This document shows positions 1-64,000 of a stretch of DNA of 64,000 nucleotides, in pieces; position 1 is the first letter of the stretch; each line of letters opens with the position of its first letter. Under the pieces are notes generated by a model. The model was not told where the DNA came from. It made no database searches and was given only the letters and a program-made list of their open reading frames with translations. The DNA is from Kiloniella majae (lineage in GTDB: Bacteria; Pseudomonadota; Alphaproteobacteria; Kiloniellales; Kiloniellaceae), in contig NZ_MTSZ01000001.1 in the NCBI RefSeq assembly GCF_002118315.1, positions 620,001 through 684,000 of the forward strand, written 5' to 3'. Position numbers and translations under genes: made by a program.

Positions 1-42
1 TATAATGTAATATGAAAACTCATTAACGAAGAGAACAAAGCC

Positions 43-948
43 ATGAGCCTCTTTTCAGAAAAACTTCTCCGTACTTTTTGCAAGGTCGTGGAACACGGTG
101 GATTTTCCGGTGCACAATATGACCTCGGCATAAGCCAACCAGCCATTAGCAATCATATCCGTGATCTGGAAATCATCCTGGGCTATCGCTTGTGTGAACG
201 GGGACGAAGCGGCTTTCACTTAACGGATAGAGGACAACAAACTTATGAGAGATGCCGAAAAATGCTGATCCAGTTTGAGGACTTCGAAAGTGATCTCCTT
301 GGATTACGAAACACCTTGAAAGGATCATTACGAATTGGCGTAGTAGATGCACACCTGACAAACCCTGCTCTTCCCATCAGCACAGCAATAAATAATTTTT
401 TCGACAGAGAAAATGATATCCAGTTTCAGTTTCATGTCGCACCGCCTAATGAACTTGAGCTGGAGCTCATCAACGGTACTCTACACCTTGCCATCGGCCC
501 TTTTACGCAAAAAATCGAAGGCCTCAGTTATCAGTATTTGTCTTCAGAACATCATTCTCTCTATTGCGGTACGTCACATCCTCTTTTCAACGCCTCTTCC
601 GATAAGATCACCCCGCAGATAATAGAAGACCATCAACTCTGTCTGCGCAGCTACAATACCCATTCCGGTCTGGAGTTGTTGAAAGGCAAAGGTCAGACCG
701 CACTGGTTTCCAATATGGAAGCACAGGCCAGCCTGATCCTAAGCGGAAAATTCCTGGGGGCTTTACCCGACCACTATGCAAAGAGATGGGTAGCTCGGGG
801 AGACCTAAAAGCTCTGAAACATAAAGATTTGAGCTGGACGTCAGACTTTCATCTCGCAACACGACAATCCCCTGCTCAACGAGAAATCATAAAACTTTTT
901 ACACAGGATTTTTTAAATCTAATCCCCCTAGAAACATCACCCGATTAA
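43..948 (+). CDS. LysR family transcriptional regulator
   Basis: Predicted 301-residue LysR-type regulator. Residues about 5-63 form the N-terminal winged helix-turn-helix, with the usual run of small residues, SQPAISNHIRDLE recognition helix and a following linker helix; about 92-295 is the periplasmic-binding-protein-like effector domain. The ATG is preceded by a GAAGAGA-type ribosome site and a TATAAT box lies at positions 1-6. The gene ends one base before the stop of a second, convergent LysR gene, so its own target is more likely to lie upstream, outside the window. The effector is unknown. Confidence 0.93.
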   Translation: MSLFSEKLLRTFCKVVEHGGFSGAQYDLGISQPAISNHIRDLEIILGYRLCERGRSGFHLTDRGQQTYERCRKMLIQFEDFESDLLGLRNTLKGSLRIGVVDAHLTNPALPISTAINNFFDRENDIQFQFHVAPPNELELELINGTLHLAIGPFTQKIEGLSYQYLSSEHHSLYCGTSHPLFNASSDKITPQIIEDHQLCLRSYNTHSGLELLKGKGQTALVSNMEAQASLILSGKFLGALPDHYAKRWVARGDLKALKHKDLSWTSDFHLATRQSPAQREIIKLFTQDFLNLIPLETSPD

Positions 949-949
949 A

Positions 950-1831
950 CTATTCTGCGACAATAACTTCGCCATTGCGGAACATTTGAAGCAGAAGATT
1001 AATCCGATGGTCTCCCTTGAACTCTGGCCGATGCACCAACGCAATATTGATCTCTGCATTTCCGCCTTCCAAAGGAAAGACCGCAGCTCTGTTCTCCAAC
1101 TCGAAACTCTCAACGATGGACCGTGGCAAAACAGAAGCACAGAGCCCCGCTTTGATACAGGCGAGAATACCGTCCAGTGTCGAAATCTCCATCATCCTGG
1201 GGGCGGTTAGATTTTGTGCCCGATACCAGTCAATTGCAAAATTGCGATAGCCACAGCCTTCCTGAATCAAAACCATGATTGGCAATTCCAGCGCCTGTTC
1301 CAGTCTGGTTAGGCCTTTTGGCGCAATGTAAACCAATGGCTCGGTAAAAAGCATATGCGTTGTTAAGTTATCCTGATCTGTACTGCGTTTTCGACGATCA
1401 ACCACAACCGCCGCATCCAGACGACATTCATTCACCGCGTTATTGAGAAAGCCTGAGACCCCGGTATCCACAGAGATTTCTGCATCCGGATGAAAACGAC
1501 GGTATTCCGTGATAAAGCGTGGCAACAGATGAGATGCCTGCGTATCCACAAACCCCATTCGGATATGACCGACATCCCCGGGGTTTACCGCTCCCTTTGC
1601 TGCCCGTTCCAAAGTCAGCATGGCATTGGCATACTCCAACAGCTTCTCTGCCTCATGCGTCGGCACCAAACGACGATGTGCCCGCAGGAAAAGCGAAACA
1701 CCCAGCTCGTTTTCCAGCTTTCGAATACGAGCCGTCACATTGGGCTGTACTGTATTCAAACTTTCTGCCGCAGCCGTCACACTGCCCAGATCCATCACCA
1801 GTTTAAATGTACGTAATGCCGATAAGTCCAT
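950..1831 (-). CDS. LysR family transcriptional regulator, divergent from a LysE exporter
   Basis: Predicted 293-residue LysR-type regulator when started at the ATG at 1831 (MDLSALRTF), which aligns with the normal beginning of the family's DNA-binding domain; an in-frame ATG at 1867 would add 12 residues that do not look like the family. Helix-turn-helix at about residues 1-60 (TVQPNVTARIRKLE), effector-binding domain from about 85. It is transcribed away from the LysE-family exporter starting at 2054, the usual arrangement of an exporter and its amino-acid-sensing LysR activator; that functional link is inference. Confidence 0.93.
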   Translation of the reverse strand: MDLSALRTFKLVMDLGSVTAAAESLNTVQPNVTARIRKLENELGVSLFLRAHRRLVPTHEAEKLLEYANAMLTLERAAKGAVNPGDVGHIRMGFVDTQASHLLPRFITEYRRFHPDAEISVDTGVSGFLNNAVNECRLDAAVVVDRRKRSTDQDNLTTHMLFTEPLVYIAPKGLTRLEQALELPIMVLIQEGCGYRNFAIDWYRAQNLTAPRMMEISTLDGILACIKAGLCASVLPRSIVESFELENRAAVFPLEGGNAEINIALVHRPEFKGDHRINLLLQMFRNGEVIVAE

Positions 1832-2053
1832 CTTTGCCGATCCCATAAAATCAATAGTTCGCATCATTATTTTTTATTTATTAATAAAAACAAACTATTT
1901 TTTTTGATTTTATTTTTATTGTTAACTTTCTTCTGTTCAGCCTTCGTTAAAAAATCATCCCTGAAAAAGAGATACCAGAAGCTTGAGTCAACACAGAACA
2001 ACTGGTCCGGATCACAATTGGGCCAACTAAAGAAAGTTTATCAGGAGCCCGTA

Positions 2054-2764
2054 ATGACCTTTGAAATCTGGATCGCCTTTGTTTTTGCCGCGAGCGCAAA
2101 TATTCTCGCCCCCGGTCCCGCGATTGTGCTTGCGATCAGAAACGGTTTGTCATTGGGGATGGGAAAAACAATCTATTCAACCCTAGGCAATGTTGTAGCC
2201 ATTGGCTGTGTTGGCCTCGCTGTTACACTTGGCTTAGGGGCAATCATAACGACAGAACCAAAAATCCTTTCCGTTCTGCGGGTTCTGGGCGGTAGCTACC
2301 TACTCTGGCTCGCCTATCAGAACTGGCAAAGGGGCATGATCTCGCTTGACCATCTTTCCCTGGATGACGAGAACGCAACAGATACTACGGGGGATGCCGG
2401 AGCCGACACCGATTGCATCCACCGTTCCTCTGCGTCATCACGTCAAAGCCAGAGATCTGCCCCTTATCTTTTCCGCCAATCTCTGCTGGTTGGTCTGACA
2501 AATCCAAAGATGATTATCTTCCTGCTTGCCCTCTTCCCACTCTTTCTAAATACAGAGGTCGCAACCACACCACAGCTCCTGCTCATGACAGGAACCTTTA
2601 TGGGGCTATCCTTTCTCTCTCTCAGTGCCTTTGCCTATACCGCCGTCAAGCTATCTCGCCTGATCCGAAAACCGGCAACTGTCACCTTTATCAACAAGTT
2701 CATCGCCCTCATCTTTTTCGGCTTTGGTTCCAGCCTCATCTATTTCGGCATGACAACGATATAA
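2054..2764 (+). CDS. LysE family amino-acid/metabolite exporter
   Basis: Predicted 236-residue inner-membrane exporter of the LysE/RhtB family with about six membrane helices. The signature ILAPGPAIVLAIRNG follows the first helix, and NPKMIIF precedes the fourth. The start chosen is the ATG at 2054, preceded by AGGAG at 2043-2047; the reading frame is open further upstream but that part is polar and lacks family features. The central loop carries an unusually long Asp/Ser-rich insert (about residues 105-135). The substrate is unknown; the divergent LysR gene is its likely regulator. Confidence 0.9.
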   Translation: MTFEIWIAFVFAASANILAPGPAIVLAIRNGLSLGMGKTIYSTLGNVVAIGCVGLAVTLGLGAIITTEPKILSVLRVLGGSYLLWLAYQNWQRGMISLDHLSLDDENATDTTGDAGADTDCIHRSSASSRQSQRSAPYLFRQSLLVGLTNPKMIIFLLALFPLFLNTEVATTPQLLLMTGTFMGLSFLSLSAFAYTAVKLSRLIRKPATVTFINKFIALIFFGFGSSLIYFGMTTI

Positions 2765-2910
2765 TTTTTCGTTCTTTTTGTTCCGGTACAATTCAGCCTC
2801 AAACCTAAGGTATGATCGCTTTATCTTGAAACATTTTCCCGGATGGTGTTTGCTGAATTCAAAAGCTAGGAAAAATAAGGCGTTCGATTGCGATAGGGAG
2901 AGGCAAAATC

Positions 2911-3906
2911 ATGCCAGCAATAAACGGGAAAAACAGTACCTCGCGCTACAGAAATGCCCTACCTCAACTCAAAGGGGGCATATTTCTTACCGATGCTGGA
3001 ATAGAGACGGATTTAATTTTTAATCGCGAAATCCCGATTAAAGCTTTTGCCGCACATACTCTTTTGCCCGATGAAAAAGGTCGCGCGGCACTGACGGATT
3101 ATTATTTGGGTTTTCTATCTCTCGCGCAACAAATGAACACTGGTTTCATCCTTGATGGACAAACATGGAAAGCGCATGCTCATTGGGCTGATGACCTTGG
3201 GGAAGACATTAACACCATTGAATCAGCAAACCGGGATTCTATTGCTTACATTGCAGATTTACGTGAAATGCGGGCCCAAAAAAACCAGCACCCCATCGTA
3301 TTAAACGCATCACTCGGCCCGCGCGGTGATGCCTATGCTCCGGACTATCAAATTTCAGTAAAAGAAGCCGAAGACTATCATGCTCAACAGGTAAACTGGC
3401 TTGCCACAACCGCTGTCGATATGCTTACCGCTGCGACTTTTACGCAGTCAGAAGAAGCGATCGGGGCCGTACGTGCCGCACAAAAAGCAGAGATACCCAT
3501 CGCAATTTCTTTTACGGTCGAAACAGATGGCTTACTCCCTACCGGGCAATCGCTTGCTGATGCCATTGATCAGGTTGACCGGGAAACCAACTCGCAGGCG
3601 ATTTATTTCATGATCAACTGCGCACATCCTGACCACTTCCCTAACGATTTGTCAGACAGAAATTTGAGGGATCATAACTGGGCAAAAAGAATAAAAGGCA
3701 TCCGCTGTAATGCATCCCGGATGAGCCATGCAGAACTGGATAATTGTGAGACACTTGATGCTGGAAACCCCAGCGAGTTGGCCCAACAATATCAGGAAAT
3801 CTATGCCAGAATGCCGTGGCTCAATATTTTTGGTGGTTGCTGTGGTTCAGACCTGCGTCACGTGACGGAAATCGCGCGCTCAATCCTGCCTGATCCCGGC
3901 ACATAA
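2911..3906 (+). CDS. homocysteine S-methyltransferase family protein
   Basis: Predicted 331-residue cytoplasmic methyltransferase. The family fold is shown by LTDAGIETDLIFN near the N-terminus and by three zinc-ligand cysteines in the usual places, one in INCAHP and a pair in GGCCG near the C-terminus. Members transfer a methyl group from S-methylmethionine, betaine or a related donor to homocysteine to give methionine; which donor is used here cannot be read from the sequence. GGGAGAGG just upstream of the ATG is a good ribosome site. It stands alone, and no SAM-type riboswitch was recognised in the 146 bases before it. Confidence 0.9.
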   Translation: MPAINGKNSTSRYRNALPQLKGGIFLTDAGIETDLIFNREIPIKAFAAHTLLPDEKGRAALTDYYLGFLSLAQQMNTGFILDGQTWKAHAHWADDLGEDINTIESANRDSIAYIADLREMRAQKNQHPIVLNASLGPRGDAYAPDYQISVKEAEDYHAQQVNWLATTAVDMLTAATFTQSEEAIGAVRAAQKAEIPIAISFTVETDGLLPTGQSLADAIDQVDRETNSQAIYFMINCAHPDHFPNDLSDRNLRDHNWAKRIKGIRCNASRMSHAELDNCETLDAGNPSELAQQYQEIYARMPWLNIFGGCCGSDLRHVTEIARSILPDPGT

Positions 3907-3974
3907 TTACCTAACGGTTCCAGACTAGAAGGCGATATATTTTGTTTTGATAACTACTCCTGAGCGGACCAAAG

Positions 3975-4535
3975 TCATGCATCCGCAAGCGAGGGATAAA
4001 TAAACTCTTCAACGCCATCCAGACCCGCGCCAATATCAATAAATTGCCTTTTGAAAATCTTCAGATAATCAAGATTTTCCGTATTGCTATCCGGAATACG
4101 TTTTTCACAATCCAGTTCATTTTTTTGAAAAAGGATCATCGGGTTCCCCCCGTCACTATTCAGCAAGGGAAGGCCAACGCTTTCAAGACAAATGCTCAAC
4201 CCGTTTTGCATGACCTGTTCAACAACACCGACAATACCACACGGTTTATTCACAACCGTCCAAAGAGACTGTGATGCCTGTATTCTGCGATCTTTTCCAA
4301 CAAGGTCCAGATAATTCCCCCCCTTACATGCGTCCCCGAATTTTTCGCTCAGGTTCGACCCAAGCAGGCGGATCTTGATATAATCGTCCGAGATCATCTC
4401 GTAGATCATAAAATTGGGGAGTAATGACGGCACTTCTTCAGGGAGAAAACTATCACGCGACGGCGCATAACCATCGCGAGGTAAATCAAGCCAGTACCGA
4501 TAAAACTCTGCAGATTTCGGATGTCTAAAATCCAT
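3975..4535 (-). CDS. PAS_5 domain protein (paralogue 1)
   Basis: Predicted 186-residue protein of the PAS_5 family (PF07310 type), common in Rhodospirillales. Shared core: FYRYWLDLPRDG, PEEVPSLLPNFMIYE, IKIRLLGSNLSEKFGD, GGNYLDLV. The PAS fold implies ligand sensing, but no output domain is attached and the function is unknown. The start is placed at the ATG at 4535 (MDFRHPKS) because this aligns with the other two copies in the window (186, 187 and 185 residues); an upstream ATG at 4598 would add 21 unrelated residues. The ribosome site is weak. Confidence 0.85.
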   Translation of the reverse strand: MDFRHPKSAEFYRYWLDLPRDGYAPSRDSFLPEEVPSLLPNFMIYEMISDDYIKIRLLGSNLSEKFGDACKGGNYLDLVGKDRRIQASQSLWTVVNKPCGIVGVVEQVMQNGLSICLESVGLPLLNSDGGNPMILFQKNELDCEKRIPDSNTENLDYLKIFKRQFIDIGAGLDGVEEFIYPSLADA

Positions 4536-4870
4536 AAACAGCAACAGCCTTTTCTTATATTCACGCAAGCAAAGCAGCTTCCAGAACAGGAGTTGCACTC
4601 TGGCTCAAACACCTTGTAAAAATAAGGATCGGGAAATCACCAAAACCGGAACTGAAAACGACAGACAGGATCATGCCCGTGTCGGTTGACTTTAATCAAG
4701 GACTATCTTGATGATTTCACTGCTGTTTTGAAAATAACCAAAAACAGAATCTAGTTACGATATAAAATTACACAAACAGGTTAATTTCATACACAAAATT
4801 ACTCATCCTATTCAACACAAAGTCATTGTAAATGAAAGAAAAATTACAACAGAACGATTCCAGTTGCGAA

Positions 4871-5434
4871 TCAATCTCTGAACTCGGAAACCCCGGCCCC
4901 GAGATCGAAAAAGGTTCGTTCAAAAACCCGAACATATTTCAATAAACGATTTTTTTTATCATCAAGCTGGTGCTGATCTATCAATGAGACATCATCCTGA
5001 TCCCGGCTGATCTCATTATTCTGAAACAGGATAAGCGGATGCCCACCTTCAATGTTTGAAATGGGTAAACCGACAGCCTCAATAGAGGCTATCCGACCAG
5101 ACATAAGTTCCTGTTCCAAAAGCACGTGCATCCCGCAAGGCTTCTCAACCTGCGACCACAAAGCTGCCGATGCACTTGGCTTGCGATGTTCTTCGACCAC
5201 ATCCAGATAGTTAGTCCCCGTTCGGTGGCCGCCAAACCGTTCTTCAACCGTCGACCCAATGAGCCTTATCCTGATAAAATCGTGGGATACCAGTTCATAA
5301 ACCAGCATTGTGGAAAGAAGGCTTGGAATTTCTTCCGGCTTGAAACTACTTTTATCCGGTAAAATTCCTGTCCTTGGCAAATTATGCCAATAATCATAAA
5401 AGGCCTGATTTTTAGAGTGTCTGAATTCAATCAA
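4871..5434 (-). CDS. PAS_5 domain protein (paralogue 2), TTG start
   Basis: Predicted 187-residue single-domain PAS_5 protein with the same landmarks as the neighbour at 3975-4535: FYDYWHNLPRTG, PEEIPSLLSTMLVYE, IRIRLIGSTVEERFGG and a conserved FDLGAGV end. It begins with TTG at 5434, with an AAAGGCG ribosome site just before it; no ATG lies in a position matching the family. The two genes are 335 bases apart in the same orientation, probably an old tandem duplication. The role is unknown. Confidence 0.87.
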   Translation of the reverse strand: MIEFRHSKNQAFYDYWHNLPRTGILPDKSSFKPEEIPSLLSTMLVYELVSHDFIRIRLIGSTVEERFGGHRTGTNYLDVVEEHRKPSASAALWSQVEKPCGMHVLLEQELMSGRIASIEAVGLPISNIEGGHPLILFQNNEISRDQDDVSLIDQHQLDDKKNRLLKYVRVFERTFFDLGAGVSEFRD

Positions 5435-5732
5435 CGCCTTTGTGCCTTTCTATTTCACTCGCAAGCATCGTTCCAGTCGAGGGACCTGAGCCCAGAAAAG
5501 TATTAAACCCGGAAACCAGAACAGAGATATAAAAACACAAACGAAATAGTTAATAAAGTGTTAACAAATTTTTTGCTTACATTACATTCTATGGGAGAAA
5601 TTAGATCGCAATTTTACAGAAACCACGAAAAAAGAGAAAAATTTATTCTTAACCAATGAAATAATTTTACCAAAGGTTCCTCATAAGGGATAAATAAAAT
5701 GCCCCCTATTCCTTTGAAGAAAAAATTCCCCA

Positions 5733-5951
5733 ATGAGACAATCTCTAAGACAAAAAATCATCGAAGTCTGCGACCTAAAGATGGAGAAAAAGGGTGAAAC
5801 CGTTGGCCTTTCTTTCTACGCTTTTTTTGCGAATAGGAACGACGACCCTGATCTCTTGATGGAAGCTGCCACATGGTGGATACAGACTCATAAACTTGAC
5901 CATTTTGAAAAAGCCAAGAAGATCAAAGAGATGGTTTTAAGCGGTAAATAA
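5733..5951 (+). CDS. small DUF6500-like protein
   Basis: Predicted 72-residue soluble protein, highly charged, with the compact motif VGLSFYAFFANRNDDPDLLMEAATWWI followed by a lysine-rich C-terminal helix. From memory this matches the DUF6500 family of short proteobacterial proteins; that assignment is recollection, not a search. The function is unknown. It lies directly upstream of the broken shikimate-kinase-like gene, with 67 bases between, and may have shared its transcript. Confidence 0.75.
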   Translation: MRQSLRQKIIEVCDLKMEKKGETVGLSFYAFFANRNDDPDLLMEAATWWIQTHKLDHFEKAKKIKEMVLSGK

Positions 5952-6018
5952 TCAATAGATCGTCAGTAAATAGCCCCGAAATAGTTAGTAAATAATCAGG
6001 GAAGAGAAAGCAAATACA

Positions 6019-6565
6019 ATCAAGATTAAGCACCTATACCTGATTGGCCCCGGTGGTGTTGGCAAGACAACCGTCGGTACGATTGCTGCCCGACGCCTGA
6101 ACCTTCCCTTGATTGATCTGGATACAGAATTCTGTGAAGGCATAAACAATATCGGGCAGTACATTCGTAATAATGGTTACGAAAAGTATGTCATCGAAAA
6201 TTCCAGACTGTTTACAAAGCAGCTTTCCATCCAGACACGACCATCGCTTTTTGTTTTATCCTCGGGCTTTCTCGCAACAGATACGTCACCGGAAACTCTG
6301 GCGCGCAACCAAAAACACATAAGACAAAGCGGTACGTCTATCTTGCTATTACCAAGTCTGGTTCCAGCAGAGGCTGCAGAGATTGTCTCCACGCGCCAAA
6401 TGCAACGGGGTTTAGGTTTAACCCCCGCGACAGAAACGGCAAAATACCTGAGCCGTATCAGTACCTATCAAAATTTTGCCGACCATCAGATTGTGTCCAA
6501 TAAAAAAACCTGAGGAGATAGCACAAGAAGTGTGCGAACTCATACGATCCTTAAAGCTGGGATAA
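6019..6565 (+). pseudogene. broken shikimate-kinase-like P-loop kinase gene
   Basis: The frame from about 6019 reads HLYLIGPGGVGKTTVGTIAARRLNLPLIDLD, a P-loop and first Asp of the shikimate kinase type, then continues to a TGA at 6511-6513. No ATG, GTG or TTG precedes the P-loop: the frame opens at 5992 and offers only ATA, ATC, ATT or CTG. At the 3' end a run of seven A (6502-6508) precedes the early stop; with one A fewer the frame continues as KKPEEIAQEVCELIRSLKLG to a TAA at 6563-6565, a normal C-terminal helix for the family. A lost start and a homopolymer frameshift together suggest a pseudogene. A sequencing error in the A run is possible, but it would not restore the start. Confidence 0.75.
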
Positions 6566-6809
6566 TTTAAACGGCATGATTTAATTTGGTATGGATTTTC
6601 TGTATCAGCCTGCCCTCTAGACATTAACTTTAACTCAGAGCAAGCCAATTCACCCTATCTTTTGCGTTCCCCGCTTTTGATACACATCAGAGCACCGAAA
6701 AGCATCTCTGGTTAAACTTATGCCTTCAAGACAAGCAATAGTATCCCTGCGTTGAAAGGCTGTGCGCAGCCGTTGAGCATTATGTGCGAATAAAATCAGG
6801 CCAAATACA

Positions 6810-7532
6810 ATGACACTGGAACATGAGCATTCAACAGAGGCCATTCGGAAACGTTTTGCCAAAGGTCACAAAGCAAGTTACCTGCAAGATTGGGTCTATG
6901 GCAGTATTGATGGCGCCGTTACCACCTTTGCCGTTGTATCCGGGGTGATCGGCGCACAACTGTCTGTACGGGTCATTCTTATACTCGGCGTTGCCAACTT
7001 ACTAGCCGATGGCTTTTCCATGGCAGCGGGCAATTACAGTGCAACCAAATCTGAACTGGATGACACAGAACGCCTGCGAGCCATTGAACGAAAGCATATA
7101 AAACAGGTCCCAGAGGGGGAGCGCGAAGAAATCCGACAAATCCTGTCAGCAAAAGGACTAAGCGGATCAACACTGGAAGAAGCCACAGATGCCATAACAT
7201 CAAATGAAGAGCTTTGGATTAACACCATGATTACGGAGGAATATGGCATCTCCCCAACCTCACGGGCTCCGCTAAAATCTGCACTATCAACATTTGGCGC
7301 ATTTTTTATCGCAGGCGCAATTCCCTTGCTGCCCTTTATCTTTTCTCTGCCCAATGCCTTTACACTTGCCTGTGGCATGACAGCTTTGGCGTTCTTCATC
7401 ACAGGCATGATCAAAAGTCGCTGGTCGCTGGCCCCGTGGTGGCGTTCCGGTACAGAAACACTTTTGATAGGTGGCTTGGCCGCTGCTGTTTCTTACGGAG
7501 TTGGATATCTATTACGCGGTATTGTTGACTAA
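6810..7532 (+). CDS. VIT1/CCC1 family metal transporter
   Basis: Predicted 240-residue membrane protein of the vacuolar-iron-transporter family, which moves Fe2+ or Mn2+ across membranes. The two family blocks are clear: QDWVYGSIDGAVTTFAVVSGVIGA in the first helix region (about residues 27-50) and ADGFSMAAGNY in the second, followed by a charged cytosolic metal-binding loop (about 80-125, many Glu) and three further helices. In bacteria these usually detoxify metal by export or storage. No Fur-type palindrome was seen in the 240 bases before it. Confidence 0.92.
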   Translation: MTLEHEHSTEAIRKRFAKGHKASYLQDWVYGSIDGAVTTFAVVSGVIGAQLSVRVILILGVANLLADGFSMAAGNYSATKSELDDTERLRAIERKHIKQVPEGEREEIRQILSAKGLSGSTLEEATDAITSNEELWINTMITEEYGISPTSRAPLKSALSTFGAFFIAGAIPLLPFIFSLPNAFTLACGMTALAFFITGMIKSRWSLAPWWRSGTETLLIGGLAAAVSYGVGYLLRGIVD

Positions 7533-7557
7533 TTCTTATGTTTAGACTTGATATAGC

Positions 7558-8511
7558 TTAGGCTTTAACTGCTCGCCGGTAAGCTCCGGGACCTTGATTA
7601 AATTGTCGTTTAAAACGACTGGAAAATGACGGTGTTGATGCGTACCCGCAAAGTTCAGCAACGCTATCGATTGAATAATCGGTGCTGGAAAGTAAAAATC
7701 GGGCTCTCATTAACCGCCAAAGCGTAAGATATTCGATCGGCGGCAAGCCAACCATTCGTGTAAAATAATCAGCAAAACGTGCCCGAGACATCCCCGCCAC
7801 CTCAGCAAGAGAACTTACTTTCCACGCCTTTTCCGGGGTCTGATGGATCGCATTTAATGCTTTGGACAGTTGGATATCCGAAAGGGCAGCAATAAAACCT
7901 TTATGAGTATGTTCTGGATCTAAAGACAATCGACGAACCAGTTGAATGAAAATAATTTCTAGCAGGCGTGATAAAATGCCGTTCCCGCCCTGCCCCGTAA
8001 GCTCAGCCTCTAGCTTTAACAATTGTAACGTCCCAGACATCCAGGGTTCTGAACCAAGATTCTTTTGATTAAGAACCAACAACGAAGGAAGGTTAATTAA
8101 AACCGGATGATCAATATCCTCGTCAAATTGACAAAAACCACAGAGAAGCCGGCACCTCCCTTCACCGCTACCATAAACAAAAGCCCCGTCAGCAAAATGC
8201 CCCTGCTCCATAGCTTTGGCCAAAGCTATGCGACGTGAATAATGATAAGTCTCGTTATGAGAAATAACCTGCGCCACACCATCCGGAACTAAAACAAGAT
8301 CCCCTTCGTTCAATAATTGAGGTTCCATCCCATCTGGCGTTAACCAGCACGTTCCCTGCAAAACCAAATGAAACCGGATGCGACGCTGTTCATGGGGTAA
8401 CTCAATTGCATAAGGACCTTTGAAATCAGTTTTAAAATAAAGCTTACTACGAAGTCTTAACGTCGAGAAAACCTCGCTCAAAAGATCAGAATTTATATTT
8501 TGCGAAAGCAT
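7558..8511 (-). CDS. AraC family regulator with N-terminal cupin
   Basis: Predicted 317-residue regulator. An N-terminal cupin sensor (about residues 10-190, AraC_binding/cupin_6 type, with PHEQRRIRFHLVLQGTCWLTPDG) precedes two C-terminal helix-turn-helix motifs (about 215-315) ending in the typical CGYASTPSFSSRFKRQFNQGPGAYRR. It is divergent from the LysE-type exporter at 8648, and a GGATCA-N4-TGATCC palindrome lies between, so it likely controls that gene and itself. The inducer is unknown. Confidence 0.93.
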   Translation of the reverse strand: MLSQNINSDLLSEVFSTLRLRSKLYFKTDFKGPYAIELPHEQRRIRFHLVLQGTCWLTPDGMEPQLLNEGDLVLVPDGVAQVISHNETYHYSRRIALAKAMEQGHFADGAFVYGSGEGRCRLLCGFCQFDEDIDHPVLINLPSLLVLNQKNLGSEPWMSGTLQLLKLEAELTGQGGNGILSRLLEIIFIQLVRRLSLDPEHTHKGFIAALSDIQLSKALNAIHQTPEKAWKVSSLAEVAGMSRARFADYFTRMVGLPPIEYLTLWRLMRARFLLSSTDYSIDSVAELCGYASTPSFSSRFKRQFNQGPGAYRRAVKA

Positions 8512-8559
8512 ATTATTTGGAACACCAAAAAATGAGACGATTGAATAAAAATTAGAGAC

Positions 8560-8575
8560 GGATCAAAAGTGATCC
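8560..8575. promoter_or_regulatory. palindrome between AraC and LysE genes
   Basis: A perfect 6-bp inverted repeat, GGATCA-N4-TGATCC, lies between the divergent AraC and LysE genes. It is placed 49 bases from the regulator's start and 72 from the exporter's, which suits an operator; AraC proteins more often bind direct repeats, so the assignment is tentative. Confidence 0.4.
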
Positions 8576-8647
8576 TGCCTCTCTATACTGTCAAGCTAAG
8601 GCATCAAAAACTGCCCTGCATCATCCAATTCACAGGAAATATTTAGA

Positions 8648-9268
8648 ATGCCACTAGAGACCATACTTGCTATTTTTGGCTTTGCTTTTGTCACTTCAAT
8701 TTCCCCGGGACCAGGTAACTTCCTGCTCTTAACTTCCGGTGTTAACTTTGGCTTTATTCGCTCTATTCCTTTAATCTTGGGCATCAGCCTTGGTTTTTTG
8801 AGTATGGTATTCGCGATTGGACTTGGTTTTGGACAGATCTTAAAATCTTTTCCGCTATTATACAGTGGCCTTAAATATTGCTGTCTTGTTTATGTTCTCT
8901 GGCTTGCATGGAAAATTGCGACAAATAAATCATTGGGAAATGATGCCAGCAGTTCAGTGGATTCAAACGGATTTGATAGCCCCATCAGCTTTGTCCAAGC
9001 CGCCCTTTTGCAACTCCTAAATCCCAAAGCCTGGGCAGTATCACTGATTATTACCGTCAGTTACACCACACCCGAAAGTTACCTCAGCAGTTTAATTTTG
9101 CTCATTATTTTCTTTGCCATAGTTAATGTACCAAGTATTTCAATTTGGGCGTTATCAGGCACATTTCTGCGCCGTACACTTGTTCAGGGGAACCGCATTA
9201 TCATCTTTAACCGGATTATGGCACTACTGCTTATCGGTTCAATGATCCCTGTCGTTCTTAGTGCCTAA
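8648..9268 (+). CDS. LysE family translocator
   Basis: Predicted 206-residue, six-helix inner-membrane exporter. The N-terminal signature SISPGPGNFLLLTSGVNFG and NPKAWAVSL in the second half are diagnostic of the LysE/RhtB superfamily, which exports amino acids or related small molecules. Length is typical. It is divergent from the AraC-type regulator, unlike the LysE gene at 2054, which pairs with a LysR. The substrate cannot be predicted. Confidence 0.92.
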   Translation: MPLETILAIFGFAFVTSISPGPGNFLLLTSGVNFGFIRSIPLILGISLGFLSMVFAIGLGFGQILKSFPLLYSGLKYCCLVYVLWLAWKIATNKSLGNDASSSVDSNGFDSPISFVQAALLQLLNPKAWAVSLIITVSYTTPESYLSSLILLIIFFAIVNVPSISIWALSGTFLRRTLVQGNRIIIFNRIMALLLIGSMIPVVLSA

Positions 9269-9360
9269 AACAACTTCAAACAGTCGTTAGTATTTTCATT
9301 CCTTAAGTTTACCTAGATGTAAGGGCAATAACATCAAGCCGGACAACAAAAGCAAGACAC

Positions 9361-10002
9361 CTATAGCTTCTCGATTTCTTCCATCGTGCGTCCTGGTTTG
9401 CTTTTATAGGTTGGTAGGTTCCAGCCATAATAAAGGGCACCGCCACGAATGCCAAAAGCCACAAGAAAACCAAGAATGGACCCGACAGCATTGCCTAGTC
9501 CCGCATGATAAGAAAGCACCCAGGCCACTGCGCCGAAAAGAGCGGCAGTCACATAGATTTCCCTGCGCATCAGAACCGATTGTTCACCGGAAATAATATC
9601 ACGCAGAACACCGCCAAAGGTCGCGGTCAAAATACCGGTGACAATGGCAACTGAAGATGATTCCGTTGCCAAAAAGCCGATTTCAGCGCCCTTGACTGAA
9701 AAGACAGCCATACCGATCGCATCCAGCCACAACAAGACTTTATAGCGGGACTCAAATCGGTGAGCCGTGAAAAAGACCACTGCGCCTGTCCCCGCACAAA
9801 TCAAAAGATAGATATGCTCTTGCACCCAAAAAACAGGTGTTTGTCCCAAGATGGCATCCCGGAAAGTACCGCCACCTATACCAGTGGCTGCGGCCAAAAA
9901 AAGAAACGCGATGAAATCCAGCTGCTTACGTGAAGCTGCCAACGCCCCCGTCGCGGCAAAAACCGCAACCCCGGCATAATCCAGCCATTGAACAATATCC
10001 AC
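9361..10002 (-). CDS. TRIC-type (UPF0126/YicG) cation channel family protein
   Basis: Predicted 213-residue membrane protein with two internal repeats, each containing the UPF0126/TRIC signature: GIGGGTFRDAILG in the first half and ATFGGVLRDIISG in the second. Bacterial TRIC homologues form trimeric K+-permeable channels. It has about seven membrane helices and a short basic cytosolic tail. Transcribed alone on the minus strand; regulation not visible. Confidence 0.9.
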   Translation of the reverse strand: MDIVQWLDYAGVAVFAATGALAASRKQLDFIAFLFLAAATGIGGGTFRDAILGQTPVFWVQEHIYLLICAGTGAVVFFTAHRFESRYKVLLWLDAIGMAVFSVKGAEIGFLATESSSVAIVTGILTATFGGVLRDIISGEQSVLMRREIYVTAALFGAVAWVLSYHAGLGNAVGSILGFLVAFGIRGGALYYGWNLPTYKSKPGRTMEEIEKL

Positions 10003-10178
10003 CTGCTTCCCCCTTGTCCTCTGTCAATAGTGGTTAGAACCACGCTTTATCTAAGTAGCATATACTGGGCTTAAATAGCAGAATAATTAACGAATACAGT
10101 GAACTAGAAAGATAAAATTTTAACACATAGAGAGATAACTTGCGGATAATCTAGAGCGCACAGGGTTAAAGCACAGGA

Positions 10179-10736
10179 TCAATCAACAAAAACCGGGACG
10201 CCCTTACCAAGGTCAATGATGTTCCGCTCAACAACCAGAATAAGTTTAAGACGTTCCCCCGCCTGATAACCTAAAGGATCCAGATCGTCGATTTCGTTAC
10301 TTTGATAAATTATAATCGGATTAGGCGTGCTGCCATTAGGTGTTGGGATATCATTGTGTAGGGGAAAACCAATTGATTCCACGGTTATATTACGCCCGCT
10401 CGACAAGGCATGCTCCAGAACAGCGACAACTCCACAGGGATGTCCTGCCATCAACCAAAAAGCATCAGATGCGACATTTTTGCGATCGTCTTCAACATAA
10501 TCCAGATAGTTGCCCCCGGTCATATCATGACCAAAGCGTTCGTTGATCGCCGTGCCTTGCAAGCGAATTTTAATATTTTCGCGAGATATCAGCTCGTAAA
10601 TAATGATATTGGGCAGTAGTGAGGGAATATCTTCCGGACGAAAAGCGCTTCGCTTAGGCACCGCAGTGCCTTCGGCCTTTTCCAAACTTTGCCAATAATC
10701 ATAAAACTGGCGATTTCTGGCATTTCTTATTTTCAC
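10179..10736 (-). CDS. PAS_5 domain protein (paralogue 3), GTG start
   Basis: Predicted 185-residue PAS_5 protein, the third copy in the window and about 5 kb from the first two. It keeps FYDYWQSLE, PEDIPSLLPNIIIYE, IKIRLQGTAINERFGHD, GGNYLDYVEDDRK and a C-terminal IIDLGKGV. The N-terminus has a short insert (EKAEGTAVPKRSAF) relative to the others. The start is GTG at 10736, with no good alternative. It is probably a ligand-sensing stand-alone domain; partner and ligand unknown. Confidence 0.86.
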   Translation of the reverse strand: MKIRNARNRQFYDYWQSLEKAEGTAVPKRSAFRPEDIPSLLPNIIIYELISRENIKIRLQGTAINERFGHDMTGGNYLDYVEDDRKNVASDAFWLMAGHPCGVVAVLEHALSSGRNITVESIGFPLHNDIPTPNGSTPNPIIIYQSNEIDDLDPLGYQAGERLKLILVVERNIIDLGKGVPVFVD

Positions 10737-11373
10737 AAAATCTCACTCTATTCTTGTCAGGCGCTAACATCCCGTCATATGTCCCCAACCATCTGACGTC
10801 AGGCAGCCTATAGATTTTTTATGTAAGCATACAGTGATTTTTCTGATTTTTTTTCGCCTGAGCTTAACTTTCTGCTACAAGGAAAATCAAGTACGACACA
10901 AGGTTGAAGTTTATGATAACCTAACAATCAAGCATCCTCATATTCCTTCTTGACCTGCGTCAAAAGGGATGGTTTTATATTTTCACATTTCACGAAAAGT
11001 AGCTGTTAGACCTCATGGCATTTTTGATGGTCCATCAGATAAGCGACCGGATATCGAATACTCGAATATCAAATCCAAGATTTTAATGGTGTCTTCCAGA
11101 CATTGAACAAAATCCTATCGAGTACAGGTACCCGGCCATAACCTAAAACACATAAACCTTCCGCCCCTGTTATTCGGGGAATGTTTGCGCCTTGTTTTGT
11201 TCGTCCAGTTACGCTCTAAGCAAGCCATGCTGCGGGCGCTTATTGTTTGAGCCAACATTGTATCTGTACCGGGTACCTTTTGGTTTAAGCCGGGCAACCA
11301 TGTTCTGTTGACTGGTTTCACACTATTTTACTGCAATTAGGTTGTCGCTACGCAATCTGGTAATCGATAAAGA
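10737..11373. other. intergenic region without a recognisable gene
   Basis: About 640 bases between the third PAS_5 gene and the 5' hairpin of the glutathione transferase gene. A short minus-strand frame (11115-11321) has no family-like sequence and is probably spurious. Only a GGTACCCGG/CCGGGTACC pair at about 11129 and 11269 and a doubled CGAATA at about 11056 stand out; no RNA gene or transposon end was recognised. Confidence 0.5.
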
Positions 11374-11392
11374 CACCCTGCGAAACAGGGTG
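11374..11392 (+). promoter_or_regulatory. hairpin in the glutathione transferase leader
   Basis: Perfect 7-bp stem CACCCTG-cgaaa-CAGGGTG ending 18 bases before the start of the glutathione transferase gene. There is no T-run after it, so it is more likely a leader structure or operator than a terminator. Confidence 0.4.
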
Positions 11393-11410
11393 ACAAAATG
11401 GAGAGTTACA

Positions 11411-12037
11411 ATGTTGACGCTATTTCATGCACCAGGAGCTTGTTCTTTGGCCTCTTGCATAGCGCTGGAAGAAACCGGTGCAGAGTTTGAGGTGACAAAT
11501 GTTTCCTTTGCTGATGGTGAACAACATAAGGCAGATTATCTGCAGCTAAACCCCAAAGGACGTGTGCCAGCACTTGTTGTTGAAGGAAGAGCAACAGAGA
11601 GCGGCATCCTGACCGAAACACCCGCAATTCTCTACTACCTTGCTCAACGCTTTCCCGATGCAAAACTAGCCCCGCTTGGAAACGATTTTGCGCTGGCACA
11701 GATGCAGTCGTTCAACAGCTTTCTCTGTTCAACAGTACATGTTGCGCATGCTCATAGATTGCGTGGTGCCCGCTGGGCAAATGAGCAAAGTTCATGGGAC
11801 GACATGCAAGCTAAAGTGCCGGAAAACATGTCAGCTCTTTTTACATTGATTGAAGAAACCTATCTCGACCAGCCGTGGGTGCTGGGCGAGCAGTACAGCG
11901 TTAGTGACACCTATCTTTATACCATCGCGCGTTGGCTGGAAGGTGACGGTGTTGATATCACCGCCTTTCCCCGCGTCAATGCGCATTTCAAACGTATGGA
12001 AGACCGTCCCGCTGTACAAAGAGCCCTGAGGCACTAG
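11411..12037 (+). CDS. glutathione S-transferase (beta-class-like)
   Basis: Predicted 208-residue cytosolic glutathione transferase: thioredoxin-fold N-terminal domain (about 1-80) beginning MLTLFHAPGACSLASCIALEE, with Cys11 in the position of the beta-class active-site cysteine, then the all-helical C-terminal domain (about 88-208) with YSVSDTYLYTIARW. The start is the ATG at 11411, preceded by GGAGAG; a longer frame from 11342 adds non-family residues. It may detoxify electrophiles. A Bcr/CflA efflux gene follows 72 bases later. Confidence 0.9.
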   Translation: MLTLFHAPGACSLASCIALEETGAEFEVTNVSFADGEQHKADYLQLNPKGRVPALVVEGRATESGILTETPAILYYLAQRFPDAKLAPLGNDFALAQMQSFNSFLCSTVHVAHAHRLRGARWANEQSSWDDMQAKVPENMSALFTLIEETYLDQPWVLGEQYSVSDTYLYTIARWLEGDGVDITAFPRVNAHFKRMEDRPAVQRALRH

Positions 12038-12046
12038 CCCGGCTCA

Positions 12047-12085
12047 AGACCTGATAACACCGATCTATTGTGATGCTTCAGGTCT
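12047..12085 (+). terminator. possible stem-loop after glutathione transferase gene
   Basis: Perfect 8-bp inverted repeat AGACCTGA ... TCAGGTCT with a 23-base loop between the transferase stop and the MFS start. There is no T-run, so it is a weak terminator candidate; it could also be an operator. Confidence 0.3.
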
Positions 12086-12109
12086 CAAACGACAAAGATA
12101 GAACCTATT

Positions 12110-13324
12110 ATGAATAAAAGTCCTTTAAAGCTGCCCGAGTTCGTCATTCTTTTTGCCCTACTCACCTCCATTACAGCCTTGAGCATTGATGCCATGTTGC
12201 CTGCCCTGCCGCAGATCAGCACGGATCTTGCCATTTCTGATCCTCTTGATAGCCAGCTAATTATCTCACTCTTTATTTTCGGGATGGTTTTTGGTGAACT
12301 ATTTATCGGCCCCGTGTCAGATGCCATCGGTCGAAAAGGCGCGATCTTACTTGGCGTCGGAATTTATGTTGCCGGAACCCTTGTTGCCATGACTGCCTCT
12401 ACATTTGAGGTCCTGATCCTGGGGCGTATTATACAGGGTATTGGCGCCTCCGGCCCCAAAATAGCCACGCGCGCCCTGATCCGTGACCAATACGAGGGCG
12501 AAGCCATGGCCCGGATCATGTCCTTTATCATGGTGATTTTTATCATGATTCCAATGATTGCGCCTGCGTTTGGTCAGCTAGTACTCGCCGTTGCAGAATG
12601 GCGGTATATCTTCTTCTCTTTCCTCGTTCTTTCCCTCTCAACAGGGATATGGTTGATGGTCCGCCAGCCTGAAACCTTGCTAAAAGAAAACCGGATCCCT
12701 CTTTCCCCTGTGAAGTTGATGCAATCCACCGGGCGCATTCTAAAACACGGGAAGGTCATGTGTTACTCCGTCTCGGGTGGTATGATTTTCGGCGCTCTAT
12801 TGGTCTATGTCAGCACGTCACAGTCTATCTTTGAAGATCTCTATGGCATCGTGGACAACTTCCCGCTCTACTTTGCCGTATTGGCTTCTTCCGTTGCTCT
12901 CTCATCCCTGATCAATTCGCAACTGGTCATGCGATTTGGCATGCACAGAATGGTTGTAGTTGCCCTGAGTGCCCTGATTTTCTTTACGGCTACGCTATTT
13001 TTCTTCGCGTTGCCCTATGACGGTGTTCCCCCCTTTGCCGTCTTTATGATCAATGGCTTCTTCATTTTTCTCTGGGTAGGCATTCTCTTTGGCAACATCA
13101 ATGCCATGGCCATGCAGTCTCTGGGGAAAATGGCGGGATTAGGCGCGTCGGTTATTGCCTCAATCTCAAGTCTGGTTGCCGTCGCCGTATCCATATCTGC
13201 CGGGCGGCTCTATGATGGAACCGTAATGCACATGGTCATCGCTCTGGCTTTTTGCGGGGCCACAGCCCTTGTTCTTGTCCTTGTGGCAAAACGTAGCAAG
13301 GCGGGTATGTTACTTCCCGCTTGA
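12110..13324 (+). CDS. Bcr/CflA family multidrug efflux MFS transporter
   Basis: Predicted 404-residue, 12-helix major facilitator. The start region (ALSIDAMLPALPQIS), the motif A loop GPVSDAIGRKGAILLG (about 65-80) and GRIIQGIGASGPKIATRALIRDQYEG (about 105-130) are typical of the drug:H+ antiporters of the Bcr/CflA group. It acts in the inner membrane, exporting drugs or metabolites. The preceding glutathione transferase may be functionally linked (conjugate and export), which is inference. Confidence 0.91.
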   Translation: MNKSPLKLPEFVILFALLTSITALSIDAMLPALPQISTDLAISDPLDSQLIISLFIFGMVFGELFIGPVSDAIGRKGAILLGVGIYVAGTLVAMTASTFEVLILGRIIQGIGASGPKIATRALIRDQYEGEAMARIMSFIMVIFIMIPMIAPAFGQLVLAVAEWRYIFFSFLVLSLSTGIWLMVRQPETLLKENRIPLSPVKLMQSTGRILKHGKVMCYSVSGGMIFGALLVYVSTSQSIFEDLYGIVDNFPLYFAVLASSVALSSLINSQLVMRFGMHRMVVVALSALIFFTATLFFFALPYDGVPPFAVFMINGFFIFLWVGILFGNINAMAMQSLGKMAGLGASVIASISSLVAVAVSISAGRLYDGTVMHMVIALAFCGATALVLVLVAKRSKAGMLLPA

Positions 13325-13770
13325 TATTTCATTTTTTCGGCTTATATGTCGAAAATAACTAATAATTTAGCTTTTCCTCTTCCCCCAAAGAGGATACTAA
13401 AAACTGAATTATCTATTTAAGTATGGGCTCGCATTATTCTGGCCCTGCTTAACGGGGTCCATCATATCCCCCTTAGTGATGGACCCCACCTCTTCTTCCA
13501 AAACCAGCCTCTTTATTTCACCAGTCTCTTTATATCAATTGTCTCTATCTAACTGACGGCATTTCACCTTCCCACACCACACGCATAACGATATAAAAAA
13601 ACACAAAAACACTCTTAGGTTCAGAAAAATTTAAGACTCTGATCTTATTCTTTTGATACTTGGCGTGCTTTACGACAGAGGTATCCGCCTTCAGTACAGT
13701 TACATGCACGATGCCGTTACTGCTCTATTTCCGCCAAAAGGACAGGGAAAGATTTCAAAGGATACATAAC
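13325..13770. other. intergenic region with two stem-loops
   Basis: Between the MFS gene and the first chemoreceptor-like gene. It holds TCCTCTT...AAGAGGA (13375-13394) and a strong perfect 11-bp stem GGGGTCCATCA...TGATGGACCCC (13454-13487); neither is followed by a clear T-run. No coding sequence is apparent. Confidence 0.5.
13454..13487 (+). terminator. 11-bp stem-loop, likely MFS transcript end
   Basis: Perfect inverted repeat GGGGTCCATCA and TGATGGACCCC with a 12-base loop, 130 bases after the MFS stop. The lack of a T-tract leaves open a factor-dependent terminator or a regulatory structure. Confidence 0.45.
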
Positions 13771-15306
13771 ATGTTCAAGCTTGGTAAAACGCCTCAACCC
13801 GCGGACCTTCAACCTCGAAATTGTCGTTTTAACAAATCAGAAATGGATTTCATCCTATCTGCCTTGAACAGGTCTCAAGCCGTCATCCAATTTAAAACAG
13901 ACGGTACAATTATTACCGCAAACAAGAATTTTCTGGCGGCGATGGGCTATACATTGGAGGAAGTCAAAGATCAGCACCACAGTATCTTTGTAGAAGAGGC
14001 CTATAAAAATTCATCCGAATACAAACAATTTTGGGAAAGTCTTAACAAAGGAAAATTTCAGTCCGCCGAATACAAGCGTATTGGCAAAGGTGGTAAGGAA
14101 ATTTGGATCCAGGCATCATATAATCCAATTATGAATGCAGTAGGTAAAGTCGTCAAGGTCGTCAAATACGCCACCGATATCACCCAGCAGACGTTACAAA
14201 ATGCGGATTACAAAGGCCAAATTAACGCAATCGGAAAGTCGCAAGCCGTAATCTCTTTCAAGTTGGATGGAACAATTCTGGATGCCAACGATAATTTTCT
14301 AAATACAGTGGGCTATCGACTTGATGAAATCCAAGGCCAGCATCACCGTATGTTTGTTGAACAAAAAGACAGAGAATCAGAAGAATATACCAACTTCTGG
14401 GCCTCTTTACGCCGCGGAGAATTTCAAACAGCTGAATATAAAAGGCTTGGTAAAGGCGGCAAGGAAGTATGGATACAGGCTTCCTACAATCCAATTTTTG
14501 ATCCCGAAGGCAGGCCCTTTAAAATTGTAAAGTTTGCTGCCGATATCACGCCACAAGTTATCAATCGGCAAAAAGCAGCCAAGGTTGGCGAAATTGTTGA
14601 TGAAAATCTGGGAAAAATTCTCGAGGCCGTTGTCGCCGTCAGCAACCAGTCATCTAGCGCGGCAGAGGCATCGAATGAAACCTTGCAGATGGTTGAGTCT
14701 GTTGCATCTGCATCAGAAGAATTTCAGGCCTCTGTTACCGAAATTGCCCGTAGCATGACGGCCTCACAAGATGATGTTAGAAAGGCAATTGAAGAAGCCC
14801 GTACAGCCGATGATCTGACTCAAAAACTCACGGATCAAGCCTTGTCAATGGATAGCGTAGTCAGTGTTATCCAGGACATTGCCGGACAAATTAATCTGCT
14901 TGCTCTGAACGCAACTATTGAATCAGCCCGCGCTGGTGAAGCAGGAAAGGGTTTTGCTGTCGTCGCTTCCGAAGTGAAAGCGCTAGCCAACCAAGTGGGA
15001 AGTGCAACAGAAAAAATCTCCGGCGAAATCAGTGGCATGCAATCAATTTGCAGCAGTGTAGTTGAAAACCTTAACAGCATAAGAAGTGCCGTCGAATCAG
15101 TGGAAGGCAGCGTTACATCAGTTTCCGGTGCAGTCGAAGAACAGACTGCAGCATCCGGAGAAATAGCATCCAACATTCAAACGGCAGCCTCGGCCGTGAA
15201 CGCCGTAAACAACAACCTGGATAGTATCAGTCATGCGGTTGGATCAGTCGAAAACAGCGTCACAGCGGTCTCCACTGCTGTCGGGGAACAGACTGCCGTG
15301 AGTTAA
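13771..15306 (+). CDS. soluble double-PAS methyl-accepting chemotaxis-like protein (copy 1)
   Basis: Predicted 511-residue protein with two PAS domains (about 25-140 and 150-260; each ends in [20 protein letters not shown] and [10 protein letters not shown]) and a methyl-accepting signalling domain (about 300-500) containing the hairpin tip [28 protein letters not shown]-type sequence. No membrane segment is present, so it is a cytosolic energy- or redox-type receptor with the architecture of Pseudomonas BdlA. The start is the ATG at 13771 after AAAGGA. The C-terminus is unusual: a segment ([20 protein letters not shown]) is repeated in altered form and the protein stops there, unlike copy 2. 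Confidence 0.9.
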
Positions 15307-15664
15307 ATATCCCAAATATTATCAATGCATATAGCAAACGGTAAAAGTTTCACAACAAAGAAGCAAAATTCCCGGCACTAAATACGCCAACATTATAATC
15401 GCGTTTGGAATTGAAACATACACAGGATGCCGTGCCCTGTTTTGCAAAATAAGATACAACGACAGGTATATCACCACAAAATATCTTTTAAATTCAAGGA
15501 TGTAAAAAAGACATTAAAATAAAAATTTAGTAAAATTTAACCATTTAGCGTTCACTATGACGTCGCCGAACAACCATTGCCCAAGATATTACCTCGTAGG
15601 ATATCTTCATTAACTATGACTTGTCCTCAAAACCATTTGAGAAAGTCTGAAAGGATATGTGCGT
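15307..15664. other. intergenic region between the two chemoreceptor-like genes
   Basis: About 358 AT-rich bases. They contain a small ACAGG...CCTGT stem followed by T's near 15422-15445, which may end the first transcript. No gene or RNA was recognised. Confidence 0.4.
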
Positions 15665-17203
15665 ATGTTTTCGTTTGGTAAAGCCCCTAAAGCAGTGAGT
15701 GATGAGCCTAAAAATTGTAAGTTCAGCAAAACAGAGATGAACTTAATTATCAACGCGCTCAACAAATCACAAGCAGTCATTCAGTTTGAAATTGACGGAA
15801 CTATAATTACGGCAAATAAAAATTTTGTTGATGCTATGGGCTACACGCTTGAAGAAATAAAAGGCAAGCATCACAGCATATTTGTGGAACCTGAGTACAA
15901 GAACTCTGCAGAATACAAGCAGTTTTGGGAAAACCTCAAAAAAGGTGAATTTCAGGTCGCAGAATATAAACGCCTGGGCAAAGGCGGCAAACCAATATGG
16001 ATACAAGCGTCCTATAATCCGATTGTAAATGCGGCAGGCAAAGTCATCAAAGTTGTAAAGTACGCGACCGATATTACTGCGCAAACACTTCAGCATGCCG
16101 ATTACGAAGGGCAGATCAATGCCGTAAACAAATCACAGGCTGTTATCTCCTTTAATCTTGATGGAACAATTCTGGATGCAAACGATAATTTCTTAAACAC
16201 TGTTGGCTACAACCTTGAAGAAATAAAAGGTAAACACCACCGCCTCTTTGTCGAAGAAGAGTACAAAAAATCGGATAAATATGCAGAATTCTGGGCTTCA
16301 TTAACACGTGGCGAATTTCAAACAGCTGAGTACAAACGCCTTGGTAAGGGCGGTAAAGAGATATGGATACAGGCTTCTTATAACCCAATCTTTGATCCTG
16401 ACGGGAAACCCTTCAAGGTCGTCAAATTTGCAACCGATATCACCCAACAGGTTCATGATAGGAACGAATCTGCCAGAGTAGGACAACTCGTTGACGAAAA
16501 TCTTGGTAAAATCCTTGAAGCTGTCGGAAGTGCAAACGAACAATCGTCTGTAGCAAGCTCTGCATCTGGTAATACGCTGCAAACCGTACAGTCAGTCGCC
16601 TCTGCATCTGAAGAGTTTCAAGCCTCGGCAAACGAAATAGCCAGAAGCATGAATACATCGCGAAACGATGTTAAAAAAGCGATAGAAGAAGCAACAAATG
16701 CAGATCAACTCACACAACGACTGACCGAACAAGCCTTGTCGATGAATACTGTAGTCAGTGTCATTCAAGACATTGCCGGGCAAATTAATTTACTGGCCCT
16801 GAATGCGACTATTGAATCTGCGCGGGCAGGTGAAGCAGGCAAAGGTTTTGCCGTTGTTGCATCAGAGGTTAAAGCACTCGCCAATCAAGTCGGCACTGCC
16901 ACAGAACAAATTTCATCGGAAATCAACGGCATGCAATCGGTCTGTGATAACGTTGTTGAAAATCTGAACAGTATCAGAGGTGCTGTCGCATCAGTGGAAA
17001 GCAGCGTAACCGCAGTATCCGGAGCTGTTGAAGAACAAACATCGGCATCAAGTGAAATAGCTTCAAGCATGCAATCCGCCGCCACAGCCGTCAGTGAAGT
17101 GAATGAAAACCTGATGTCGATTACCAGTGCCGTTGACAATGCTCATGGTTTCGCCAGAGAAGGCACCGACCTGTATCGAAGCTTAAAAAAACACGCGAGC
17201 TAA
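15665..17203 (+). CDS. soluble double-PAS methyl-accepting chemotaxis-like protein (copy 2)
   Basis: Predicted 512-residue tandem paralogue of the gene at 13771: two PAS domains (about 25-135, 147-258) and a methyl-accepting signalling domain with an intact tip region ([23 protein letters not shown]). No membrane helices. The ATG at 15665 is chosen over GTG at 15659 because AAGGAT at 15651-15656 is then eight bases away and the N-terminus (MFSFGKAP) matches copy 1 (MFKLGKTP). The C-terminus ends in a conventional amphipathic tail ([17 protein letters not shown]) absent from copy 1. A strong terminator follows. Confidence 0.92.
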
Positions 17204-17227
17204 AACGAAATATATTACCTACATAAC

Positions 17228-17261
17228 AAAGGCCGGAACAATTCCGGCCTTTGTTTTGTTT
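17228..17261 (+). terminator. rho-independent terminator
   Basis: Perfect 11-bp stem AAAGGCCGGAA-CAA-TTCCGGCCTTT followed by GTTTTGTTT, 25 bases after the second chemoreceptor-like gene. The symmetric A/T flanks mean it may also end the convergent peptidase transcript. Confidence 0.9.
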
Positions 17262-17280
17262 AGGCAAAATACTAACGCGT

Positions 17281-19335
17281 CTAGCTTCCGTAAATCTCAT
17301 CTTTCGGGAAACGTCCAACGCCCTGTCGATTTGTATCAAGTGGTGCAAAGTATCCCTTGGCCTGTCTTGTTGCTTCGATAGCAATCGCCTGGGCTTGAAG
17401 CTCATCAACGGGACTTGTCGCGACACCAGCTTTATAGGCATTTGCAACGGCACGGGTAATGACGGGCGCAGCGACAGAAGTTCCATCCAGTGTAACGGAC
17501 ACACCGGAATTGACACCTGATGCCTGTACTCCCCGAACGACAGGACTGCGATCACTTTCCGCAGAAACAAAAGGCGTTTTAGAGTGTTCAGGCAAACCGG
17601 TACCAGTTGTTTGATAGCCACTATAAACGGCGGCACGTCCTGTTGCTTCGACGTGACTTGCGACAGCAATAGGAACTGTGCCTGTTGCCAAACCATTCGA
17701 TGATCCGGCTCGCTTTACAATAGAATGGTTATCTTCCACCTCTAGCTTCCCTTCGCGATCATAAAGCTGATAAGCCGTATCATCGAAATAGGACTGTCGG
17801 CCCAGCGCAGGATAGCCAAAAGGCGATGCGTCACGCTGGATACGAACATGGATAGGTTCTGACAGTGTTTTACCAGACCTTTTAATCACCCGTACTGTCC
17901 ACAACCCATTAGGAACAGACTTCAGATGCTCAACAGTATCTGTGCGAACTTCTGTTGGCGCGAGGACCACCATAAAACGACCACGCTCGTCCTCTTCTGA
18001 CAAAGGGGTATGCCTGTCATAAGACAGGCGCGCAACCGCTCTCGATCCACGATTAAGCACAACCGCACTATTCACCACACCTGATAGTCTTTGTGGCAAA
18101 ATATTATCTGTTGTCGGTGGAATAACTTCCACCTCAATGTCTCCGTCTTGATAACCTGATTTAGGCATCCAGATTTCGAGATAACTGGACGTGCGATCAT
18201 TAGGTTGCACACGCCAGGGAAGATCACAGAAACAATCAGTCGTTCCTGCACTTCCACCCGCACCATCAATTTTAAAGTCTGCATCACTCATGACAGCATG
18301 GGATCGCTGTAGATGATGATTACCTGATGGCAAAACCACTGATGTCGCGGCCACCCTGTCGTTCCGGGCAGTCACAATCTCATCAATCGCCTTTTCCAGC
18401 AGTGATGTGCCATCATGCGGACCGCCAAAAAGCCCGTAGCTGAAATTAATCACCACAGGCAGCTTCGGGGCAATGCGATCAGCACGATCAAGGATATAGT
18501 GCACCCCGGCCAAAATAAAACTGTCCAGCCCCATACCCGACGTATCCCAGGTAACAGCAGCTGGCACCTGTACCGTGATGATGCGATCTTCTTCCAAAAC
18601 ATCTGATGATGTGTTCTCATAATCGGCACCAGCAGCCAGATCCAACACATGTGTGCCGTGTGCCGCCTTACCATCCAGTGAATTGGGCATCACCTTGCGG
18701 CTATCAACCAGTCCCAACGCCCGATAAAGAGCAGCTTCATTTGTTGCCCCCAGTGCATCGGTGTGTTCAGCGAGGGCATCATCAATATCAGCCTTGGTAT
18801 ATTCACGGCCAAATGCAACATTGGAACCAGATAACGCATCACCATCTTGCACCCAGGCAAAATCAATCCGCGTGCTACCAAGTTCTGACTGGAAACGGCG
18901 ATTGGCAATGGCAATACCATCATCAATAACCCCAACGACAACCTTTGCTGACGAGGAGACAACAGGATTAGTAGTCATTCCGGGTTCATAGCTTTGATTT
19001 ACACTTGCCGTACGTAAGGGAACACCAATTCGGCGTTTTATCCCTGAAGTGCCATCCTTCGAATTTTCAAAAGCATTTCCAACAGTACTTTCCCGAAGAA
19101 CAAAAGGGCGAAAGCCCGGTTGCACGCCATCTGGTCGGTAAAGTTTGGGATAAATAGCATCAGGATTTTCATCGCCAGCGATAAAGTTTTCTGAAGCTTC
19201 GGTTCCGGTATAACAATGCGCCTCATTTGGCGGTCCAAAAGGAAAGCCATAGCCCGCCCCCGTATCCAGCAACCAGTCTTCGTAAGGATCAACAGCCTTA
19301 ATGCCATCATCCCGCCAGTGATAGGAATCAGCCAT
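17281..19335 (-). CDS. S8 (subtilisin-family) serine peptidase without signal peptide
   Basis: Predicted 684-residue subtilase. The catalytic triad is visible as Asp in VGVIDDG (about residue 138), His in AAHGTHVLDLAAG (about 226) and Ser in DGTSVAAP (about 620); the oxyanion Asn is in LPSGNHH. About 200 residues of beta-rich sequence are inserted before the Ser block, and the first 130 residues (WRDDGIKAVDPYEDWLLDTG) match no domain I know. There is no signal peptide or membrane helix. The start is the ATG at 19335, preceded by GCAGGAGG and overlapping the upstream gene's stop by 8 bases (ATGGCTGA), so translation is coupled to the PAP2-fold gene. Confidence 0.88.
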   Translation of the reverse strand: MADSYHWRDDGIKAVDPYEDWLLDTGAGYGFPFGPPNEAHCYTGTEASENFIAGDENPDAIYPKLYRPDGVQPGFRPFVLRESTVGNAFENSKDGTSGIKRRIGVPLRTASVNQSYEPGMTTNPVVSSSAKVVVGVIDDGIAIANRRFQSELGSTRIDFAWVQDGDALSGSNVAFGREYTKADIDDALAEHTDALGATNEAALYRALGLVDSRKVMPNSLDGKAAHGTHVLDLAAGADYENTSSDVLEEDRIITVQVPAAVTWDTSGMGLDSFILAGVHYILDRADRIAPKLPVVINFSYGLFGGPHDGTSLLEKAIDEIVTARNDRVAATSVVLPSGNHHLQRSHAVMSDADFKIDGAGGSAGTTDCFCDLPWRVQPNDRTSSYLEIWMPKSGYQDGDIEVEVIPPTTDNILPQRLSGVVNSAVVLNRGSRAVARLSYDRHTPLSEEDERGRFMVVLAPTEVRTDTVEHLKSVPNGLWTVRVIKRSGKTLSEPIHVRIQRDASPFGYPALGRQSYFDDTAYQLYDREGKLEVEDNHSIVKRAGSSNGLATGTVPIAVASHVEATGRAAVYSGYQTTGTGLPEHSKTPFVSAESDRSPVVRGVQASGVNSGVSVTLDGTSVAAPVITRAVANAYKAGVATSPVDELQAQAIAIEATRQAKGYFAPLDTNRQGVGRFPKDEIYGS

Positions 19336-20500
19336 TGCTGCCTCCTGCCGCAGGCGCTTCCTCCCACTCGCTTTTGGCCTTGAGCCAGAGCCAACGGAAC
19401 AGGTTATCCGGCTCGCCATGAACCTCTGACGTACCCCACTTCACGACAGGGTCACTGTCTGCATCACCCAATGCAATAACCGATTTATCAAAATCACCCG
19501 TGGCGTTATTGCCAATAAACTCAACCGCATCAATATCACCACTTTGCCCGCTGGCAAGTTGCAAGAGATAATTACCAAGTGTCGTCCCCAATGCCGCCCC
19601 GGCCGTACTATCCGCCGGGAAATGCACACCCGCAACCGTACGGTTCACAGCAATGCGTTCTGCCACGGAAAGCAATAATGTTTTAATCGAAGGACTTTGC
19701 TGAAAAGACATAATAGTATCATCCAGCAATGCCCCAAAGACGGTTGCAACCGTGAAAGCCTCTGTCGCATGACCGCTTGGTAGTGTTCCATGTCCCGGTG
19801 TTGGAATAATCGGCTGTATCTGTGCTGAATAGATGTCCGGGCGACGACAAGCCAAACTATGCTTAGTTCTGAGCACGACATGCGATGCAAGTTGTTGGAC
19901 AAGGCTGATCAATTGCAAAGTATGAGTATTTGTTACTGCATTTAAAGGCACAACAGATGCAAAGAACTCAGTAGGATAACCAACCTGTGCCAAAATTTCC
20001 GCAGCACGTTCTGATCGTTGATCCGCATAATTCCGTACATACTCTAATTGTGAACGAAACACTTCTTCATTTGGGCGTGATAACTTGGCCAACTTTGAAT
20101 AGGAAGGGTGCGGCGCATGATCCAACCCTCCATGAGGATGGTCATGTTGGAACCAAATTGAAATAGCCCCTTCACTTTCATTTCCTTTAAAAGACAGTCG
20201 AGCCAGCAAATCAGCTAAAATTGTTGAGGACCGAACACGAGGAGACCATCGGCCAAGATTGTTCGTCTGATCTGCGATAATATGTGGAGGTTCAACACCT
20301 GGCTCCGGCAGGTTCCAAGGATCTCGAATAGCATCTGAAGAAGTTAAATGTGCTATTGTGCCAACTCCGCTAACTCCACTGACCCCGCTAACTCCGCTGC
20401 CCCCGCTAACTCCACTAACCCCGCTAACTCCGCTGACTCCACTGACCCCGCTGACTCCACTGACCCCGCTAACTCCACTGACCCCAGAATTAATTGACAT
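19328..20500 (-). CDS. PAP2/vanadium-haloperoxidase-fold protein with Gly-Val-Ser repeat
   Basis: Predicted 390-residue protein. Residues about 5-47 are a nearly pure Ser-Gly-Val repeat (about 14 units). The rest is a PAP2/haloperoxidase-fold domain with the three phosphate/vanadate motifs: Lys213-x6-Arg220-Pro221, PSGH at 241-244, and Arg287-x3-Gly-x-His293-x3-Asp297. The fold serves acid phosphatases and vanadium haloperoxidases; the long soluble form with no membrane helices and no signal peptide is closer to the haloperoxidase type, but activity is not established. The start has AAAGGAAG upstream. It overlaps the subtilase gene and follows the SARP/TPR regulator gene by 71 bases. Confidence 0.85.
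   Translation of the reverse strand: MSINSGVSGVSGVSGVSGVSGVSGVSGVSGVSGGSGVSGVSGVSGVGTIAHLTSSDAIRDPWNLPEPGVEPPHIIADQTNNLGRWSPRVRSSTILADLLARLSFKGNESEGAISIWFQHDHPHGGLDHAPHPSYSKLAKLSRPNEEVFRSQLEYVRNYADQRSERAAEILAQVGYPTEFFASVVPLNAVTNTHTLQLISLVQQLASHVVLRTKHSLACRRPDIYSAQIQPIIPTPGHGTLPSGHATEAFTVATVFGALLDDTIMSFQQSPSIKTLLLSVAERIAVNRTVAGVHFPADSTAGAALGTTLGNYLLQLASGQSGDIDAVEFIGNNATGDFDKSVIALGDADSDPVVKWGTSEVHGEPDNLFRWLWLKAKSEWEEAPAAGGSNG
20364..20486 (-). repeat. 9/18-bp in-frame tandem repeat
   Basis: Tandem repeat of a 9-bp unit in two alternating versions (on the minus strand GGGGTCAGT and GGAGTTAGC and close variants), encoding Ser-Gly-Val triplets at the N-terminus of the PAP2-fold protein. Multiples of 9 bp keep frame, so copy-number change would alter length, not switch the gene off. 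Confidence 0.85.
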
Positions 20501-20571
20501 AATAGACTTCCTTTCGCCGACTTTGTGGTCGCGTTACACCACTAATTTTCAATCATAAATTTGAACAGTAA

Positions 20572-22233
20572 TCACAGTTCAGGTACACCTGATGCCTTAA
20601 GAGCCTTCGCCCATTCTTGTCCTGTACCAAAAGCAGCAGCTGGATGCTTTTTCAAATACCCAGAGATCGTTAAGTGTGGCTCTAACTTCATTAATTCTGC
20701 CGCAGTGCATTTTGCTTCTTTTTGCTGGCCTAAAGAGTGCTGTGCTACAATTTTTGCTCTCAGTGTAGAAGTATGACTTTTGTTAGCTTTTAATGATAAC
20801 TCAGCTAATCCAAGCGCCTCTTGATACTGCCCATTTGACAATAAAGCGGTAGAATGAAGTGCATCAAAATAATATTTATAAGGATCTAGCGGCGATAAAG
20901 AGCGAGCACGTTCTGTAAAAGAAACGGCCTTTTCACCTTCATCCATAAAAGCATGAAGTGTTCCCTTGAGTAACCATGCCAAAGCATCATTTGGGTTAAG
21001 CTCTACAGCTCGGTCAAAACGGCTAAAAGCTATATCAAACTGCTTGAGAAGATTATTCTGCACTAATCCGTCAACAGCTAACGAAAAGGAATTATCCGGA
21101 TCCAGATCCAAGGCTTTAGCCGTGCAATCACTTGCAATTTGACTATCTTTTTTAAGATCACTACTCCACCCTTGCTGGACTGACAACACATACCACTTCC
21201 CCAGCCAGGCATAGAGTGATGCGTGATTAGGTGATTTACGAATAATTTCTTCAATTAATGGTCTGGCCTTGGCAAAACTGGCGAGTTTTAGCCTGTGCAT
21301 CAAAGCGACACCGGAAACCAATAATGCGTGACTGGCCACTTCGGGCAGCGGTTTACTTGTCGCAAGTTCAATAGAGGTGGATAAAATGGATTGCCCAATC
21401 TGACGAGAGATATCAGCGACAATTTCCTGTCCGCCATTGAGAAAGTCTGACATCCGTGCAGAAAACTGGCGAGACCATATAATACGTCCACTGTCTGCAT
21501 CCAGAAAATCAGCATCCAGATGAAATCGTTCTCCATCCTGACGGTAGCTGCCGTGAATAACATATTCGACATTTAGTGCGCGTCTTACATCTGCCAAATT
21601 TAAAAGTCGCATATTGAGGTTACGGCAAGACAGATGAGAAATGACGTCAATCAGTTGAGATCTGGACAGCGCGCGCGAGACTTCCTCGGCCAACATATCG
21701 CCGAGAACATTCTCCCCATCTCGTTGAAAGCTTTGTAAAAAAGGAAGAACAGCGACGGCAGGCAAGATACCCGTTTTGTCAGAAGGGTTAAAAAACTCTA
21801 ATGAAGATATTAATTGCGGACGGTTATTCCTCTGTTCATTTACCCAAGAGGTAAAACCACCTTCGGCAATCTCGATACCTTCAAGAAACTCACCTTCGGT
21901 TGGTGTGCCCACAAGTTCAACAACATCATCATTAAGAGCAATGTTATCATGTGACACATCAAACAGCGCTTCAAAGTCAGGGCCAATTGCTCGTTTCAAA
22001 TCACTTAAACCACGGCGCAAACTTGCACGACCAAGTTCCGCCCCCGATAAAGACCAAAGCTTATCCTGCAGCCACGAACGTGTTCGGGTCATATCTGGGG
22101 CCATTGCCAAAAGGGCAATCATTGCCCGTAGCTTTGTACTACGTACATTGAGCTTGGTACCATCAGACCATTCTGCGCTGAAAGTACCGTAAAGCCGAAG
22201 TTTAAGTGTTTTTTCTGCCGGGTTATTTTGCAT
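20572..22233 (-). CDS. SARP-like/TPR transcriptional regulator
   Basis: Predicted 553-residue cytosolic regulator. Residues about 8-108 resemble the winged-helix DNA-binding domain of SARP/OmpR-type activators (LRLYGTFSAEWSDG, RASLRRGLSDLKRAIG). Residues about 157-265 resemble the TolB/FlgO-like domain (AVAVLPF, MLAEEVSRALSRSQ, YVIHGSYRQDG) found in CadC- and cyclase-associated regulators. From about 300 to 540 are tetratricopeptide repeats. It lies just upstream of, and co-directional with, the PAP2-fold and subtilase genes and is their likely activator. The signal is unknown. Confidence 0.85.
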   Translation of the reverse strand: MQNNPAEKTLKLRLYGTFSAEWSDGTKLNVRSTKLRAMIALLAMAPDMTRTRSWLQDKLWSLSGAELGRASLRRGLSDLKRAIGPDFEALFDVSHDNIALNDDVVELVGTPTEGEFLEGIEIAEGGFTSWVNEQRNNRPQLISSLEFFNPSDKTGILPAVAVLPFLQSFQRDGENVLGDMLAEEVSRALSRSQLIDVISHLSCRNLNMRLLNLADVRRALNVEYVIHGSYRQDGERFHLDADFLDADSGRIIWSRQFSARMSDFLNGGQEIVADISRQIGQSILSTSIELATSKPLPEVASHALLVSGVALMHRLKLASFAKARPLIEEIIRKSPNHASLYAWLGKWYVLSVQQGWSSDLKKDSQIASDCTAKALDLDPDNSFSLAVDGLVQNNLLKQFDIAFSRFDRAVELNPNDALAWLLKGTLHAFMDEGEKAVSFTERARSLSPLDPYKYYFDALHSTALLSNGQYQEALGLAELSLKANKSHTSTLRAKIVAQHSLGQQKEAKCTAAELMKLEPHLTISGYLKKHPAAAFGTGQEWAKALKASGVPEL

Positions 22234-22542
22234 TTTTGTACCCAGACCCTATTCCCCAGATCAGAAACATTAGAATAATGTTCCTAAAATTACCCTTTTA
22301 AGTTCACAAAGATTACCACTTGTAGAGAAAGTTAAAAAACCTTTTACGTTTTTTTCACGCTTTTTGGACGCTACCTGGGCACGTAACTGCTTCATAATGC
22401 ATTATATAAAAAATTAAATTTTGAATTGGCGGATACTGACTTGACCAGTGCTCAACATAAACTTTGCCCTTAATAACACAACAAGAAAAAACAAAAACAC
22501 TTATACAGCAAAGACTTGAAGCCAAAAGAATAGGAAAAATCT
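22234..22542. other. divergent promoter region of the SARP-like regulator
   Basis: Contains AACATTA-GAA-TAATGTT (22266-22282), a good operator candidate 33 bases before the regulator's start, and a TTTTTTTCACGCTTTTT stretch at 22349-22365 that resembles the upstream motif of the RNA-like elements at 58.3-58.7 kb. No other gene is visible. Confidence 0.5.
22266..22282. promoter_or_regulatory. palindrome upstream of the SARP-like regulator
   Basis: Perfect 7-bp inverted repeat AACATTA-N3-TAATGTT, 33 bases before the regulator's ATG. It could be an autoregulatory or partner-regulator site. Confidence 0.45.
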
Positions 22543-22758
22543 GTGACCGGCAGTAACAAACCGACCCCGCAATTAGTACCAGATCAAGACTCTCTAAAGC
22601 CAAGAGATCTAAGTGATTTTTGCCAAAAATGGAATGACCTGAAAATACACGCAAGCGACGAACAACTGGAAGCAGCAAAGCTTTCGCCAGAAAGCCGCGA
22701 GGTTATTTCCTGGCTCACGATCCTTGCAGATAAAGTTTGTCATACCGAAGATTTTTAG
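22543..22758 (+). CDS. small hypothetical protein, GTG start
   Basis: Predicted 71-residue soluble, mostly helical protein. No family recognised. It starts with GTG at 22543 after AGGAAAAA, a plausible ribosome site, and its codon use and helical C-terminal half (LSPESREVISWLTILADKVC) look like a real gene. It sits between the SARP-like regulator (divergent) and the EamA genes (convergent). Function unknown. Confidence 0.6.
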   Translation: MTGSNKPTPQLVPDQDSLKPRDLSDFCQKWNDLKIHASDEQLEAAKLSPESREVISWLTILADKVCHTEDF

Positions 22759-22791
22759 ATAGCTCACCGCGATAGTTATAAAGTCACAGGA

Positions 22792-23739
22792 TTACCCGCG
22801 CTTAACTTTGCGTTCGCGCCAGAAGGAATAGAGGCCAGTGATAATCAACAGGCTACAGCCTGTTACGGTCGCTGTGTCCGGAGTTTCTCCAAAAATATAA
22901 TATCCAACCAGAAGCGCCCAAATCATGACGGTATAGCGAAAAGGCGTCACAAAAGCGACTTCGCCTACCCGCATTGCTCGGATCAAGGTAATGTGGACCA
23001 GCATGATAAAAACTGCGGCCCCCAATAAAAGCCCGACGGTGTCGCCTTTGACCTCTTTCCATTCCATCGTTGGCAATAGCAGGGCACAGACCAGTGTGAC
23101 CACAACCATGGTGACAAAGGCCACAAAAAGCGACGGTAAATTCGATGATATCTTTCGGGTCGCAAGATCGCGCAGGGCAACGGATAACATGGAAGCTAGC
23201 GCCCAAAGAGAATAGACACTAAAACCGTCTGTTCCCGGCTGGACAATGATCAGAACACCAACAAAACCCAACGCAATACCACCGTAACGCCGCCACCCAA
23301 CTGTTTCGCCCAGAAAGACAGCGGCCCCCAATGTCACAACCAGCGGCAAGGCTTGAAGGATTGCTGTCACATTGGCAACTGGCATATTAAATAACGCCAT
23401 GAAATAACAAAGGGATGCACCAACTTCGCCGATCACCCGAATTGTCAAAACCCTGGCATCTGCCCCGGTTAAGGTAACAAATAGTTCTTTGCGATAAAAA
23501 GCAGCACCGCCCAGGACAACAGCCGCACAACATCCCCGAAGAAAAATCGCCTGAAAAAGGGTCAACTCAAAAGAGACCAGCTTCATCAATGTAACATTGC
23601 CAATAAAAGCAGCCATCCCGAGTGACATTAATAAGGCCCCACGCAGGTTACCACTTGCGCCCTGTTCACTTTCGTCACCGTCAGTGATATCTACAAAGAG
23701 ATTTTCCTCAGGTGTCGGGCCATTGCCCTGTTCTCTCAT
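22792..23739 (-). CDS. EamA/DMT family exporter (tandem copy 2)
   Basis: Predicted 315-residue inner-membrane protein of the drug/metabolite transporter superfamily with ten helices in two EamA repeats; LQALPLVVTLGAAVFLGETVGWRRYGGIALGFVGVLIIV marks the end of the first and RYTVMIWALLVGYYIFGE the second. About 30 acidic N-terminal residues precede the first helix. It lies 35 bases downstream of a close paralogue and is probably co-transcribed with it. The substrate is unknown. Confidence 0.9.
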   Translation of the reverse strand: MREQGNGPTPEENLFVDITDGDESEQGASGNLRGALLMSLGMAAFIGNVTLMKLVSFELTLFQAIFLRGCCAAVVLGGAAFYRKELFVTLTGADARVLTIRVIGEVGASLCYFMALFNMPVANVTAILQALPLVVTLGAAVFLGETVGWRRYGGIALGFVGVLIIVQPGTDGFSVYSLWALASMLSVALRDLATRKISSNLPSLFVAFVTMVVVTLVCALLLPTMEWKEVKGDTVGLLLGAAVFIMLVHITLIRAMRVGEVAFVTPFRYTVMIWALLVGYYIFGETPDTATVTGCSLLIITGLYSFWRERKVKRG

Positions 23740-23774
23740 AATACGGGTCCACTCAATAGATTGCCCTCAACTCA

Positions 23775-24848
23775 CTAGCGATTGATCAGTTCTTCTGCTT
23801 TCTCCAGATCTTTTGTTTTCTCAGGCCAAATTCCTTGATCATCTTTGCCCTCAGGAAAATCCCCCTGCGTCTCGGTTTCAGCGCGCAGAGTTGCTGCTTT
23901 TTGAGCATCCGCTCTCTTCTTTAGCTTGTTTTCACGGTAGAAAGTGTAGCCACCTGTGATAACCAGAATAATACTACCGACAATCGTCCAGAAATCCGGT
24001 AGCTCACCAAAAACAAAAACACCAAGCAAAATCGCCCAGAGCAAGATGGTGTAGCGGAAAGGCGACACAAAAGAAGTTTCCCCCATACGCATTGCGGCAA
24101 TAACGCTGAGATAGCCGATCATCAGAAAGCAACCTGCGCCAGTTAAATAGCCCAAGGATACGGCTTGAACAGGCTGCCACCCCGTCGCCGGTAACAATAT
24201 CGCAGCGGTCAGTGTTAGCGAAATTGATGTCAATAACGCAACATAGATAGACGGAACGTCGTTGGAAATTTTCTTGGTTACAAGATCACGCAAGACAATG
24301 AAAACCACAGCAGCCAAGGCCCAGAAGGAATAGGCATTAAATCCGTCAGCCCCCGGACGCACGATAATCATCACGCCGATGAAACCAACCGCGATAGCAG
24401 AATATCGGCGCCAGCCAACGGTTTCCCCCAAAAAGAGAGCCGCACCAAGCGTAACCGCGAGAGGTAGGGCCTGTAAAATCGCCGTCGAATTGGCAATAGG
24501 CATATGAAAAAGTGCCGTCAGGTAACAAAGCGTGGCCCCAACTTCACCAATAACCCGTAGCGCTAATATCTTGCGATCTGCCACTGGAAGCGGGCGGAAT
24601 AGTGCCCCTGCTCTCCAAGCAATCAGCCCCAGGAAAAAAGTGGTAAAAAGACCGCGTAGGAAAATTGTCTGGAAAAGAGAAAGATCAGTAGAGGCCAGCT
24701 TCATCAAGGCATCGTTAAAAACAAATGTTGCCTGACTCAACACCATAAAGGCAGCGCCCTTGAAGTTTTCAGCCGCTGTAACCTCAGTATTTCCCGAGTT
24801 TGCCGAAGCCCCGACACTCCCAGAAGGATTACTATTCTGTGGGTTCAT
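23775..24848 (-). CDS. EamA/DMT family exporter (tandem copy 1)
   Basis: Predicted 357-residue DMT transporter with the same ten-helix, two-EamA layout as the next gene (LQALPLAVTLGAALFLGETVGWRRYSAIAVGFIGVMIIV; RYTILLWAILLGVFVFGE). It has a charged cytosolic C-terminal extension of about 50 residues rich in Lys, Glu and Asp that the downstream paralogue lacks. Start preceded by GGAATAGG. The pair is an obvious tandem duplication; the substrate is unknown. Confidence 0.9.
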   Translation of the reverse strand: MNPQNSNPSGSVGASANSGNTEVTAAENFKGAAFMVLSQATFVFNDALMKLASTDLSLFQTIFLRGLFTTFFLGLIAWRAGALFRPLPVADRKILALRVIGEVGATLCYLTALFHMPIANSTAILQALPLAVTLGAALFLGETVGWRRYSAIAVGFIGVMIIVRPGADGFNAYSFWALAAVVFIVLRDLVTKKISNDVPSIYVALLTSISLTLTAAILLPATGWQPVQAVSLGYLTGAGCFLMIGYLSVIAAMRMGETSFVSPFRYTILLWAILLGVFVFGELPDFWTIVGSIILVITGGYTFYRENKLKKRADAQKAATLRAETETQGDFPEGKDDQGIWPEKTKDLEKAEELINR

Positions 24849-25149
24849 TGACCTATTCCATTTTCCATAAGCATTCCATCATAGAGCAAGCTTTCACGTT
24901 CAATTGCAAGAAAGATTGTAGAAAATATGCATTTTGGCGAAAGCAGGATATTATAGTGCGAAAAAGGCTTGTCAGGTGTCGTTCAGAGACACGTTTTCCT
25001 GATATCTTCAGCTTGAGACTTCTTAAGACTAAACAAATCAAATCTGGGCACGACTTGATAATATTCGCGAAACAATCAGGGAGTTTCTTGAAAAACATGC
25101 GCCCGGCTTTCATATAATACAAGCAATACTCATCAGGACACTTCCAAAC
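24849..25149. other. divergent promoter region before the MBL-fold gene
   Basis: About 300 bases between the EamA pair and the MBL-fold gene. A TTGAAA (25087-25092) and TATAAT (25112-25117) pair with 19-base spacing could be the MBL gene's promoter. The short frames here have no family features. Confidence 0.4.
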
Positions 25150-25962
25150 ATGACAGAATACCTCTGTGCAACCTGTGGCACGCAATATCCGGAACAAAAG
25201 CCAGATCCTGCCAGCCCCCCGTCACACTGCCCTATATGCGAGGACGAGCGCCAGTATGTGCCAGATACAGGTCAAAAATGGATTACATCATCGGACTTGA
25301 AAGCCCAACATCATATAAGACGTGAAAGACATAGTGAAAAATTGCACAGCTTGATCATTGATCCACGTGCTGCAATTGGACAACGTGCTTTTTTGATTGA
25401 AACATCCTATGGAAATGTTCTCTGGGATTGCCTTGCCATTCTTGATCAAGCAACGCTTGACTGGATAAAAAGCAGAGGCAAGCTCGCTGCTATCGCTATT
25501 TCTCATCCTCATTACTACACTGCGATGGGTGACTGGAGTGATGCTTTTGATCAGATCCCTATCTACCTTCACCAAGATGATGCTCAGTGGGTGCAAAAGC
25601 CACATCCAGCCATTCACCATTGGACAGAAAATACTCTTTCAATCAATCCAGATATTACCCTTATCAAATGCGGCGGTCACTTTGAAGGCGGCACGGTTCT
25701 CCATTGGCGAAAAACCAAAGGTTACCTGTTCACCGGGGATATCATGCAGGTCGTCGCTGATCAGAAATACGTCAGCTTTATGTATAGCTACCCAAATTAT
25801 ATTCCCCTGTCCCATCGTAAGGTCGAAAACATTGGACTCTCTGTTGAATCATATGATTTTGATGTCGTACACGGGGCTTTTGAAGGCAGATCAATAAATC
25901 AAGACGGAAAGCAAGCCATTAGACGTTCTGTAAACCGCTATCTGAAAGCTCTAGAGGCTTAA
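25150..25962 (+). CDS. MBL-fold hydrolase-like protein with N-terminal Cys4 zinc knuckle
   Basis: Predicted 270-residue protein. Residues 6-30 are a rubredoxin/zinc-ribbon-like knuckle (Cys6-x2-Cys9-x17-Cys27-x2-Cys30). The rest follows the metallo-beta-lactamase fold: SHPHYY at 118-123 in the place of HxHxDH, GGHFEGG, FTGDIMQ and a late HGAFEGR. The Asp and last His of HxHxDH are replaced by Tyr and Thr, so the second metal site is probably incomplete. Its stop overlaps the end of a convergent LysR gene by four bases. Substrate unknown. Confidence 0.85.
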   Translation: MTEYLCATCGTQYPEQKPDPASPPSHCPICEDERQYVPDTGQKWITSSDLKAQHHIRRERHSEKLHSLIIDPRAAIGQRAFLIETSYGNVLWDCLAILDQATLDWIKSRGKLAAIAISHPHYYTAMGDWSDAFDQIPIYLHQDDAQWVQKPHPAIHHWTENTLSINPDITLIKCGGHFEGGTVLHWRKTKGYLFTGDIMQVVADQKYVSFMYSYPNYIPLSHRKVENIGLSVESYDFDVVHGAFEGRSINQDGKQAIRRSVNRYLKALEA

Positions 25963-26873
25963 AAAGCTTCTTCCCAGTAAGGATGATTGCCACCAAGCTT
26001 ATCAACCAAAAAATCAACAAAAACCCTAACCTTAGCGGGAAGATGGCGGCGTTCGGGAAAAACAGCATATATTGTCTGGCTCGGTAGTTTATGATCAGGC
26101 AATAAAGGTTTCAGACGTCCTGCTGCTATTTCCTCATTCGCAATAAAGGTAGGAAGTCGCCCGATACCAACCCCGGCAACAAGAGCTTCACGGAGAGCCT
26201 CTGAATTATTTACCTGATAGCTGCCTTTTGTCTCAAGGCTAACCCTTTCGCCACCATCTTGTATAAACTGCCAAGTATGGATTGTGCTGGCATAGGCATA
26301 CTGCAAACAATTATGATCCCGTAGATCTTCTAGCTTTTGCGGGATACCGTGCTTCTCAAAATAGCACGGTGCTGCACACAAAAGATTATGGCAGGGCGCA
26401 AGTTTTCTGGCAATTAACGCGCTATCTTCCAGAGTTCGTACCCGGATCGCCAAATCAAAACCACCTTCCACCATATCAACAACCCGATCATCCATGACCA
26501 TATCAATCCCAACCCCGGGGTAGGTTTCGAGAAACTCTGGAATAAGAGGGGCAACATGCAAACGACCAAAAGACATTGGTGTATTTATACGTAATCTTCC
26601 CTGTGGTGCCCCCTGTAGTTGTGCAACGGCATCCTCGGCATCTTGCGCCGCAGCCAATGACTGAATTGCGTGGGTTAAATACTGCTCTCCCGCCTCACTT
26701 AGGCTTAATTTGCGCGTCGAACGATGTAAAAGCTGCACTCCTAAATGAGTTTCCAGTTGAGAGATCCGCTTGCTGATCGCCGATTTAGTTACGCCGACCC
26801 GGCGCGCAGCTGCCGCAAAGCTGCCCTCTTCGACGACAGCCACGAATATCGGAATCGCATTCATGCTTTCCAT
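25959..26873 (-). CDS. LysR family transcriptional regulator
   Basis: Predicted 304-residue LysR-type regulator of the AaeR/DsdC-like, cofactor-binding layout: helix-turn-helix at about 4-62 (VTKSAISKRISQLE), effector domain about 90-295. It is divergent from the VOC gene at 27064, and an AATAGGT...ACCTATT palindrome lies between the two, so that VOC/NTF2 pair is its likely target. It runs head-on into the MBL-fold gene with a 4-base overlap. Confidence 0.93.
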   Translation of the reverse strand: MESMNAIPIFVAVVEEGSFAAAARRVGVTKSAISKRISQLETHLGVQLLHRSTRKLSLSEAGEQYLTHAIQSLAAAQDAEDAVAQLQGAPQGRLRINTPMSFGRLHVAPLIPEFLETYPGVGIDMVMDDRVVDMVEGGFDLAIRVRTLEDSALIARKLAPCHNLLCAAPCYFEKHGIPQKLEDLRDHNCLQYAYASTIHTWQFIQDGGERVSLETKGSYQVNNSEALREALVAGVGIGRLPTFIANEEIAAGRLKPLLPDHKLPSQTIYAVFPERRHLPAKVRVFVDFLVDKLGGNHPYWEEAF

Positions 26874-26917
26874 AAGTCTCTCCTGCGAGCAGCAAAATTT
26901 GTCAACTTTTTCTCACC

Positions 26918-26941
26918 AATAGGTTTCCATATATACCTATT
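26918..26941. promoter_or_regulatory. LysR-type operator candidate
   Basis: Perfect 7-bp inverted repeat AATAGGT-N10-ACCTATT, 45 bases before the LysR start and 123 before the VOC gene. Length and place suit a LysR binding site. Confidence 0.5.
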
Positions 26942-27063
26942 AAATCACAAACGGAAACAACTTATCTTTAATTCAGACACATCGACTGTTCTCTTTTACT
27001 GCGACCAATCACAGTAAAAAGAAGATGCACTTTGAAAGTTTCAGGAATTGAAAGGAGAATTCC

Positions 27064-27489
27064 ATGGTACGTTTTGAACACGCCAATTTAGTTGTTACCG
27101 ATTTAGCGGCAACTTTGAGTTTTATTCAAACCGCTTTTCCCGAATGGATTGTTCGCGGGCAAGGGGAAATGAAATGGAAAGGAAAACCACGCCGCTGGTT
27201 ACACGTGGGGGACGATACTAGCTACATCACTTTGAATGATAATGGCGAAGGCGAAAACCGTGAACTTTCTGGACACACCCCCGGCCTCGCACACCTTGGT
27301 TTTGAAGTCGATGATGTGGATGGCATCATAAGTCGCCTTCAAGCCAAAGGGTTTGAAATCGACATTCAGGGAGCTGCCCATCCTTTTCGCAAAACGGTTT
27401 ATTTCCTGGATCCCGAAGGTTTTCAGTTCGAATTCATCCAGTACTACAGCGATGATCCTGCCGAACGAAATCTCTACGACACGCCATAG
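27064..27489 (+). CDS. VOC family protein (glyoxalase/dioxygenase fold)
   Basis: Predicted 141-residue single-module vicinal-oxygen-chelate protein: two beta-alpha-beta-beta-beta units, with metal-ligand candidates in RFEHANLVV (His), GLAHLGFEVDD (His) and FQFEFIQYY (Glu). The substrate cannot be told; members include glyoxalases, dioxygenases and antibiotic-binding proteins. A GAAAGGAG ribosome site precedes the ATG. It is followed 55 bases later by an NTF2-like gene, likely one transcript. Confidence 0.88.
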   Translation: MVRFEHANLVVTDLAATLSFIQTAFPEWIVRGQGEMKWKGKPRRWLHVGDDTSYITLNDNGEGENRELSGHTPGLAHLGFEVDDVDGIISRLQAKGFEIDIQGAAHPFRKTVYFLDPEGFQFEFIQYYSDDPAERNLYDTP

Positions 27490-27544
27490 TGGCCATAGTT
27501 AAATCAATCCATATCCCCACATAAAACGATAACAAGAGATAACA

Positions 27545-27949
27545 ATGACAAACCTTGCATTTAAAACACCTGTGTCAGATATTGAAAATCCTCTGGAAAA
27601 TGCTGAAACCTTGATAACAGCCCTATACAAAGCAGTGGATGGGAAAAGTATATCCAGGCTTGGCTCTTTCCTTGCTGATGACCTTCGTTTTCAATTGGGA
27701 AACTTTGATGCTGTCACCGGTAAAGAGGCCGTATTGGAAGCCAATGAGAATTTCTTTCAGATTATTGACACCATGACCCACAGAATTGACGGCATCTGGG
27801 CCCAAGACAATGACATCATTTGCAAAGGCGAAGTCCATTATAAACGACTGGATCAAAGCGAACTCTCTCTACCGTTTGCAACAGTTTTACAAATGAAATC
27901 CGATCTAATTCAAGACTATCAGGTTTATGTGGACGTTACGCCACTCTAA
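27545..27949 (+). CDS. NTF2-like/SnoaL-like protein
   Basis: Predicted 134-residue protein of the nuclear-transport-factor-2-like superfamily: an N-terminal helix pair (ENAETLITALYKAVDGKSISRLGSFLADDLRFQLG), then an open beta sheet ending in IQDYQVYVDVTPL. Such proteins bind or isomerise small hydrophobic molecules. Its ATG follows AAGAGA. It is probably co-transcribed with the VOC gene and under the divergent LysR; specific function unknown. Confidence 0.82.
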   Translation: MTNLAFKTPVSDIENPLENAETLITALYKAVDGKSISRLGSFLADDLRFQLGNFDAVTGKEAVLEANENFFQIIDTMTHRIDGIWAQDNDIICKGEVHYKRLDQSELSLPFATVLQMKSDLIQDYQVYVDVTPL

Positions 27950-28086
27950 TCAATGACAGTATAGTTCTACTCAAACGATAATCGCTTTTTCTGGTATCAA
28001 TCGTTATAGAGAGTCAGTACGTTGACTGACTCTCTAATTCTCTCAATTTCATCACTGAGATCTTTTACAATAAAAATTTCAGACTT

Positions 28087-28383
28087 TTAGCGATCAAAAG
28101 CTTCATAGTGATGCACCCAACAATCAACGATGAACTTCTCCATACCTGCTGGAATATGTGCCTCGTTCCATCTTTCCCCTGCAAATTCCTTCAAAGCAAC
28201 TTCATTGATCCAGGTTGAAATCATTACATATTCATCCGGAGCCCAAATGGTCGGCTTACCGATCGTTACAGATATATATCCCTCGGCCCCTTGCACTGCG
28301 TCTATGGATTTCACACGATAAAGTTCCTCAAATTCCTCGCACAATTCGGGGTTAATTTGCACCCTGAATATACGTGTGATCAT
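28087..28383 (-). CDS. ABM-fold (antibiotic biosynthesis monooxygenase-like) protein
   Basis: Predicted 98-residue dimeric alpha-beta-barrel protein of the ABM superfamily. The N-terminal strand MITRIFRVQINPE, the central YISVTIGKPTIWAPDEYVMISTW and the helix AGERWNEAHIP are typical. Members are small monooxygenases or dimeric binding proteins; the activity here is unknown. AAGGATAAC lies before the ATG. It stands alone between two genes of the opposite strand. Confidence 0.82.
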   Translation of the reverse strand: MITRIFRVQINPELCEEFEELYRVKSIDAVQGAEGYISVTIGKPTIWAPDEYVMISTWINEVALKEFAGERWNEAHIPAGMEKFIVDCWVHHYEAFDR

Positions 28384-28579
28384 TTTGTTATCCTTAATTT
28401 ATTGCTCTTAAGGCGTAGCCAGAAAATTTACTTTAATTACAAGAGCCAAAGCAATCAAACACAGCTTATTCCCGGCGGCGATCCGATTGGTTTTCTTCTG
28501 CTTCACCTATAGTTTTTTCAGCTCTTATCTGATACCATCCACATAGTACCTTTAAGCGGGGGCTAAAAAGGGGGCTGAA

Positions 28580-29416
28580 ATGAACCGTAAAAGATCGTTG
28601 GCATTTGCTGCCAAGCTGGTAGTTGTTACAGGCCTTCTCATCAGCCTATTCAAAACAACAGCTTGGGCAGAAGAACAGCCCTTTGTTCTCTGTGCTGAAA
28701 ACCAGAGCTATCCCCCCTATTTTATGGGAGAGCAAGACACCTTCCCCAAAGAAAAGCCCGGTATACTCGTTGAAATTATTGCCGCCTCTCTCAAGGAAAC
28801 AGGCTTTTCTGCCCAGTTTATACGACGCCCCTGGAAACGCTGTCTCAAGCTTTTGGAACAGAACAAGGTTGATGGTATTTTTGCCTCTATCCACCTAAAG
28901 GAACGCGAGTTTATTGGTCGCTACCCTTATTTACCTGTCAGAGTCAGCATCAGTAATAAGCCGGACCCTGATCGGCGTCTTCGCCGCGTGACCTATAGTC
29001 TTTTCAAAAAGAAGGGCAGCAGTTTTGACTGGGATGGTAAAAATTTCAGCAATATGAAACATTCCATTGGTGCACCCGCCGGCTATGTTGTTGTCAAAAA
29101 GCTCAAAGATGATCACAGCATGATGGCAAACACCCGTCACTTGCCTGCAAAAGGTTTGCAACATGTCGCCGCCGGACGTCTGGATGCCTATATTGTGGAA
29201 AGTACGATCGGTAAGGGCCTAATCAAAAAGCACGGTTTAGAGAATAAGCTGATACAAATCAAACAGCCCTTTGCCAGTTACGACTGGTACATGATGATCA
29301 GTCATAAGTTCTATAACACTGATCCTCAACTCGCTGATAAAATCTGGACAACTCTCGGACAATACAGACAACAGAATATCCAGAGACTTATCAAGCACTA
29401 CAATAGTTCACCATGA
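28580..29416 (+). CDS. periplasmic solute-binding protein, family 3-like
   Basis: Predicted 278-residue exported binding protein. A signal peptide (about 1-30, ending TTAWA-EEQ) precedes the bilobed SBP_bac_3 fold (VLCAENQSYPPYF, GILVEIIAASLKETG, KVDGIFASIHLKERE). The family binds amino acids in ABC uptake, but no transporter genes are adjacent, so it could be an orphan receptor-type protein as is common in marine alphaproteobacteria. GGGGGCTGAA serves as the ribosome site. Confidence 0.88.
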   Translation: MNRKRSLAFAAKLVVVTGLLISLFKTTAWAEEQPFVLCAENQSYPPYFMGEQDTFPKEKPGILVEIIAASLKETGFSAQFIRRPWKRCLKLLEQNKVDGIFASIHLKEREFIGRYPYLPVRVSISNKPDPDRRLRRVTYSLFKKKGSSFDWDGKNFSNMKHSIGAPAGYVVVKKLKDDHSMMANTRHLPAKGLQHVAAGRLDAYIVESTIGKGLIKKHGLENKLIQIKQPFASYDWYMMISHKFYNTDPQLADKIWTTLGQYRQQNIQRLIKHYNSSP

Positions 29417-29442
29417 TATCTCCGAGTATTTGTAAAGCTTAT

Positions 29443-30018
29443 TTAGCTCTTATTTCTGCCCGATAGTAACGCTGTATCCCGATCAATCAAATTTCGGATA
29501 GCACGCGTGTTATCATCAAAGTCAGTCTGTTTTTTACCATAGGACAGGTTAAAGCCATAATCAAAATCATCAGGGTTCTTGCCCTGTGTGTGCTGCAGAA
29601 CGGTTTCCAGCTTATCCAGCGCTTTTGCCAATTGAGATTCTTTTGAGCTTCCCTGATCATAGTCGTCCCACAAGGACATTATTTTTGTTTTTAAATAAGC
29701 GGGTAAAACAGATGTAAGTTCATCAAGGTCTTGTCGCTCCTGTAGGTTTTTATCGAGATCCCCTGATTGATTTATTGCCGGAATATCCCCATTAATAACC
29801 TCGCCCAGATCATGAACAATACAGATTTTCAGAAGCTTGAGCATATCCAGTTCCGGATACCCATCTTCCAACAATAATGCCATCAAACAAAGCCGCCACG
29901 TATGCTCTGCTGTGCTCTCTTGACGCCCAGAGGCCGTGTACCCACTGCGCAAGGTAGATTTTAACGGCTCGCTGGCACGTAAAAAATCCAATAAGGCGAC
30001 GATATCTGGTTTATTCAT
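29443..30018 (-). CDS. HD-domain phosphohydrolase (YfbR/HDDC2-like)
   Basis: Predicted 191-residue cytosolic HD-domain protein. Metal ligands are visible as His in STAEHTWR (about 38), the His-Asp pair in CIVHDLGEVINGD (about 69-70) and a later Asp in the KALDKLETVLQH region. The spacing matches the 5'-deoxynucleotidase YfbR/HDDC2 group, which dephosphorylates deoxynucleoside monophosphates. It is downstream of the crotonase gene by 54 bases on the same strand; a shared transcript is possible, a shared pathway is not obvious. Confidence 0.88.
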   Translation of the reverse strand: MNKPDIVALLDFLRASEPLKSTLRSGYTASGRQESTAEHTWRLCLMALLLEDGYPELDMLKLLKICIVHDLGEVINGDIPAINQSGDLDKNLQERQDLDELTSVLPAYLKTKIMSLWDDYDQGSSKESQLAKALDKLETVLQHTQGKNPDDFDYGFNLSYGKKQTDFDDNTRAIRNLIDRDTALLSGRNKS

Positions 30019-30072
30019 AGGAAAAATCTTCTTTTAAAAGCAGAACCATACAACATTTGCGCATTATCCTCT

Positions 30073-30864
30073 CTAGCAACCACGATATTTGGGAACTCGC
30101 CGTTCAATCCAGGCATTTAGCCCTTCATGAACATCCTCCGTCACTGCCATACGCGCAAATTGTTCGCTTTCTATCTGTAAACCTTCTGTAATAGTAGAGT
30201 TGATACCACGAGTAACAGCCGTAATGATTCGAGAAACCGCAAGCGGTGAATGTCGAATAATACGATCAGCCATACTATATGCTGATCTTAATAAGTCGTT
30301 ATTAGACACAATTTCATTAACCAATCCAATCTGATAAGCATGTTCTGCGTTAAACCTATCACCAGTAAGAAGAAGTTCAAGTGCACGCTTGCGCCCCGCT
30401 AATCTTGGCAACCGTTGTGTTCCACCAAAAGTCGGAGGAATACCTATGTTTATTTCTGGTTTGGCAAAAACACTTTGATCACTGGCAATTGCAATATGCG
30501 CGGCCTCCGTAATTTCGCACCCTCCGCCAAATGCAATACCATTTACAGCGGCGATGATTGGTTTTCTAAATGCTTCAATACGCCCAGTCATTGCCTGTCC
30601 TCGCCTGACAAAATCTTTAACGGCAGTTTCAGCTCCCTGCTTGATCGACTTGGAAAATTCGTGAATGTCTCCACCCGCCGAAAAAGCTTTATTTCCTGCC
30701 CCCGTAATGATTACAACCCGGACCTGATCATTATCTTCAATATCATCCAACAATTCAATTAAACGATCAATCATCGCATAATTCAAAGCATTGAGTTTCT
30801 CTGGTCGATTGAGAGTCAAAAGGGCTACGTTATCTTTCAATTCACATAAAACACTATTAATCAT
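30073..30864 (-). CDS. enoyl-CoA hydratase/isomerase (crotonase) family protein
   Basis: Predicted 263-residue crotonase. The oxyanion-hole segments FSAGGDIHEF and NGIAFGGGCEI and both acidic positions used by hydratases (Glu in GGGCEIT, Glu in KPEINIGIPP) are present, so true 2-enoyl-CoA hydratase activity is plausible. PTFGGTQRLPRLAG is also family-typical. It is divergent from a TetR gene, with a 30-bp near-palindrome between, suggesting acyl-CoA-responsive repression as in fatty-acid degradation regulons (inference). Confidence 0.9.
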   Translation of the reverse strand: MINSVLCELKDNVALLTLNRPEKLNALNYAMIDRLIELLDDIEDNDQVRVVIITGAGNKAFSAGGDIHEFSKSIKQGAETAVKDFVRRGQAMTGRIEAFRKPIIAAVNGIAFGGGCEITEAAHIAIASDQSVFAKPEINIGIPPTFGGTQRLPRLAGRKRALELLLTGDRFNAEHAYQIGLVNEIVSNNDLLRSAYSMADRIIRHSPLAVSRIITAVTRGINSTITEGLQIESEQFARMAVTEDVHEGLNAWIERRVPKYRGC

Positions 30865-30919
30865 GGCGACTAACCTTTCATTTCATTGCTATTGACATAA
30901 GGTTAGTGATCTCACAATA

Positions 30920-30949
30920 TTATGTACACTCACTGGTTAGTATACATAA
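30920..30949. promoter_or_regulatory. TetR-type operator
   Basis: Inverted repeat TTATGTACAC-N10-GTATACATAA (one mismatch) ending two bases before the TetR start codon. A GGTTAGT word occurs at 30901-30907 and inside the spacer (30935-30941), with the inverse ACTAACC at 30869-30875. A TTGACA -35-like box sits at 30892-30897. Position suggests autorepression and control of the divergent crotonase gene. Confidence 0.6.
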
Positions 30950-30951
30950 TT

Positions 30952-31533
30952 ATGAAACAAGATATTCCATCAACAAAAGACCGCATCTTAAATGCAGCAA
31001 ACTCTTTATTTTATGGCGAAGGCATCAGAGCTGTAAGCGTTGATGCGATAGCTGAGAAAGCAGGCATTACAAAAAGAACCCTTTATTATCATTTCAAAAG
31101 TAAAGATGAACTCGTGGCCGGGTATTTAGAATCTCGTGACCAGCCAAATCTAAAAATATTTGCTGAATGGTTTGAGAAAGCTGATGGCGATTTGTCCGAT
31201 AAAATTGCAGCAATTTTTATAAATCTCGCTAAAAATTCTCAACATCCCAAATGGAAAGGGTGTGGTTTTTTGCGGACAGCAGCCGAACTTGCCAACATGC
31301 CAGGCCACCCTGCAATTAAAGTTGGTGCGACCCATAAGAAGAAATTCGAAGCATGGCTTGCAGAACAATTCTCAAAAAATAATATTACCTGTCCGAACGA
31401 ATTGGCTCGTCATATCATCCTGCTAATGGATGGTGCTTTTTCCACGATGCTTATTCACCGAGACCACAGTTACATTGAAGCAGCTGGAAATGCAGCAAAG
31501 AGCATGGTTATTGCGGCACTAAACAAAGCATAA
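30952..31533 (+). CDS. TetR family transcriptional regulator
   Basis: Predicted 193-residue repressor. The N-terminal helix-turn-helix spans about residues 7-55 (TKDRILNAANSLFYGEGIRAVSVDAIAEKAGITKRTLYYHFKSKDELV), and the C-terminal domain binds ligand. The ATG at 30952 is chosen because an upstream ATG at 30922 would lie within the operator-like palindrome and add ten residues before the usual N-terminus. It is divergent from the crotonase gene and probably represses it. Confidence 0.92.
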   Translation: MKQDIPSTKDRILNAANSLFYGEGIRAVSVDAIAEKAGITKRTLYYHFKSKDELVAGYLESRDQPNLKIFAEWFEKADGDLSDKIAAIFINLAKNSQHPKWKGCGFLRTAAELANMPGHPAIKVGATHKKKFEAWLAEQFSKNNITCPNELARHIILLMDGAFSTMLIHRDHSYIEAAGNAAKSMVIAALNKA

Positions 31534-31572
31534 CATCACAAAGTAAAACCCGAGCTTTGTCGATTAACTTCA

Positions 31573-32181
31573 TTATTCAGGGCGCTTGAAATGATCCCGC
31601 GCCTCCTTCACCTTATCACGCATAAAACACTCTTCCACATGATCGTTGATCAAGCCCATTGCCTGCATCAAAGCGTACATTGTGGTCGGGCCAACAAATT
31701 TCCACCCCAGCTTCTTCAAATCTTTCGACAGCGCGATTGATGCCGAAGATGTCGATTGAGTTTGCGGTGCCGATAGCTCTTCTTCCCGGGGTTCGTATCG
31801 CCAGATAAAAGCCGCCAACGATCCTTCGCGCTTAACCAGTTCCTGTGCACGCTTTGCATTGTTAATCACGGCTTCAATTTTGCCGCGATGGCGAATGATC
31901 CCAGCGTCCTGCAATAGACGATCCCGATCTTCATCTGTAAAAAGCGCCACCTTGTTGAAATCAAAATGGTGAAACGCTGCGCGGAAATTTTCTCGCTTTG
32001 CCAATATGGTGCGCCAGCTCAAACCAGACTGGAACCCCTCCAGACAGAGCTTTTCAAACAATCGATAATCATCGCCAACCGGAAAGCCCCACTCCCTATC
32101 GTGATAATCGATAAATTCAGGGGCGGAATCACTCCATCGGCAACGGTGCTGACCATCTGGCCCTACAGTCGTTTCACTCAT
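31573..32181 (-). CDS. tag: DNA-3-methyladenine glycosylase I
   Basis: Predicted 202-residue base-excision-repair enzyme that removes 3-methyladenine from DNA. Signature RCRWSDSAPEFIDYHDREWGFPVGDD near the start carries the zinc Cys and His, and NDHVEECF near the C-terminus the second His and Cys. The helix-hairpin-helix region (GFQSGLSWRTILAKRENFRAAF) and IIRHRGKIEAVINNA are conserved. The C-terminal tail is slightly longer than the E. coli enzyme. The next gene upstream, a YciI-like protein, ends 11 bases before, so they form an operon. Confidence 0.95.
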   Translation of the reverse strand: MSETTVGPDGQHRCRWSDSAPEFIDYHDREWGFPVGDDYRLFEKLCLEGFQSGLSWRTILAKRENFRAAFHHFDFNKVALFTDEDRDRLLQDAGIIRHRGKIEAVINNAKRAQELVKREGSLAAFIWRYEPREEELSAPQTQSTSSASIALSKDLKKLGWKFVGPTTMYALMQAMGLINDHVEECFMRDKVKEARDHFKRPE

Positions 32182-32192
32182 TTTCCATTTCC

Positions 32193-32480
32193 CTAATTTA
32201 AAAGAAAGCTCAACCTGTCATCAGCTTTGGCCGGATCAATTTCCAGTATTTCAGCACTGACGATATTTTCTGCGACAAAAGGATCTTCCTCTACCCGTTG
32301 TTCCAAGTCTTCCAAAGAGCTGTTATGGGCAAGAACCACCCCACCAACCCCGGGCTTCAAACTGCCAACCATCAGAAAGACATCCTCATCAAATCCTTGT
32401 TTGATCCAGGCCTTGTGCGCGTCCATGAACTGGCCAGCATTTTCTTTGTTTACTGAAAATTTGAGTAGTACGATAAACAT
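32193..32480 (-). CDS. YciI-like protein
   Basis: Predicted 95-residue dimeric alpha-beta-barrel protein of the YCII family. It shows MFIVLLKFSVNKENAGQFMDAHKAWI, with the conserved His in the first helix, and GGVVLAHNSSLEDLEQRVEEDPFV with the Asp-Pro-Phe near the end. The biochemical role is unclear for the family. Co-directional with and just upstream of tag. Confidence 0.88.
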   Translation of the reverse strand: MFIVLLKFSVNKENAGQFMDAHKAWIKQGFDEDVFLMVGSLKPGVGGVVLAHNSSLEDLEQRVEEDPFVAENIVSAEILEIDPAKADDRLSFLLN

Positions 32481-32590
32481 CAGATCACCTTTGTTCTAAC
32501 AGCGTATGTTTCAAAAAACTTGTATGTTTCAAAAAATTTTTTCAGGCTTTTCATCATTCTCCGGCTTATACCTGCACTTGATCACAAGCA

Positions 32591-33163
32591 TTATTCTTTA
32601 GGCACATAAGCATTCAGCCACTCACACATCTGAGTAACTTCATCATCGATAAACTTTGCGTCTTGAAAGGCACTAGCCAAAGTCGCAACCCCCTGTGATC
32701 TGGCCAGTAAATGCATTGCCAGATTATCCGCATCAGCTGGGTGCCCCAGCTGAGTGAACTGCTCTTTTAACCAATTCCGGAACAGAGTGAACAAGGCATT
32801 TGCTTCTTCCCGGGAAGCATGTTTTATCTTTGCCAGTTCGGTTGTCAGTGTACCGACAGGGCACCCGTAGTTCAGAATTTTATCCCGATTAGTGACAAGA
32901 ATACGGATAAAGCACTTGATACGATCTTCTGGTCGAGAACCTTTCAATTCCCATTGAGTCAGCATTTTACGGGTTTTATCCATGCGTGCGCTGATGACAG
33001 CCTCGAGAATGTCATCCTTTGATTTGAAGTGATAATAAAAATTACCACGTGAAATCTGTACTGCATCAGATATGTCTGAAAAAGACGTATGCTCAAACCC
33101 CTGCTGATAAAACAGTAGATCCGCAGCTTCGACAATATGATCTCGCGTTTTTTGCTTCTTCAT
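32591..33163 (-). CDS. TetR family transcriptional regulator
   Basis: Predicted 190-residue repressor: helix-turn-helix at about 5-52 (RDHIVEAADLLFYQQGFEHTSFSDISDAVQISRGNFYYHFKSKDDIL) and a C-terminal ligand domain with CPVGTLTTELAKI, which resembles the AcuR/NemR-like subgroup where a Cys in that place can be a redox or electrophile sensor. Two palindromes carrying TAGG/CCTA arms lie 47-87 bases upstream. The target is unclear because the divergent neighbour is a small unknown protein; it may also control itself alone. Confidence 0.91.
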   Translation of the reverse strand: MKKQKTRDHIVEAADLLFYQQGFEHTSFSDISDAVQISRGNFYYHFKSKDDILEAVISARMDKTRKMLTQWELKGSRPEDRIKCFIRILVTNRDKILNYGCPVGTLTTELAKIKHASREEANALFTLFRNWLKEQFTQLGHPADADNLAMHLLARSQGVATLASAFQDAKFIDDEVTQMCEWLNAYVPKE

Positions 33164-33209
33164 TTTTAGTCACAAAGCTCCTTTATTACGAGACACCTTC
33201 CAAACACCT

Positions 33210-33250
33210 TTAGGACGCTCATCCTAAAAAAATAGGACAACCGACCTAAT
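33210..33250. promoter_or_regulatory. two tandem TetR-type operator candidates
   Basis: TTAGGACGCTCATCCTAA (33210-33227, outer six bases perfectly paired) and ATAGGACAACCGACCTAAT (33232-33250, outer TAGG/CCTA) lie five bases apart. Shared TAGGAC...CCTA arms suggest two sites for the adjacent TetR repressor. Confidence 0.55.
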
Positions 33251-33523
33251 CAGTCAAGACTTGTCGAATAAGTAATAACGGAACCGCGCCAACCGCACTC
33301 TAAAGCTAAATATTTAACTGCTGGCGGACGCTCCTTAGCTAGTCCTTTCAGCTCCCTTCCAAAGCACACATCATACACATTATCGGGTAAATAAAATATT
33401 TTACGTATACGTTATAGTATGCAAAAATACGCCATACTTTCATGTCACCCATCTATTCAAATATGGAAAACAGCGAACTTAGCTTTCCCTCGAACTTTTC
33501 ACGTAAAGAAAGACATCGTAAGA

Positions 33524-33760
33524 ATGAAAAAAGCTGGCCCAATAAATGATAATAAAACATCGAGAGATATCGATGATGCTATGGCCGAACTGGAGAAAGC
33601 ATATAATCAGATTTTTGATAATTTAAAACAAAACCCCCAAAACAAACCTGTCTATGAAAAGAGCATTACAGCTGTTTTAGAAGCAAAAAAAATTATCGAA
33701 AAAATGAAAGAACATTACGGCTTGGATAAATATTATCCTATAAAACAAGGTGATGAGTAA
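33524..33760 (+). CDS. small hypothetical helical protein
   Basis: Predicted 78-residue charged, fully helical soluble protein (DDAMAELEKAYNQIFDNLKQNP, ITAVLEAKKIIEKMKEHYGLDKYYP) with a coiled-coil-like heptad tendency. No family recognised. The frame is open from 33419, but the residues before the ATG at 33524 look non-coding, so the shorter start is used; its ribosome site is weak. Divergent from the TetR gene at 32591. Confidence 0.55.
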   Translation: MKKAGPINDNKTSRDIDDAMAELEKAYNQIFDNLKQNPQNKPVYEKSITAVLEAKKIIEKMKEHYGLDKYYPIKQGDE

Positions 33761-33787
33761 ATATTTGCATACCATTCAAAACTAAAT

Positions 33788-34219
33788 TTACTGTCCTCGA
33801 GAATAATTAATATCAGAGAAAAATCGTAATAGATATCCATCGGGGTCTTGCACAAGAAACTCACGATTACCTACTTTACGATTACCAGCACGATACCATT
33901 GGTCTTCTAACTGACGGAACAAAGGCCAGTGCGCCTTTTCCAACCGATGATGAACTGCTAGAACATCACTGACTTCAATCATAAAATTAACGCCTCGCCC
34001 GTAAAGTTATGTTGCTCTGGCCGTCCACCAATCCCCTTCATCAGTACTGGTTTCCTGTGTTTCATCCAGCATAATTTCAACGCCATCCATTTCCAGATAG
34101 GCGAAGCGATCTTCCGGGCGATCATAAAGAATTTTAAAGCCAATAATATTGAGATAAAAATCCAGACTTACTGTCAAATCAGAACAGAGTAACTCGGGAA
34201 CCAGTTTTGGACGTGACAT
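33788..34219 (-). pseudogene. VOC/bleomycin-resistance-like gene split by an in-frame stop
   Basis: Two adjacent frames on the minus strand (34219-34007 and from 33982 to 33788) are in the same reading frame, separated only by a TAA at 34009-34007. Read through, they make one 143-codon VOC protein: PKLVPELLCSDLTVSLDFYLNIIGF, FAYLEMDGVEIML, then WWTARAT-stop-LYGRGVNFMIEV and NREFLVQDPDGYLLRF. GRGVNFMIEV directly continues the expected second module, so a single nonsense change (for example CAA or GAA to TAA) is the simplest explanation. The ATG at 33984-33982 could make a short second-half peptide, but with no clear ribosome site. Confidence 0.8.
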
Positions 34220-34394
34220 AATTATTCTTCTTTTTATTATTTAGCATAAAACTATAAAGCACTATAAAGTCTTAAAATCATTATAAAAATTTCAACAAAG
34301 AAAAGAAATCGGGAAAAAAGAAAATTAATCTGTCACACATTGGTTTCTTTTACTGTCTAAATAGATAGAGCAACAAAAAAGAGACATTGGCGTA

Positions 34395-35267
34395 ATGCAA
34401 ACAACTTTGGAACACTTGGTAACAGCAGCACAAGCTGGCGATCAAGCTGCCTTGGAGAAGCTGGTACAAAACATACAGGATCAAATCCACCATCTGGCAA
34501 TGCGGATGCTGGTTAATCCTGATGATGCCCAGGAAGCAACACAGGAAATCCTAATTCTTGTGATTACCAAGCTTTCAACTTTTGAAGGCAAAAGTGCCTT
34601 CAGGACATGGGTCTATCGGGTGGCTGCAAATTACCTGATTACGGCTAAGAAGGTCCGTGACAAAGAACTGGGATTGAACTTTGATTTGTTCAAACAAGAC
34701 CTTGAAACCGGACTTGATCCAAATGTTTCGCCTGCTATCGCGTCCTCCCAAACCACAACTTCTGGCGAAGACAGTATATGGCTTAACGAATTGCGGATTT
34801 CCTGCACAATGGCCATGCTGCTTTGTCTTGATCTCAAACACCGTCTTGCCTATGTCCTGGGCGACATTCTGGATTTTCCACAATCTGAAGCCGCTGAGAT
34901 ACTGGAACTCAGCCCCGCAAACTACCGAAAACGCCTTTCCCGTGCTCGCAGTGAAGTCGTCTCCTTTACGTCAAGCAATTGCGGGATCGCCAACACCAAA
35001 GCGAAATGCAGTTGTCCAAGGCGCCTGCCCGTAGCCCGAGAACTCGGGCGCATTCCAGAGAAAGGATCTGGCATCTCCCCTGCTTTCGCTTTGAGAGATG
35101 CACCAAACTACAACACTGTCGTTGAAGACATACAGGTATTGGAAGAAGAACTCCGAACCATCAAGTTACAACGAGCGACACCAACCTTTGCAAGCCCACA
35201 GGATTTGGCCAAGAAGCTCGTGTCTGTTCTGACACCGGACAAACAAAGACCCAATATCACTCATTAA
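34395..35267 (+). CDS. ECF-type sigma factor with Cys-containing C-terminal extension
   Basis: Predicted 290-residue sigma-70 family factor. Region 2 (about 25-90: NPDDAQEATQEILILVITKLSTFEGKSAFRTWVYRVAANYLI) and region 4 (about 150-200: DLKHRLAYVLGDILDFPQSEAAEILELSPANYRKRLSRAR) are clear. About 90 extra C-terminal residues include NCGIANTKAKCSCPRRLPVA, a cysteine cluster seen in one ECF group, perhaps a metal or redox sensor that replaces an anti-sigma factor. The exported NTF2-like gene follows 41 bases later, and no anti-sigma gene is adjacent. Confidence 0.9.
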   Translation: MQTTLEHLVTAAQAGDQAALEKLVQNIQDQIHHLAMRMLVNPDDAQEATQEILILVITKLSTFEGKSAFRTWVYRVAANYLITAKKVRDKELGLNFDLFKQDLETGLDPNVSPAIASSQTTTSGEDSIWLNELRISCTMAMLLCLDLKHRLAYVLGDILDFPQSEAAEILELSPANYRKRLSRARSEVVSFTSSNCGIANTKAKCSCPRRLPVARELGRIPEKGSGISPAFALRDAPNYNTVVEDIQVLEEELRTIKLQRATPTFASPQDLAKKLVSVLTPDKQRPNITH

Positions 35268-35308
35268 CAATTAACACCTCGTCACCCCCATAAATTCAGG
35301 AATTTTCC

Positions 35309-35854
35309 ATGTTAAAGAAACTCCATCTTTCGGCAGCCTGCTGGCATGTCTTCTTCATAAAGCCGGTTGTAACAATGGCACTCACCATCAGCTTGCTTTC
35401 TTCCCCACTCTATGCGGCCTCACAAACCCAACTTAAAAGATCAACCTCGATGACAATACAAAAACAAACAATTGAAGAACAGAATGTGCTCTCTCTCATT
35501 CAGAAAATGACGTCAAACTTTGAACAGGGAAATCTGGAGGCGGTTATGTCCACCTACGAAGAAGGTGCCGCCATCATGTTCGAGCCGGGTACAGCCGTCA
35601 CCGACAACAAAGTTTCTGAACAGATATTTGCCGAATTCAAATCACTGAACCCCAAATTCTCATACAGTGGGCACGAAGTCATTGTTACCGGCACCATCGC
35701 GCTTCATATCGCCCCTTGGTCCATGAAAGGACAAACACCAGACGGACAAGAGATTACCGAAACAGGGTTATCTGTCGCGGTCCTGCGCCAGCAAAAGGAT
35801 GGTAGCTGGAAAATGGTTATCGATAACCCTCACGGGAGCCACTTGCTTAAGTAA
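35309..35854 (+). CDS. exported NTF2-like (SnoaL/ketosteroid-isomerase-type) protein
   Basis: Predicted 181-residue protein with an N-terminal signal sequence (about 1-37, hydrophobic run ending SSPLYAASQ) followed by an NTF2-like fold (VLSLIQKMTSNFEQGNLEAVMSTYEEGAAIMFEPG, then WKMVIDNPHG at the end). It resembles the DUF4440/ketosteroid-isomerase-type group, here periplasmic. It follows the ECF sigma gene and is probably part of its unit. A strong terminator follows. Ligand unknown. Confidence 0.83.
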   Translation: MLKKLHLSAACWHVFFIKPVVTMALTISLLSSPLYAASQTQLKRSTSMTIQKQTIEEQNVLSLIQKMTSNFEQGNLEAVMSTYEEGAAIMFEPGTAVTDNKVSEQIFAEFKSLNPKFSYSGHEVIVTGTIALHIAPWSMKGQTPDGQEITETGLSVAVLRQQKDGSWKMVIDNPHGSHLLK

Positions 35855-35865
35855 GTCTGTGTTTT

Positions 35866-35896
35866 ACCGGATCTCTTTTAAAAGAGGTCCGGTTTT
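35866..35896 (+). terminator. strong rho-independent terminator
   Basis: Stem ACCGGATCTCTTTT / AAAAGAGGTCCGGT (14 pairs with one T-G wobble) followed by TTT, 12 bases after the exported NTF2-like gene. The convergent binding-protein gene ends at 35955, so the symmetric stem may serve both strands. Confidence 0.85.
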
Positions 35897-35954
35897 ACAA
35901 AGATGAACACTACCTGATGATACAAAAAAGTGTTATGCAGGACATTACTGCTCG

Positions 35955-36668
35955 CTATTTGTATTCTTCTAAAATACGTGGAATCACATCTTTATCATGC
36001 AATCGACCAACACCATAGACCAATTGATCCACAATCTCAGGCGCATTGTTCTTCATTTTTTCAGAAACCTGCAACCAGGCCGAAGCATAGCTTAGAAAAA
36101 GTGGCTTCCCCAATGCCTCACTTGAAGATGCATTTTTCTTCATATGATGCGCAATAGAGAGTTCCGGCCCAACGACAAGATCTGTCCGCCCAGCAATAAG
36201 CTGCTGGATAGCATTGGAAAAACGTCGGACAAAAATTTTCTTCAGGGACGAATCATTATCAAATTTATCAAGGTAATAGGTTCCATGTGTCACTGAAATC
36301 AGCCGTTCAGACAGATCACGGTATTCGTTAAGGTTTATACCTTTCATCCCGACAACAATATTTTTTAATGTGTATATACGTACTTTCGGGATTGCAATTT
36401 TTTCGCTTTTTGAGCTCCTGAAAAAAATAGCAAAATCAGAGGTTCCATTTTCCAGATCAAAGAACATTCTTTTATAAGGAACGATTTTCATTTGGATGTT
36501 ATGACCTGTTTCTTTTTCGATCTCAGTCAATATTTCCGGGATAATACCAACAATTTTTCCTGATGCATCCCGCCCACCAAACGGCGGTAAATCAAACACG
36601 CTGACTTGTAGAGAAGTCGCAAATGCCATCGTGCTCCAAAGCATCCACAAGGAACTAAAAGCCATCAC
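35955..36668 (-). CDS. periplasmic solute-binding protein, family 3-like
   Basis: Predicted 237-residue binding protein with a signal peptide (about 1-20, ending AFATS) and an SBP_bac_3 fold (VFDLPPFGGRDASGKIVGIIPEILTEIEKETGH; FAIFFRSSKSEKIAIPKV). The frame starts GTG-ATG at 36668/36665 and either may be used. No ABC permease or ATPase is adjacent. The next gene upstream (36752) is a second, diverged protein of the same superfamily on the same strand. Confidence 0.86.
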   Translation of the reverse strand: MMAFSSLWMLWSTMAFATSLQVSVFDLPPFGGRDASGKIVGIIPEILTEIEKETGHNIQMKIVPYKRMFFDLENGTSDFAIFFRSSKSEKIAIPKVRIYTLKNIVVGMKGINLNEYRDLSERLISVTHGTYYLDKFDNDSSLKKIFVRRFSNAIQQLIAGRTDLVVGPELSIAHHMKKNASSSEALGKPLFLSYASAWLQVSEKMKNNAPEIVDQLVYGVGRLHDKDVIPRILEEYK

Positions 36669-36751
36669 AAAGAAAGATCTAAATCGAATAATATTAATTT
36701 TAAAACTCTCTGATTAGAATCAAAGCTTCTTCAGTAAAGCACCGTTTAAGG

Positions 36752-37564
36752 CTATTTAATATACTTGTTCGTAATTTCTTCCATCACACCTTCATTCCAC
36801 ATCTTCGCTAACTCCTGATCAATCCTGTCCCGCAGATCTAAAACGTGTGAAGCTTTTTTTGAGTACCCAATATAAGCTGGGGTTCTGTTCAAAGGAGGTT
36901 CCACAATTTCGATATTTTCCCTCATACTGCTTTCTCGTAGCATGTAAAGAAAAGTCAGACGATCAGAGGCCATAGACTGCACACGGCTACTGGCAAGCAT
37001 TTTCACCCCCGCCAAGCTATGAGGCACCTCTGTTTTCACCAATACTCCTTCTTCAAAACCAGCATCAATATTGGTTCCAAGGCTAAACCCTCTTGGTGTA
37101 CCTATTTCCAATCCCCGAATACTTTCCAGCGAGCCATCAAACGGCGGCGTTTTTCCCTTTGGTACAGCGAGAATAATGTCTTCATAAGACAGGGGTTGTT
37201 CAGCATAGTGCATATATGCGGCACGTTCTTCCGTAAAAAAAAGGGTAAACATAAAATCGGCTTGTCCTTCCCGAATTTTATGCAAAGCACGCTTCATGGG
37301 GAGATGATTGATTTGCAGTTTAAGCCCCGCACGATCAAAAGCTGTTCGGACGATCTCCGTCACAATGCCCGTTATTTCTTCGTCTTCAATAATCATGTAA
37401 GGCGGATACGGTACTGTAAGGCCCTGATAAACTCGCTCTGTTTGAGGCTCAGCATCAGAAAAAGCAACACGCCCGGGAGAGATCAAAATCGCAAGAAACA
37501 GCAGACCCAAGAAGCATAAACGTGACAAAATCACTTTATTCCCTTTCCACCTCTTCCGATACAA
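36752..37564 (-). CDS. periplasmic solute-binding protein, family 3-like
   Basis: Predicted 270-residue exported binding protein. After a basic N-terminus and signal peptide (hydrophobic LCFLGLLFLAILISPGRVAFSDA, about 12-36), the SBP_bac_3 fold runs to the end: YQGLTVPYPPYMIIEDEEITGIVTEIVRTAFDRAG, ADFMFTLFFTEERAAYMHY, IDQELAKMWNEGVMEEITNKYI. It pairs with the similar gene at 35955; no transporter genes are nearby. Confidence 0.87.
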   Translation of the reverse strand: MYRKRWKGNKVILSRLCFLGLLFLAILISPGRVAFSDAEPQTERVYQGLTVPYPPYMIIEDEEITGIVTEIVRTAFDRAGLKLQINHLPMKRALHKIREGQADFMFTLFFTEERAAYMHYAEQPLSYEDIILAVPKGKTPPFDGSLESIRGLEIGTPRGFSLGTNIDAGFEEGVLVKTEVPHSLAGVKMLASSRVQSMASDRLTFLYMLRESSMRENIEIVEPPLNRTPAYIGYSKKASHVLDLRDRIDQELAKMWNEGVMEEITNKYIK

Positions 37565-37655
37565 AAACAGACTGTGATCACACTAACGAGCCTGACCACA
37601 CTGACAAACGTAGCGTTTGCTTTATTAAAATACTGATAAGAGGTTATGGTTTTGG

Positions 37656-37685
37656 AAAAGTGATCCAAGAACAATTATCACTTTT
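37656..37685 (-). terminator. stem-loop after the His-rich protein gene
   Basis: AAAAGTGAT-N12-ATCACTTTT, a perfect 9-bp stem with A/T flanks on both sides, 21 bases beyond the stop of the minus-strand His-rich gene. A smaller CAAACG-TAG-CGTTTG stem lies further on at 37605-37619. Confidence 0.6.
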
Positions 37686-37705
37686 CATCGACAACATTAA
37701 TATCG

Positions 37706-38080
37706 TCACTTTCCATGCGCACGATGATGCTGCCTCTGATAATAAGAACTGGAATTATGGCGTGAAAAATGATGCCTGTTATGGTGATAGATTTTCTTAT
37801 GCGTTCTGTGATGTTCTCCATAAGAAGAATGTTGGCGGTACGGCTTGTGATATCCATAACCAATAATCACCTGTCCTGACTTTTTGAAGGCAGCATAAGA
37901 ACGTGATGATATACCGGAATGTCCGGATTGATAATTTTGGGGGTGGTAATTTCTGGATTGGGAATAATCAGAAAGAGAATAGCTGGAAGAACCCGTGTCC
38001 TGAAACGCGTCGACCGTCCCCATAGGCAATACGCTCGCCAAAATACCTACTAGAACAGTAAGGCTAAACTTTTGGATCAG
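37706..38080 (-). CDS. His/Tyr/Ser-rich secreted small protein, probable CTG start
   Basis: The clear frame begins with TTG at 38041, but in-frame codons upstream encode IQKFSLTVLVGILASVLPMGTVDA, a complete signal-peptide-like sequence that the short start would cut in half. No ATG, GTG or TTG precedes it; a CTG at 38080-38078 overlaps the TGA of the preceding YeeE/YedE gene (CTGA), with TAGG seven bases upstream, and is taken as the start (124 residues). The mature part is rich in His, Ser, Tyr and Arg (KKIYHHNRHHFSRH), suggesting metal or polyanion binding in the periplasm. No family recognised. Confidence 0.55.
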   Translation of the reverse strand: MIQKFSLTVLVGILASVLPMGTVDAFQDTGSSSYSLSDYSQSRNYHPQNYQSGHSGISSRSYAAFKKSGQVIIGYGYHKPYRQHSSYGEHHRTHKKIYHHNRHHFSRHNSSSYYQRQHHRAHGK

Positions 38081-38517
38081 GTTTGACCTAAAAATTTTCT
38101 AGAAAATTTAAAACCAAAAATCCCCACGATCATAGCAAGCAAAAACAGATAGATTTCGGTTGCCCCTATTGTCAATGCTGTCAGTGCAGGTCCCGGACAC
38201 AGGCCGGTGATTCCCCAGCCAATACCAAATAAAGCAGCGCCCATAACCAACTTACCGTCGATTTCTTTTTTTACAGGTAATAGAAAATCAGACGATAAAA
38301 CCGGGCGGCTTCGGGAAAATATCAGCTTATAGCCAATTCCGGCCGTTATAAGAGCACCGCCCATAACAAATGCCAGGCTTGGATCCCACTCCCCGGCAAC
38401 ATCCAGAAAAGCCAATATTTTTGCCGGGTTCACCATTTCGGACACGATCAATCCCAGACCAAAAATTAGCCCAGCAATTAACGCAACAAAGCTTTGTTTT
38501 ATATTATCGCTAAACAA
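38077..38517 (-). CDS. YeeE/YedE family protein, second half (DUF6691-like), TTG start
   Basis: Predicted 146-residue membrane protein forming, with the next gene, a split YeeE/YedE (TsuA-type) transporter for thiosulfate or a related sulfur species. Helices are interrupted by the signature GWGITGLCPGPALTALTIG with its conserved Cys. It starts with TTG at 38517, three bases after the stop of its partner; no better start exists. The PmpA/PmpB-type pairs have this arrangement. Confidence 0.87.
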   Translation of the reverse strand: MFSDNIKQSFVALIAGLIFGLGLIVSEMVNPAKILAFLDVAGEWDPSLAFVMGGALITAGIGYKLIFSRSRPVLSSDFLLPVKKEIDGKLVMGAALFGIGWGITGLCPGPALTALTIGATEIYLFLLAMIVGIFGFKFSRKFLGQT

Positions 38518-38520
38518 AAA

Positions 38521-38946
38521 TCATGCCCCCAATACATGGCGGATCAGGAAGACAGTTAAGGCCGCCGTCGCCATAAAAATCAATGTTGCTGTGATAGAAC
38601 GAATGGACAAGCGAGATATACCGCACACACCATGCCCGCTTGTACAGCCACTGCCTAGCTGTGTTCCAACACCAACCAGCACACCACCAAGAGCAAGAAG
38701 CGGCAGTGATGTATCAAAGTTAATTTCGGTGATTTGGCCGATAAAAATACGATATAAAAAGGGCGAAAGCACAAGCCCCACAAGGAAGATTACCCGCCAG
38801 CCAGTATCATTCGATTTGAAAGGAAAAATACCACCCACGATACCGCTAATTCCGGCAATCCGCCCGTTGAACAGCATCAACCCGATCGCAGCTAAACCAA
38901 TTAATATACCGCCCCCTAAAGCAGGAATCAGTGAAGAAATATCCAT
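38521..38946 (-). CDS. YeeE/YedE family protein, first half
   Basis: Predicted 141-residue membrane protein, the partner of the gene at 38077. It holds the other family signature, GTQLGSGCTSGHGVCGISRLSIRS, whose cysteines relay sulfur in TsuA-type transporters. Four hydrophobic segments are visible. The two genes are nearly contiguous and should be one operon with the His-rich protein gene; no sulfurtransferase or regulator gene of the usual kind is adjacent. Confidence 0.88.
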   Translation of the reverse strand: MDISSLIPALGGGILIGLAAIGLMLFNGRIAGISGIVGGIFPFKSNDTGWRVIFLVGLVLSPFLYRIFIGQITEINFDTSLPLLALGGVLVGVGTQLGSGCTSGHGVCGISRLSIRSITATLIFMATAALTVFLIRHVLGA

Positions 38947-39080
38947 TGGCTTCTCCCAGTATCCTTAACACATACGATTAAAATGAACATACAATCAATA
39001 CTCCATTTTGAATAAGCAAGCAGCTTACTAAAATGACGCACCCACAGCCGGCTTTTCCCACAAAAACAGAGTATAAACAC

Positions 39081-39132
39081 AATTGGCTTTGTGATGACCA
39101 GTCATGAACGACAAGTAACCACAAAGCCAATT
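39081..39132 (-). terminator. nested palindrome downstream of ggt
   Basis: A perfect 13-bp inverted repeat (AATTGGCTTTGTG / CACAAAGCCAATT) encloses 26 bases, with a second ATGAC-CA-GTCAT palindrome inside. It lies 22-73 bases beyond the ggt stop on its transcript, followed by GTGTTTAT. Probably the ggt terminator, although the nested form is unusual. Confidence 0.5.
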
Positions 39133-39153
39133 CGGTTTCCCAATCAGTGTTGA

Positions 39154-40917
39154 TTAGTCCCCCATAACCGTCCCTTCACGGCGAGTATCTGCGCCACCGA
39201 CAAGCTCACCATCAAAGATCTGGATCGCATGAAGGCCGGAATTCAGGTCACGCACATTAACCTCGTGGCCCTTAGCTTCAAGTGCAGGGATCATGGCGAC
39301 AGCATCTGTGCCCTCTTCAACATCTGTCGCGCCATTGCGATTAACGATATGTGGTTGGCTGATCGCAACCTGTGGGTCCATGCCAAAGTCGAGAATGCCA
39401 ATGATGGATTGTGCCACATAGTTGATAATCCGTGATCCGCCGGGCGATCCGATTGCAAGAACAGGCTTTCCATCTTTCAGAACAATGGTCGGCGCCATGG
39501 ATGATCTTGGGCGTTTGCCGCCTTCAACACGGTTTGCAATGGGCTTACCATCTTTTTCCGGTGCACGAGAGAAATCAGTCAACTCGTTATTTAACAGGAA
39601 ACCGTTACTCATAACCCGAGACCCAAAACCGGTTTCAATGGTTGTGGTCATGGAAATCACATTACCGTCAGCATCAACAATCGAAAAGTGGCTGGTTCCT
39701 GGACGTTCCAATTGCGTATCCGGTGCGTAGAGACTTGCTTCCTTCCACGGTGGAGACCCAGCGTTTGCTTTACCCATGGTTTTTGCTGAATCAATCAATG
39801 CAGCACGTTCTTTCAGGTAGTTTTGGTCCAATAAACCTTCTGGCATTTTCACAAAATCGCTATCTGCCATGTAAAGTCCACGGTCGGCATAGGCCAGCTT
39901 GGCCGCTTCAATATATAGGTGAGTACTCTCTGCACCCGGCCCCATGGCTGGAAGATCATAGTTGGAAAGAACAGACAGAATTTGCCCGACCGTTAGCGCA
40001 CCGGATGACGGTGGCCCCATGCCGCAGACTTCATACCCACGATAAGATGCACAGGCAGGCTTTCGCTCAACAACGTTATAGGCCTTCATATCTTCCAGCG
40101 TTAAAATACCGCCATTTTCCTCGGTCTTCACTGCCTCTACAATATCTTTGGCAATTTGACCTTCGTAGAAAACTTTGGAGCCTTCTTTCTGGATCATCGC
40201 AAGCGCAGCAGCAAATTCAGGGTTACGTAGCAGTGTTCCTTGCCTTAACGGTTCGCCGTTCTTGTCAAAAAAGTAAGCCCGTGTATGAGGCATGACTTCG
40301 AGCTTGCGCTTGCCTACAGCTTTGGCAATGGAACTCGCCATGCGGTGAGAAACCTGAAAACCGCCTTGTGCCAATGCACGGGTCGGTTCAATCAGCGTAG
40401 CCCAATCCTGATTTCCATAGCGCTGGTGCACGGTTTCAATCAGTTTAAGAGTTCCCGGCACCCCGACGGACCTGCCACCAACGACTGCATCGAACCAACC
40501 AACAGGTTGCCCGTCAACTCCCAACCAATAGTCTGGTGTCGCTGCCATCGGCGCTTTTTCACGCCCATCAAAAGTGGTCAGACTTTTGTCTTTGGCATCC
40601 CAATAAACCATAAAGGCACCGCCCCCAATGCCAGAGCTTTGTGGTTCTACAAGGTTGAGCATCAACTGCACAGCAACAGCTGCATCCGCCGCAGTCCCGC
40701 CACGTTCCAGTACTTCATAGCCCGCCTGGGTCGCGATTGGATTGGCAGAAGCCACCATAAATTTTTTGGATTTCACGGCCTGTTTTTCAACAACGGCGTG
40801 AGTTACCTCGGGTTGCACAGCTTCCTGAGCCATTGCCGTGCTGCCTAAAATGACAGAAGTATAGAGTGGTAAGGAGGCCGCAAAGGCCAAAAGCGGCTTT
40901 TTCGAAATTATGGACAT
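39154..40917 (-). CDS. ggt: gamma-glutamyltransferase (periplasmic)
   Basis: Predicted 587-residue Ntn-hydrolase proenzyme that cleaves gamma-glutamyl bonds of glutathione. A signal peptide (about 1-30, ending STAMA-QEA) directs export. The autoprocessing and catalytic Thr is Thr408 in PGTSHFSIVDADGNVISMTTT, separating the large and small subunits. The substrate-binding Arg is in FDGREKAPMAATP (about 119), and SPGGSRI near the end closes the oxyanion site. Length matches the E. coli enzyme. It is transcribed alone. Confidence 0.95.
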   Translation of the reverse strand: MSIISKKPLLAFAASLPLYTSVILGSTAMAQEAVQPEVTHAVVEKQAVKSKKFMVASANPIATQAGYEVLERGGTAADAAVAVQLMLNLVEPQSSGIGGGAFMVYWDAKDKSLTTFDGREKAPMAATPDYWLGVDGQPVGWFDAVVGGRSVGVPGTLKLIETVHQRYGNQDWATLIEPTRALAQGGFQVSHRMASSIAKAVGKRKLEVMPHTRAYFFDKNGEPLRQGTLLRNPEFAAALAMIQKEGSKVFYEGQIAKDIVEAVKTEENGGILTLEDMKAYNVVERKPACASYRGYEVCGMGPPSSGALTVGQILSVLSNYDLPAMGPGAESTHLYIEAAKLAYADRGLYMADSDFVKMPEGLLDQNYLKERAALIDSAKTMGKANAGSPPWKEASLYAPDTQLERPGTSHFSIVDADGNVISMTTTIETGFGSRVMSNGFLLNNELTDFSRAPEKDGKPIANRVEGGKRPRSSMAPTIVLKDGKPVLAIGSPGGSRIINYVAQSIIGILDFGMDPQVAISQPHIVNRNGATDVEEGTDAVAMIPALEAKGHEVNVRDLNSGLHAIQIFDGELVGGADTRREGTVMGD

Positions 40918-41332
40918 AAAACTGTTCCCTATTTTAATGTTTCCCTGATTTTTGTCTTACTTTGGGTCTTTATTTTTGGTCTGTATCTTTCTGGCCAGAT
41001 ATTTGAACAGGTATCTGATCGTTTATTGATATGGGCTGAAGAGAAGCTTATTGATAGATTTTATTTATGAACTCGACAGTACGCATCAAGGCGCAAGTAT
41101 AAAACAGCTCACTAAATACATGGAATATCTCTTATAAGCACTACACTCACGCTGAGGTTAACGGCTAAAGAGTTATAAGATCACCATCAACCTTATAAAA
41201 TAAAATTATGAACTGATAGGTTGTTATAATAGCATAACCCGTTATGAATTTATTTGGCAACGAGACAAACAGAATTGACACATATTCACCCTGCTAACCT
41301 TCAAAATATGATCGCCAAAACAGAAAAAACCT
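40918..41332. other. divergent promoter region of ggt and a LysR gene
   Basis: About 415 bases, very AT-rich. A TATAAT at about 41224-41229, some 105 bases before the LysR start, is a possible -10 box. CAACCT...AGGTTG words near 41190-41221 could be part of a LysR site. No gene or RNA found. Confidence 0.4.
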
Positions 41333-42268
41333 ATGGTAAAGCATAAAGACAGCAAACTCGCCCATCTGAAATCACTAGAGGCTTTTGCTGTTGTGATGGA
41401 AAGCGGCAGCATAACAAAAGCAGCGAAAGAGCTCGGCGTTACGCAACCATCTGTGAGCCAACACATCCAGCGGCTCGAAAGTATCTTTGAAACTGATCTC
41501 TTCATTCGCCGGAACGGCAGGGTCTTTCCAACCGAGCGCGCTAAAATTCTTTTTGAAGATGTGGAAGAACTCCTTTCAGGCGTTGATAAAACATTCAGCA
41601 AATGGCGACGCGGCCAAACCCGCGAAGTCAGCCAACTGCGTATCTGCGCTTCTTTTTCTAACTGTTCTCTGGTCCTGCCTCATCTACTGACAAAATTGCC
41701 CCGACAGAACAGTATGCACTTTCAGGTCACCTCTGCCTCGGTAGAAGAATCAATTACTGCTCTGATCGACAATCGTGCTGACGTTGCTTTTCAGACAAGA
41801 CCCTTGGATCACAGCAGTATTGAAAACAATCTCTTTATTTCAGCCAGGCAAGTTTGTGTTCTTCCCAAAAATCACCCGTTGGCAAAGAAACAAATTATTT
41901 CTGCCACCGACCTTAACGAACAAAAGATGATTTCGGTTTCCAAAGGTGATCCTTGCTATCAAGAACATCAAGATATCCTGCGTCGCTATGGATTGAAAAT
42001 TCAAAACCTTTTGGAAACCCCTTATTCTACCCTCGCCATGCAAATGGCCGAGGAATTCAACGCGCTCTATATAGGTAACATCCTGATCGCAGAACTTTTT
42101 TGCCAGAAAAACCCCGGCCTTGTATGGCGAAAAATCAAAGAGTTTGACCAGAAAACCAACTTCTACTTCGCCGTTTCGCCTTGGCTAAAAAATTCCGACA
42201 CTGAAGAAGAGCTATCCAATGTCATTCAAAGTGCCTTTGCTGATTTATCTCAGAAGTTAGAGCTTTAA
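41333..42268 (+). CDS. LysR family transcriptional regulator
   Basis: Predicted 311-residue LysR-type regulator: helix-turn-helix about residues 10-70 (LKSLEAFAVVMESGSITKAAKELGVTQPSVSQHIQRLE), effector domain about 100-300. It is divergent from ggt, which begins 415 bases away, and is a candidate regulator of it, though the distance is long. Its 3' end overlaps the stop end of the convergent small membrane protein gene by 12 bases. Confidence 0.92.
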   Translation: MVKHKDSKLAHLKSLEAFAVVMESGSITKAAKELGVTQPSVSQHIQRLESIFETDLFIRRNGRVFPTERAKILFEDVEELLSGVDKTFSKWRRGQTREVSQLRICASFSNCSLVLPHLLTKLPRQNSMHFQVTSASVEESITALIDNRADVAFQTRPLDHSSIENNLFISARQVCVLPKNHPLAKKQIISATDLNEQKMISVSKGDPCYQEHQDILRRYGLKIQNLLETPYSTLAMQMAEEFNALYIGNILIAELFCQKNPGLVWRKIKEFDQKTNFYFAVSPWLKNSDTEEELSNVIQSAFADLSQKLEL

Positions 42269-42478
42269 GTTGAATGCAGGAGATATAATAGGCACAACAG
42301 GATCACTTCTGCGATTATCATTGGCATCACCAGAAATGGAATCCCGTGCAATAGTATGAGTTCGAGGATTTTCTTTTAAGCTGCTTAATGACAGTAAAAA
42401 TGATAAGGCACAGATCGCAGTCATTATGACTGTCAGTAAATTTGCAGCTCGGCGTTGGCTTCTTAAATTTTCAGTCAT
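42257..42478 (-). CDS. small single-pass membrane protein
   Basis: Predicted 73-residue protein with a basic N-terminus and one membrane helix (about 11-33: ANLLTVIMTAICALSFLLSLSSL), then a polar tail. No family recognised. It is 23 bases downstream of the DUF1127 gene on the same strand and probably co-transcribed with it. The last 12 bases overlap the end of a convergent LysR gene. Confidence 0.6.
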   Translation of the reverse strand: MTENLRSQRRAANLLTVIMTAICALSFLLSLSSLKENPRTHTIARDSISGDANDNRRSDPVVPIISPAFNLKL

Positions 42479-42501
42479 ATCTTAGTTCTCTCCTCAACGG
42501 C

Positions 42502-42810
42502 TCATGGGCGTCGTTTGATGAATTTGACGCCGTAGTCATAACCTGTTGATAAATGCATAAATCGATATTCCGCTACGCCAGCAACGCTTGGAAGTTCTCG
42601 CGGATCATATCCAAGTTCGCCAACCAGTTGTGCACGGGATAGACCGACTTCTTCCAACCATTTATCGTCATAGGTCAGCAATGCATGTATCTCGCGCTTT
42701 CGGGCATTTTTCTGTCGCCGCGCAAGAAACCAGGATCGAATATTCGATATCCACGTATCGGCCAAAGGCGTGAATTCAGGACCTAGTGTGTTTTCAATTT
42801 TGTGTGTCAT
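42502..42810 (-). CDS. DUF1127 domain protein
   Basis: Predicted 102-residue small basic protein carrying the DUF1127 motif near its middle (ARKREIHALLTYDDKWLEEVGLSRAQLVGELG). In alphaproteobacteria DUF1127 proteins act in RNA turnover and phosphate or stress adaptation, partly by RNA binding. This one has longer N- and C-terminal arms than the minimal 45-70-residue type. It is divergent from a LysR gene with a palindrome between. Confidence 0.87.
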   Translation of the reverse strand: MTHKIENTLGPEFTPLADTWISNIRSWFLARRQKNARKREIHALLTYDDKWLEEVGLSRAQLVGELGYDPRELPSVAGVAEYRFMHLSTGYDYGVKFIKRRP

Positions 42811-42895
42811 CTCACCAATTCCTTATTTCTGTTACTTCTGAATATAGGCGCGCACTAGACATTCCTGAAATTAATAGTTAAAATGATAGACATTC

Positions 42896-42914
42896 GAATA
42901 ATTTATGATTATTC
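42896..42914. promoter_or_regulatory. LysR-type operator candidate
   Basis: Perfect 7-bp inverted repeat GAATAAT-N5-ATTATTC containing a T-N11-A core, 18 bases before the LysR start at 42933 and 86 before the DUF1127 start. Suits autoregulation and activation of the divergent gene. Confidence 0.55.
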
Positions 42915-42932
42915 ATTTTTCAGGACTGACTT

Positions 42933-43805
42933 ATGAATCCCAATCTGGAAAGCGATCTTCTCCGTACCTTTGTCGCGATAGCAGAAACAAAAAACTTCAC
43001 CCGCGCATCAGAGGTTGTTGGCAGAACACAATCTGCCGTCAGCATTCAGATGAAAAAGCTGGAAGAGATTGTCGATGGGAAATTATTTGACCGCGGCCCA
43101 CGTGGTGTAACCCTGACCTCTTCGGGCGAACAACTGGTCAAAGATGCAAAACGCATTCTATCTTTGCTTGATCAAGCCGCTGCATCTCTACAATCAGATC
43201 CACTAAACGGTACTGTGCGAATTGGCATCCCAGAAGAATATGGCGGTACTTTTCTGCCCTGCGTTCTATCCCGCTTTGCCAAGACCCATCCCCAAGCAGA
43301 AGTAACCGTGCGCTGCGCACAATCTGCGGCCCTCAATACAGGCCTGGAGAAGGGCGAACTCGACCTGGTTGTCCTTCATGAAGAAGCCACCAAAATTGGT
43401 GGTGAAATCCTCCTCAATAATCCTGTGGTCTGGATTACATCAGATACGTACCGCCAACATGAATGTCTTCCGATGCCTGTTGCCGTCTATGATAGCGGAT
43501 GCTGGTGGCGCGACTGGGCGTTGGCCTGTTTGGAACAGCAAAAAAAAGATTATAAGATCACTTATATCAGCAGCAGTACATTTGGTCTGCAAGCCGCGGT
43601 ATCATCCGGAATTGCTGTGGGTATTTTGGCACAAAGTCAAATTCCTGCGGATTGCCGAGAACTAACACCAGAAGAAGGTTTTCCAAGGCTTCAGGGCACC
43701 AATATTGTTCTCCGGCAACGTATACAACACGAATGCAGTACCAAAGCAGGCATGGCACAGGCAATACGCGATGCCTTTCAACCATCTAGAGCACAATCGG
43801 CATAG
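42933..43805 (+). CDS. LysR family transcriptional regulator, divergent from DUF1127
   Basis: Predicted 290-residue LysR-type regulator: helix-turn-helix at about 3-62 (LLRTFVAIAETKNFTRASEVVGRTQSAVSIQMKKLE), effector domain about 88-285. The pairing of such a LysR with a divergent DUF1127 gene recurs in alphaproteobacteria as I recall. Its stop lies three bases before the end of a convergent EamA gene. Confidence 0.93.
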   Translation: MNPNLESDLLRTFVAIAETKNFTRASEVVGRTQSAVSIQMKKLEEIVDGKLFDRGPRGVTLTSSGEQLVKDAKRILSLLDQAAASLQSDPLNGTVRIGIPEEYGGTFLPCVLSRFAKTHPQAEVTVRCAQSAALNTGLEKGELDLVVLHEEATKIGGEILLNNPVVWITSDTYRQHECLPMPVAVYDSGCWWRDWALACLEQQKKDYKITYISSSTFGLQAAVSSGIAVGILAQSQIPADCRELTPEEGFPRLQGTNIVLRQRIQHECSTKAGMAQAIRDAFQPSRAQSA

Positions 43806-43808
43806 GAT

Positions 43809-44738
43809 TCAGATAGTCCTTTTTTGCTCCGCAACTTTCTTTTTCTCCACACTTTTCGTGGGCATATTAATCGCAGCAACACCAACCACAGCGGCCAAAA
43901 TGCCAATTCCAACAACAACCGAAATCTCTTCACCCAGAAAAACCACGCCCAACATCACACCAACGCCTGCCCGTAAATATGCCTGACTGGCAACACCTAA
44001 TGATCCCAGTGATTTGATCAGACGAAAATAGATCAACAGGGCAACACCCGTGCAAAAAATCGATAGAATGATCAAGGAGCCAAGCGCTTCTGAAGATGGC
44101 GTTAAGGTCCAAGGCTGATCAACCATCAGACTGACAGGCACAAGGACAAAACTAGCCCACAACATAGTACCCGTTGCGATAACCGGCGAGCTCAGGTGAG
44201 TAAAGCGTTTACCGTAAATCGCGGCACAGCCATAGAGAAATGCGCCACCTACAGCACAAAGCTGCCCCAAGACTTCTTGGCCCAAACCGTTAAAGGCATC
44301 CACACCTACAATAAAGATCACCCCCAAAAGGCCAAGGATCGCGCCAAAAAGCTTGAGGCCTGTTACCTTCTCATGGCGCGTGAAAAACAGCGTGATAAAG
44401 AAAACAAAGATAGGCGATGTAGAATTAAGAACACTGGCCAGCGCACTATCCACATACTGTTGCCCCCAGGCCAATATTGTCCATGCTGCAATAGAACTCA
44501 AAACAGATTGGACAAACAACATACCCCAGCTTCTTGCATCTCTGGGCAGCTTTTCTTTTTTCACAACCAACACCAGCGATAAAAAAATCGCAGCTCCACT
44601 CACACGCACTGCAACCAGTGTCAGCGGTGGAATCTCGGTTACAGCGACCTTGGCAAAAAGATAGGAAGATCCCCATAGTAACGCGAGTAGAGAGAGGAAC
44701 CCTAATTCGATAAAAAGGACGGGTTGCTTCTGATGCAT
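43809..44738 (-). CDS. EamA/DMT family exporter
   Basis: Predicted 309-residue, ten-helix drug/metabolite transporter with two EamA domains (LLALLWGSSYLFAKVAVTEIPPLTLVAVRV in the first; AYLRAGVGVMLGVVFLGEEISVVVGIGI in the second). The cytosolic C-terminal tail is basic. It is more like the RhaT/YdcZ-type broad EamA proteins than the tandem pair at 22.8-24.8 kb. Substrate unknown. Confidence 0.9.
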   Translation of the reverse strand: MHQKQPVLFIELGFLSLLALLWGSSYLFAKVAVTEIPPLTLVAVRVSGAAIFLSLVLVVKKEKLPRDARSWGMLFVQSVLSSIAAWTILAWGQQYVDSALASVLNSTSPIFVFFITLFFTRHEKVTGLKLFGAILGLLGVIFIVGVDAFNGLGQEVLGQLCAVGGAFLYGCAAIYGKRFTHLSSPVIATGTMLWASFVLVPVSLMVDQPWTLTPSSEALGSLIILSIFCTGVALLIYFRLIKSLGSLGVASQAYLRAGVGVMLGVVFLGEEISVVVGIGILAAVVGVAAINMPTKSVEKKKVAEQKRTI

Positions 44739-44818
44739 GATTAACTATCTACCTGAATTTTTAAAACAATTTCATATAACAACGACTTTACATCATGCAT
44801 TCAGTAAAATGGTTCGCT

Positions 44819-45271
44819 TTAAACCGAACTATGATAAATATCTTTAGTCATATGAACTTTGTTGCCTGATCGCCCCGTTTCTTTCCAACCAAGATGCCCA
44901 TACAGCTTTATATTGTTGGGCATATCCACGTGCGTACTGAGACGTATATCCTTAACTCCCTGATGTTTGCATTCCTTTTCCAGAAATAAGATCAGAGCCT
45001 TCCCCAAACCTTGGCCGAAAAAAGCAGGATCTATTGCAATGTTCTTTAAATGAGCAATATCGCCATTTATGGCGAGAATGGCGCCGCCAACAACTTTCTT
45101 CTGGACTTCAACAACCCATACAAAGTGCTGATCAATGTCTTCAGAAACACCATCAGATACATCAGGCAAATCTATAATTGTTGTTCGATAGATTGAATAC
45201 GCAGCATCAATGGACTTTACGAAAGCAGCAACATCTTGCTGATTAGCTCGGCGAATTTCCCATTTTGACAT
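44819..45271 (-). CDS. GNAT family N-acetyltransferase
   Basis: Predicted 150-residue acetyltransferase. The acetyl-CoA-binding motif A is visible as HLKNIAIDPAFFGQGLGKALILFLEKECKHQG (about 75-105), preceded by the beta strands WVVEVQKKVVGGAILAI. The C-terminal YGHLGWKETGRSGNKVHMTK is family-typical. Acceptor unknown. It stands alone on the minus strand. Confidence 0.87.
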   Translation of the reverse strand: MSKWEIRRANQQDVAAFVKSIDAAYSIYRTTIIDLPDVSDGVSEDIDQHFVWVVEVQKKVVGGAILAINGDIAHLKNIAIDPAFFGQGLGKALILFLEKECKHQGVKDIRLSTHVDMPNNIKLYGHLGWKETGRSGNKVHMTKDIYHSSV

Positions 45272-45503
45272 TATTAGACTTTCAAATTCCAGTATCCAAT
45301 AAGTAGAATTTATTGATAATTAAGTGATTCAAAAACAATTTTCTTCCTCTATCACCATAAGCTTAAAAGACTGAAAGACAAACCAATATGCTGCGGTAGC
45401 CACTATAAAAAGCCAATAACGCGTCAAATATCCCCCCGCTTAAATCACGATTATTTCATCCCCTTAAAGCAAAGTTATCGCATTTTTTTCGCCTTTAGGT
45501 TAT

Positions 45504-45537
45504 GGTTACCAAATTGTTACCATACAATTTGGTAACC
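45504..45537. promoter_or_regulatory. perfect 13-bp palindrome upstream of uspA
   Basis: GGTTACCAAATTG-N8-CAATTTGGTAACC, a perfect inverted repeat with a second TTACCA in the spacer, about 110 bases before the universal stress protein start. A strong operator candidate; no regulator gene is adjacent. It could also form a hairpin in RNA, but there is no T-run. Confidence 0.55.
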
Positions 45538-45584
45538 ACTGATCTTATGATCCAAAAACAGTACCAAGCACCGTTATGCAGAGG

Positions 45585-45613
45585 GGGCTTTGTCACGTTG
45601 CGTAACAAGGCCC
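45585..45613 (+). promoter_or_regulatory. stem-loop in the uspA leader
   Basis: GGGCTTTGT-N11-ACAAGGCCC (one T-G wobble) ends 33 bases before the uspA ATG and is followed by A-rich sequence. Possibly a 5' leader structure affecting translation or stability. Confidence 0.35.
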
Positions 45614-45646
45614 TGAAAAATAAAAACACAACAAGAGGGGAATCAA

Positions 45647-46084
45647 ATGTCCGCTACATTAATAGTAGGACTTGATGGCACAGAGTCCGGTAACCGTGCC
45701 CTTGCCTATGCAAAAAAGCTTGCCAATCTGATTGGCGGGTGTGAACTACTCGTCGTCTATGTTATCGAGTGGTCACCCTACACTTTCCAAACAGCAGAAG
45801 AAAATTCCCAGCGACACAAACGCCGTGAAGAAGAAACCAAAATGGCGATGGAACGCATTATTGATCCTGCAGTGACTTCGTTAAAGGCAGACGGCCTCAA
45901 TGCCAGAGGCATCGTTCGTCATGGCGACGTTGCTGAACTGATTGATAAGGTAGCCGTAGAAGAAAAAGCGGAACAAATCATTGTTGCCCGTTCATCGGAA
46001 GGTGGCTTTGTAAAGCGCGTCTTTGGCACAGCCACAGCCAATCTGGTCATGCACGCCAGCGTCCCCGTCACAGTTGTCGGATAA
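45647..46084 (+). CDS. universal stress protein UspA family
   Basis: Predicted 145-residue single-domain universal stress protein with MSATLIVGLDGTESGNRALAYAKKLA at the start and the C-terminal nucleotide-binding loop VARSSEGGFVKRVFGTATANLVMHASVPVTVV. The glycine pattern resembles ATP-binding members. Its ATG follows GAGGGG. It is 11 bases upstream of the symporter gene and must be co-transcribed; pairing of a Usp with a transporter often means Usp modulates its partner. Confidence 0.92.
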   Translation: MSATLIVGLDGTESGNRALAYAKKLANLIGGCELLVVYVIEWSPYTFQTAEENSQRHKRREEETKMAMERIIDPAVTSLKADGLNARGIVRHGDVAELIDKVAVEEKAEQIIVARSSEGGFVKRVFGTATANLVMHASVPVTVVG

Positions 46085-46095
46085 GGAGAGCACTC

Positions 46096-47667
46096 ATGAA
46101 TAAAATCTTTAAAATCCTCATGCCTGTGCTTGCCCTTTTGAGCACGACATCAATTTCCGCGGCACAGGAAGCCAGTAGTCTCGATGCCCAGATCAATGCA
46201 GGTTTTGCATCGGCAACCGGATGGTTTGTGAACTTTATCTTCGCCCCCTTCCCCGGTACGAGCTTCCCGTGGATTGTCATGTGGCTTGTTATTGCCGCAT
46301 CAATCTTCAGTCTCTATTTTGTCTTTATTCAGTTTCGTCTCTTTGGCCACGCGATCTCTTTGGTCAAAGGTGATTATTCTGATCCAGATGATGCCGGTGA
46401 AGTCAGCCATTTCCAAGCTCTTGCAACAGCCCTGTCGGGCACCGTCGGTCTTGGTAATATTGCGGGCGTCGCCGTTGCTGTCGGCATTGGCGGCCCGGGG
46501 GCAACCTTCTGGATGATTCTTGCCGGATTACTTGGCATGGCATCCAAATTCACCGAATGTACCCTCGGTGTAAAATACAGGAACGAGTACGAAGATGGCA
46601 CCGTTTCCGGTGGCCCCATGTACTATATTTCCAAAGGCTTTACCGAGCGCGGATTACCAGGCGGCAAATTTCTCGCAATCCTGTTTTCCGTTTTCTGTAT
46701 TCTCGGCGCACTGGGTGGCGGAAATATGTTCCAGGCCAATCAGGCCCACGCACAGATCGCTGGTATTGTCGGCGACTATCCCGGTTGGATCACTGGTTTG
46801 ATTTTTGCTGGTGTTGTCTTCGCGGTAATTGTTGGCGGTATCAAATCCATTGCCAATGTTACCGAAAAAATCGTGCCCTTTATGGGGATACTCTACGTCG
46901 GTGCTGCCCTTGTCATTCTTATCATGAATGCAGATCAGATCGGTTGGGCTTTTGGTCAAATCTTCGAAGGTGCCTTTACCGGACTTGGTATTGCAGGCGG
47001 TTTTGTTGGCGCCTTGATTCAGGGCTTTAAACGTGCAGCTTTCTCGAACGAAGCCGGTGTTGGTTCTGCCGCAATTGCACACTCTGCCGTGCGGACGAAA
47101 GAACCTGTGACAGAGGGTGTCGTTTCCCTGTTGGAGCCATTCATCGATACGGTTGTGATCTGTACAATGACGGCACTTGTGATCATCATCACTGGTCAGT
47201 TGACGATCAACCCTGAAACAGGGAACTACATTGTCGAAGGCGGCAAGATCGTTACAGCAACCGGAGTTTCCGGTGTGGCACTGACGTCTGCTGCATTTGA
47301 ATCAGCCTTTGACTGGTTCCCTTATGTGTTGGCGGTTGCCGTGGTTCTTTTTGCTTTCTCGACGATGCTGTCCTGGTCTTACTACGGCCTCAAAGCATGG
47401 ACCTATATGTTTGGTGAAAGTAAAGGTGCAGAGCTAACCTTTAAGATTATTTTCTGTGTCTTCGTCGTGATTGGTGCTGCAGCTAGCCTGGGCCCGGTTA
47501 TCGACTTCTCTGACGCAGCAATCTTTGCAATGGCCGTGGTGAATATCACTGGTCTTTACTTCTTGATGCCAATCGTAAAACGAGAGCTGAACAGCTATAT
47601 GGCTCGCCTCAAAAGCGGCGAAATCAAAAAGTTCTCTGACCAAGCAGGTAAAAGCGCTGCTGAATAG
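46096..47667 (+). CDS. alanine or glycine:cation symporter (AGCS family)
   Basis: Predicted 523-residue secondary transporter importing alanine or glycine with Na+. About 11 helices are visible; the family signature GTVGLGNIAGVAVAVGIGGPGATFWMILAGLLGMASKFTECTLG (about 115-160) and SNEAGVGSAAIAHSA (about 315-330) are diagnostic. The first 25 residues look like an extra signal-type helix (ISAAQE). AAGGAGAG precedes its start. A clean terminator follows at 47715. Confidence 0.93.
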   Translation: MNKIFKILMPVLALLSTTSISAAQEASSLDAQINAGFASATGWFVNFIFAPFPGTSFPWIVMWLVIAASIFSLYFVFIQFRLFGHAISLVKGDYSDPDDAGEVSHFQALATALSGTVGLGNIAGVAVAVGIGGPGATFWMILAGLLGMASKFTECTLGVKYRNEYEDGTVSGGPMYYISKGFTERGLPGGKFLAILFSVFCILGALGGGNMFQANQAHAQIAGIVGDYPGWITGLIFAGVVFAVIVGGIKSIANVTEKIVPFMGILYVGAALVILIMNADQIGWAFGQIFEGAFTGLGIAGGFVGALIQGFKRAAFSNEAGVGSAAIAHSAVRTKEPVTEGVVSLLEPFIDTVVICTMTALVIIITGQLTINPETGNYIVEGGKIVTATGVSGVALTSAAFESAFDWFPYVLAVAVVLFAFSTMLSWSYYGLKAWTYMFGESKGAELTFKIIFCVFVVIGAAASLGPVIDFSDAAIFAMAVVNITGLYFLMPIVKRELNSYMARLKSGEIKKFSDQAGKSAAE

Positions 47668-47714
47668 GCATCCTGAATAAACAGCTGGCAAGAAATTGCA
47701 AGAGCTACGATTAC

Positions 47715-47742
47715 AAACGGGCGGCTATCAGTCGCCCGTTTT
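47715..47742 (+). terminator. rho-independent terminator
   Basis: AAACGGGCG-N9-CGCCCGTTT followed by T-rich sequence, 48 bases after the symporter stop. Confidence 0.88.
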
Positions 47743-47952
47743 CTTATACCTGTTTCCTCTCTCTGGCTTTCCTGCTCTGGCAACATATATCAGTCAAAAG
47801 CCAGCTCCCAAACACAAGGGAGTTCAAGGCAACTATTTTCACATTAAGTATGAAATTACTATCTATACGCTCTGCTTTACTCTACTGAACTTTAATAAGA
47901 ATTTATTCTGCAAAAACTTTCTTAACGGTTGATAACCTGTTAGACTGCTCAT

Positions 47953-48432
47953 GTGAAATATGAAAAGATGAAAACAAATAAACGCAAGATTATTGAGATC
48001 GGCTGGCGAGAATATGTCGGCCTGCCGGAATTTCATATTGAACACGTCAAAGCCAAGATTGATTCAGGTGCACGCACGTCCGCGCTTCATGCTGAAGAAA
48101 TCACCCCCTTTGATCAGGACGGGGTTGGGTTTGTATCTTTTCTCATTCCCTTTATCGGTTGTGAACAAGGCGTCCGCTGTTCTGCGAAGATCGTTGATAA
48201 AAGACCTATAAAAAATACGAGTGGTGTCGCAGAAGATCGCTACATCGTGAAGACGATACTCACCTTGGGGCAAGAGCGATGGCCGGTAGAAGTGTCCTTA
48301 ACCAGCAGGCAATCCATGCGGTTCCCTGTCATTATCGGACGTACCGCAATCAGGGAAAAAGGGTTCTTACTCAACGCGGGTAAATCTTACCTATCAGCAC
48401 GACCTGGCTACATATCCTCAAAGCCAGATTAA
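47953..48432 (+). CDS. RimB-like retropepsin-type protease (ATP-dependent zinc protease family)
   Basis: Predicted 159-residue (or 154 from ATG 47968) soluble protein of the family once called ATP-dependent zinc proteases and now known as retropepsin-like aspartic proteases. The active-site block is KAKIDSGARTSALHAEEI, and a second conserved block is FPVIIGRTAIREKGFLL. In Pseudomonas the homologue RimB trims the glutamate tail that RimK adds to ribosomal protein S6. Here it lies 69 bases upstream of rimK. GTG at 47953 or ATG at 47968 could start it. Confidence 0.85.
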   Translation: MKYEKMKTNKRKIIEIGWREYVGLPEFHIEHVKAKIDSGARTSALHAEEITPFDQDGVGFVSFLIPFIGCEQGVRCSAKIVDKRPIKNTSGVAEDRYIVKTILTLGQERWPVEVSLTSRQSMRFPVIIGRTAIREKGFLLNAGKSYLSARPGYISSKPD

Positions 48433-48501
48433 CAGATCAATCTGTTTACGAAAATCGAACACGAAGCATAAAATCCATACCATTGAAAATGGAGTAACAT
48501 C

Positions 48502-49407
48502 ATGAAAATTGCGATGTTGGCACGGAATGCCAACCTCTATACGCACCAGCGCTTGAAAGCAGCCGCTGAAGACCGGGGACACGAACTCGATATCATTAAC
48601 ACCTTACGGTGCTATATGAATATCGCCTCACGTCGTCCCGAAGTTTATTACAATGGCGAAAAGTTAACCGGATATGACGCTGTCATTCCTCGTATCGGTG
48701 CTTCCGTAACCTATTACGGTACCGCAGTTTTACGACAGTTCGAGATGATGGGGGTTTTCCCTCTGAATGAATCAGTTGCGATTGGAAGATCCCGGGACAA
48801 ATTACGCTCCATGCAGCTTTTGGCACGTGATGGCATTGGCCTGCCCGTGACAACTTTTGCTCATGACCCCAAACAAACCGACGAAGTATTGAAGCTCGCA
48901 GGCGGCGCCCCCTTGGTTATCAAGCTTTTGGAAGGAACCCAGGGCATCGGTGTTGTCCTCGCTGATAGTGACAGGTCCGCAACCTCCGTCATCGAAGCTT
49001 TCCGTGGCGTTAAGGTGAACATTCTGGTTCAGGAATTTATCAAAGAAGCAGGCGGCACCGATATTCGTGCCCTGGTCATTGGCGGCAAAGTGGTTGCTGC
49101 GATGAAACGGACAGGTGCCGAGGGCGACTTCAGATCAAACCTCCATCGTGGGGGCAGTGCAAAACCGATCAAGATATCACCGGAAGAACGCTCAACAGCT
49201 ATTCGCGCCGCAAAGGCAATGGGCCTCAACGTTTGCGGTGTTGATATGCTACGTGCCAACCACGGTCCCGTTGTCATGGAAGTCAATTCATCCCCCGGCC
49301 TCGAAGGTGTTGAAAAAGCAACAGGAATTGATATCGCTGGCAAGATCATCGAGTTTCTGGAAAAGAAAGCAAAACCTGGCCAAACGAAAACCAAAGGTAA
49401 AGGATAA
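48502..49407 (+). CDS. rimK: ribosomal protein S6 glutamate ligase family (RimK-like ATP-grasp)
   Basis: Predicted 301-residue ATP-grasp ligase. [27 protein letters not shown] at the start, [27 protein letters not shown], the ATP-grasp loop [16 protein letters not shown] and the metal-binding [15 protein letters not shown] near the end are all RimK-type. In E. coli RimK adds glutamates to the C-terminus of S6. Its stop and the next start share TAATG, so the third gene is coupled. The target here is presumed S6. Confidence 0.93.
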
Positions 49408-50450
49408 TGCCTGGTCGTCCTCCTTTTCAACTTGGTGAGTACAATATCGAAGCCGGTACACGTCAAACCGTGGACCTGCCGGTCAGTACTCTGTCCGACC
49501 ACACACCGGTCTCTATGTCTGTACATGTTATCCACGGGAAAAGGCCGGGGCCAACGCTTTTTGTCAGTGCCGCCATCCATGGTGACGAAGTCATCGGGGT
49601 CGAAGTCGTCCGGCGGTTGCTTCGAACCAATGGCCTCAACAAGTTGAGGGGTACCCTGCTGGCGATCCCGATCGTCAACTCCTTTGGTTTTATGAACCAT
49701 TCTCGCTATCTGCCCGACAGACGTGATCTGAACAGGTCTTTCCCCGGCTCCCCCAAGGGATCACTTGCCTCTCGCCTCGCAGATATTTTTATGGAAGAAA
49801 TTGTCGCCCGATCAGATGTTGGTATTGATCTTCATTCTGCCTCCTTTCATAGAACCAATCTGCCCCAAATCCGTTTGACACCCTCCAAACCCGAAACCAT
49901 GGCATTGGCCAAGGCTTTTGCAGCCCCGCTAATTCTGACATCAAAAATTCGCCCCAACTCTCTGCGGCAGGCGGCACAGGAAAAAGGGGTCGATATTCTG
50001 GTTTATGAAGCCGGCGAAGGATTGCGCTTTGACGAAATGGCTGCACGTGTCGGCACTGCGGGTACTATCAGGGTCATGCGTCATCTGGAAATGCTCCCGG
50101 CAAAAAGCTCGGCAAAAGCCAGGGTAAAACCGATCATCTCCTCGTCCAGTTCCTGGGTCCGAGCTCCGGCTGGCGGCCTGCTACGCCTGTTCAAAAGTGC
50201 TGGCGAAGATGTCAAAAAAGGTGACGTTCTTGGTATCGTTTCCGACCCCTTCGGCGAAATTGAAACCGACGTTCTGTCAACAGAGGAAGGTTTGATTATT
50301 GGCCGGACCAACCTGCCCGTCATCAACGAAGGCGACGGCTTGGTCCACATTGCAAAAATCAATGGAAATGCCGACCCCGCAGCAACCATCGACAGCCTGA
50401 CATCTCAACTGGAACAGGACCCTCTGTTTGACGAGGATGAAATTATCTGA
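49407..50450 (+). CDS. AstE/AspA (succinylglutamate desuccinylase/aspartoacylase) family zinc peptidase-like protein
   Basis: Predicted 347-residue M14-related zinc enzyme. Metal ligands are His and Glu in SAAIHGDEVIGVEVVRRL (about 57-60) and His in VGIDLHSASFHRTNLP (about 140); the catalytic Glu is probably in YEAGEGLRFDE. A C-terminal beta domain (about 250-330) resembles a lipoyl/biotin-like fold. It overlaps rimK's stop (TAATG). A zinc amidase in this operon could remove or trim amino-acid tags on S6 or another RimK target; that link is inference. Confidence 0.9.
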   Translation: MPGRPPFQLGEYNIEAGTRQTVDLPVSTLSDHTPVSMSVHVIHGKRPGPTLFVSAAIHGDEVIGVEVVRRLLRTNGLNKLRGTLLAIPIVNSFGFMNHSRYLPDRRDLNRSFPGSPKGSLASRLADIFMEEIVARSDVGIDLHSASFHRTNLPQIRLTPSKPETMALAKAFAAPLILTSKIRPNSLRQAAQEKGVDILVYEAGEGLRFDEMAARVGTAGTIRVMRHLEMLPAKSSAKARVKPIISSSSSWVRAPAGGLLRLFKSAGEDVKKGDVLGIVSDPFGEIETDVLSTEEGLIIGRTNLPVINEGDGLVHIAKINGNADPAATIDSLTSQLEQDPLFDEDEII

Positions 50451-50500
50451 ATTTTCACCCAATTTCGTGACCAGTATAGAGATTTACCAGTGTAAAAAAT

Positions 50501-50596
50501 TTAATCGCCTCCGCAATCCGCGCCGCAACCGTTGCTGCTATCATGCCCGCCACTATTCCCATCGTAATCTGGATTGGTCCACGATGCTTCTTGCAT
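50501..50596 (-). CDS. possible 31-residue peptide with Gly/Cys-rich tail
   Basis: Very short frame of 31 residues, M-QEASWTNPDYDGN followed by a Gly/Cys/Asp-rich end (GGHDSSNGCGADCGGD). The tail resembles the Cys/Gly ends of some small secreted or membrane proteins, so this may be a small gene or a relic of a longer one. No convincing ribosome site is present and a TAG stands three codons upstream, so confidence is low. Confidence 0.3.
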   Translation of the reverse strand: MQEASWTNPDYDGNSGGHDSSNGCGADCGGD

Positions 50597-50667
50597 AATT
50601 GCCTATGCACCCGTCCCCCCATAGACGCTTAAAGCAGAAGCTCTTATCAAGCACCCTATCTGATCAT

Positions 50668-51237
50668 TTATGCCTGTAAAACACGGCAACCCGTTTCGTC
50701 ACAGGAAGCTTCTTTTCCCTGTTCTTCGTCAGAAATATGGCCTTTGCTTTGTCCAGCCTTGAATGGCTGTTCCTTTATCAAGGACATAATCTCAGCGCCT
50801 AATTGTAGATCAGATATCATCCCAAATTTTTGTCGTCGAAGCTTACCCTGCCGATCAATAAGGATTAAAGTTGGCGTGCCTTGCAACTGATAACGGGCCA
50901 TTGTCTTTGGGACTGGGCCTTGGTCTGCGGGCATATCGATGCCAACAGGAAATGTAATACGATACTCGTACAAAAAAGCCTTTAGACTTTTTGGCCCCAT
51001 CGCAGCGTGATGTTCAAAAACAGAATGCAACCCAAGCACGACAAGATCATCCGATGAAAATAGTTGCCGCGCTTTCTGAGCTTGCGGAAGACCATGTTCT
51101 ACACATCCCGGACAAAGCATCTGAAAGGCTTCGATTAGGACCACCTTTCCGAGGCAACTCTTTAAGCTAATATCTTTATCACTGTTCATCCATTCGGATA
51201 TCTGTTGTTCTGGAGCTTGTTGAAATTTATTCCTCAT
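50668..51237 (-). CDS. thioredoxin-like (TlpA/AhpC-TSA type) redox protein
   Basis: Predicted 189-residue thioredoxin-fold protein. The redox motif Cys-Pro-Gly-Cys is in EAFQMLCPGCVEHGLPQAQKARQLF (about residue 42), with the cis-Pro region in YQLQGTPTLILIDRQGKLRRQ. There is no signal peptide, so it should act in the cytosol. The C-terminal 25 residues carry two further cysteines (SCDETGCRVLQA). Partner unknown; it is transcribed alone. Confidence 0.87.
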   Translation of the reverse strand: MRNKFQQAPEQQISEWMNSDKDISLKSCLGKVVLIEAFQMLCPGCVEHGLPQAQKARQLFSSDDLVVLGLHSVFEHHAAMGPKSLKAFLYEYRITFPVGIDMPADQGPVPKTMARYQLQGTPTLILIDRQGKLRRQKFGMISDLQLGAEIMSLIKEQPFKAGQSKGHISDEEQGKEASCDETGCRVLQA

Positions 51238-51371
51238 TCACACTTACCTCTAATTCTCTGTCACACCAATAATCATTGGCTGCAATTGTTGTCTGATAAT
51301 GAATAACCACGACTTATAAGACAGCGATCAAATCAATCATAAGTTTCTCGTAATTCTCTCCTGCCTTAGCG

Positions 51372-51409
51372 TCCCCACCAGAGAAGGGGGATATTTTCTC
51401 TGGTGGGGA
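51372..51409 (-). terminator. strong 14-bp stem-loop
   Basis: TCCCCACCAGAGAA and TTCTCTGGTGGGGA pair perfectly around a 10-base loop, 37 bases past the stop of the secreted unknown protein gene on its transcript. No T-run follows on either strand, so a terminator or a 3'-stabilising structure is likely. Confidence 0.6.
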
Positions 51410-51445
51410 AGATCCCTAGGCTTCTAACAACCGTCCGGATCTAGA

Positions 51446-52231
51446 TTAATTAGACGTAAGATTGGCCTTCCCTTCCTGCATGATGATACCAGGGAAAGAG
51501 AGGTCTCCCGATGCCACATCGTGTGCCTGATTTACGCATAGCAAAGGATTGTGACTGTTCTCTTCTGATACATTAAGTACAGCAGTCATGGCATCAAAGT
51601 GAGCGCCTTCGGCACCCTTAACTGGTAAAGTTACCGTTAGCTGATTATCAAAAAGAATGGGGCTTTGTCCCGGCGCATCCAAAGCGATCGGCAAATCAGG
51701 CATCGTCGCGGGCACAAGATCTTGTCCTGGCGAGATTTCCCGAACTTTAAAGCCAGCACCACAAGCTGCATCCTTTGCCAGAACTGCCCAGTGAGCATGC
51801 CATGTCTTACCATCATTAGCAGGATCACCATCATTATTTTCATCATAAAGCGGCGTATCATCAAAATCAGGATGAGATGTAATAGCTAATGCCAACACGC
51901 CAGAATTAGGGGTAAAACCGACACCTGATGGATCGATTTTAGTCGGCCAGACATAAGCAAATACAGATGAACCACGAAATGCACCTGTTACTTCAGGTGT
52001 AACTGTTCCAGCCTCACCAGCCAACTCCATCAAAAAAGTCGCCCACCGCCCATCAGTATTGGCAGAAGCCTTAATGATATCAAAAGGAGGAATGATATTT
52101 TTGTCCACGGAACTTTTAATATCGTGCGCCATTGCTTGGGTACTGACAAGTGCCCCTGCTCCAACAATAACCCCTGTGACAAAAACAAAAGGCATCAGAT
52201 AAGCACTATTTTTTTTGAATAAATTAGTCAT
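51446..52231 (-). CDS. secreted protein of unknown function
   Basis: Predicted 261-residue protein with a signal peptide of about 35 residues (ending VSTQAMA-HDI). The mature part is acidic with an Asp/Asn-rich stretch (YDENNDGDPANDGKTWHAHW) that could bind calcium or another metal, and two cysteines (CGAGF, CVNQ) that may form a disulfide. No family recognised. It is divergent from a MarR regulator, with palindromes between, so it is probably MarR-controlled. Confidence 0.78.
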   Translation of the reverse strand: MTNLFKKNSAYLMPFVFVTGVIVGAGALVSTQAMAHDIKSSVDKNIIPPFDIIKASANTDGRWATFLMELAGEAGTVTPEVTGAFRGSSVFAYVWPTKIDPSGVGFTPNSGVLALAITSHPDFDDTPLYDENNDGDPANDGKTWHAHWAVLAKDAACGAGFKVREISPGQDLVPATMPDLPIALDAPGQSPILFDNQLTVTLPVKGAEGAHFDAMTAVLNVSEENSHNPLLCVNQAHDVASGDLSFPGIIMQEGKANLTSN

Positions 52232-52247
52232 GTTTGACTATCTCCTT

Positions 52248-52331
52248 AATAATAGTATCGACTCGAAACATTATTATAGATAACATATCTATTCACACTT
52301 GCAAGAACTGTTTTTACTCGATACTATTATT
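52248..52331. promoter_or_regulatory. MarR operator region with three symmetric elements
   Basis: A perfect 14-bp inverted repeat flanks the whole divergent promoter: AATAATAGTATCGA at 52248-52261 and TCGATACTATTATT at 52318-52331. Between them ATAGATA-ACA-TATCTAT (52276-52292) is a perfect MarR-size palindrome. The second arm ends two bases before the MarR ATG. Confidence 0.65.
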
Positions 52332-52333
52332 GG

Positions 52334-52891
52334 ATGAATAAGCCACAACAATTTATCAACCTGTTATCCCGACTTTCTCGCTTGGTTAACCATGATGGTC
52401 ATTCTAAGGGCCTCAAGCCTGCACAATGGGATGCAATACGCTATCTCGCACAGGCTAATCGTTTTTCGCGTAGCCCCGGCGCCCTAACCATCTATCTCGG
52501 CGCAACCAAAGGCACGATATCCCAAACTTTGATGACGCTGGAAAAAAAGGGATTTGTGGCCAAAACTCAAGATCTACATGACAAACGTGCAGTGGCTCTC
52601 AAACTAACAACAGCAGGTGAAAATCTTGCCAAGGAAGACGCACTGAAACCTTTTCAGAGAATGCTATCGGATCTTCCAGCCAATGAACAAAACGATATCA
52701 CTCTTGCTTTGGAAAAATTACTCCTCGCCAAACTGAGAAGTGACGGCAACAAACCTTTTGGCATATGCAACACATGTCGGCATTTCAGGAAAAATAATCA
52801 ATCCGGGTCCCCACATTTTTGCGATCTGCTTAAAGAGCCTTTGTGCGACATTGAGAGTGAAAAAATCTGTGTAGAACAAACCCCGGCTTAA
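52334..52891 (+). CDS. MarR family regulator with Cys-rich C-terminal tail
   Basis: Predicted 185-residue regulator. The winged helix (about 25-120: LKPAQWDAIRYLAQANRFSRSPGALTIYLGATKGTISQTLMTLEKKGFV) is followed by a tail with five cysteines (FGICNTCRHFRKN, HFCDLLKEPLCDIESEKICVE) that could bind zinc or an iron-sulfur cluster and so sense metal or redox state. I recall this tail in a MarR subgroup of marine bacteria. It is divergent from the secreted unknown protein and very probably represses it. Confidence 0.9.
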   Translation: MNKPQQFINLLSRLSRLVNHDGHSKGLKPAQWDAIRYLAQANRFSRSPGALTIYLGATKGTISQTLMTLEKKGFVAKTQDLHDKRAVALKLTTAGENLAKEDALKPFQRMLSDLPANEQNDITLALEKLLLAKLRSDGNKPFGICNTCRHFRKNNQSGSPHFCDLLKEPLCDIESEKICVEQTPA

Positions 52892-53205
52892 TTTGAAATC
52901 ATACACATATAACAAATCCCCATTGCATCCCGCTTAAAAGAGGCGCAAGCTATAACGAATTTAAAGCTCTGTTAGATTGCAGAGCTTTTGTCTGTTTATA
53001 CATTTCAGACGAACCACCTTGTTCACACGCCTGTACTGGTTCTTCCTCTTCATCAGATCAGAGCCAGCCTTTGCCAGAATCAACTTTTCACTGACAAAGA
53101 TCTGACATCGCTCACCTTAACAGGACGTCGTATCACCCTGACCTGTGTCAAACGGGCCAATTATTTCCTCCCTACAAGGGCAGGATAACAGAGGACTTTC
53201 GCAGC
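52892..53205. other. intergenic region with a terminator
   Basis: Between MarR and the EamA gene. Apart from the terminator at 52963-52988 nothing is recognised; short frames here lack family features. Confidence 0.4.
52963..52988 (+). terminator. rho-independent terminator
   Basis: AAAGCTCTG-N8-CAGAGCTTT followed by TGTCTGTTT, 72 bases after the MarR stop. Confidence 0.8.
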
Positions 53206-54162
53206 ATGCAGTTCGTACCCGAACGCATATCAACATACTGGTTAGAAGATCTCCTTCCCGAATTTTCGGGGCGATGGAACACAATCCCCGGCAATATCCG
53301 CGGGGCTATTCTCGTTCTTTTCGCCACCTTGAGCGGTTCGATTATGGGAGCTTTGATTAAGGTCGTCGGGCAGCGTGTACCCGTTTTTGAAATCCTCTTT
53401 ATCCGTCAGCTTTTTGCCCTGATCATGATTGCCCCGATCATTATTAAATCAGGTTCCTCTGCCTTTAAAACCAGCGTCTGGAAACTTTATCTTCTCCGCG
53501 GCGCCTTTTCCTTCGTCGCCATGAGCGCAGGGTTCACCGCCGTCGTCTATATGCCCCTGGCAGAGGTCACCGCCATTGGCTTTGTTCGCACACTTTTCAC
53601 CACACTTCTTGCCATTGTCTTCCTGCGCGAAGTGGTGGGTATCCGTCGTTGGTCGGTCACAATTATCGGGTTTATTGGCGTGTTGGTGATCATTCGCCCT
53701 GATACCGGGGAATTTAATATCTACGCTGTTTTAGCCGTGATTTCAGCCTTTTTTGTTGCCGCCATTATGATTATTCTGCGCAAGGTTTCACAAATCGACA
53801 AGCCATCAACCATCATGGTTTATCAATCCCTTCTCGTTACGCTTTTCATGGCGGGTCCCGCCTGGTGGTATTGGACAGCCCCAACCCTAAGCGAGGTGTT
53901 AATCATTATCCTGATTGCCTTGTTGCTCTCTGCCATGCAGTGGTTTTACATTCAGGCCTATCGCGTTGCCGAGGCTGTTACCGTTGCACAGGTAGAATAC
54001 GTGCGCCTGCTCTTTGCCACCGGTATCGGCATCCTCTTTTTCTCAGAAATCCCGACCCTCTGGACCCTTTTGGGGGCAAGTATAATTGTTGCCTCAACCT
54101 TCTATACCGTCCATCGTTCCGCCGTACGCAAAAAAGAGCGAGAGGCTATCGGGGATAGGTAA
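53206..54162 (+). CDS. EamA/DMT family exporter
   Basis: Predicted 318-residue, ten-helix drug/metabolite transporter. About 25 polar residues (including the segment WLEDLLPEFSGRWN) precede the first helix; the EamA repeats follow (FATLSGSIMGALIKVVGQRVPVFEILFIRQ; VAQVEYVRLLFATGIGILFFSEIPTLWTLLGA). Ends with a basic tail. The fourth EamA protein in the window. Substrate unknown; no regulator adjacent. Confidence 0.9.
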   Translation: MQFVPERISTYWLEDLLPEFSGRWNTIPGNIRGAILVLFATLSGSIMGALIKVVGQRVPVFEILFIRQLFALIMIAPIIIKSGSSAFKTSVWKLYLLRGAFSFVAMSAGFTAVVYMPLAEVTAIGFVRTLFTTLLAIVFLREVVGIRRWSVTIIGFIGVLVIIRPDTGEFNIYAVLAVISAFFVAAIMIILRKVSQIDKPSTIMVYQSLLVTLFMAGPAWWYWTAPTLSEVLIIILIALLLSAMQWFYIQAYRVAEAVTVAQVEYVRLLFATGIGILFFSEIPTLWTLLGASIIVASTFYTVHRSAVRKKEREAIGDR

Positions 54163-54252
54163 AAGCCCCCTGGAATTTTGATATCGCAGGCTTCTTGCGA
54201 CTTCTCACCCCCCACACGACCTTCTTGTCACTTAATCGGTAATACAGAAGAG

Positions 54253-54299
54253 CAAATAATTATACAATATGTATAATTATTTGTATTATCAGGATAATA
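54253..54299. promoter_or_regulatory. palindromic operator of the AbrB/MazE remnant
   Basis: A perfect 13-bp inverted repeat, CAAATAATTATAC-N5-GTATAATTATTTG (54253-54283), is followed at once by TATTAT-N4-ATAATA (54284-54299). Such AT-rich palindromes autoregulate MazE/AbrB-type antitoxins. It is 24 bases before the antitoxin remnant's ATG. Confidence 0.65.
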
Positions 54300-54322
54300 T
54301 CATTTTAAGGACGAGATGAATT

Positions 54323-54560
54323 ATGTCCAACACTGCTAAAGTACGAAAAGTAGGGAATTCACTTTCTGTTACCCTAACAGACGCCCTCAAACGGCATCGC
54401 ATCCTGCTTGGTCTTCTTACGTATTAACGGCGAGCCGAGTTTATACCGGAAGCCGAGGGTACGATTAGAGTATTGGACTTACTGACAGATAAAATAACAA
54501 CTGACGATTTTTCTAAATGGCTAAAAAAGTGCAGCATATTGAGAATAAAGAAACAAACCG
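54323..54560 (+). pseudogene. decayed AbrB/MazE-type antitoxin
   Basis: From the ATG at 54323 the frame reads MSNTAKVRKVGNSLSVTLTDAL, the swapped-hairpin DNA-binding motif of AbrB/MazE antitoxins, with a good AAGGACGAG ribosome site. It then departs from the family and stops at 54427. Downstream, antitoxin-like words appear in frame after the stop (FIPEAEGTIRVLDLL) and in another frame (LRINGEPSLYR), suggesting one or more indels in the middle. No toxin gene follows; the next gene is the ZntB-like transporter at 54712. Confidence 0.65.
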
Positions 54561-54711
54561 CCCCAGCCGATCAACATTGATGAATAATCTTCATACAATT
54601 ACGATCCTGAGTGTCAATATCCGTTTATGGGTGATATCAAATCAATATTTTTGACATGCTCCCACGAAAGAATAACTCGACAAATAACGAACCCGAGTAT
54701 GAGGCAACGAC

Positions 54712-55686
54712 ATGAACGAACATATCCTGATGTCTTATGATTTTGACGGACAAGGTGGTGGCCAGGAAATCGTCGATACAGATGCCATCAGCCAAAAGAT
54801 AAAAGATGACAAATTTGCCTGGATACATCTCGATCTAAACCATCCCGACACACAAGACTGGTTGGAAAAAGAGATCTCTTATCTCGATCCCTTCATTGTC
54901 GATAGTCTTACCGCGGAAGAAACCCGCCCTCGCATCACTGAAATTGGTGATGGCGCACTCGTTATCCTGCGCGGAGTTAATCTTCACGAAGGGGCTGATC
55001 CCACAGACATGATTTCCATTCGTCTGTGGATAGACCAACACCGGGTCATCAGTGCCCAAAAGCGCCAACTCAAAGCTGTTTATGATATTGCCAACAAGCT
55101 CAAAATTGGCAAAGGCCCTAGAGATGCCGGACACTTCGTGGCTCTTTTGATTTCCCATCTGTCCGAGCGCATGGAATCTGTGCTCATTGACCTGAATGAA
55201 CAGGTGGATCAACAAGAAGAAGCCGTCATGGAGCAAGCGGATAAATCGCTGCGGGAAACGGTGGCAAACATCCGAAAACAGGTCATCATTCTCCGGCGCT
55301 ATATTTCTCCACAACGGGACGCCATATCTCAACTAAAGGTGGCAGAGCTTGATTGGCTCAGTAATCAGGATAAACGCCTGATGCAAGAAAGCTTTAACCA
55401 GGTTACGCGTTTTGTCGAAGATCTAGATGCTCTGCGTGAGAGAACCCAGGTTATCAAGGACGAACTGGTCAATATCCTGTCAGATAAACTGAATAAAAAT
55501 ATGTATACCATATCGGTCATCGCAGCGATCTTTATGCCACTTGGCTTCCTGACCGGATTACTTGGCATTAATGTTGGGGGCATACCCGGCAGTAGCAGTG
55601 ACAGTGCTTTTTGGGTATTCTCTGGCTTACTCGTCCTTGTGGTTGCCATCCAGATTTATATCTTCAAAAAATTCAAATGGTTCTAG
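54712..55686 (+). CDS. ZntB/CorA family divalent-cation transporter
   Basis: Predicted 324-residue CorA-fold transporter: large cytosolic N-terminal domain (about 1-260, ending in the long coiled helix KVAELDWLSNQDKRLMQESFNQVTRFVEDLDALRER), then two membrane helices with the pore motif GINVGGIPG (about 285-293) between them. A Gly-Ile-Asn loop is typical of ZntB zinc transporters rather than the Gly-Met-Asn of Mg2+ CorA. It acts in the inner membrane as a pentamer. Confidence 0.9.
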   Translation: MNEHILMSYDFDGQGGGQEIVDTDAISQKIKDDKFAWIHLDLNHPDTQDWLEKEISYLDPFIVDSLTAEETRPRITEIGDGALVILRGVNLHEGADPTDMISIRLWIDQHRVISAQKRQLKAVYDIANKLKIGKGPRDAGHFVALLISHLSERMESVLIDLNEQVDQQEEAVMEQADKSLRETVANIRKQVIILRRYISPQRDAISQLKVAELDWLSNQDKRLMQESFNQVTRFVEDLDALRERTQVIKDELVNILSDKLNKNMYTISVIAAIFMPLGFLTGLLGINVGGIPGSSSDSAFWVFSGLLVLVVAIQIYIFKKFKWF

Positions 55687-55870
55687 ATATAACAAATCGT
55701 TAGTTATCTTAGGCCTGCAGGCAAATAATGTGTGAGTGAAATTCAATTATTGGAGAAATGCAACTGACTGGGCGAAAGCTTTTTTCATTAAGAAAGTAAT
55801 AAGACACTGGAATTACACTACCATAGATAATATCATACAATAATCATTCACTCCTTATAGAGGCTAAAGC

Positions 55871-56377
55871 GTGGGTTACGAACTGGATTTTAAAAACCTT
55901 GAATGCTGCATTGTCGACGATGAACCCTTTATCCAACGCATAGTTAAATCAATTCTCACATCTTTGGGGGTAAGAGACATCCGCATGGCTGGCGATGGTG
56001 CCGCCGGCTACAAGCTACTACAACGAAAACCCGCGGATCTTATTTTCATCGACTGGACCATGAAGCCTATTTCAGGCATCGACCTTGTCAAAAAAATCCG
56101 TGCATCCGATCAGAAAGAGATCGCAGAAATTCCCATTATCATGCTAACCGCCCACTCGGAACGTGAATACGTCGAACAAGCTGTCCTGGCCGGAGCAAAC
56201 GATTATCTGGTAAAGCCGGTATCCCCCAAACTTTTACGTCAACGCATCGAAGGTATATTTAAAACCCGCCTTCCCCTCAGCGAAGAAACCAGAAGGACAA
56301 AACCGAACAGGATTGTTCCGCCTTCGTCTAAGAAGGAAGATGATGATTTTCTGGAAATTTCAATTGAAGACGATTAA
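55871..56377 (+). CDS. CheY-like response regulator, GTG start
   Basis: Predicted 168-residue receiver-domain protein. The acidic pair is in CIVDDEPFIQ (about 14-18), the phospho-acceptor Asp in DLIFIDWTMKPISG (about 60), and the conserved Lys in NDYLVKPVSP (about 112). An acidic 45-residue tail follows the domain with no DNA-binding motif. It starts at GTG 55871. No histidine kinase is adjacent; the partner is unknown. Confidence 0.92.
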   Translation: MGYELDFKNLECCIVDDEPFIQRIVKSILTSLGVRDIRMAGDGAAGYKLLQRKPADLIFIDWTMKPISGIDLVKKIRASDQKEIAEIPIIMLTAHSEREYVEQAVLAGANDYLVKPVSPKLLRQRIEGIFKTRLPLSEETRRTKPNRIVPPSSKKEDDDFLEISIEDD

Positions 56378-56400
56378 GAGGAGGCCAAGCCTCCTCTTTT
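56376..56400 (+). terminator. rho-independent terminator
   Basis: AAGAGGAGGC-CAA-GCCTCCTCTT followed by TT, overlapping the end of the response regulator's stop codon. Confidence 0.9.
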
Positions 56401-56462
56401 AATACGTACCAAATAGTAAGAAAACGTTGATCCATTACAAGATCAACTACTAGGCCACATCC

Positions 56463-56906
56463 TCATTCAGCCATGCCGACGGATTTAAGAAATTCGTATT
56501 CCGTCATGCGGGGATGGTCACCGGCAAAGTTATAGCCTGCGGGCTTGCTGTCGACGTAAATTTCACTGGTAAGTGAAAAGTCATCATTTTTATCAAAGGC
56601 CCCCGCCCATACAACGGTCATGCTGCGATCACGCAGGCGATAAAACAGATGTGTTCCGCAGTTTTGGCAAAATCCTCGCTCAGCCCAATCAGAAGACACG
56701 TATGACTTCACATTATCTTCGTTTTCGAATTCCATGCCTTCGACATGAATTCCCATAGTTGGCCCGCCTGACCATTTCCGGCAAGTCCCGCAATGACATA
56801 CACCATGGTCACCACCAACACCCGTCGCTGTGAATTTCACAGATCCGCACAGGCATCCACCTGTCATCGCCTGGCCATTTCCATTTACTGTATCAGTTTC
56901 TGGCAT
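56463..56906 (-). CDS. GFA family (glutathione-dependent formaldehyde-activating-like) protein
   Basis: Predicted 147-residue zinc protein with the GFA/CENP-V pattern of cysteines: GGCLCGSV, VCHCGTCRKWSG, FCQNCGTHLFYRL. Most GFA-fold proteins are of unknown substrate; the original member aids formaldehyde-glutathione adduct formation. The start is the ATG at 56906 (MPETDTV), preceded by GAGGGGATAAAA; an upstream ATG adds 11 non-family residues. Confidence 0.88.
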   Translation of the reverse strand: MPETDTVNGNGQAMTGGCLCGSVKFTATGVGGDHGVCHCGTCRKWSGGPTMGIHVEGMEFENEDNVKSYVSSDWAERGFCQNCGTHLFYRLRDRSMTVVWAGAFDKNDDFSLTSEIYVDSKPAGYNFAGDHPRMTEYEFLKSVGMAE

Positions 56907-57215
56907 ATTTTTATCCCCTCTAGGTTCAGATAGAAGCAATACTTGCGATGGTTTCCCCGGGATGGCTTCCTCGGCTCGCAGGCAATCACTTCAAATGTTA
57001 TCTATAACATAAAGCAGATCATACATACCCCCTACTGACACCATTATGTCAGTAGGTTTTCTATTTAAAATATTCCCTTCGCGCAGGACTTTAGCTATGG
57101 TGCATAACATCAAAACAACCTGTTCCAGACATCATCTAAAAACACCCGACAAGACACAGGGCGAAAACACAGACAGAAATGTTTGGCGCAGCAGCAAGTT
57201 TATTGGGGGATCACA

Positions 57216-58043
57216 GTGACCAAAAGTTCTTTACTACATGCAGGTTTGATTCTTTGCACTCTTACTCTCACCCCCATAGCGGTATCTGAAAGTAATGCAG
57301 ATGAATATAGCGATGCCGTTATTGCCTATGCGAAAGGTGATTATCAAACAGCGCTGAAGCTTTATGAATCTATTGCTGCAAATAAAGATCCTCTGTCCGC
57401 AGCAAAAGCCCAATACAGCATTGGACGCCTCTATTTACACGGACAGGGCGTTGAGAAAAATCTGGAAGAAGCTTTTGGCTGGACCCTAAAAGCCGCCAGA
57501 AACGAATATGCCCTTGCTCAGGACACAGTGGGCAATATGTACGCCCGGGGTATTGGCCGTCCAATGGATGGTGAAGAAGCCTATAAATGGTTTTTAAAGG
57601 CTGCCGAACAAGGTTATGCAAAGTCCCAATACAAACTTGGCTTTATGTATGCTGACGGCCTCGTTGTGCAGCAGGACCTAACCGCAGCTTATGAATGGTT
57701 CAAAAAATCTGCACGTCAAGGTTTTGCCGAAGCCATGTACAGTCTGGCTGTTGCCTATGACAACGGACAAGGCGTCAAATCAGATCCAGCCAAGGCAGCC
57801 AGGTGGTACCAAGAAGCCGCTCATAAGAACATTGCTGACGCCCAATATGAACTCAGCGTTCTGTTGCGCAAAGGACGCGGCCTTGAGCAAAATATTGTTG
57901 ATGCTTATAGCTGGGCTGAAATTGCGGGGCAAAACGGTGCCGATGGCAGTGCAGAACTCAAAGAAGAGTTGGCTAAGAAGATGACGTCAACGCAAATTTC
58001 CGATGCAGAAAGCAAAGCTCTTGAATGGATTGCCAGTCACTAG
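57216..58043 (+). CDS. exported Sel1-repeat protein, GTG start
   Basis: Predicted 275-residue protein with a signal peptide (about 1-28, hydrophobic LLHAGLILCTLTLTPIAVSESNA) and about five to six Sel1/TPR-like repeats (AAKAQYSIGRLYLHGQGV, EAYKWFLKAAEQGYAKSQYKLGFMYADGL, AARWYQEAAHKNIADAQYELSVLLRKGRG). Sel1 proteins act as protein-interaction scaffolds. The start is the GTG at 57216 after GGGGGATCACA rather than TTG at 57183. A similar protein lies at 61703. Confidence 0.87.
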   Translation: MTKSSLLHAGLILCTLTLTPIAVSESNADEYSDAVIAYAKGDYQTALKLYESIAANKDPLSAAKAQYSIGRLYLHGQGVEKNLEEAFGWTLKAARNEYALAQDTVGNMYARGIGRPMDGEEAYKWFLKAAEQGYAKSQYKLGFMYADGLVVQQDLTAAYEWFKKSARQGFAEAMYSLAVAYDNGQGVKSDPAKAARWYQEAAHKNIADAQYELSVLLRKGRGLEQNIVDAYSWAEIAGQNGADGSAELKEELAKKMTSTQISDAESKALEWIASH

Positions 58044-58330
58044 CAACGACCACTCAAATATAAGTGGTATTAAGGACAAGAAAGAGAAGAAGTACGATAA
58101 TACCCCTGTCCATACCTTCAAATAAACCACACATATAGACAAAATATATGGAATATTTAAGGATTTCAGCCCCGAAAAAGACCGAGTCCACATAAATTCC
58201 AAATGTTTATTTCACATGGAATTGTTGTAATAACAACTTTGGATATAATATAACTGGTATTATATTTTTAAAATTACACATATAAATCAATGCAATACAT
58301 AAAATCACACACCCTCTATAAGTGTAGAGA

Positions 58331-58455
58331 TTTTTTCACGCTTTTTTCACTCCACATATTTCCAAAAAACGTGTTCAATACTCCCACGCAAGCAACTTAT
58401 CCCGATTTCTGAAGCGCTCGCACTGCGCACCATCTTAATCAGAAATCGGGATTTG
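58331..58455 (+). ncRNA. RNA-like element 1
   Basis: Starts with TTTTTTCACGC-TTTTTTCACTC, an AATACT -10-like box at 58377-58382 and the word GCAAGCAACTT (58388-58398), then a perfect 14-bp stem (ATCCCGATTTCTGA at 58399-58412 with TCAGAAATCGGGAT at 58439-58452). Inside is a small GCGC/GCGC stem (58414-58417, 58425-58428). It is probably transcribed on the + strand from about 58388. See element 2; the leader is shared but the stem sequence is not. Confidence 0.5.
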
Positions 58456-58697
58456 CTTATTTCCCGAAGAATAGAGTAATCCAAGCTACTGCCATCTTTT
58501 GAGCAGGTTGCCTTAGATATCTTTTATAGCTTCTTTAAAAATTTCATTCCGATTAATTTATAGTCGCACCCGTTTGCGATTAATTCTGCTATTATTAGCT
58601 TCTGGTATTATGAATTTAGCACCTTTGCTTTTCATAACTTTCAAGAAATGAGTGACTGAATCGCATAAATATCCCTCATATACGCGATTGAACTTTT

Positions 58698-58725
58698 TAC
58701 CGTGAATTGTTTTTCACGGTCTTTT
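58698..58725 (+). terminator. terminator-like hairpin between the RNA elements
   Basis: ACCGTGAA-TTGTTT-TTCACGGT followed by CTTTT. It may end a transcript from element 1; it also forms part of element 2's upstream motif. Confidence 0.5.
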
Positions 58726-58830
58726 CACTCACACTTTAGGTCGAAATTAGGTTTATATACTCATGCAAGCAACTTCCCCCGAACTGACAAAGCGTTCCTT
58801 TTGCACCACGCGATGTCAGTTCGGGGGTCG
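58708..58830 (+). ncRNA. RNA-like element 2
   Basis: A second copy about 375 bases downstream: TTTTTCACGG-TCTTTTCACTC, a TATACT box at 58756-58761, the identical GCAAGCAACTT word (58765-58775), then a different perfect 14-bp stem (CCCCCGAACTGACA at 58776-58789 with TGTCAGTTCGGGGG at 58814-58827) and an inner GCGT/ACGC stem (58792-58795, 58808-58811). A preceding terminator-like ACCGTGAA...TTCACGGT hairpin overlaps its upstream motif. Confidence 0.5.
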
Positions 58831-59121
58831 TATTAAGTTATATACTTAACTTGGTTTTACTCTGCCTGTTATATTTTGGCTTTGCTTGCTGTTTTATTTT
58901 GGTCACTTCCTGAGTGACCCATTTCAGTACGATTTATTTCAGTACATAGCCGATATTATTTTATCGGCACACCCTGAACTAGCCTTACCCGGCCGGCAAT
59001 TTATTTGCCTGCTTTTTGACTCTTGTTGACTTTGTTAGGGGGACAAATTCAGCAAGGGTCATTTTTTTATGTTTTAATCAAAACCTATATTCAGCAGGGC
59101 TTTAACCTCAAACGATTTCAT

Positions 59122-59157
59122 AAAAAAGCCTGAGATTTATTTATCTCAGGCTTTTTT
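59122..59157 (-). terminator. bidirectional rho-independent terminator
   Basis: AAAAAAGCCTGAGAT-N6-ATCTCAGGCTTTTTT, perfect 15-bp stem with six-base A and T flanks, 23 bases beyond the stop of the siderophore-interacting protein gene. Confidence 0.92.
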
Positions 59158-59179
59158 AATTCTCTGCTGTAGAAAAAGA

Positions 59180-59959
59180 CTAGGCCGCGGCCATGCGTTT
59201 TTGGATTTGGTGCGCATCCTCTTCCAAACCAATTTTCCAATAGGCCGATACATAGGTATCTTCCTTTGGAATTCCGCGTTCTTGGTAAAGGTGCGTGCGC
59301 AGTTCTTTCACCACGCCGGACTCACCGGCAACAAAAACGCTTGGGTACCCGGGACGCCACCGCATCTTTCTGATGAAATCACTTTGCTGGTAACTTCTTT
59401 GTTTCGGGTTCTCATGGACCAGCCAGTGAATGTCTATACCAACAGGCGCATCTATAATTTGCTGATCATCTTCCGACGTGACCTCAAAAACAGCAGTCCC
59501 CACAGCATCTTTTGGCAGCTCTTCCAAGGCCGCAGCCGCAGCCGGGATTGCTGTCATGTCGGCAGCAAGCAAGAACCAGTCAGCATCAAGGTAAGTCATC
59601 TTCTTAGGGCCAGGGCCAAAGAGCCCGATATAATCTCCTGGTAAAGCAGCTTGTGCCCAATTACTCGCAGGCCCACCATCGCCATGAATGGCAAAGTCAA
59701 TATCAAGCTCATTCTCATCGGCTCGATGATGACGTATCGTATAGGTTCGCATTACCGGACGCAGACCATCTACAATCTCTGCAACGAATTCGGCTGGGTC
59801 AATATCTCCCTGCGGGATCAAGACCTTCACATGCGCGCCTTCCTGATTTTCAGGAAACCCATGTAGGCCAACTCCACTAAATGTCACGCGTAACATATGT
59901 GGCGTAAGCTGTTCCTTACGAACAACAGTTAAAATTCTCGGCGGTTTACGCTTACTCAT
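59180..59959 (-). CDS. siderophore-interacting protein (ferric-siderophore reductase)
   Basis: Predicted 259-residue cytosolic flavoprotein of the SIP family (ViuB/YqjH type), which reduces Fe(III)-siderophores with NAD(P)H to release iron. The FAD-binding motif is RTYTIRHHR (about 71-79), and the NAD(P)-binding half begins DADWFLLAADMTAIPAAAAALEEL. The C-terminal SAYWKIGLEEDAH is family-typical. A Fur-like palindrome lies 171 bases upstream. No siderophore biosynthesis or uptake genes are present in the window. Confidence 0.93.
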   Translation of the reverse strand: MSKRKPPRILTVVRKEQLTPHMLRVTFSGVGLHGFPENQEGAHVKVLIPQGDIDPAEFVAEIVDGLRPVMRTYTIRHHRADENELDIDFAIHGDGGPASNWAQAALPGDYIGLFGPGPKKMTYLDADWFLLAADMTAIPAAAAALEELPKDAVGTAVFEVTSEDDQQIIDAPVGIDIHWLVHENPKQRSYQQSDFIRKMRWRPGYPSVFVAGESGVVKELRTHLYQERGIPKEDTYVSAYWKIGLEEDAHQIQKRMAAA

Positions 59960-60129
59960 TTAATCCCCCATTCGGCCTCTATTTGGCCCCTATTCGACAA
60001 GGTGAGTATATGACCATCAATTCCATTCATTGATTGCTGGCCAATGTCGAGGCGTTGCGAGCGACCTAAGTGTCATTACCAGCGCGGGTATATCTACAGG
60101 GAATATAAGACGTAATTATGACAATGCAA

Positions 60130-60144
60130 TGAGAATGATTCTCA
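60130..60144 (-). promoter_or_regulatory. Fur-like box upstream of the siderophore-interacting protein
   Basis: TGAGAAT-G-ATTCTCA, a perfect 7-1-7 palindrome within AATGAGAATGATTCTCAAC, matching the core of bacterial Fur/iron boxes. It is the only such match noticed in the window. It implies iron-repressed transcription of the gene at 59180. Confidence 0.7.
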
Positions 60145-60334
60145 ACAAAAGAAAAAGTACCGTAACTTATTAATTTTAAAGTAAATATTTTTTCTCTTAC
60201 TTCACCAATTTTTTTGAACCATTCAAGACCGTCTAGTTAGAACCTTGCTGATATTTTCTATAATTCAAATAAAAAAATCGCCCTATACGTGTAATACAAT
60301 ATTCAATAAACGCCTGTCTAATACAGGCCTTAAA

Positions 60335-60868
60335 TTACAGGCACTTATACATATACGTCGTCGAATCCAAGCGATCGGGATTGTGCGTGTCCCGGCAAAA
60401 ACCAGGAATGATCCCCGCCGTCTCATAACCTAACTTATGATAAAGCGGCTCTGCCTTGTCACCCGTTCTTGTATCCAGAGTAACCAAGGTTCTCTGGTAT
60501 TTTTGCGCCTGCCTTTCCAGTTCGATCATCAAGGATTTTGCGATACCTCGTTTACGAAAAAGCGGTGATACCAAGAGCTTTGAAACATCAGCTCGATGCA
60601 TTTGATTAGGCATTGTTGCCAAACACAATTGCACAGTACCAACAATCTGCTCTTCAAGCGTATAGACCATAAGAACAGCCTGTTCATTTACAACCAAAGG
60701 GCGGACCTTTTCGCGCCAGAAACTTAAGCTATCGTCTTGTGAAAAGGGCATAACAAACCCCACACTGGCCCCATCCTGAACACAGGCAACAAGCAACGAA
60801 GCCAAGTCCTCTATGTTTTTGTCAAAACTTTCGATGCCGAAACATCGAATATTCCCCTGTTCGCCCAT
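60335..60868 (-). CDS. GNAT family N-acetyltransferase
   Basis: Predicted 177-residue acetyltransferase (178 from the GTG at 60871). Motif A is KLLVSPLFRKRGIAKSLMIELERQAQKYQ (about 95-123), and the C-terminal half has YHKLGYETAGIIPGFCRDT. Ribosome site AGGTGAG. It lies 80 bases downstream of an XRE-cupin regulator on the same strand, a common pairing with a small-molecule-modifying enzyme. Confidence 0.88.
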   Translation of the reverse strand: MGEQGNIRCFGIESFDKNIEDLASLLVACVQDGASVGFVMPFSQDDSLSFWREKVRPLVVNEQAVLMVYTLEEQIVGTVQLCLATMPNQMHRADVSKLLVSPLFRKRGIAKSLMIELERQAQKYQRTLVTLDTRTGDKAEPLYHKLGYETAGIIPGFCRDTHNPDRLDSTTYMYKCL

Positions 60869-60951
60869 CACTCAAAACTCACCTAAATATTTTTCTGAAC
60901 AATTCCCAAGAGAACCTCGCAAAAGGCCTCTCGAGAAAACTCTCTCCACCC

Positions 60952-61533
60952 TCACAGCACAACAAGCGTATATAAAGCCCCACGGTCTTTATCAGCCCTG
61001 AAGCAATTAGCACCCTGCAGCTTGTAGCGTAAACAGTCACCGGGCTGTAACAGGTAGGACTGCGCGTCAATTGTTATTTCCAGCCCCCCTTCCCTCAGCA
61101 ATAAATGATGCTCCAACCCATCTTTAGGCCAATTGTTTTTAGAAAAGCCCGAATAGGTGATTTCAGTGCCGGGATTTAATCGGCATTCAAGAATTTCACA
61201 ATTCAGACTTTCAGAGGGTGGTGAAACAGATCGACGCTCAAAGCCTGTTTTTGTGTCGTTCCAGATTGCCTGATTATTCCGGCGAACCAACGGAGAATAA
61301 TTTTCCTCCACCATGGCCATTAAACGCGACATCGTCATTCCATAGGCCGCACATAACCTCCCTAATACAGCTGTGGTTGGACTGACTTCTCCCTTTTCCA
61401 TGCGAGAGAGGGTTGCACGGCTAACATCAGTACGCTCAGCAAGTTCATCAAGTGCCCACCCCCGTTCACCACGTAAGATTTTTAAACGCTCAGCAAGACG
61501 TTTGTCTTGATTATTATCATTAAATTTTCCCAT
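60952..61533 (-). CDS. XRE family regulator with C-terminal cupin
   Basis: Predicted 193-residue regulator: an N-terminal lambda-repressor-type helix-turn-helix (about 12-68: LAERLKILRGERGWALDELAERTDVSRATLSRMEKGEVSPTTAVLGRLCAAYGM) joined to a cupin_2 domain (about 112-190: HHLLLREGGLEITIDAQSYLLQPGDCLRY). The cupin probably senses a small metabolite. A GAGAA-ATA-TTCTC palindrome overlaps its promoter. It likely controls itself and the acetyltransferase downstream. Confidence 0.92.
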   Translation of the reverse strand: MGKFNDNNQDKRLAERLKILRGERGWALDELAERTDVSRATLSRMEKGEVSPTTAVLGRLCAAYGMTMSRLMAMVEENYSPLVRRNNQAIWNDTKTGFERRSVSPPSESLNCEILECRLNPGTEITYSGFSKNNWPKDGLEHHLLLREGGLEITIDAQSYLLQPGDCLRYKLQGANCFRADKDRGALYTLVVL

Positions 61534-61537
61534 ATAA

Positions 61538-61550
61538 GAGAAATATTCTC
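61538..61550. promoter_or_regulatory. operator of the XRE-cupin regulator
   Basis: Perfect palindrome GAGAA-ATA-TTCTC, five bases before the regulator's start codon, so binding would block its ribosome site or promoter. Probable autoregulation. Confidence 0.55.
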
Positions 61551-61702
61551 ATATTTGATAATTGTCAATATCGTAAAAATTAACGTCATTATGACGGTTT
61601 GTGGTTGAGACAGAGCTCATAAAAGTGAGAAGATATGATAGAAAGATATTGATAGAGTTATCCTGATCAAAACCCGAGCGAATACAACATACAAAGAGAT
61701 CA

Positions 61703-62542
61703 ATGGATTTACGAAAACGAATGACCCCACAATTCAAACTTCGCCTTTCCTTCTACCTCTTTGCGCTATGGGCAATATTTCTTATTACGCCTCAAATATC
61801 AGATGCTGGCGATTATGAAGATGGCATTGCTGCTTACCGGGCCGGGGAATATGGCAAAGCCATCGAATTGTTAAGCAATGCAGGAAATCAGGGAAATGCA
61901 AAGGCCCAGTATTATCTCAGCGTACTTTATGAAGGTGGATCAGGGATAGACAAAGACATGGAAGCATCTCTGAACTGGCTCAAACGCGCCGCAGAGGGTG
62001 GTATGGTCGAGGCTCAGCGCAATCTGGGAGCTTTTTTCCACGATGATATCGACGATCCGGATGACGATATTGATCAGGCGATCTATTGGTATCAACGCGC
62101 AGCAAGCCAGGGAGATCTGACGGGGCAATTACGCCTTGGCATTCTGCTGGATAGAGAGAAAGACACCACCTTTGATCATCGCGAAGCCATCCGTTGGTAT
62201 CTGCTCGCAGCACGACAAGGGGTTGCACAGGCACAGCACAACTTGGGAGTTATGCACAGTCAGGGGCGCGGCACCCCTGTTAATCCGGATAAAGCACTAG
62301 ACTGGTTCTTTAAGGCAGCAAAACAACGTTACACAAATGCGATGGTCGCCATCGGAGAAACATATCTTGCAGGTAAGGGCGTTCCCCAATCAAATGTCGA
62401 GGCCTATAAATGGTTTCAACTCGCCGATATCAATGGTCATGAGACCATCGCCCGGCAAATGAAGGAAATCGCCGCAGACCTGACCAGTGAACAAATCAGA
62501 CAGGCCGAGCATTCTGCAAATGTATGGCTCACAGAAAACTGA
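61703..62542 (+). CDS. exported Sel1-repeat protein
   Basis: Predicted 279-residue protein. A signal peptide follows a basic N-terminus (LRLSFYLFALWAIFLITPQISDA, about 12-34). Five to six Sel1 repeats follow (NAKAQYYLSVLYEGGSGID, LNWLKRAAEGGMVEAQRNLGAFF, IRWYLLAARQGVAQAQHNLGVMHSQGRG), with an acidic DDIDDPDDDID loop. Like the gene at 57216 it starts with AY(R/K)xGxY and ends with a similar EAYKWFQLADINGHETIARQMKEIA segment; the two are diverged relatives. Periplasmic scaffold; partner unknown. Confidence 0.88.
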   Translation: MDLRKRMTPQFKLRLSFYLFALWAIFLITPQISDAGDYEDGIAAYRAGEYGKAIELLSNAGNQGNAKAQYYLSVLYEGGSGIDKDMEASLNWLKRAAEGGMVEAQRNLGAFFHDDIDDPDDDIDQAIYWYQRAASQGDLTGQLRLGILLDREKDTTFDHREAIRWYLLAARQGVAQAQHNLGVMHSQGRGTPVNPDKALDWFFKAAKQRYTNAMVAIGETYLAGKGVPQSNVEAYKWFQLADINGHETIARQMKEIAADLTSEQIRQAEHSANVWLTEN

Positions 62543-62632
62543 GTACAAGCACTTTAAGACTGAGGCAATTCTTGTTTACCTGGCTCTTTCCTGTTTCTGA
62601 ACACAGAAGAAAAATCCTGTGATAGGCAACGA

Positions 62633-63037
62633 TTATCCGCCGCGCAATTTCACTTCAAAACCGGTACGGTCGCGCTGAATTTGTTCCAAAACATCCTGCT
62701 TGGCGTTTTGTCGATCATCATATTTGCCACTCCAGATTATCAATTCGATTAATATCGGGGCAAGATCGTACCCTTTGGCCGTAAGGTTATAGACAAAACT
62801 GCGGCGGTTCTCAGGGTCTCTTTTTTTTTCAACAATTCCATTACTCTCAAGGTGCTTGAGTCGATCAATAAGAATATTTGTCGCGATTCCCTCTTCGGCT
62901 TCCAGGAACTCACTATAGGTTCGTTTGTCCCTCAGCATGATTTCGCGGATGACCAGTAAAGTCCAGCGATCCCCGAAGGTATCAAGCCCGAATGCGACGG
63001 GACATCCAGAGCTGCGTATCTTGTTTTCTGATTTCAT
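62633..63037 (-). CDS. HxlR family transcriptional regulator
   Basis: Predicted 134-residue winged-helix regulator of the HxlR (MarR-like) type: SSGCPVAFGLDTFGDRWTLLVIREIMLRDKRTYSEFLEAEEGIATNILIDRLKHLESNGIVEKKRDPENRR. The Cys in GCPV (about 12) is the position used for electrophile or redox sensing in some HxlR proteins. It is divergent from the tautomerase-like gene; a long inverted repeat between the two is its likely operator. Confidence 0.92.
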   Translation of the reverse strand: MKSENKIRSSGCPVAFGLDTFGDRWTLLVIREIMLRDKRTYSEFLEAEEGIATNILIDRLKHLESNGIVEKKRDPENRRSFVYNLTAKGYDLAPILIELIIWSGKYDDRQNAKQDVLEQIQRDRTGFEVKLRGG

Positions 63038-63055
63038 TTTGGCATCATAAAAAAA

Positions 63056-63113
63056 TAACTTGCAAATTACAATACGTCACGATAACAATTTACGTATTGC
63101 AATTTGCAAGTTA
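63056..63113. promoter_or_regulatory. HxlR operator: 22-bp inverted repeat
   Basis: Arms at 63056-63077 and 63092-63113 are reverse complements over 22 bp with a single mismatch, 14 bases apart. Each arm contains TTGCAAATT-type sequence near its outer end and ATACGT near its inner end. It lies between the HxlR and tautomerase starts and covers nearly the whole promoter region. Confidence 0.7.
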
Positions 63114-63128
63114 AATGGAGAACACATT

Positions 63129-63545
63129 ATGCCAATCACACTTACACTCACAGAAAACGTCCTTCCTGCAGGACAGGAAGCAGTTGCCGCCTCAAAAATC
63201 ACAGAAGCTTTCCTCAAACATCACGGATTGAGTGGGAACACGGTAATGACACCAAATGTAACCACCCATGTTGTCCTTATCGCAAAAGGACACTCCTTTT
63301 CTGGTGGCAAGCCAGTTGAAGGTGCTTGGGTTGAAACTAAAACCCCCTCCTTTGCCCTGGCAGATCATGCCGTGCAAGCCGAGTTTTTCGGTGAAGCCAC
63401 TCAAATCCTCCACGACCTTTCAGGCGGCACTCTCTCCAAAGATCGTATCTGGTCAAACGGTGTTCACACCGTCGATGGTACATGGAATATGTCAGGCAAA
63501 GCCCTGACTAACGCTGCCATCGGCGAGGCAATCTCAGCGGGATAA
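63129..63545 (+). CDS. tautomerase-like (4-oxalocrotonate tautomerase superfamily) protein
   Basis: Predicted 138-residue protein starting Met-Pro-Ile, so that Pro becomes N-terminal after Met removal, as in catalytic tautomerases. The rest (VTTHVVLIAKGHSFSGGKPVEGAWVETKTPSFALADHAVQAEFFGEATQILHDLSGGTLSKDRIW) fits the tautomerase superfamily in size and pattern, but more by general layout than by a strong motif. The ATG at 63129 is preceded by GGAG. It is divergent from HxlR and likely induced by an electrophile or quinone-like signal (inference). Confidence 0.75.
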   Translation: MPITLTLTENVLPAGQEAVAASKITEAFLKHHGLSGNTVMTPNVTTHVVLIAKGHSFSGGKPVEGAWVETKTPSFALADHAVQAEFFGEATQILHDLSGGTLSKDRIWSNGVHTVDGTWNMSGKALTNAAIGEAISAG

Positions 63546-63635
63546 GGACGGATACTGCCCTTAGTCACCAATATAGAGCCGCACCTGGCGGAGCTATTGA
63601 TGCTCCGTCAGATGCCCAACTTTCAGAGGGAAAAG

Positions 63636-64000
63636 ATGCAGACTAACTCTGGCTTTACACACAATATCGATGCCCTGCCGTCGCGTATTCTTCACACCAT
63701 GATCCGCGTCAGCGATCTGGAAAGGTCAATTGCCTTCTATCAGGACGCATTGGGCATGATTGAACTGCGCCGTGAAGACTATCCAGAAGGACAATTCACC
63801 CTGTCGTTTTTGGGGTACAACCATGAGCCCGAGAGCTCAGTTATCGAACTGACATACAACTACGCCGCCGCTGAATATACACATGGCTCAGGCTTTGGTC
63901 ACATCGCGATTGCAGTATCCGATATCGATGCCGCGTGTAAGCGTTTGTCAGCGATGGATGTCAAAATCATTCGCCAACCCGGACCAATGGCTTACACCGC
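63636..64000 (+). CDS. gloA: glyoxalase I / lactoylglutathione lyase, truncated by the window edge
   Basis: Starts at ATG 63636 after AGAGGG and runs off the end (121 codons seen). ILHTMIRVSDLERSIAFYQDALGMIELRRED, QFTLSFLGYNHEPESSVIELTYNY and GFGHIAIAVSDIDAACKRL match glyoxalase I, with metal-ligand His in LHTMIR, Glu in VIELTYN and His in FGHIAIAV. The enzyme makes S-lactoylglutathione from methylglyoxal and glutathione. It follows the tautomerase-like gene by 90 bases, where a small CGGAGC...GCTCCG stem lies, and may share its transcript. Confidence 0.9.
   Translation, partial: MQTNSGFTHNIDALPSRILHTMIRVSDLERSIAFYQDALGMIELRREDYPEGQFTLSFLGYNHEPESSVIELTYNYAAAEYTHGSGFGHIAIAVSDIDAACKRLSAMDVKIIRQPGPMAYT

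Follow-up and report, generated by a model that had tools for sequence, protein, structure and literature searches.

Two related elements, very probably small RNA genes, in one intergenic region of Kiloniella majae

The 64,000 nucleotides of Kiloniella majae DNA analysed here (the window) very probably contain two related small non-coding RNA genes, termed E1 and E2, which have apparently been kept through evolution by their folded shape. According to the reading that we prefer, to which we give a probability of about 0.74, they encode sibling small RNAs of one regulon, of the same kind as OmrA/OmrB or AbcR1/2 and forming a family of their own. On comparative grounds, we are confident that E1 and E2 are RNA genes of the plus strand. 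A sequence-only reading of this DNA had proposed a pair of small regulatory RNAs; homologues, covariation and a conserved leader now speak for such a pair, its transcription being a prediction. E1 and E2, homologous and probably non-coding, share a single intergenic region, which is the arrangement of tandem sibling sRNAs.

Layout and distribution of the two elements

E1 (58332-58463) and E2 (from 58710) are located on the plus strand of the gap between a Sel1-repeat gene (57183-58043, plus strand) and a gene for a siderophore-interacting protein (SIP; 59180-59959, minus strand), which is read from the opposite strand and lies on the 3' side of E2. A second Sel1 gene is found in the window at 61703-62542. 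The only listed open reading frame of at least 60 amino acids in the gap is a 71-aa TTG-started frame on the minus strand that overlaps the end of the Sel1 gene; the gap contains no convincing open reading frame. Common to both elements are a TTTTCAC-N4-TTTTCAC direct repeat (11-bp spacing), a -10-like box separated from the repeats by a spacer of 21 bases in each element, an 11-mer and a perfect 14-bp stem, and 86 of 149 aligned letters are identical when the promoters are included. The parts named in the sequence-only reading (direct repeats, identical 11-mer, 14-bp stems and inner stems) are all present in the sequence; the range 58331-58830 given there was too short, as the conserved E2 RNA reaches to about 59068. 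The individual features are as follows.

58332-58352, plus strand: E1 activator-site candidate, TTTTTCACG CTT TTTTCACTC, two TTTTCAC repeats 11 bp apart
58374-58381, plus strand: predicted E1 -10-like box, TTCAATAC
58388-58398, plus strand: E1 11-mer GCAAGCAACTT, predicted 5' end of the E1 RNA
58399-58412 / 58439-58452, plus strand: E1 outer stem, 14 bp, perfect
58414-58428, plus strand: E1 inner GCGC hairpin, with ACCATCTTAA unpaired inside the E1 stem-loop 58399-58452
58388-58463, plus strand: predicted E1 small RNA, about 75 nt, from the end of conservation and model R2
58699-58730, plus strand: E2 activator-site candidate, made up of the 11-bp direct repeat 58710-58730 and, upstream of it, an inverted half-site (CGTGA...TTTTTCACG)
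58752-58760, plus strand: predicted E2 -10-like box, TTTATATAC
58765-58775, plus strand: E2 11-mer GCAAGCAACTT, identical to the E1 11-mer
58776-58789 / 58814-58827, plus strand: E2 outer stem, 14 bp, perfect, plus an inner GCGT/ACGC stem
58762-59068, plus strand: predicted long RNA of E2, about 300 nt with several hairpins, from model R1
59017-59068, plus strand: predicted E2 intrinsic terminator, TGACTCTTGTTGA.../...TCAGCAAGGGTCA, loop UAGGGGG, then TTTTTTT

The predicted 3' end of the E1 RNA, where conservation stops, consists of the E1 hairpin, TTTGCTT and a T-rich tail; the T-runs of the window and of genome G004 are weak. Conservation of E2 continues for about 240 nt past its first hairpin and through several further hairpins, up to a terminator-like hairpin with a UAGGGGG loop, TGACTCTTGTTGACTTTGTTAGGGGGACAAATTCAGCAAGGGTCA and seven T at 59062-59068. 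The stretch taken earlier as the second element forms only the 5' module of a longer conserved RNA, predicted to measure about 300 nt and to end in a terminator at 59017-59068; this terminator-like end is strong. A shorter E2 end near 59010-59020, where the hairpin 58995-59009 is followed by TGCTTTTTGA, is possible. The predicted terminators were not listed by a simple consensus scan, as their loops exceed its limit.

Relatives of the elements in the genus Kiloniella (Alphaproteobacteria) were first picked up by pattern and BLAST searches. Two covariance models were used, R2 representing E1 with its promoter and R1 the long E2. E1 is present in six and E2 in five of the nine genomes of the genus. 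Among 61 genomes of the order, R2 matches were obtained in six, all of them within the genus, and among 23 genomes of the family R1 identified the long E2 in five (five of the nine of the genus) with E values of 1e-78 or better; 55-80 candidates were scored per genome where more existed, so that remote relatives could be missed. R2 also picks up all five E2 copies, with E values of 3e-7 to 6e-5, from which we conclude that E1 and E2 are homologous, and it finds only two copies per genome. We set aside an R1 match in a sixth genome of the family (G021, E 0.083), a match antisense to the same hairpin in G001 (E 0.0014) and an 11-mer match in G040. In a species collection that may lack the window's own genome or a very near one, a pattern combining promoter and 11-mer matched 33 stretches. 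Five of these stretches (four Kiloniella records and one MAG) are supported by R2, the best of the other 28 reaching an E value of 0.32. The records bearing the elements are Kiloniella sp. EL199, K. spongiae, K. litopenaei, an uncultured Kiloniella MAG and an uncultured Rhodospirillales MAG. No match to the elements was obtained in the phages and plasmids searched.

The 11-mer is identical in ten of 11 copies, i.e. in all five E2 and in five of six E1 copies, the E1 11-mer of G005 ending in G. TTTCACG in the first repeat and TTTTTCACTC in the second are kept in all six E1 copies, and the E2 activator-site candidate is kept in all five E2 copies and largely also in the remnant of G008. Across five genomes (G008 omitted), the mean pairwise identity amounts to 0.93 for the E1 RNA, 0.82 for the E2 promoter and 0.78 for the E2 RNA, as compared to 0.315 for the spacer 58461-58697 and 0.39 for the upstream stretch 57968-58189. 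In these alignments, E1 and E2 are conserved islands around an unalignable spacer. A moderately conserved block at 58190-58260 (mean identity 0.57, against 0.39 further upstream), about 130-200 bp upstream of the E1 start and with a core like TTGNATACAATATA in several relatives, is possibly another promoter or a regulator site.

The SIP gene adjoins the elements in all six bearers. The window's Sel1 gene is not found beside E1 in G005 and G001, the two genomes whose wider neighbourhoods were read, arguing that the RNA genes are independent of one upstream gene. Neither E1 nor E2 was detected by R1 and R2 in G002 and G003 (both 100% complete) or in G006 (77% complete). In G002 a Sel1-repeat gene (L090 215-1483) abuts the SIP gene, leaving no room for the elements, and in G003 a similar-looking gene, as read by eye, stands directly beside the SIP gene. 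G008 has an intact E1 and a degraded E2, in which only the promoter repeats are left and the 11-mer, the hairpin and the long RNA have been lost together; on its contig C36 (L025 3-1166, L088) the E2 promoter remnant is separated from the SIP gene by a subtilase gene (PF00082).

Folding and covariation of the stems

As plus-strand RNA, the hairpins of E1 and E2 reach z values of -5.1 and -7.2, respectively, and none of 200 dinucleotide shuffles is as stable. On the minus strand the same hairpins (z -3.6 for E1 and -6.5 for E2) are likewise below all 200 shuffles. Since both strands fold well, folding alone does not assign the strand. A perfect stem of at least 14 bp was found in none of 100 dinucleotide shuffles of 58044-59160, the longest one having 12 bp.

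The sequence-only reading had stated that the outer stems of E1 and E2 differ at most positions while remaining paired. The difference is real and all of it is compensatory; it concerns seven of the 14 pairs, i.e. half of them and not most. A covariation of the inner stem from GCGC/GCGC to GCGT/ACGC, also stated there, is a loose description, the two stems being out of register with loops of 7 and 12 nt. The joint E1 and E2 alignment of 11 copies misaligns the E2 inner stem, contains no two-sided change of the inner stem and does not support its joint covariation; within E1 the inner stem is invariant, and within E2 there is one two-sided change.

In a covariation test, the related Kiloniella copies keep both the leader and the pairing of the stem, and a copy with a kept leader and lost stem pairing is absent among the 11 full copies. 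With E1 alone, five of the 14 outer pairs are changed on both sides and 98.8% of the outer-stem cells are paired. In the 11-copy alignment, which is biased in favour of the model because it was fitted to it, two-sided changes are seen in 11 of the 14 outer pairs and 98.7% of the cells are paired. The covariation score of the whole structure is 0.447, as compared to 0.184 after shuffling, and 0.447 was reached in none of 500 shuffles; these shuffles do not keep relatedness, the copies are few (six E1, five E2) and related, and the shuffle fraction is not a probability. Pairing falls to 30-47% when the partners are slid as a control. In E1, AAGCAA within the 11-mer can also pair with TTGCTT at 58453-58458. 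This extension is invariant among the E1 copies and partly lost at the corresponding place in E2, so that covariation provides no support for it.

The type of mismatch distinguishes the strands. In the outer stem of the 11 copies there are nine G-U cells against one A-C cell, and the E2 terminator helix contains 13 G-U, no A-C and two other non-paired cells among 95. The middle helices of E2 (13 G-U, 8 A-C, 8 other) carry a weaker strand signal. The excess of G-U over A-C argues for the plus strand as the RNA strand.

For the whole E2 fold, seven of 82 pairs show two-sided changes, a number reached by 13 of 500 shuffles, and 94.8% of the cells are paired, a share that drops to 80-88% in four of the middle helices. 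About 110 nt downstream of the E2 11-mer lies a conserved TTGCTTGC, with which the 11-mer is predicted to pair, closing a junction. This helix 1, formed by the 11-mer and UUGCUUGC, has 95% of its cells paired and no two-sided change. The 11-mer is thus predicted to be paired, not free, in both E1 and E2, and judging from the modelled folds the 5' tag may be structural, or a seed released on binding, or both.

Promoter and candidate activator

A -10-like box is present, as had been read from the letters alone; the AATACT proposed for E1 is not conserved, the conserved core being TTCAATA, which is identical in the -10 region of all six copies. A simple consensus scan returned no sigma-70-type promoter at the start of E1 or E2. 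The E2 promoter contains a palindrome at 58699-58720. Two direct repeats about 11 bp apart ahead of a -10 box were found at 11 promoters of the predicted small RNAs, at one remnant and at four promoters of protein genes, where a similar box and spacing precede RTX and peroxidase genes.

G004, L196 373-2109: RTX-repeat protein gene (PF00353) with an E1/E2-type promoter
G006, L097 1501: gene with an E1/E2-type promoter, first residues resembling the RTX gene of G004, its repeats unseen
G008, L195: gene for a 368-aa protein without Pfam match, same promoter layout (positions 2788 and 14915 mark the two promoters on this one contig)
G008, L195: animal-type haem peroxidase gene (PF03098), same promoter layout, same contig as the gene for the 368-aa protein

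Since these protein genes share the promoter and have no GCAAGCAACTT behind it, the 11-mer belongs to the RNA and not to the promoter. The same layout and spacing at protein genes also strengthens the earlier proposal of a single activator, and we consider it likely that one activator drives both E1 and E2. Direct repeats about 11 bp apart upstream of a -10 box are the typical layout of OmpR/PhoB-type response regulators. By analogy, the 11-bp direct repeat suggests a regulator of this type as the activator. A receiver-only response regulator encoded at 55871-56377 was rejected for this role, no DNA-binding domain having been found in it.

With up to two mismatches, a 20-base repeat pattern gave 59 matches in the nine genomes, 12 of which are E1, E2 or the remnant; as the reversed control gave 36, most of the other matches are due to chance. 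The remaining promoter matches that were read comprise 12 loci (11 from the 20-base search and L032) plus one further stretch. In the window's own genome, a repeat search allowing three mismatches resulted in eight matches, six of them besides E1 and E2, against one in the control. A spaced promoter pattern matched 12 times in eight of the 23 family genomes, as compared to five times for the reversed control, and these matches include eight at E1 or E2, two at RTX-type genes, one at a gene of unknown type and one in G014 that was dropped as probably due to chance. In the window's genome this pattern matches E1 only, E2 being missed because its box reads TATA. A tighter promoter pattern gave three matches and none in the control; it was devised after the matches had been seen and is not independent of them.

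Function, alternative explanations and known systems

In the mechanism that we favour, of which transcription, activator class, base-pairing function and targets are what we infer, one activator would bind the two TTTTCAC repeats, one helical turn apart and about 40-60 bp upstream of the start. E1 would yield an RNA of about 75 nt in which the 5' tag GCAAGCAACUU is followed by a long hairpin doubling as an intrinsic terminator, and E2 one of about 300 nt, in which this tag is followed by a homologous first hairpin, more hairpins and a terminator of its own. Both RNAs would most likely act in trans, pairing with mRNAs via the shared 5' tag and the conserved loops, and a signal inducing certain surface or secreted proteins would thereby also silence or tune other genes. 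As to the mode of action of E1 and E2 itself, we lean towards base-pairing.

Searches for mRNA targets were performed in several ways. Exact complements of the 11-mer yielded no conserved match at a gene start in the genus genomes: there are 34 matches in eight of the nine genomes, ten of them E1 or E2 themselves, and loci were available for 30 of the 34. The orthologous places among them (L137/L157 and L141/L147) are each limited to two genomes and have no ATG start, and in G004 alone a match (L150) is found 15 bases after a possible ATG start. Genomes with and without E1 contain the loop complement AGATGGTGCGCA equally often; with at most one mismatch it has 22 and 26 matches in G002 and G003, respectively, which lack E1, and 22-40 in the six genomes that have it. 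Five duplex trials of E1 or E2 with RTX, peroxidase, unknown-gene and S8 mRNAs gave no value clearly better than shuffles of the same base composition, 19, 111, 83, 120 and 145 of 200 of which reach it. Because real seeds are short, these failed searches neither support nor exclude base-pairing.

A more far-reaching view, which we regard as doubtful, is that E2 is the founder of a new class of structured RNAs of about 300 nt, E1 a stripped-down competitor or decoy, and the RTX and haem peroxidase genes part of an undescribed regulon. The 5' tag would, as part of the same doubtful view, close a multi-branch junction, the terminator would present a conserved UAGGGGGA loop, and E1 would keep the tag and the first hairpin.

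We think it unlikely that E1 and E2 are real RNAs which bind and titrate a protein in the manner of 6S or CsrB instead of pairing with mRNAs; the binding sites would be the first hairpin, common to both, and the GGGGG-loop hairpin of E2. The length of E2 and its many hairpins would fit such a function, as would a common hairpin that varies in sequence and keeps its shape, an 11-mer predicted to be paired in both elements, and target searches yielding no conserved mRNA. However, the apical AGCGCUCGCACUGCGC and CAUCU of E1 are invariant in all six copies and differ from the E2 loop, which is not what one shared protein site would predict, and no Rfam family is matched at its gathering score.

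The possibility that the hairpins are cis-acting leaders or attenuators controlling read-through into downstream genes is very small. Both elements do begin with a promoter and a terminator-like hairpin, and in G008 the subtilase gene follows the E2 promoter remnant; nevertheless, no conserved plus-strand gene lies downstream, the low identity of the spacer 58461-58697 being in line with this, and the gene after E2 is on the opposite strand. Selection of the stems as DNA inverted repeats, in recombination or protein-binding palindromes or in remnants of mobile elements, appears slightly more remote still. Perfect inverted repeats are strand-symmetric, both strands fold well and the E2 promoter has its palindrome, yet the outer stem favours G-U over A-C by 9 to 1, the aligned copies run from a promoter to a terminator-like end, the place beside the SIP gene is fixed in all bearers, the E1 model finds only two copies per genome, and phages and plasmids are without a match. 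We reject a small peptide encoded by E2, from the ATG at 58763 (MQATSPELTKRS...) or from a TTG-started frame in the long RNA, as scarcely credible: although all five copies keep the ATG together with the first six residues (MQATSP) and each has TTG-started frames of 20-50 aa, the ATG frame is conserved only in these residues, which represent the 11-mer, and runs for 28, 16, 28, 23 and 23 aa, being cut by a stop in G004 and shifted in frame in G007 and G005, E1 has ACG in place of the ATG, and the TTG frames vary in position and length between species. The E1 RNA contains no open reading frame of at least 15 aa.

The sibling small RNAs that we favour resemble known tandem pairs in part. OmrA and OmrB of the Enterobacterales, of 88 and 82 nt, are tandem siblings under the control of EnvZ/OmpR, with the first 21 and the last 35 nt nearly identical (PMC4211561, PMC12692685). 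E1 and E2 are likewise arranged in tandem with one proposed activator, a shared 5' end and different middles; unlike in OmrA/OmrB, they share a tag and a hairpin shape while their 3' ends differ and E2 is about four times longer. In A. tumefaciens and S. meliloti, AbcR1 and AbcR2 of the Rhizobiales are tandem neighbours within a single intergenic region (PMC4211561, PMC3712013, PMC7486931), and E1 and E2 also form an alphaproteobacterial tandem pair. The AbcRs of S. meliloti are more than 80% identical (PMC4211561), in contrast to the 86 of 149 letters of E1 and E2 with their promoters, and the AbcR regulator VtlR is a LysR protein, whereas the E1/E2 site is a direct repeat. PrrF1 and PrrF2 of Pseudomonas aeruginosa are tandem siblings of iron homeostasis with 95% identity (PMC4211561). 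An iron-related gene, that of the siderophore-interacting protein, adjoins E1 and E2 as well; unlike those of PrrF, however, their promoters are built around TTTTCAC repeats, with no Fur-like box visible by eye. Their place next to the SIP gene does not by itself speak for a role in iron metabolism. The peculiarity of E1 and E2 is the inequality of the siblings.

With the two elements, a marine alphaproteobacterial genus would gain a pair of sibling small RNAs that fall into no Rfam family. With about 75 and 300 nt and a common 5' tag, hairpin shape and promoter, the unequal siblings are a natural experiment on the role of the shared module and on the contribution of the extra 225 nt of E2, and the shared promoter is a concrete lead to an activator tying small RNAs to RTX and peroxidase genes. 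A text search of the literature for Kiloniella together with small RNA, and for the 11-mer, with subscription journals mostly outside its scope, revealed no earlier description; the former led to work on fasting and gut microbiota in a pipefish, the latter to nothing.

Rfam, searched with the whole 64 kb, gave no family at its gathering score. The Rfam scans of the window identified neither the OmrA/OmrB nor the AbcR covariance model; the latter family is listed in Rfam by a different name. A permissive scan of 58300-59180 returned 19 weak matches, none of them to an Omr family. All 19 are below the gathering scores and were rejected as due to chance, including F6 on the E2 hairpin (18.1 bits against a cut-off of 46) and SNORA14 starting on E1 (16.1 against 36). 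Fourteen of the 19 overlap the terminator stretch 59112-59180. In the gap between E2 and the SIP gene, a 16-bp perfect inverted repeat at 59121-59158, flanked by A and T runs, is a probable bidirectional terminator.
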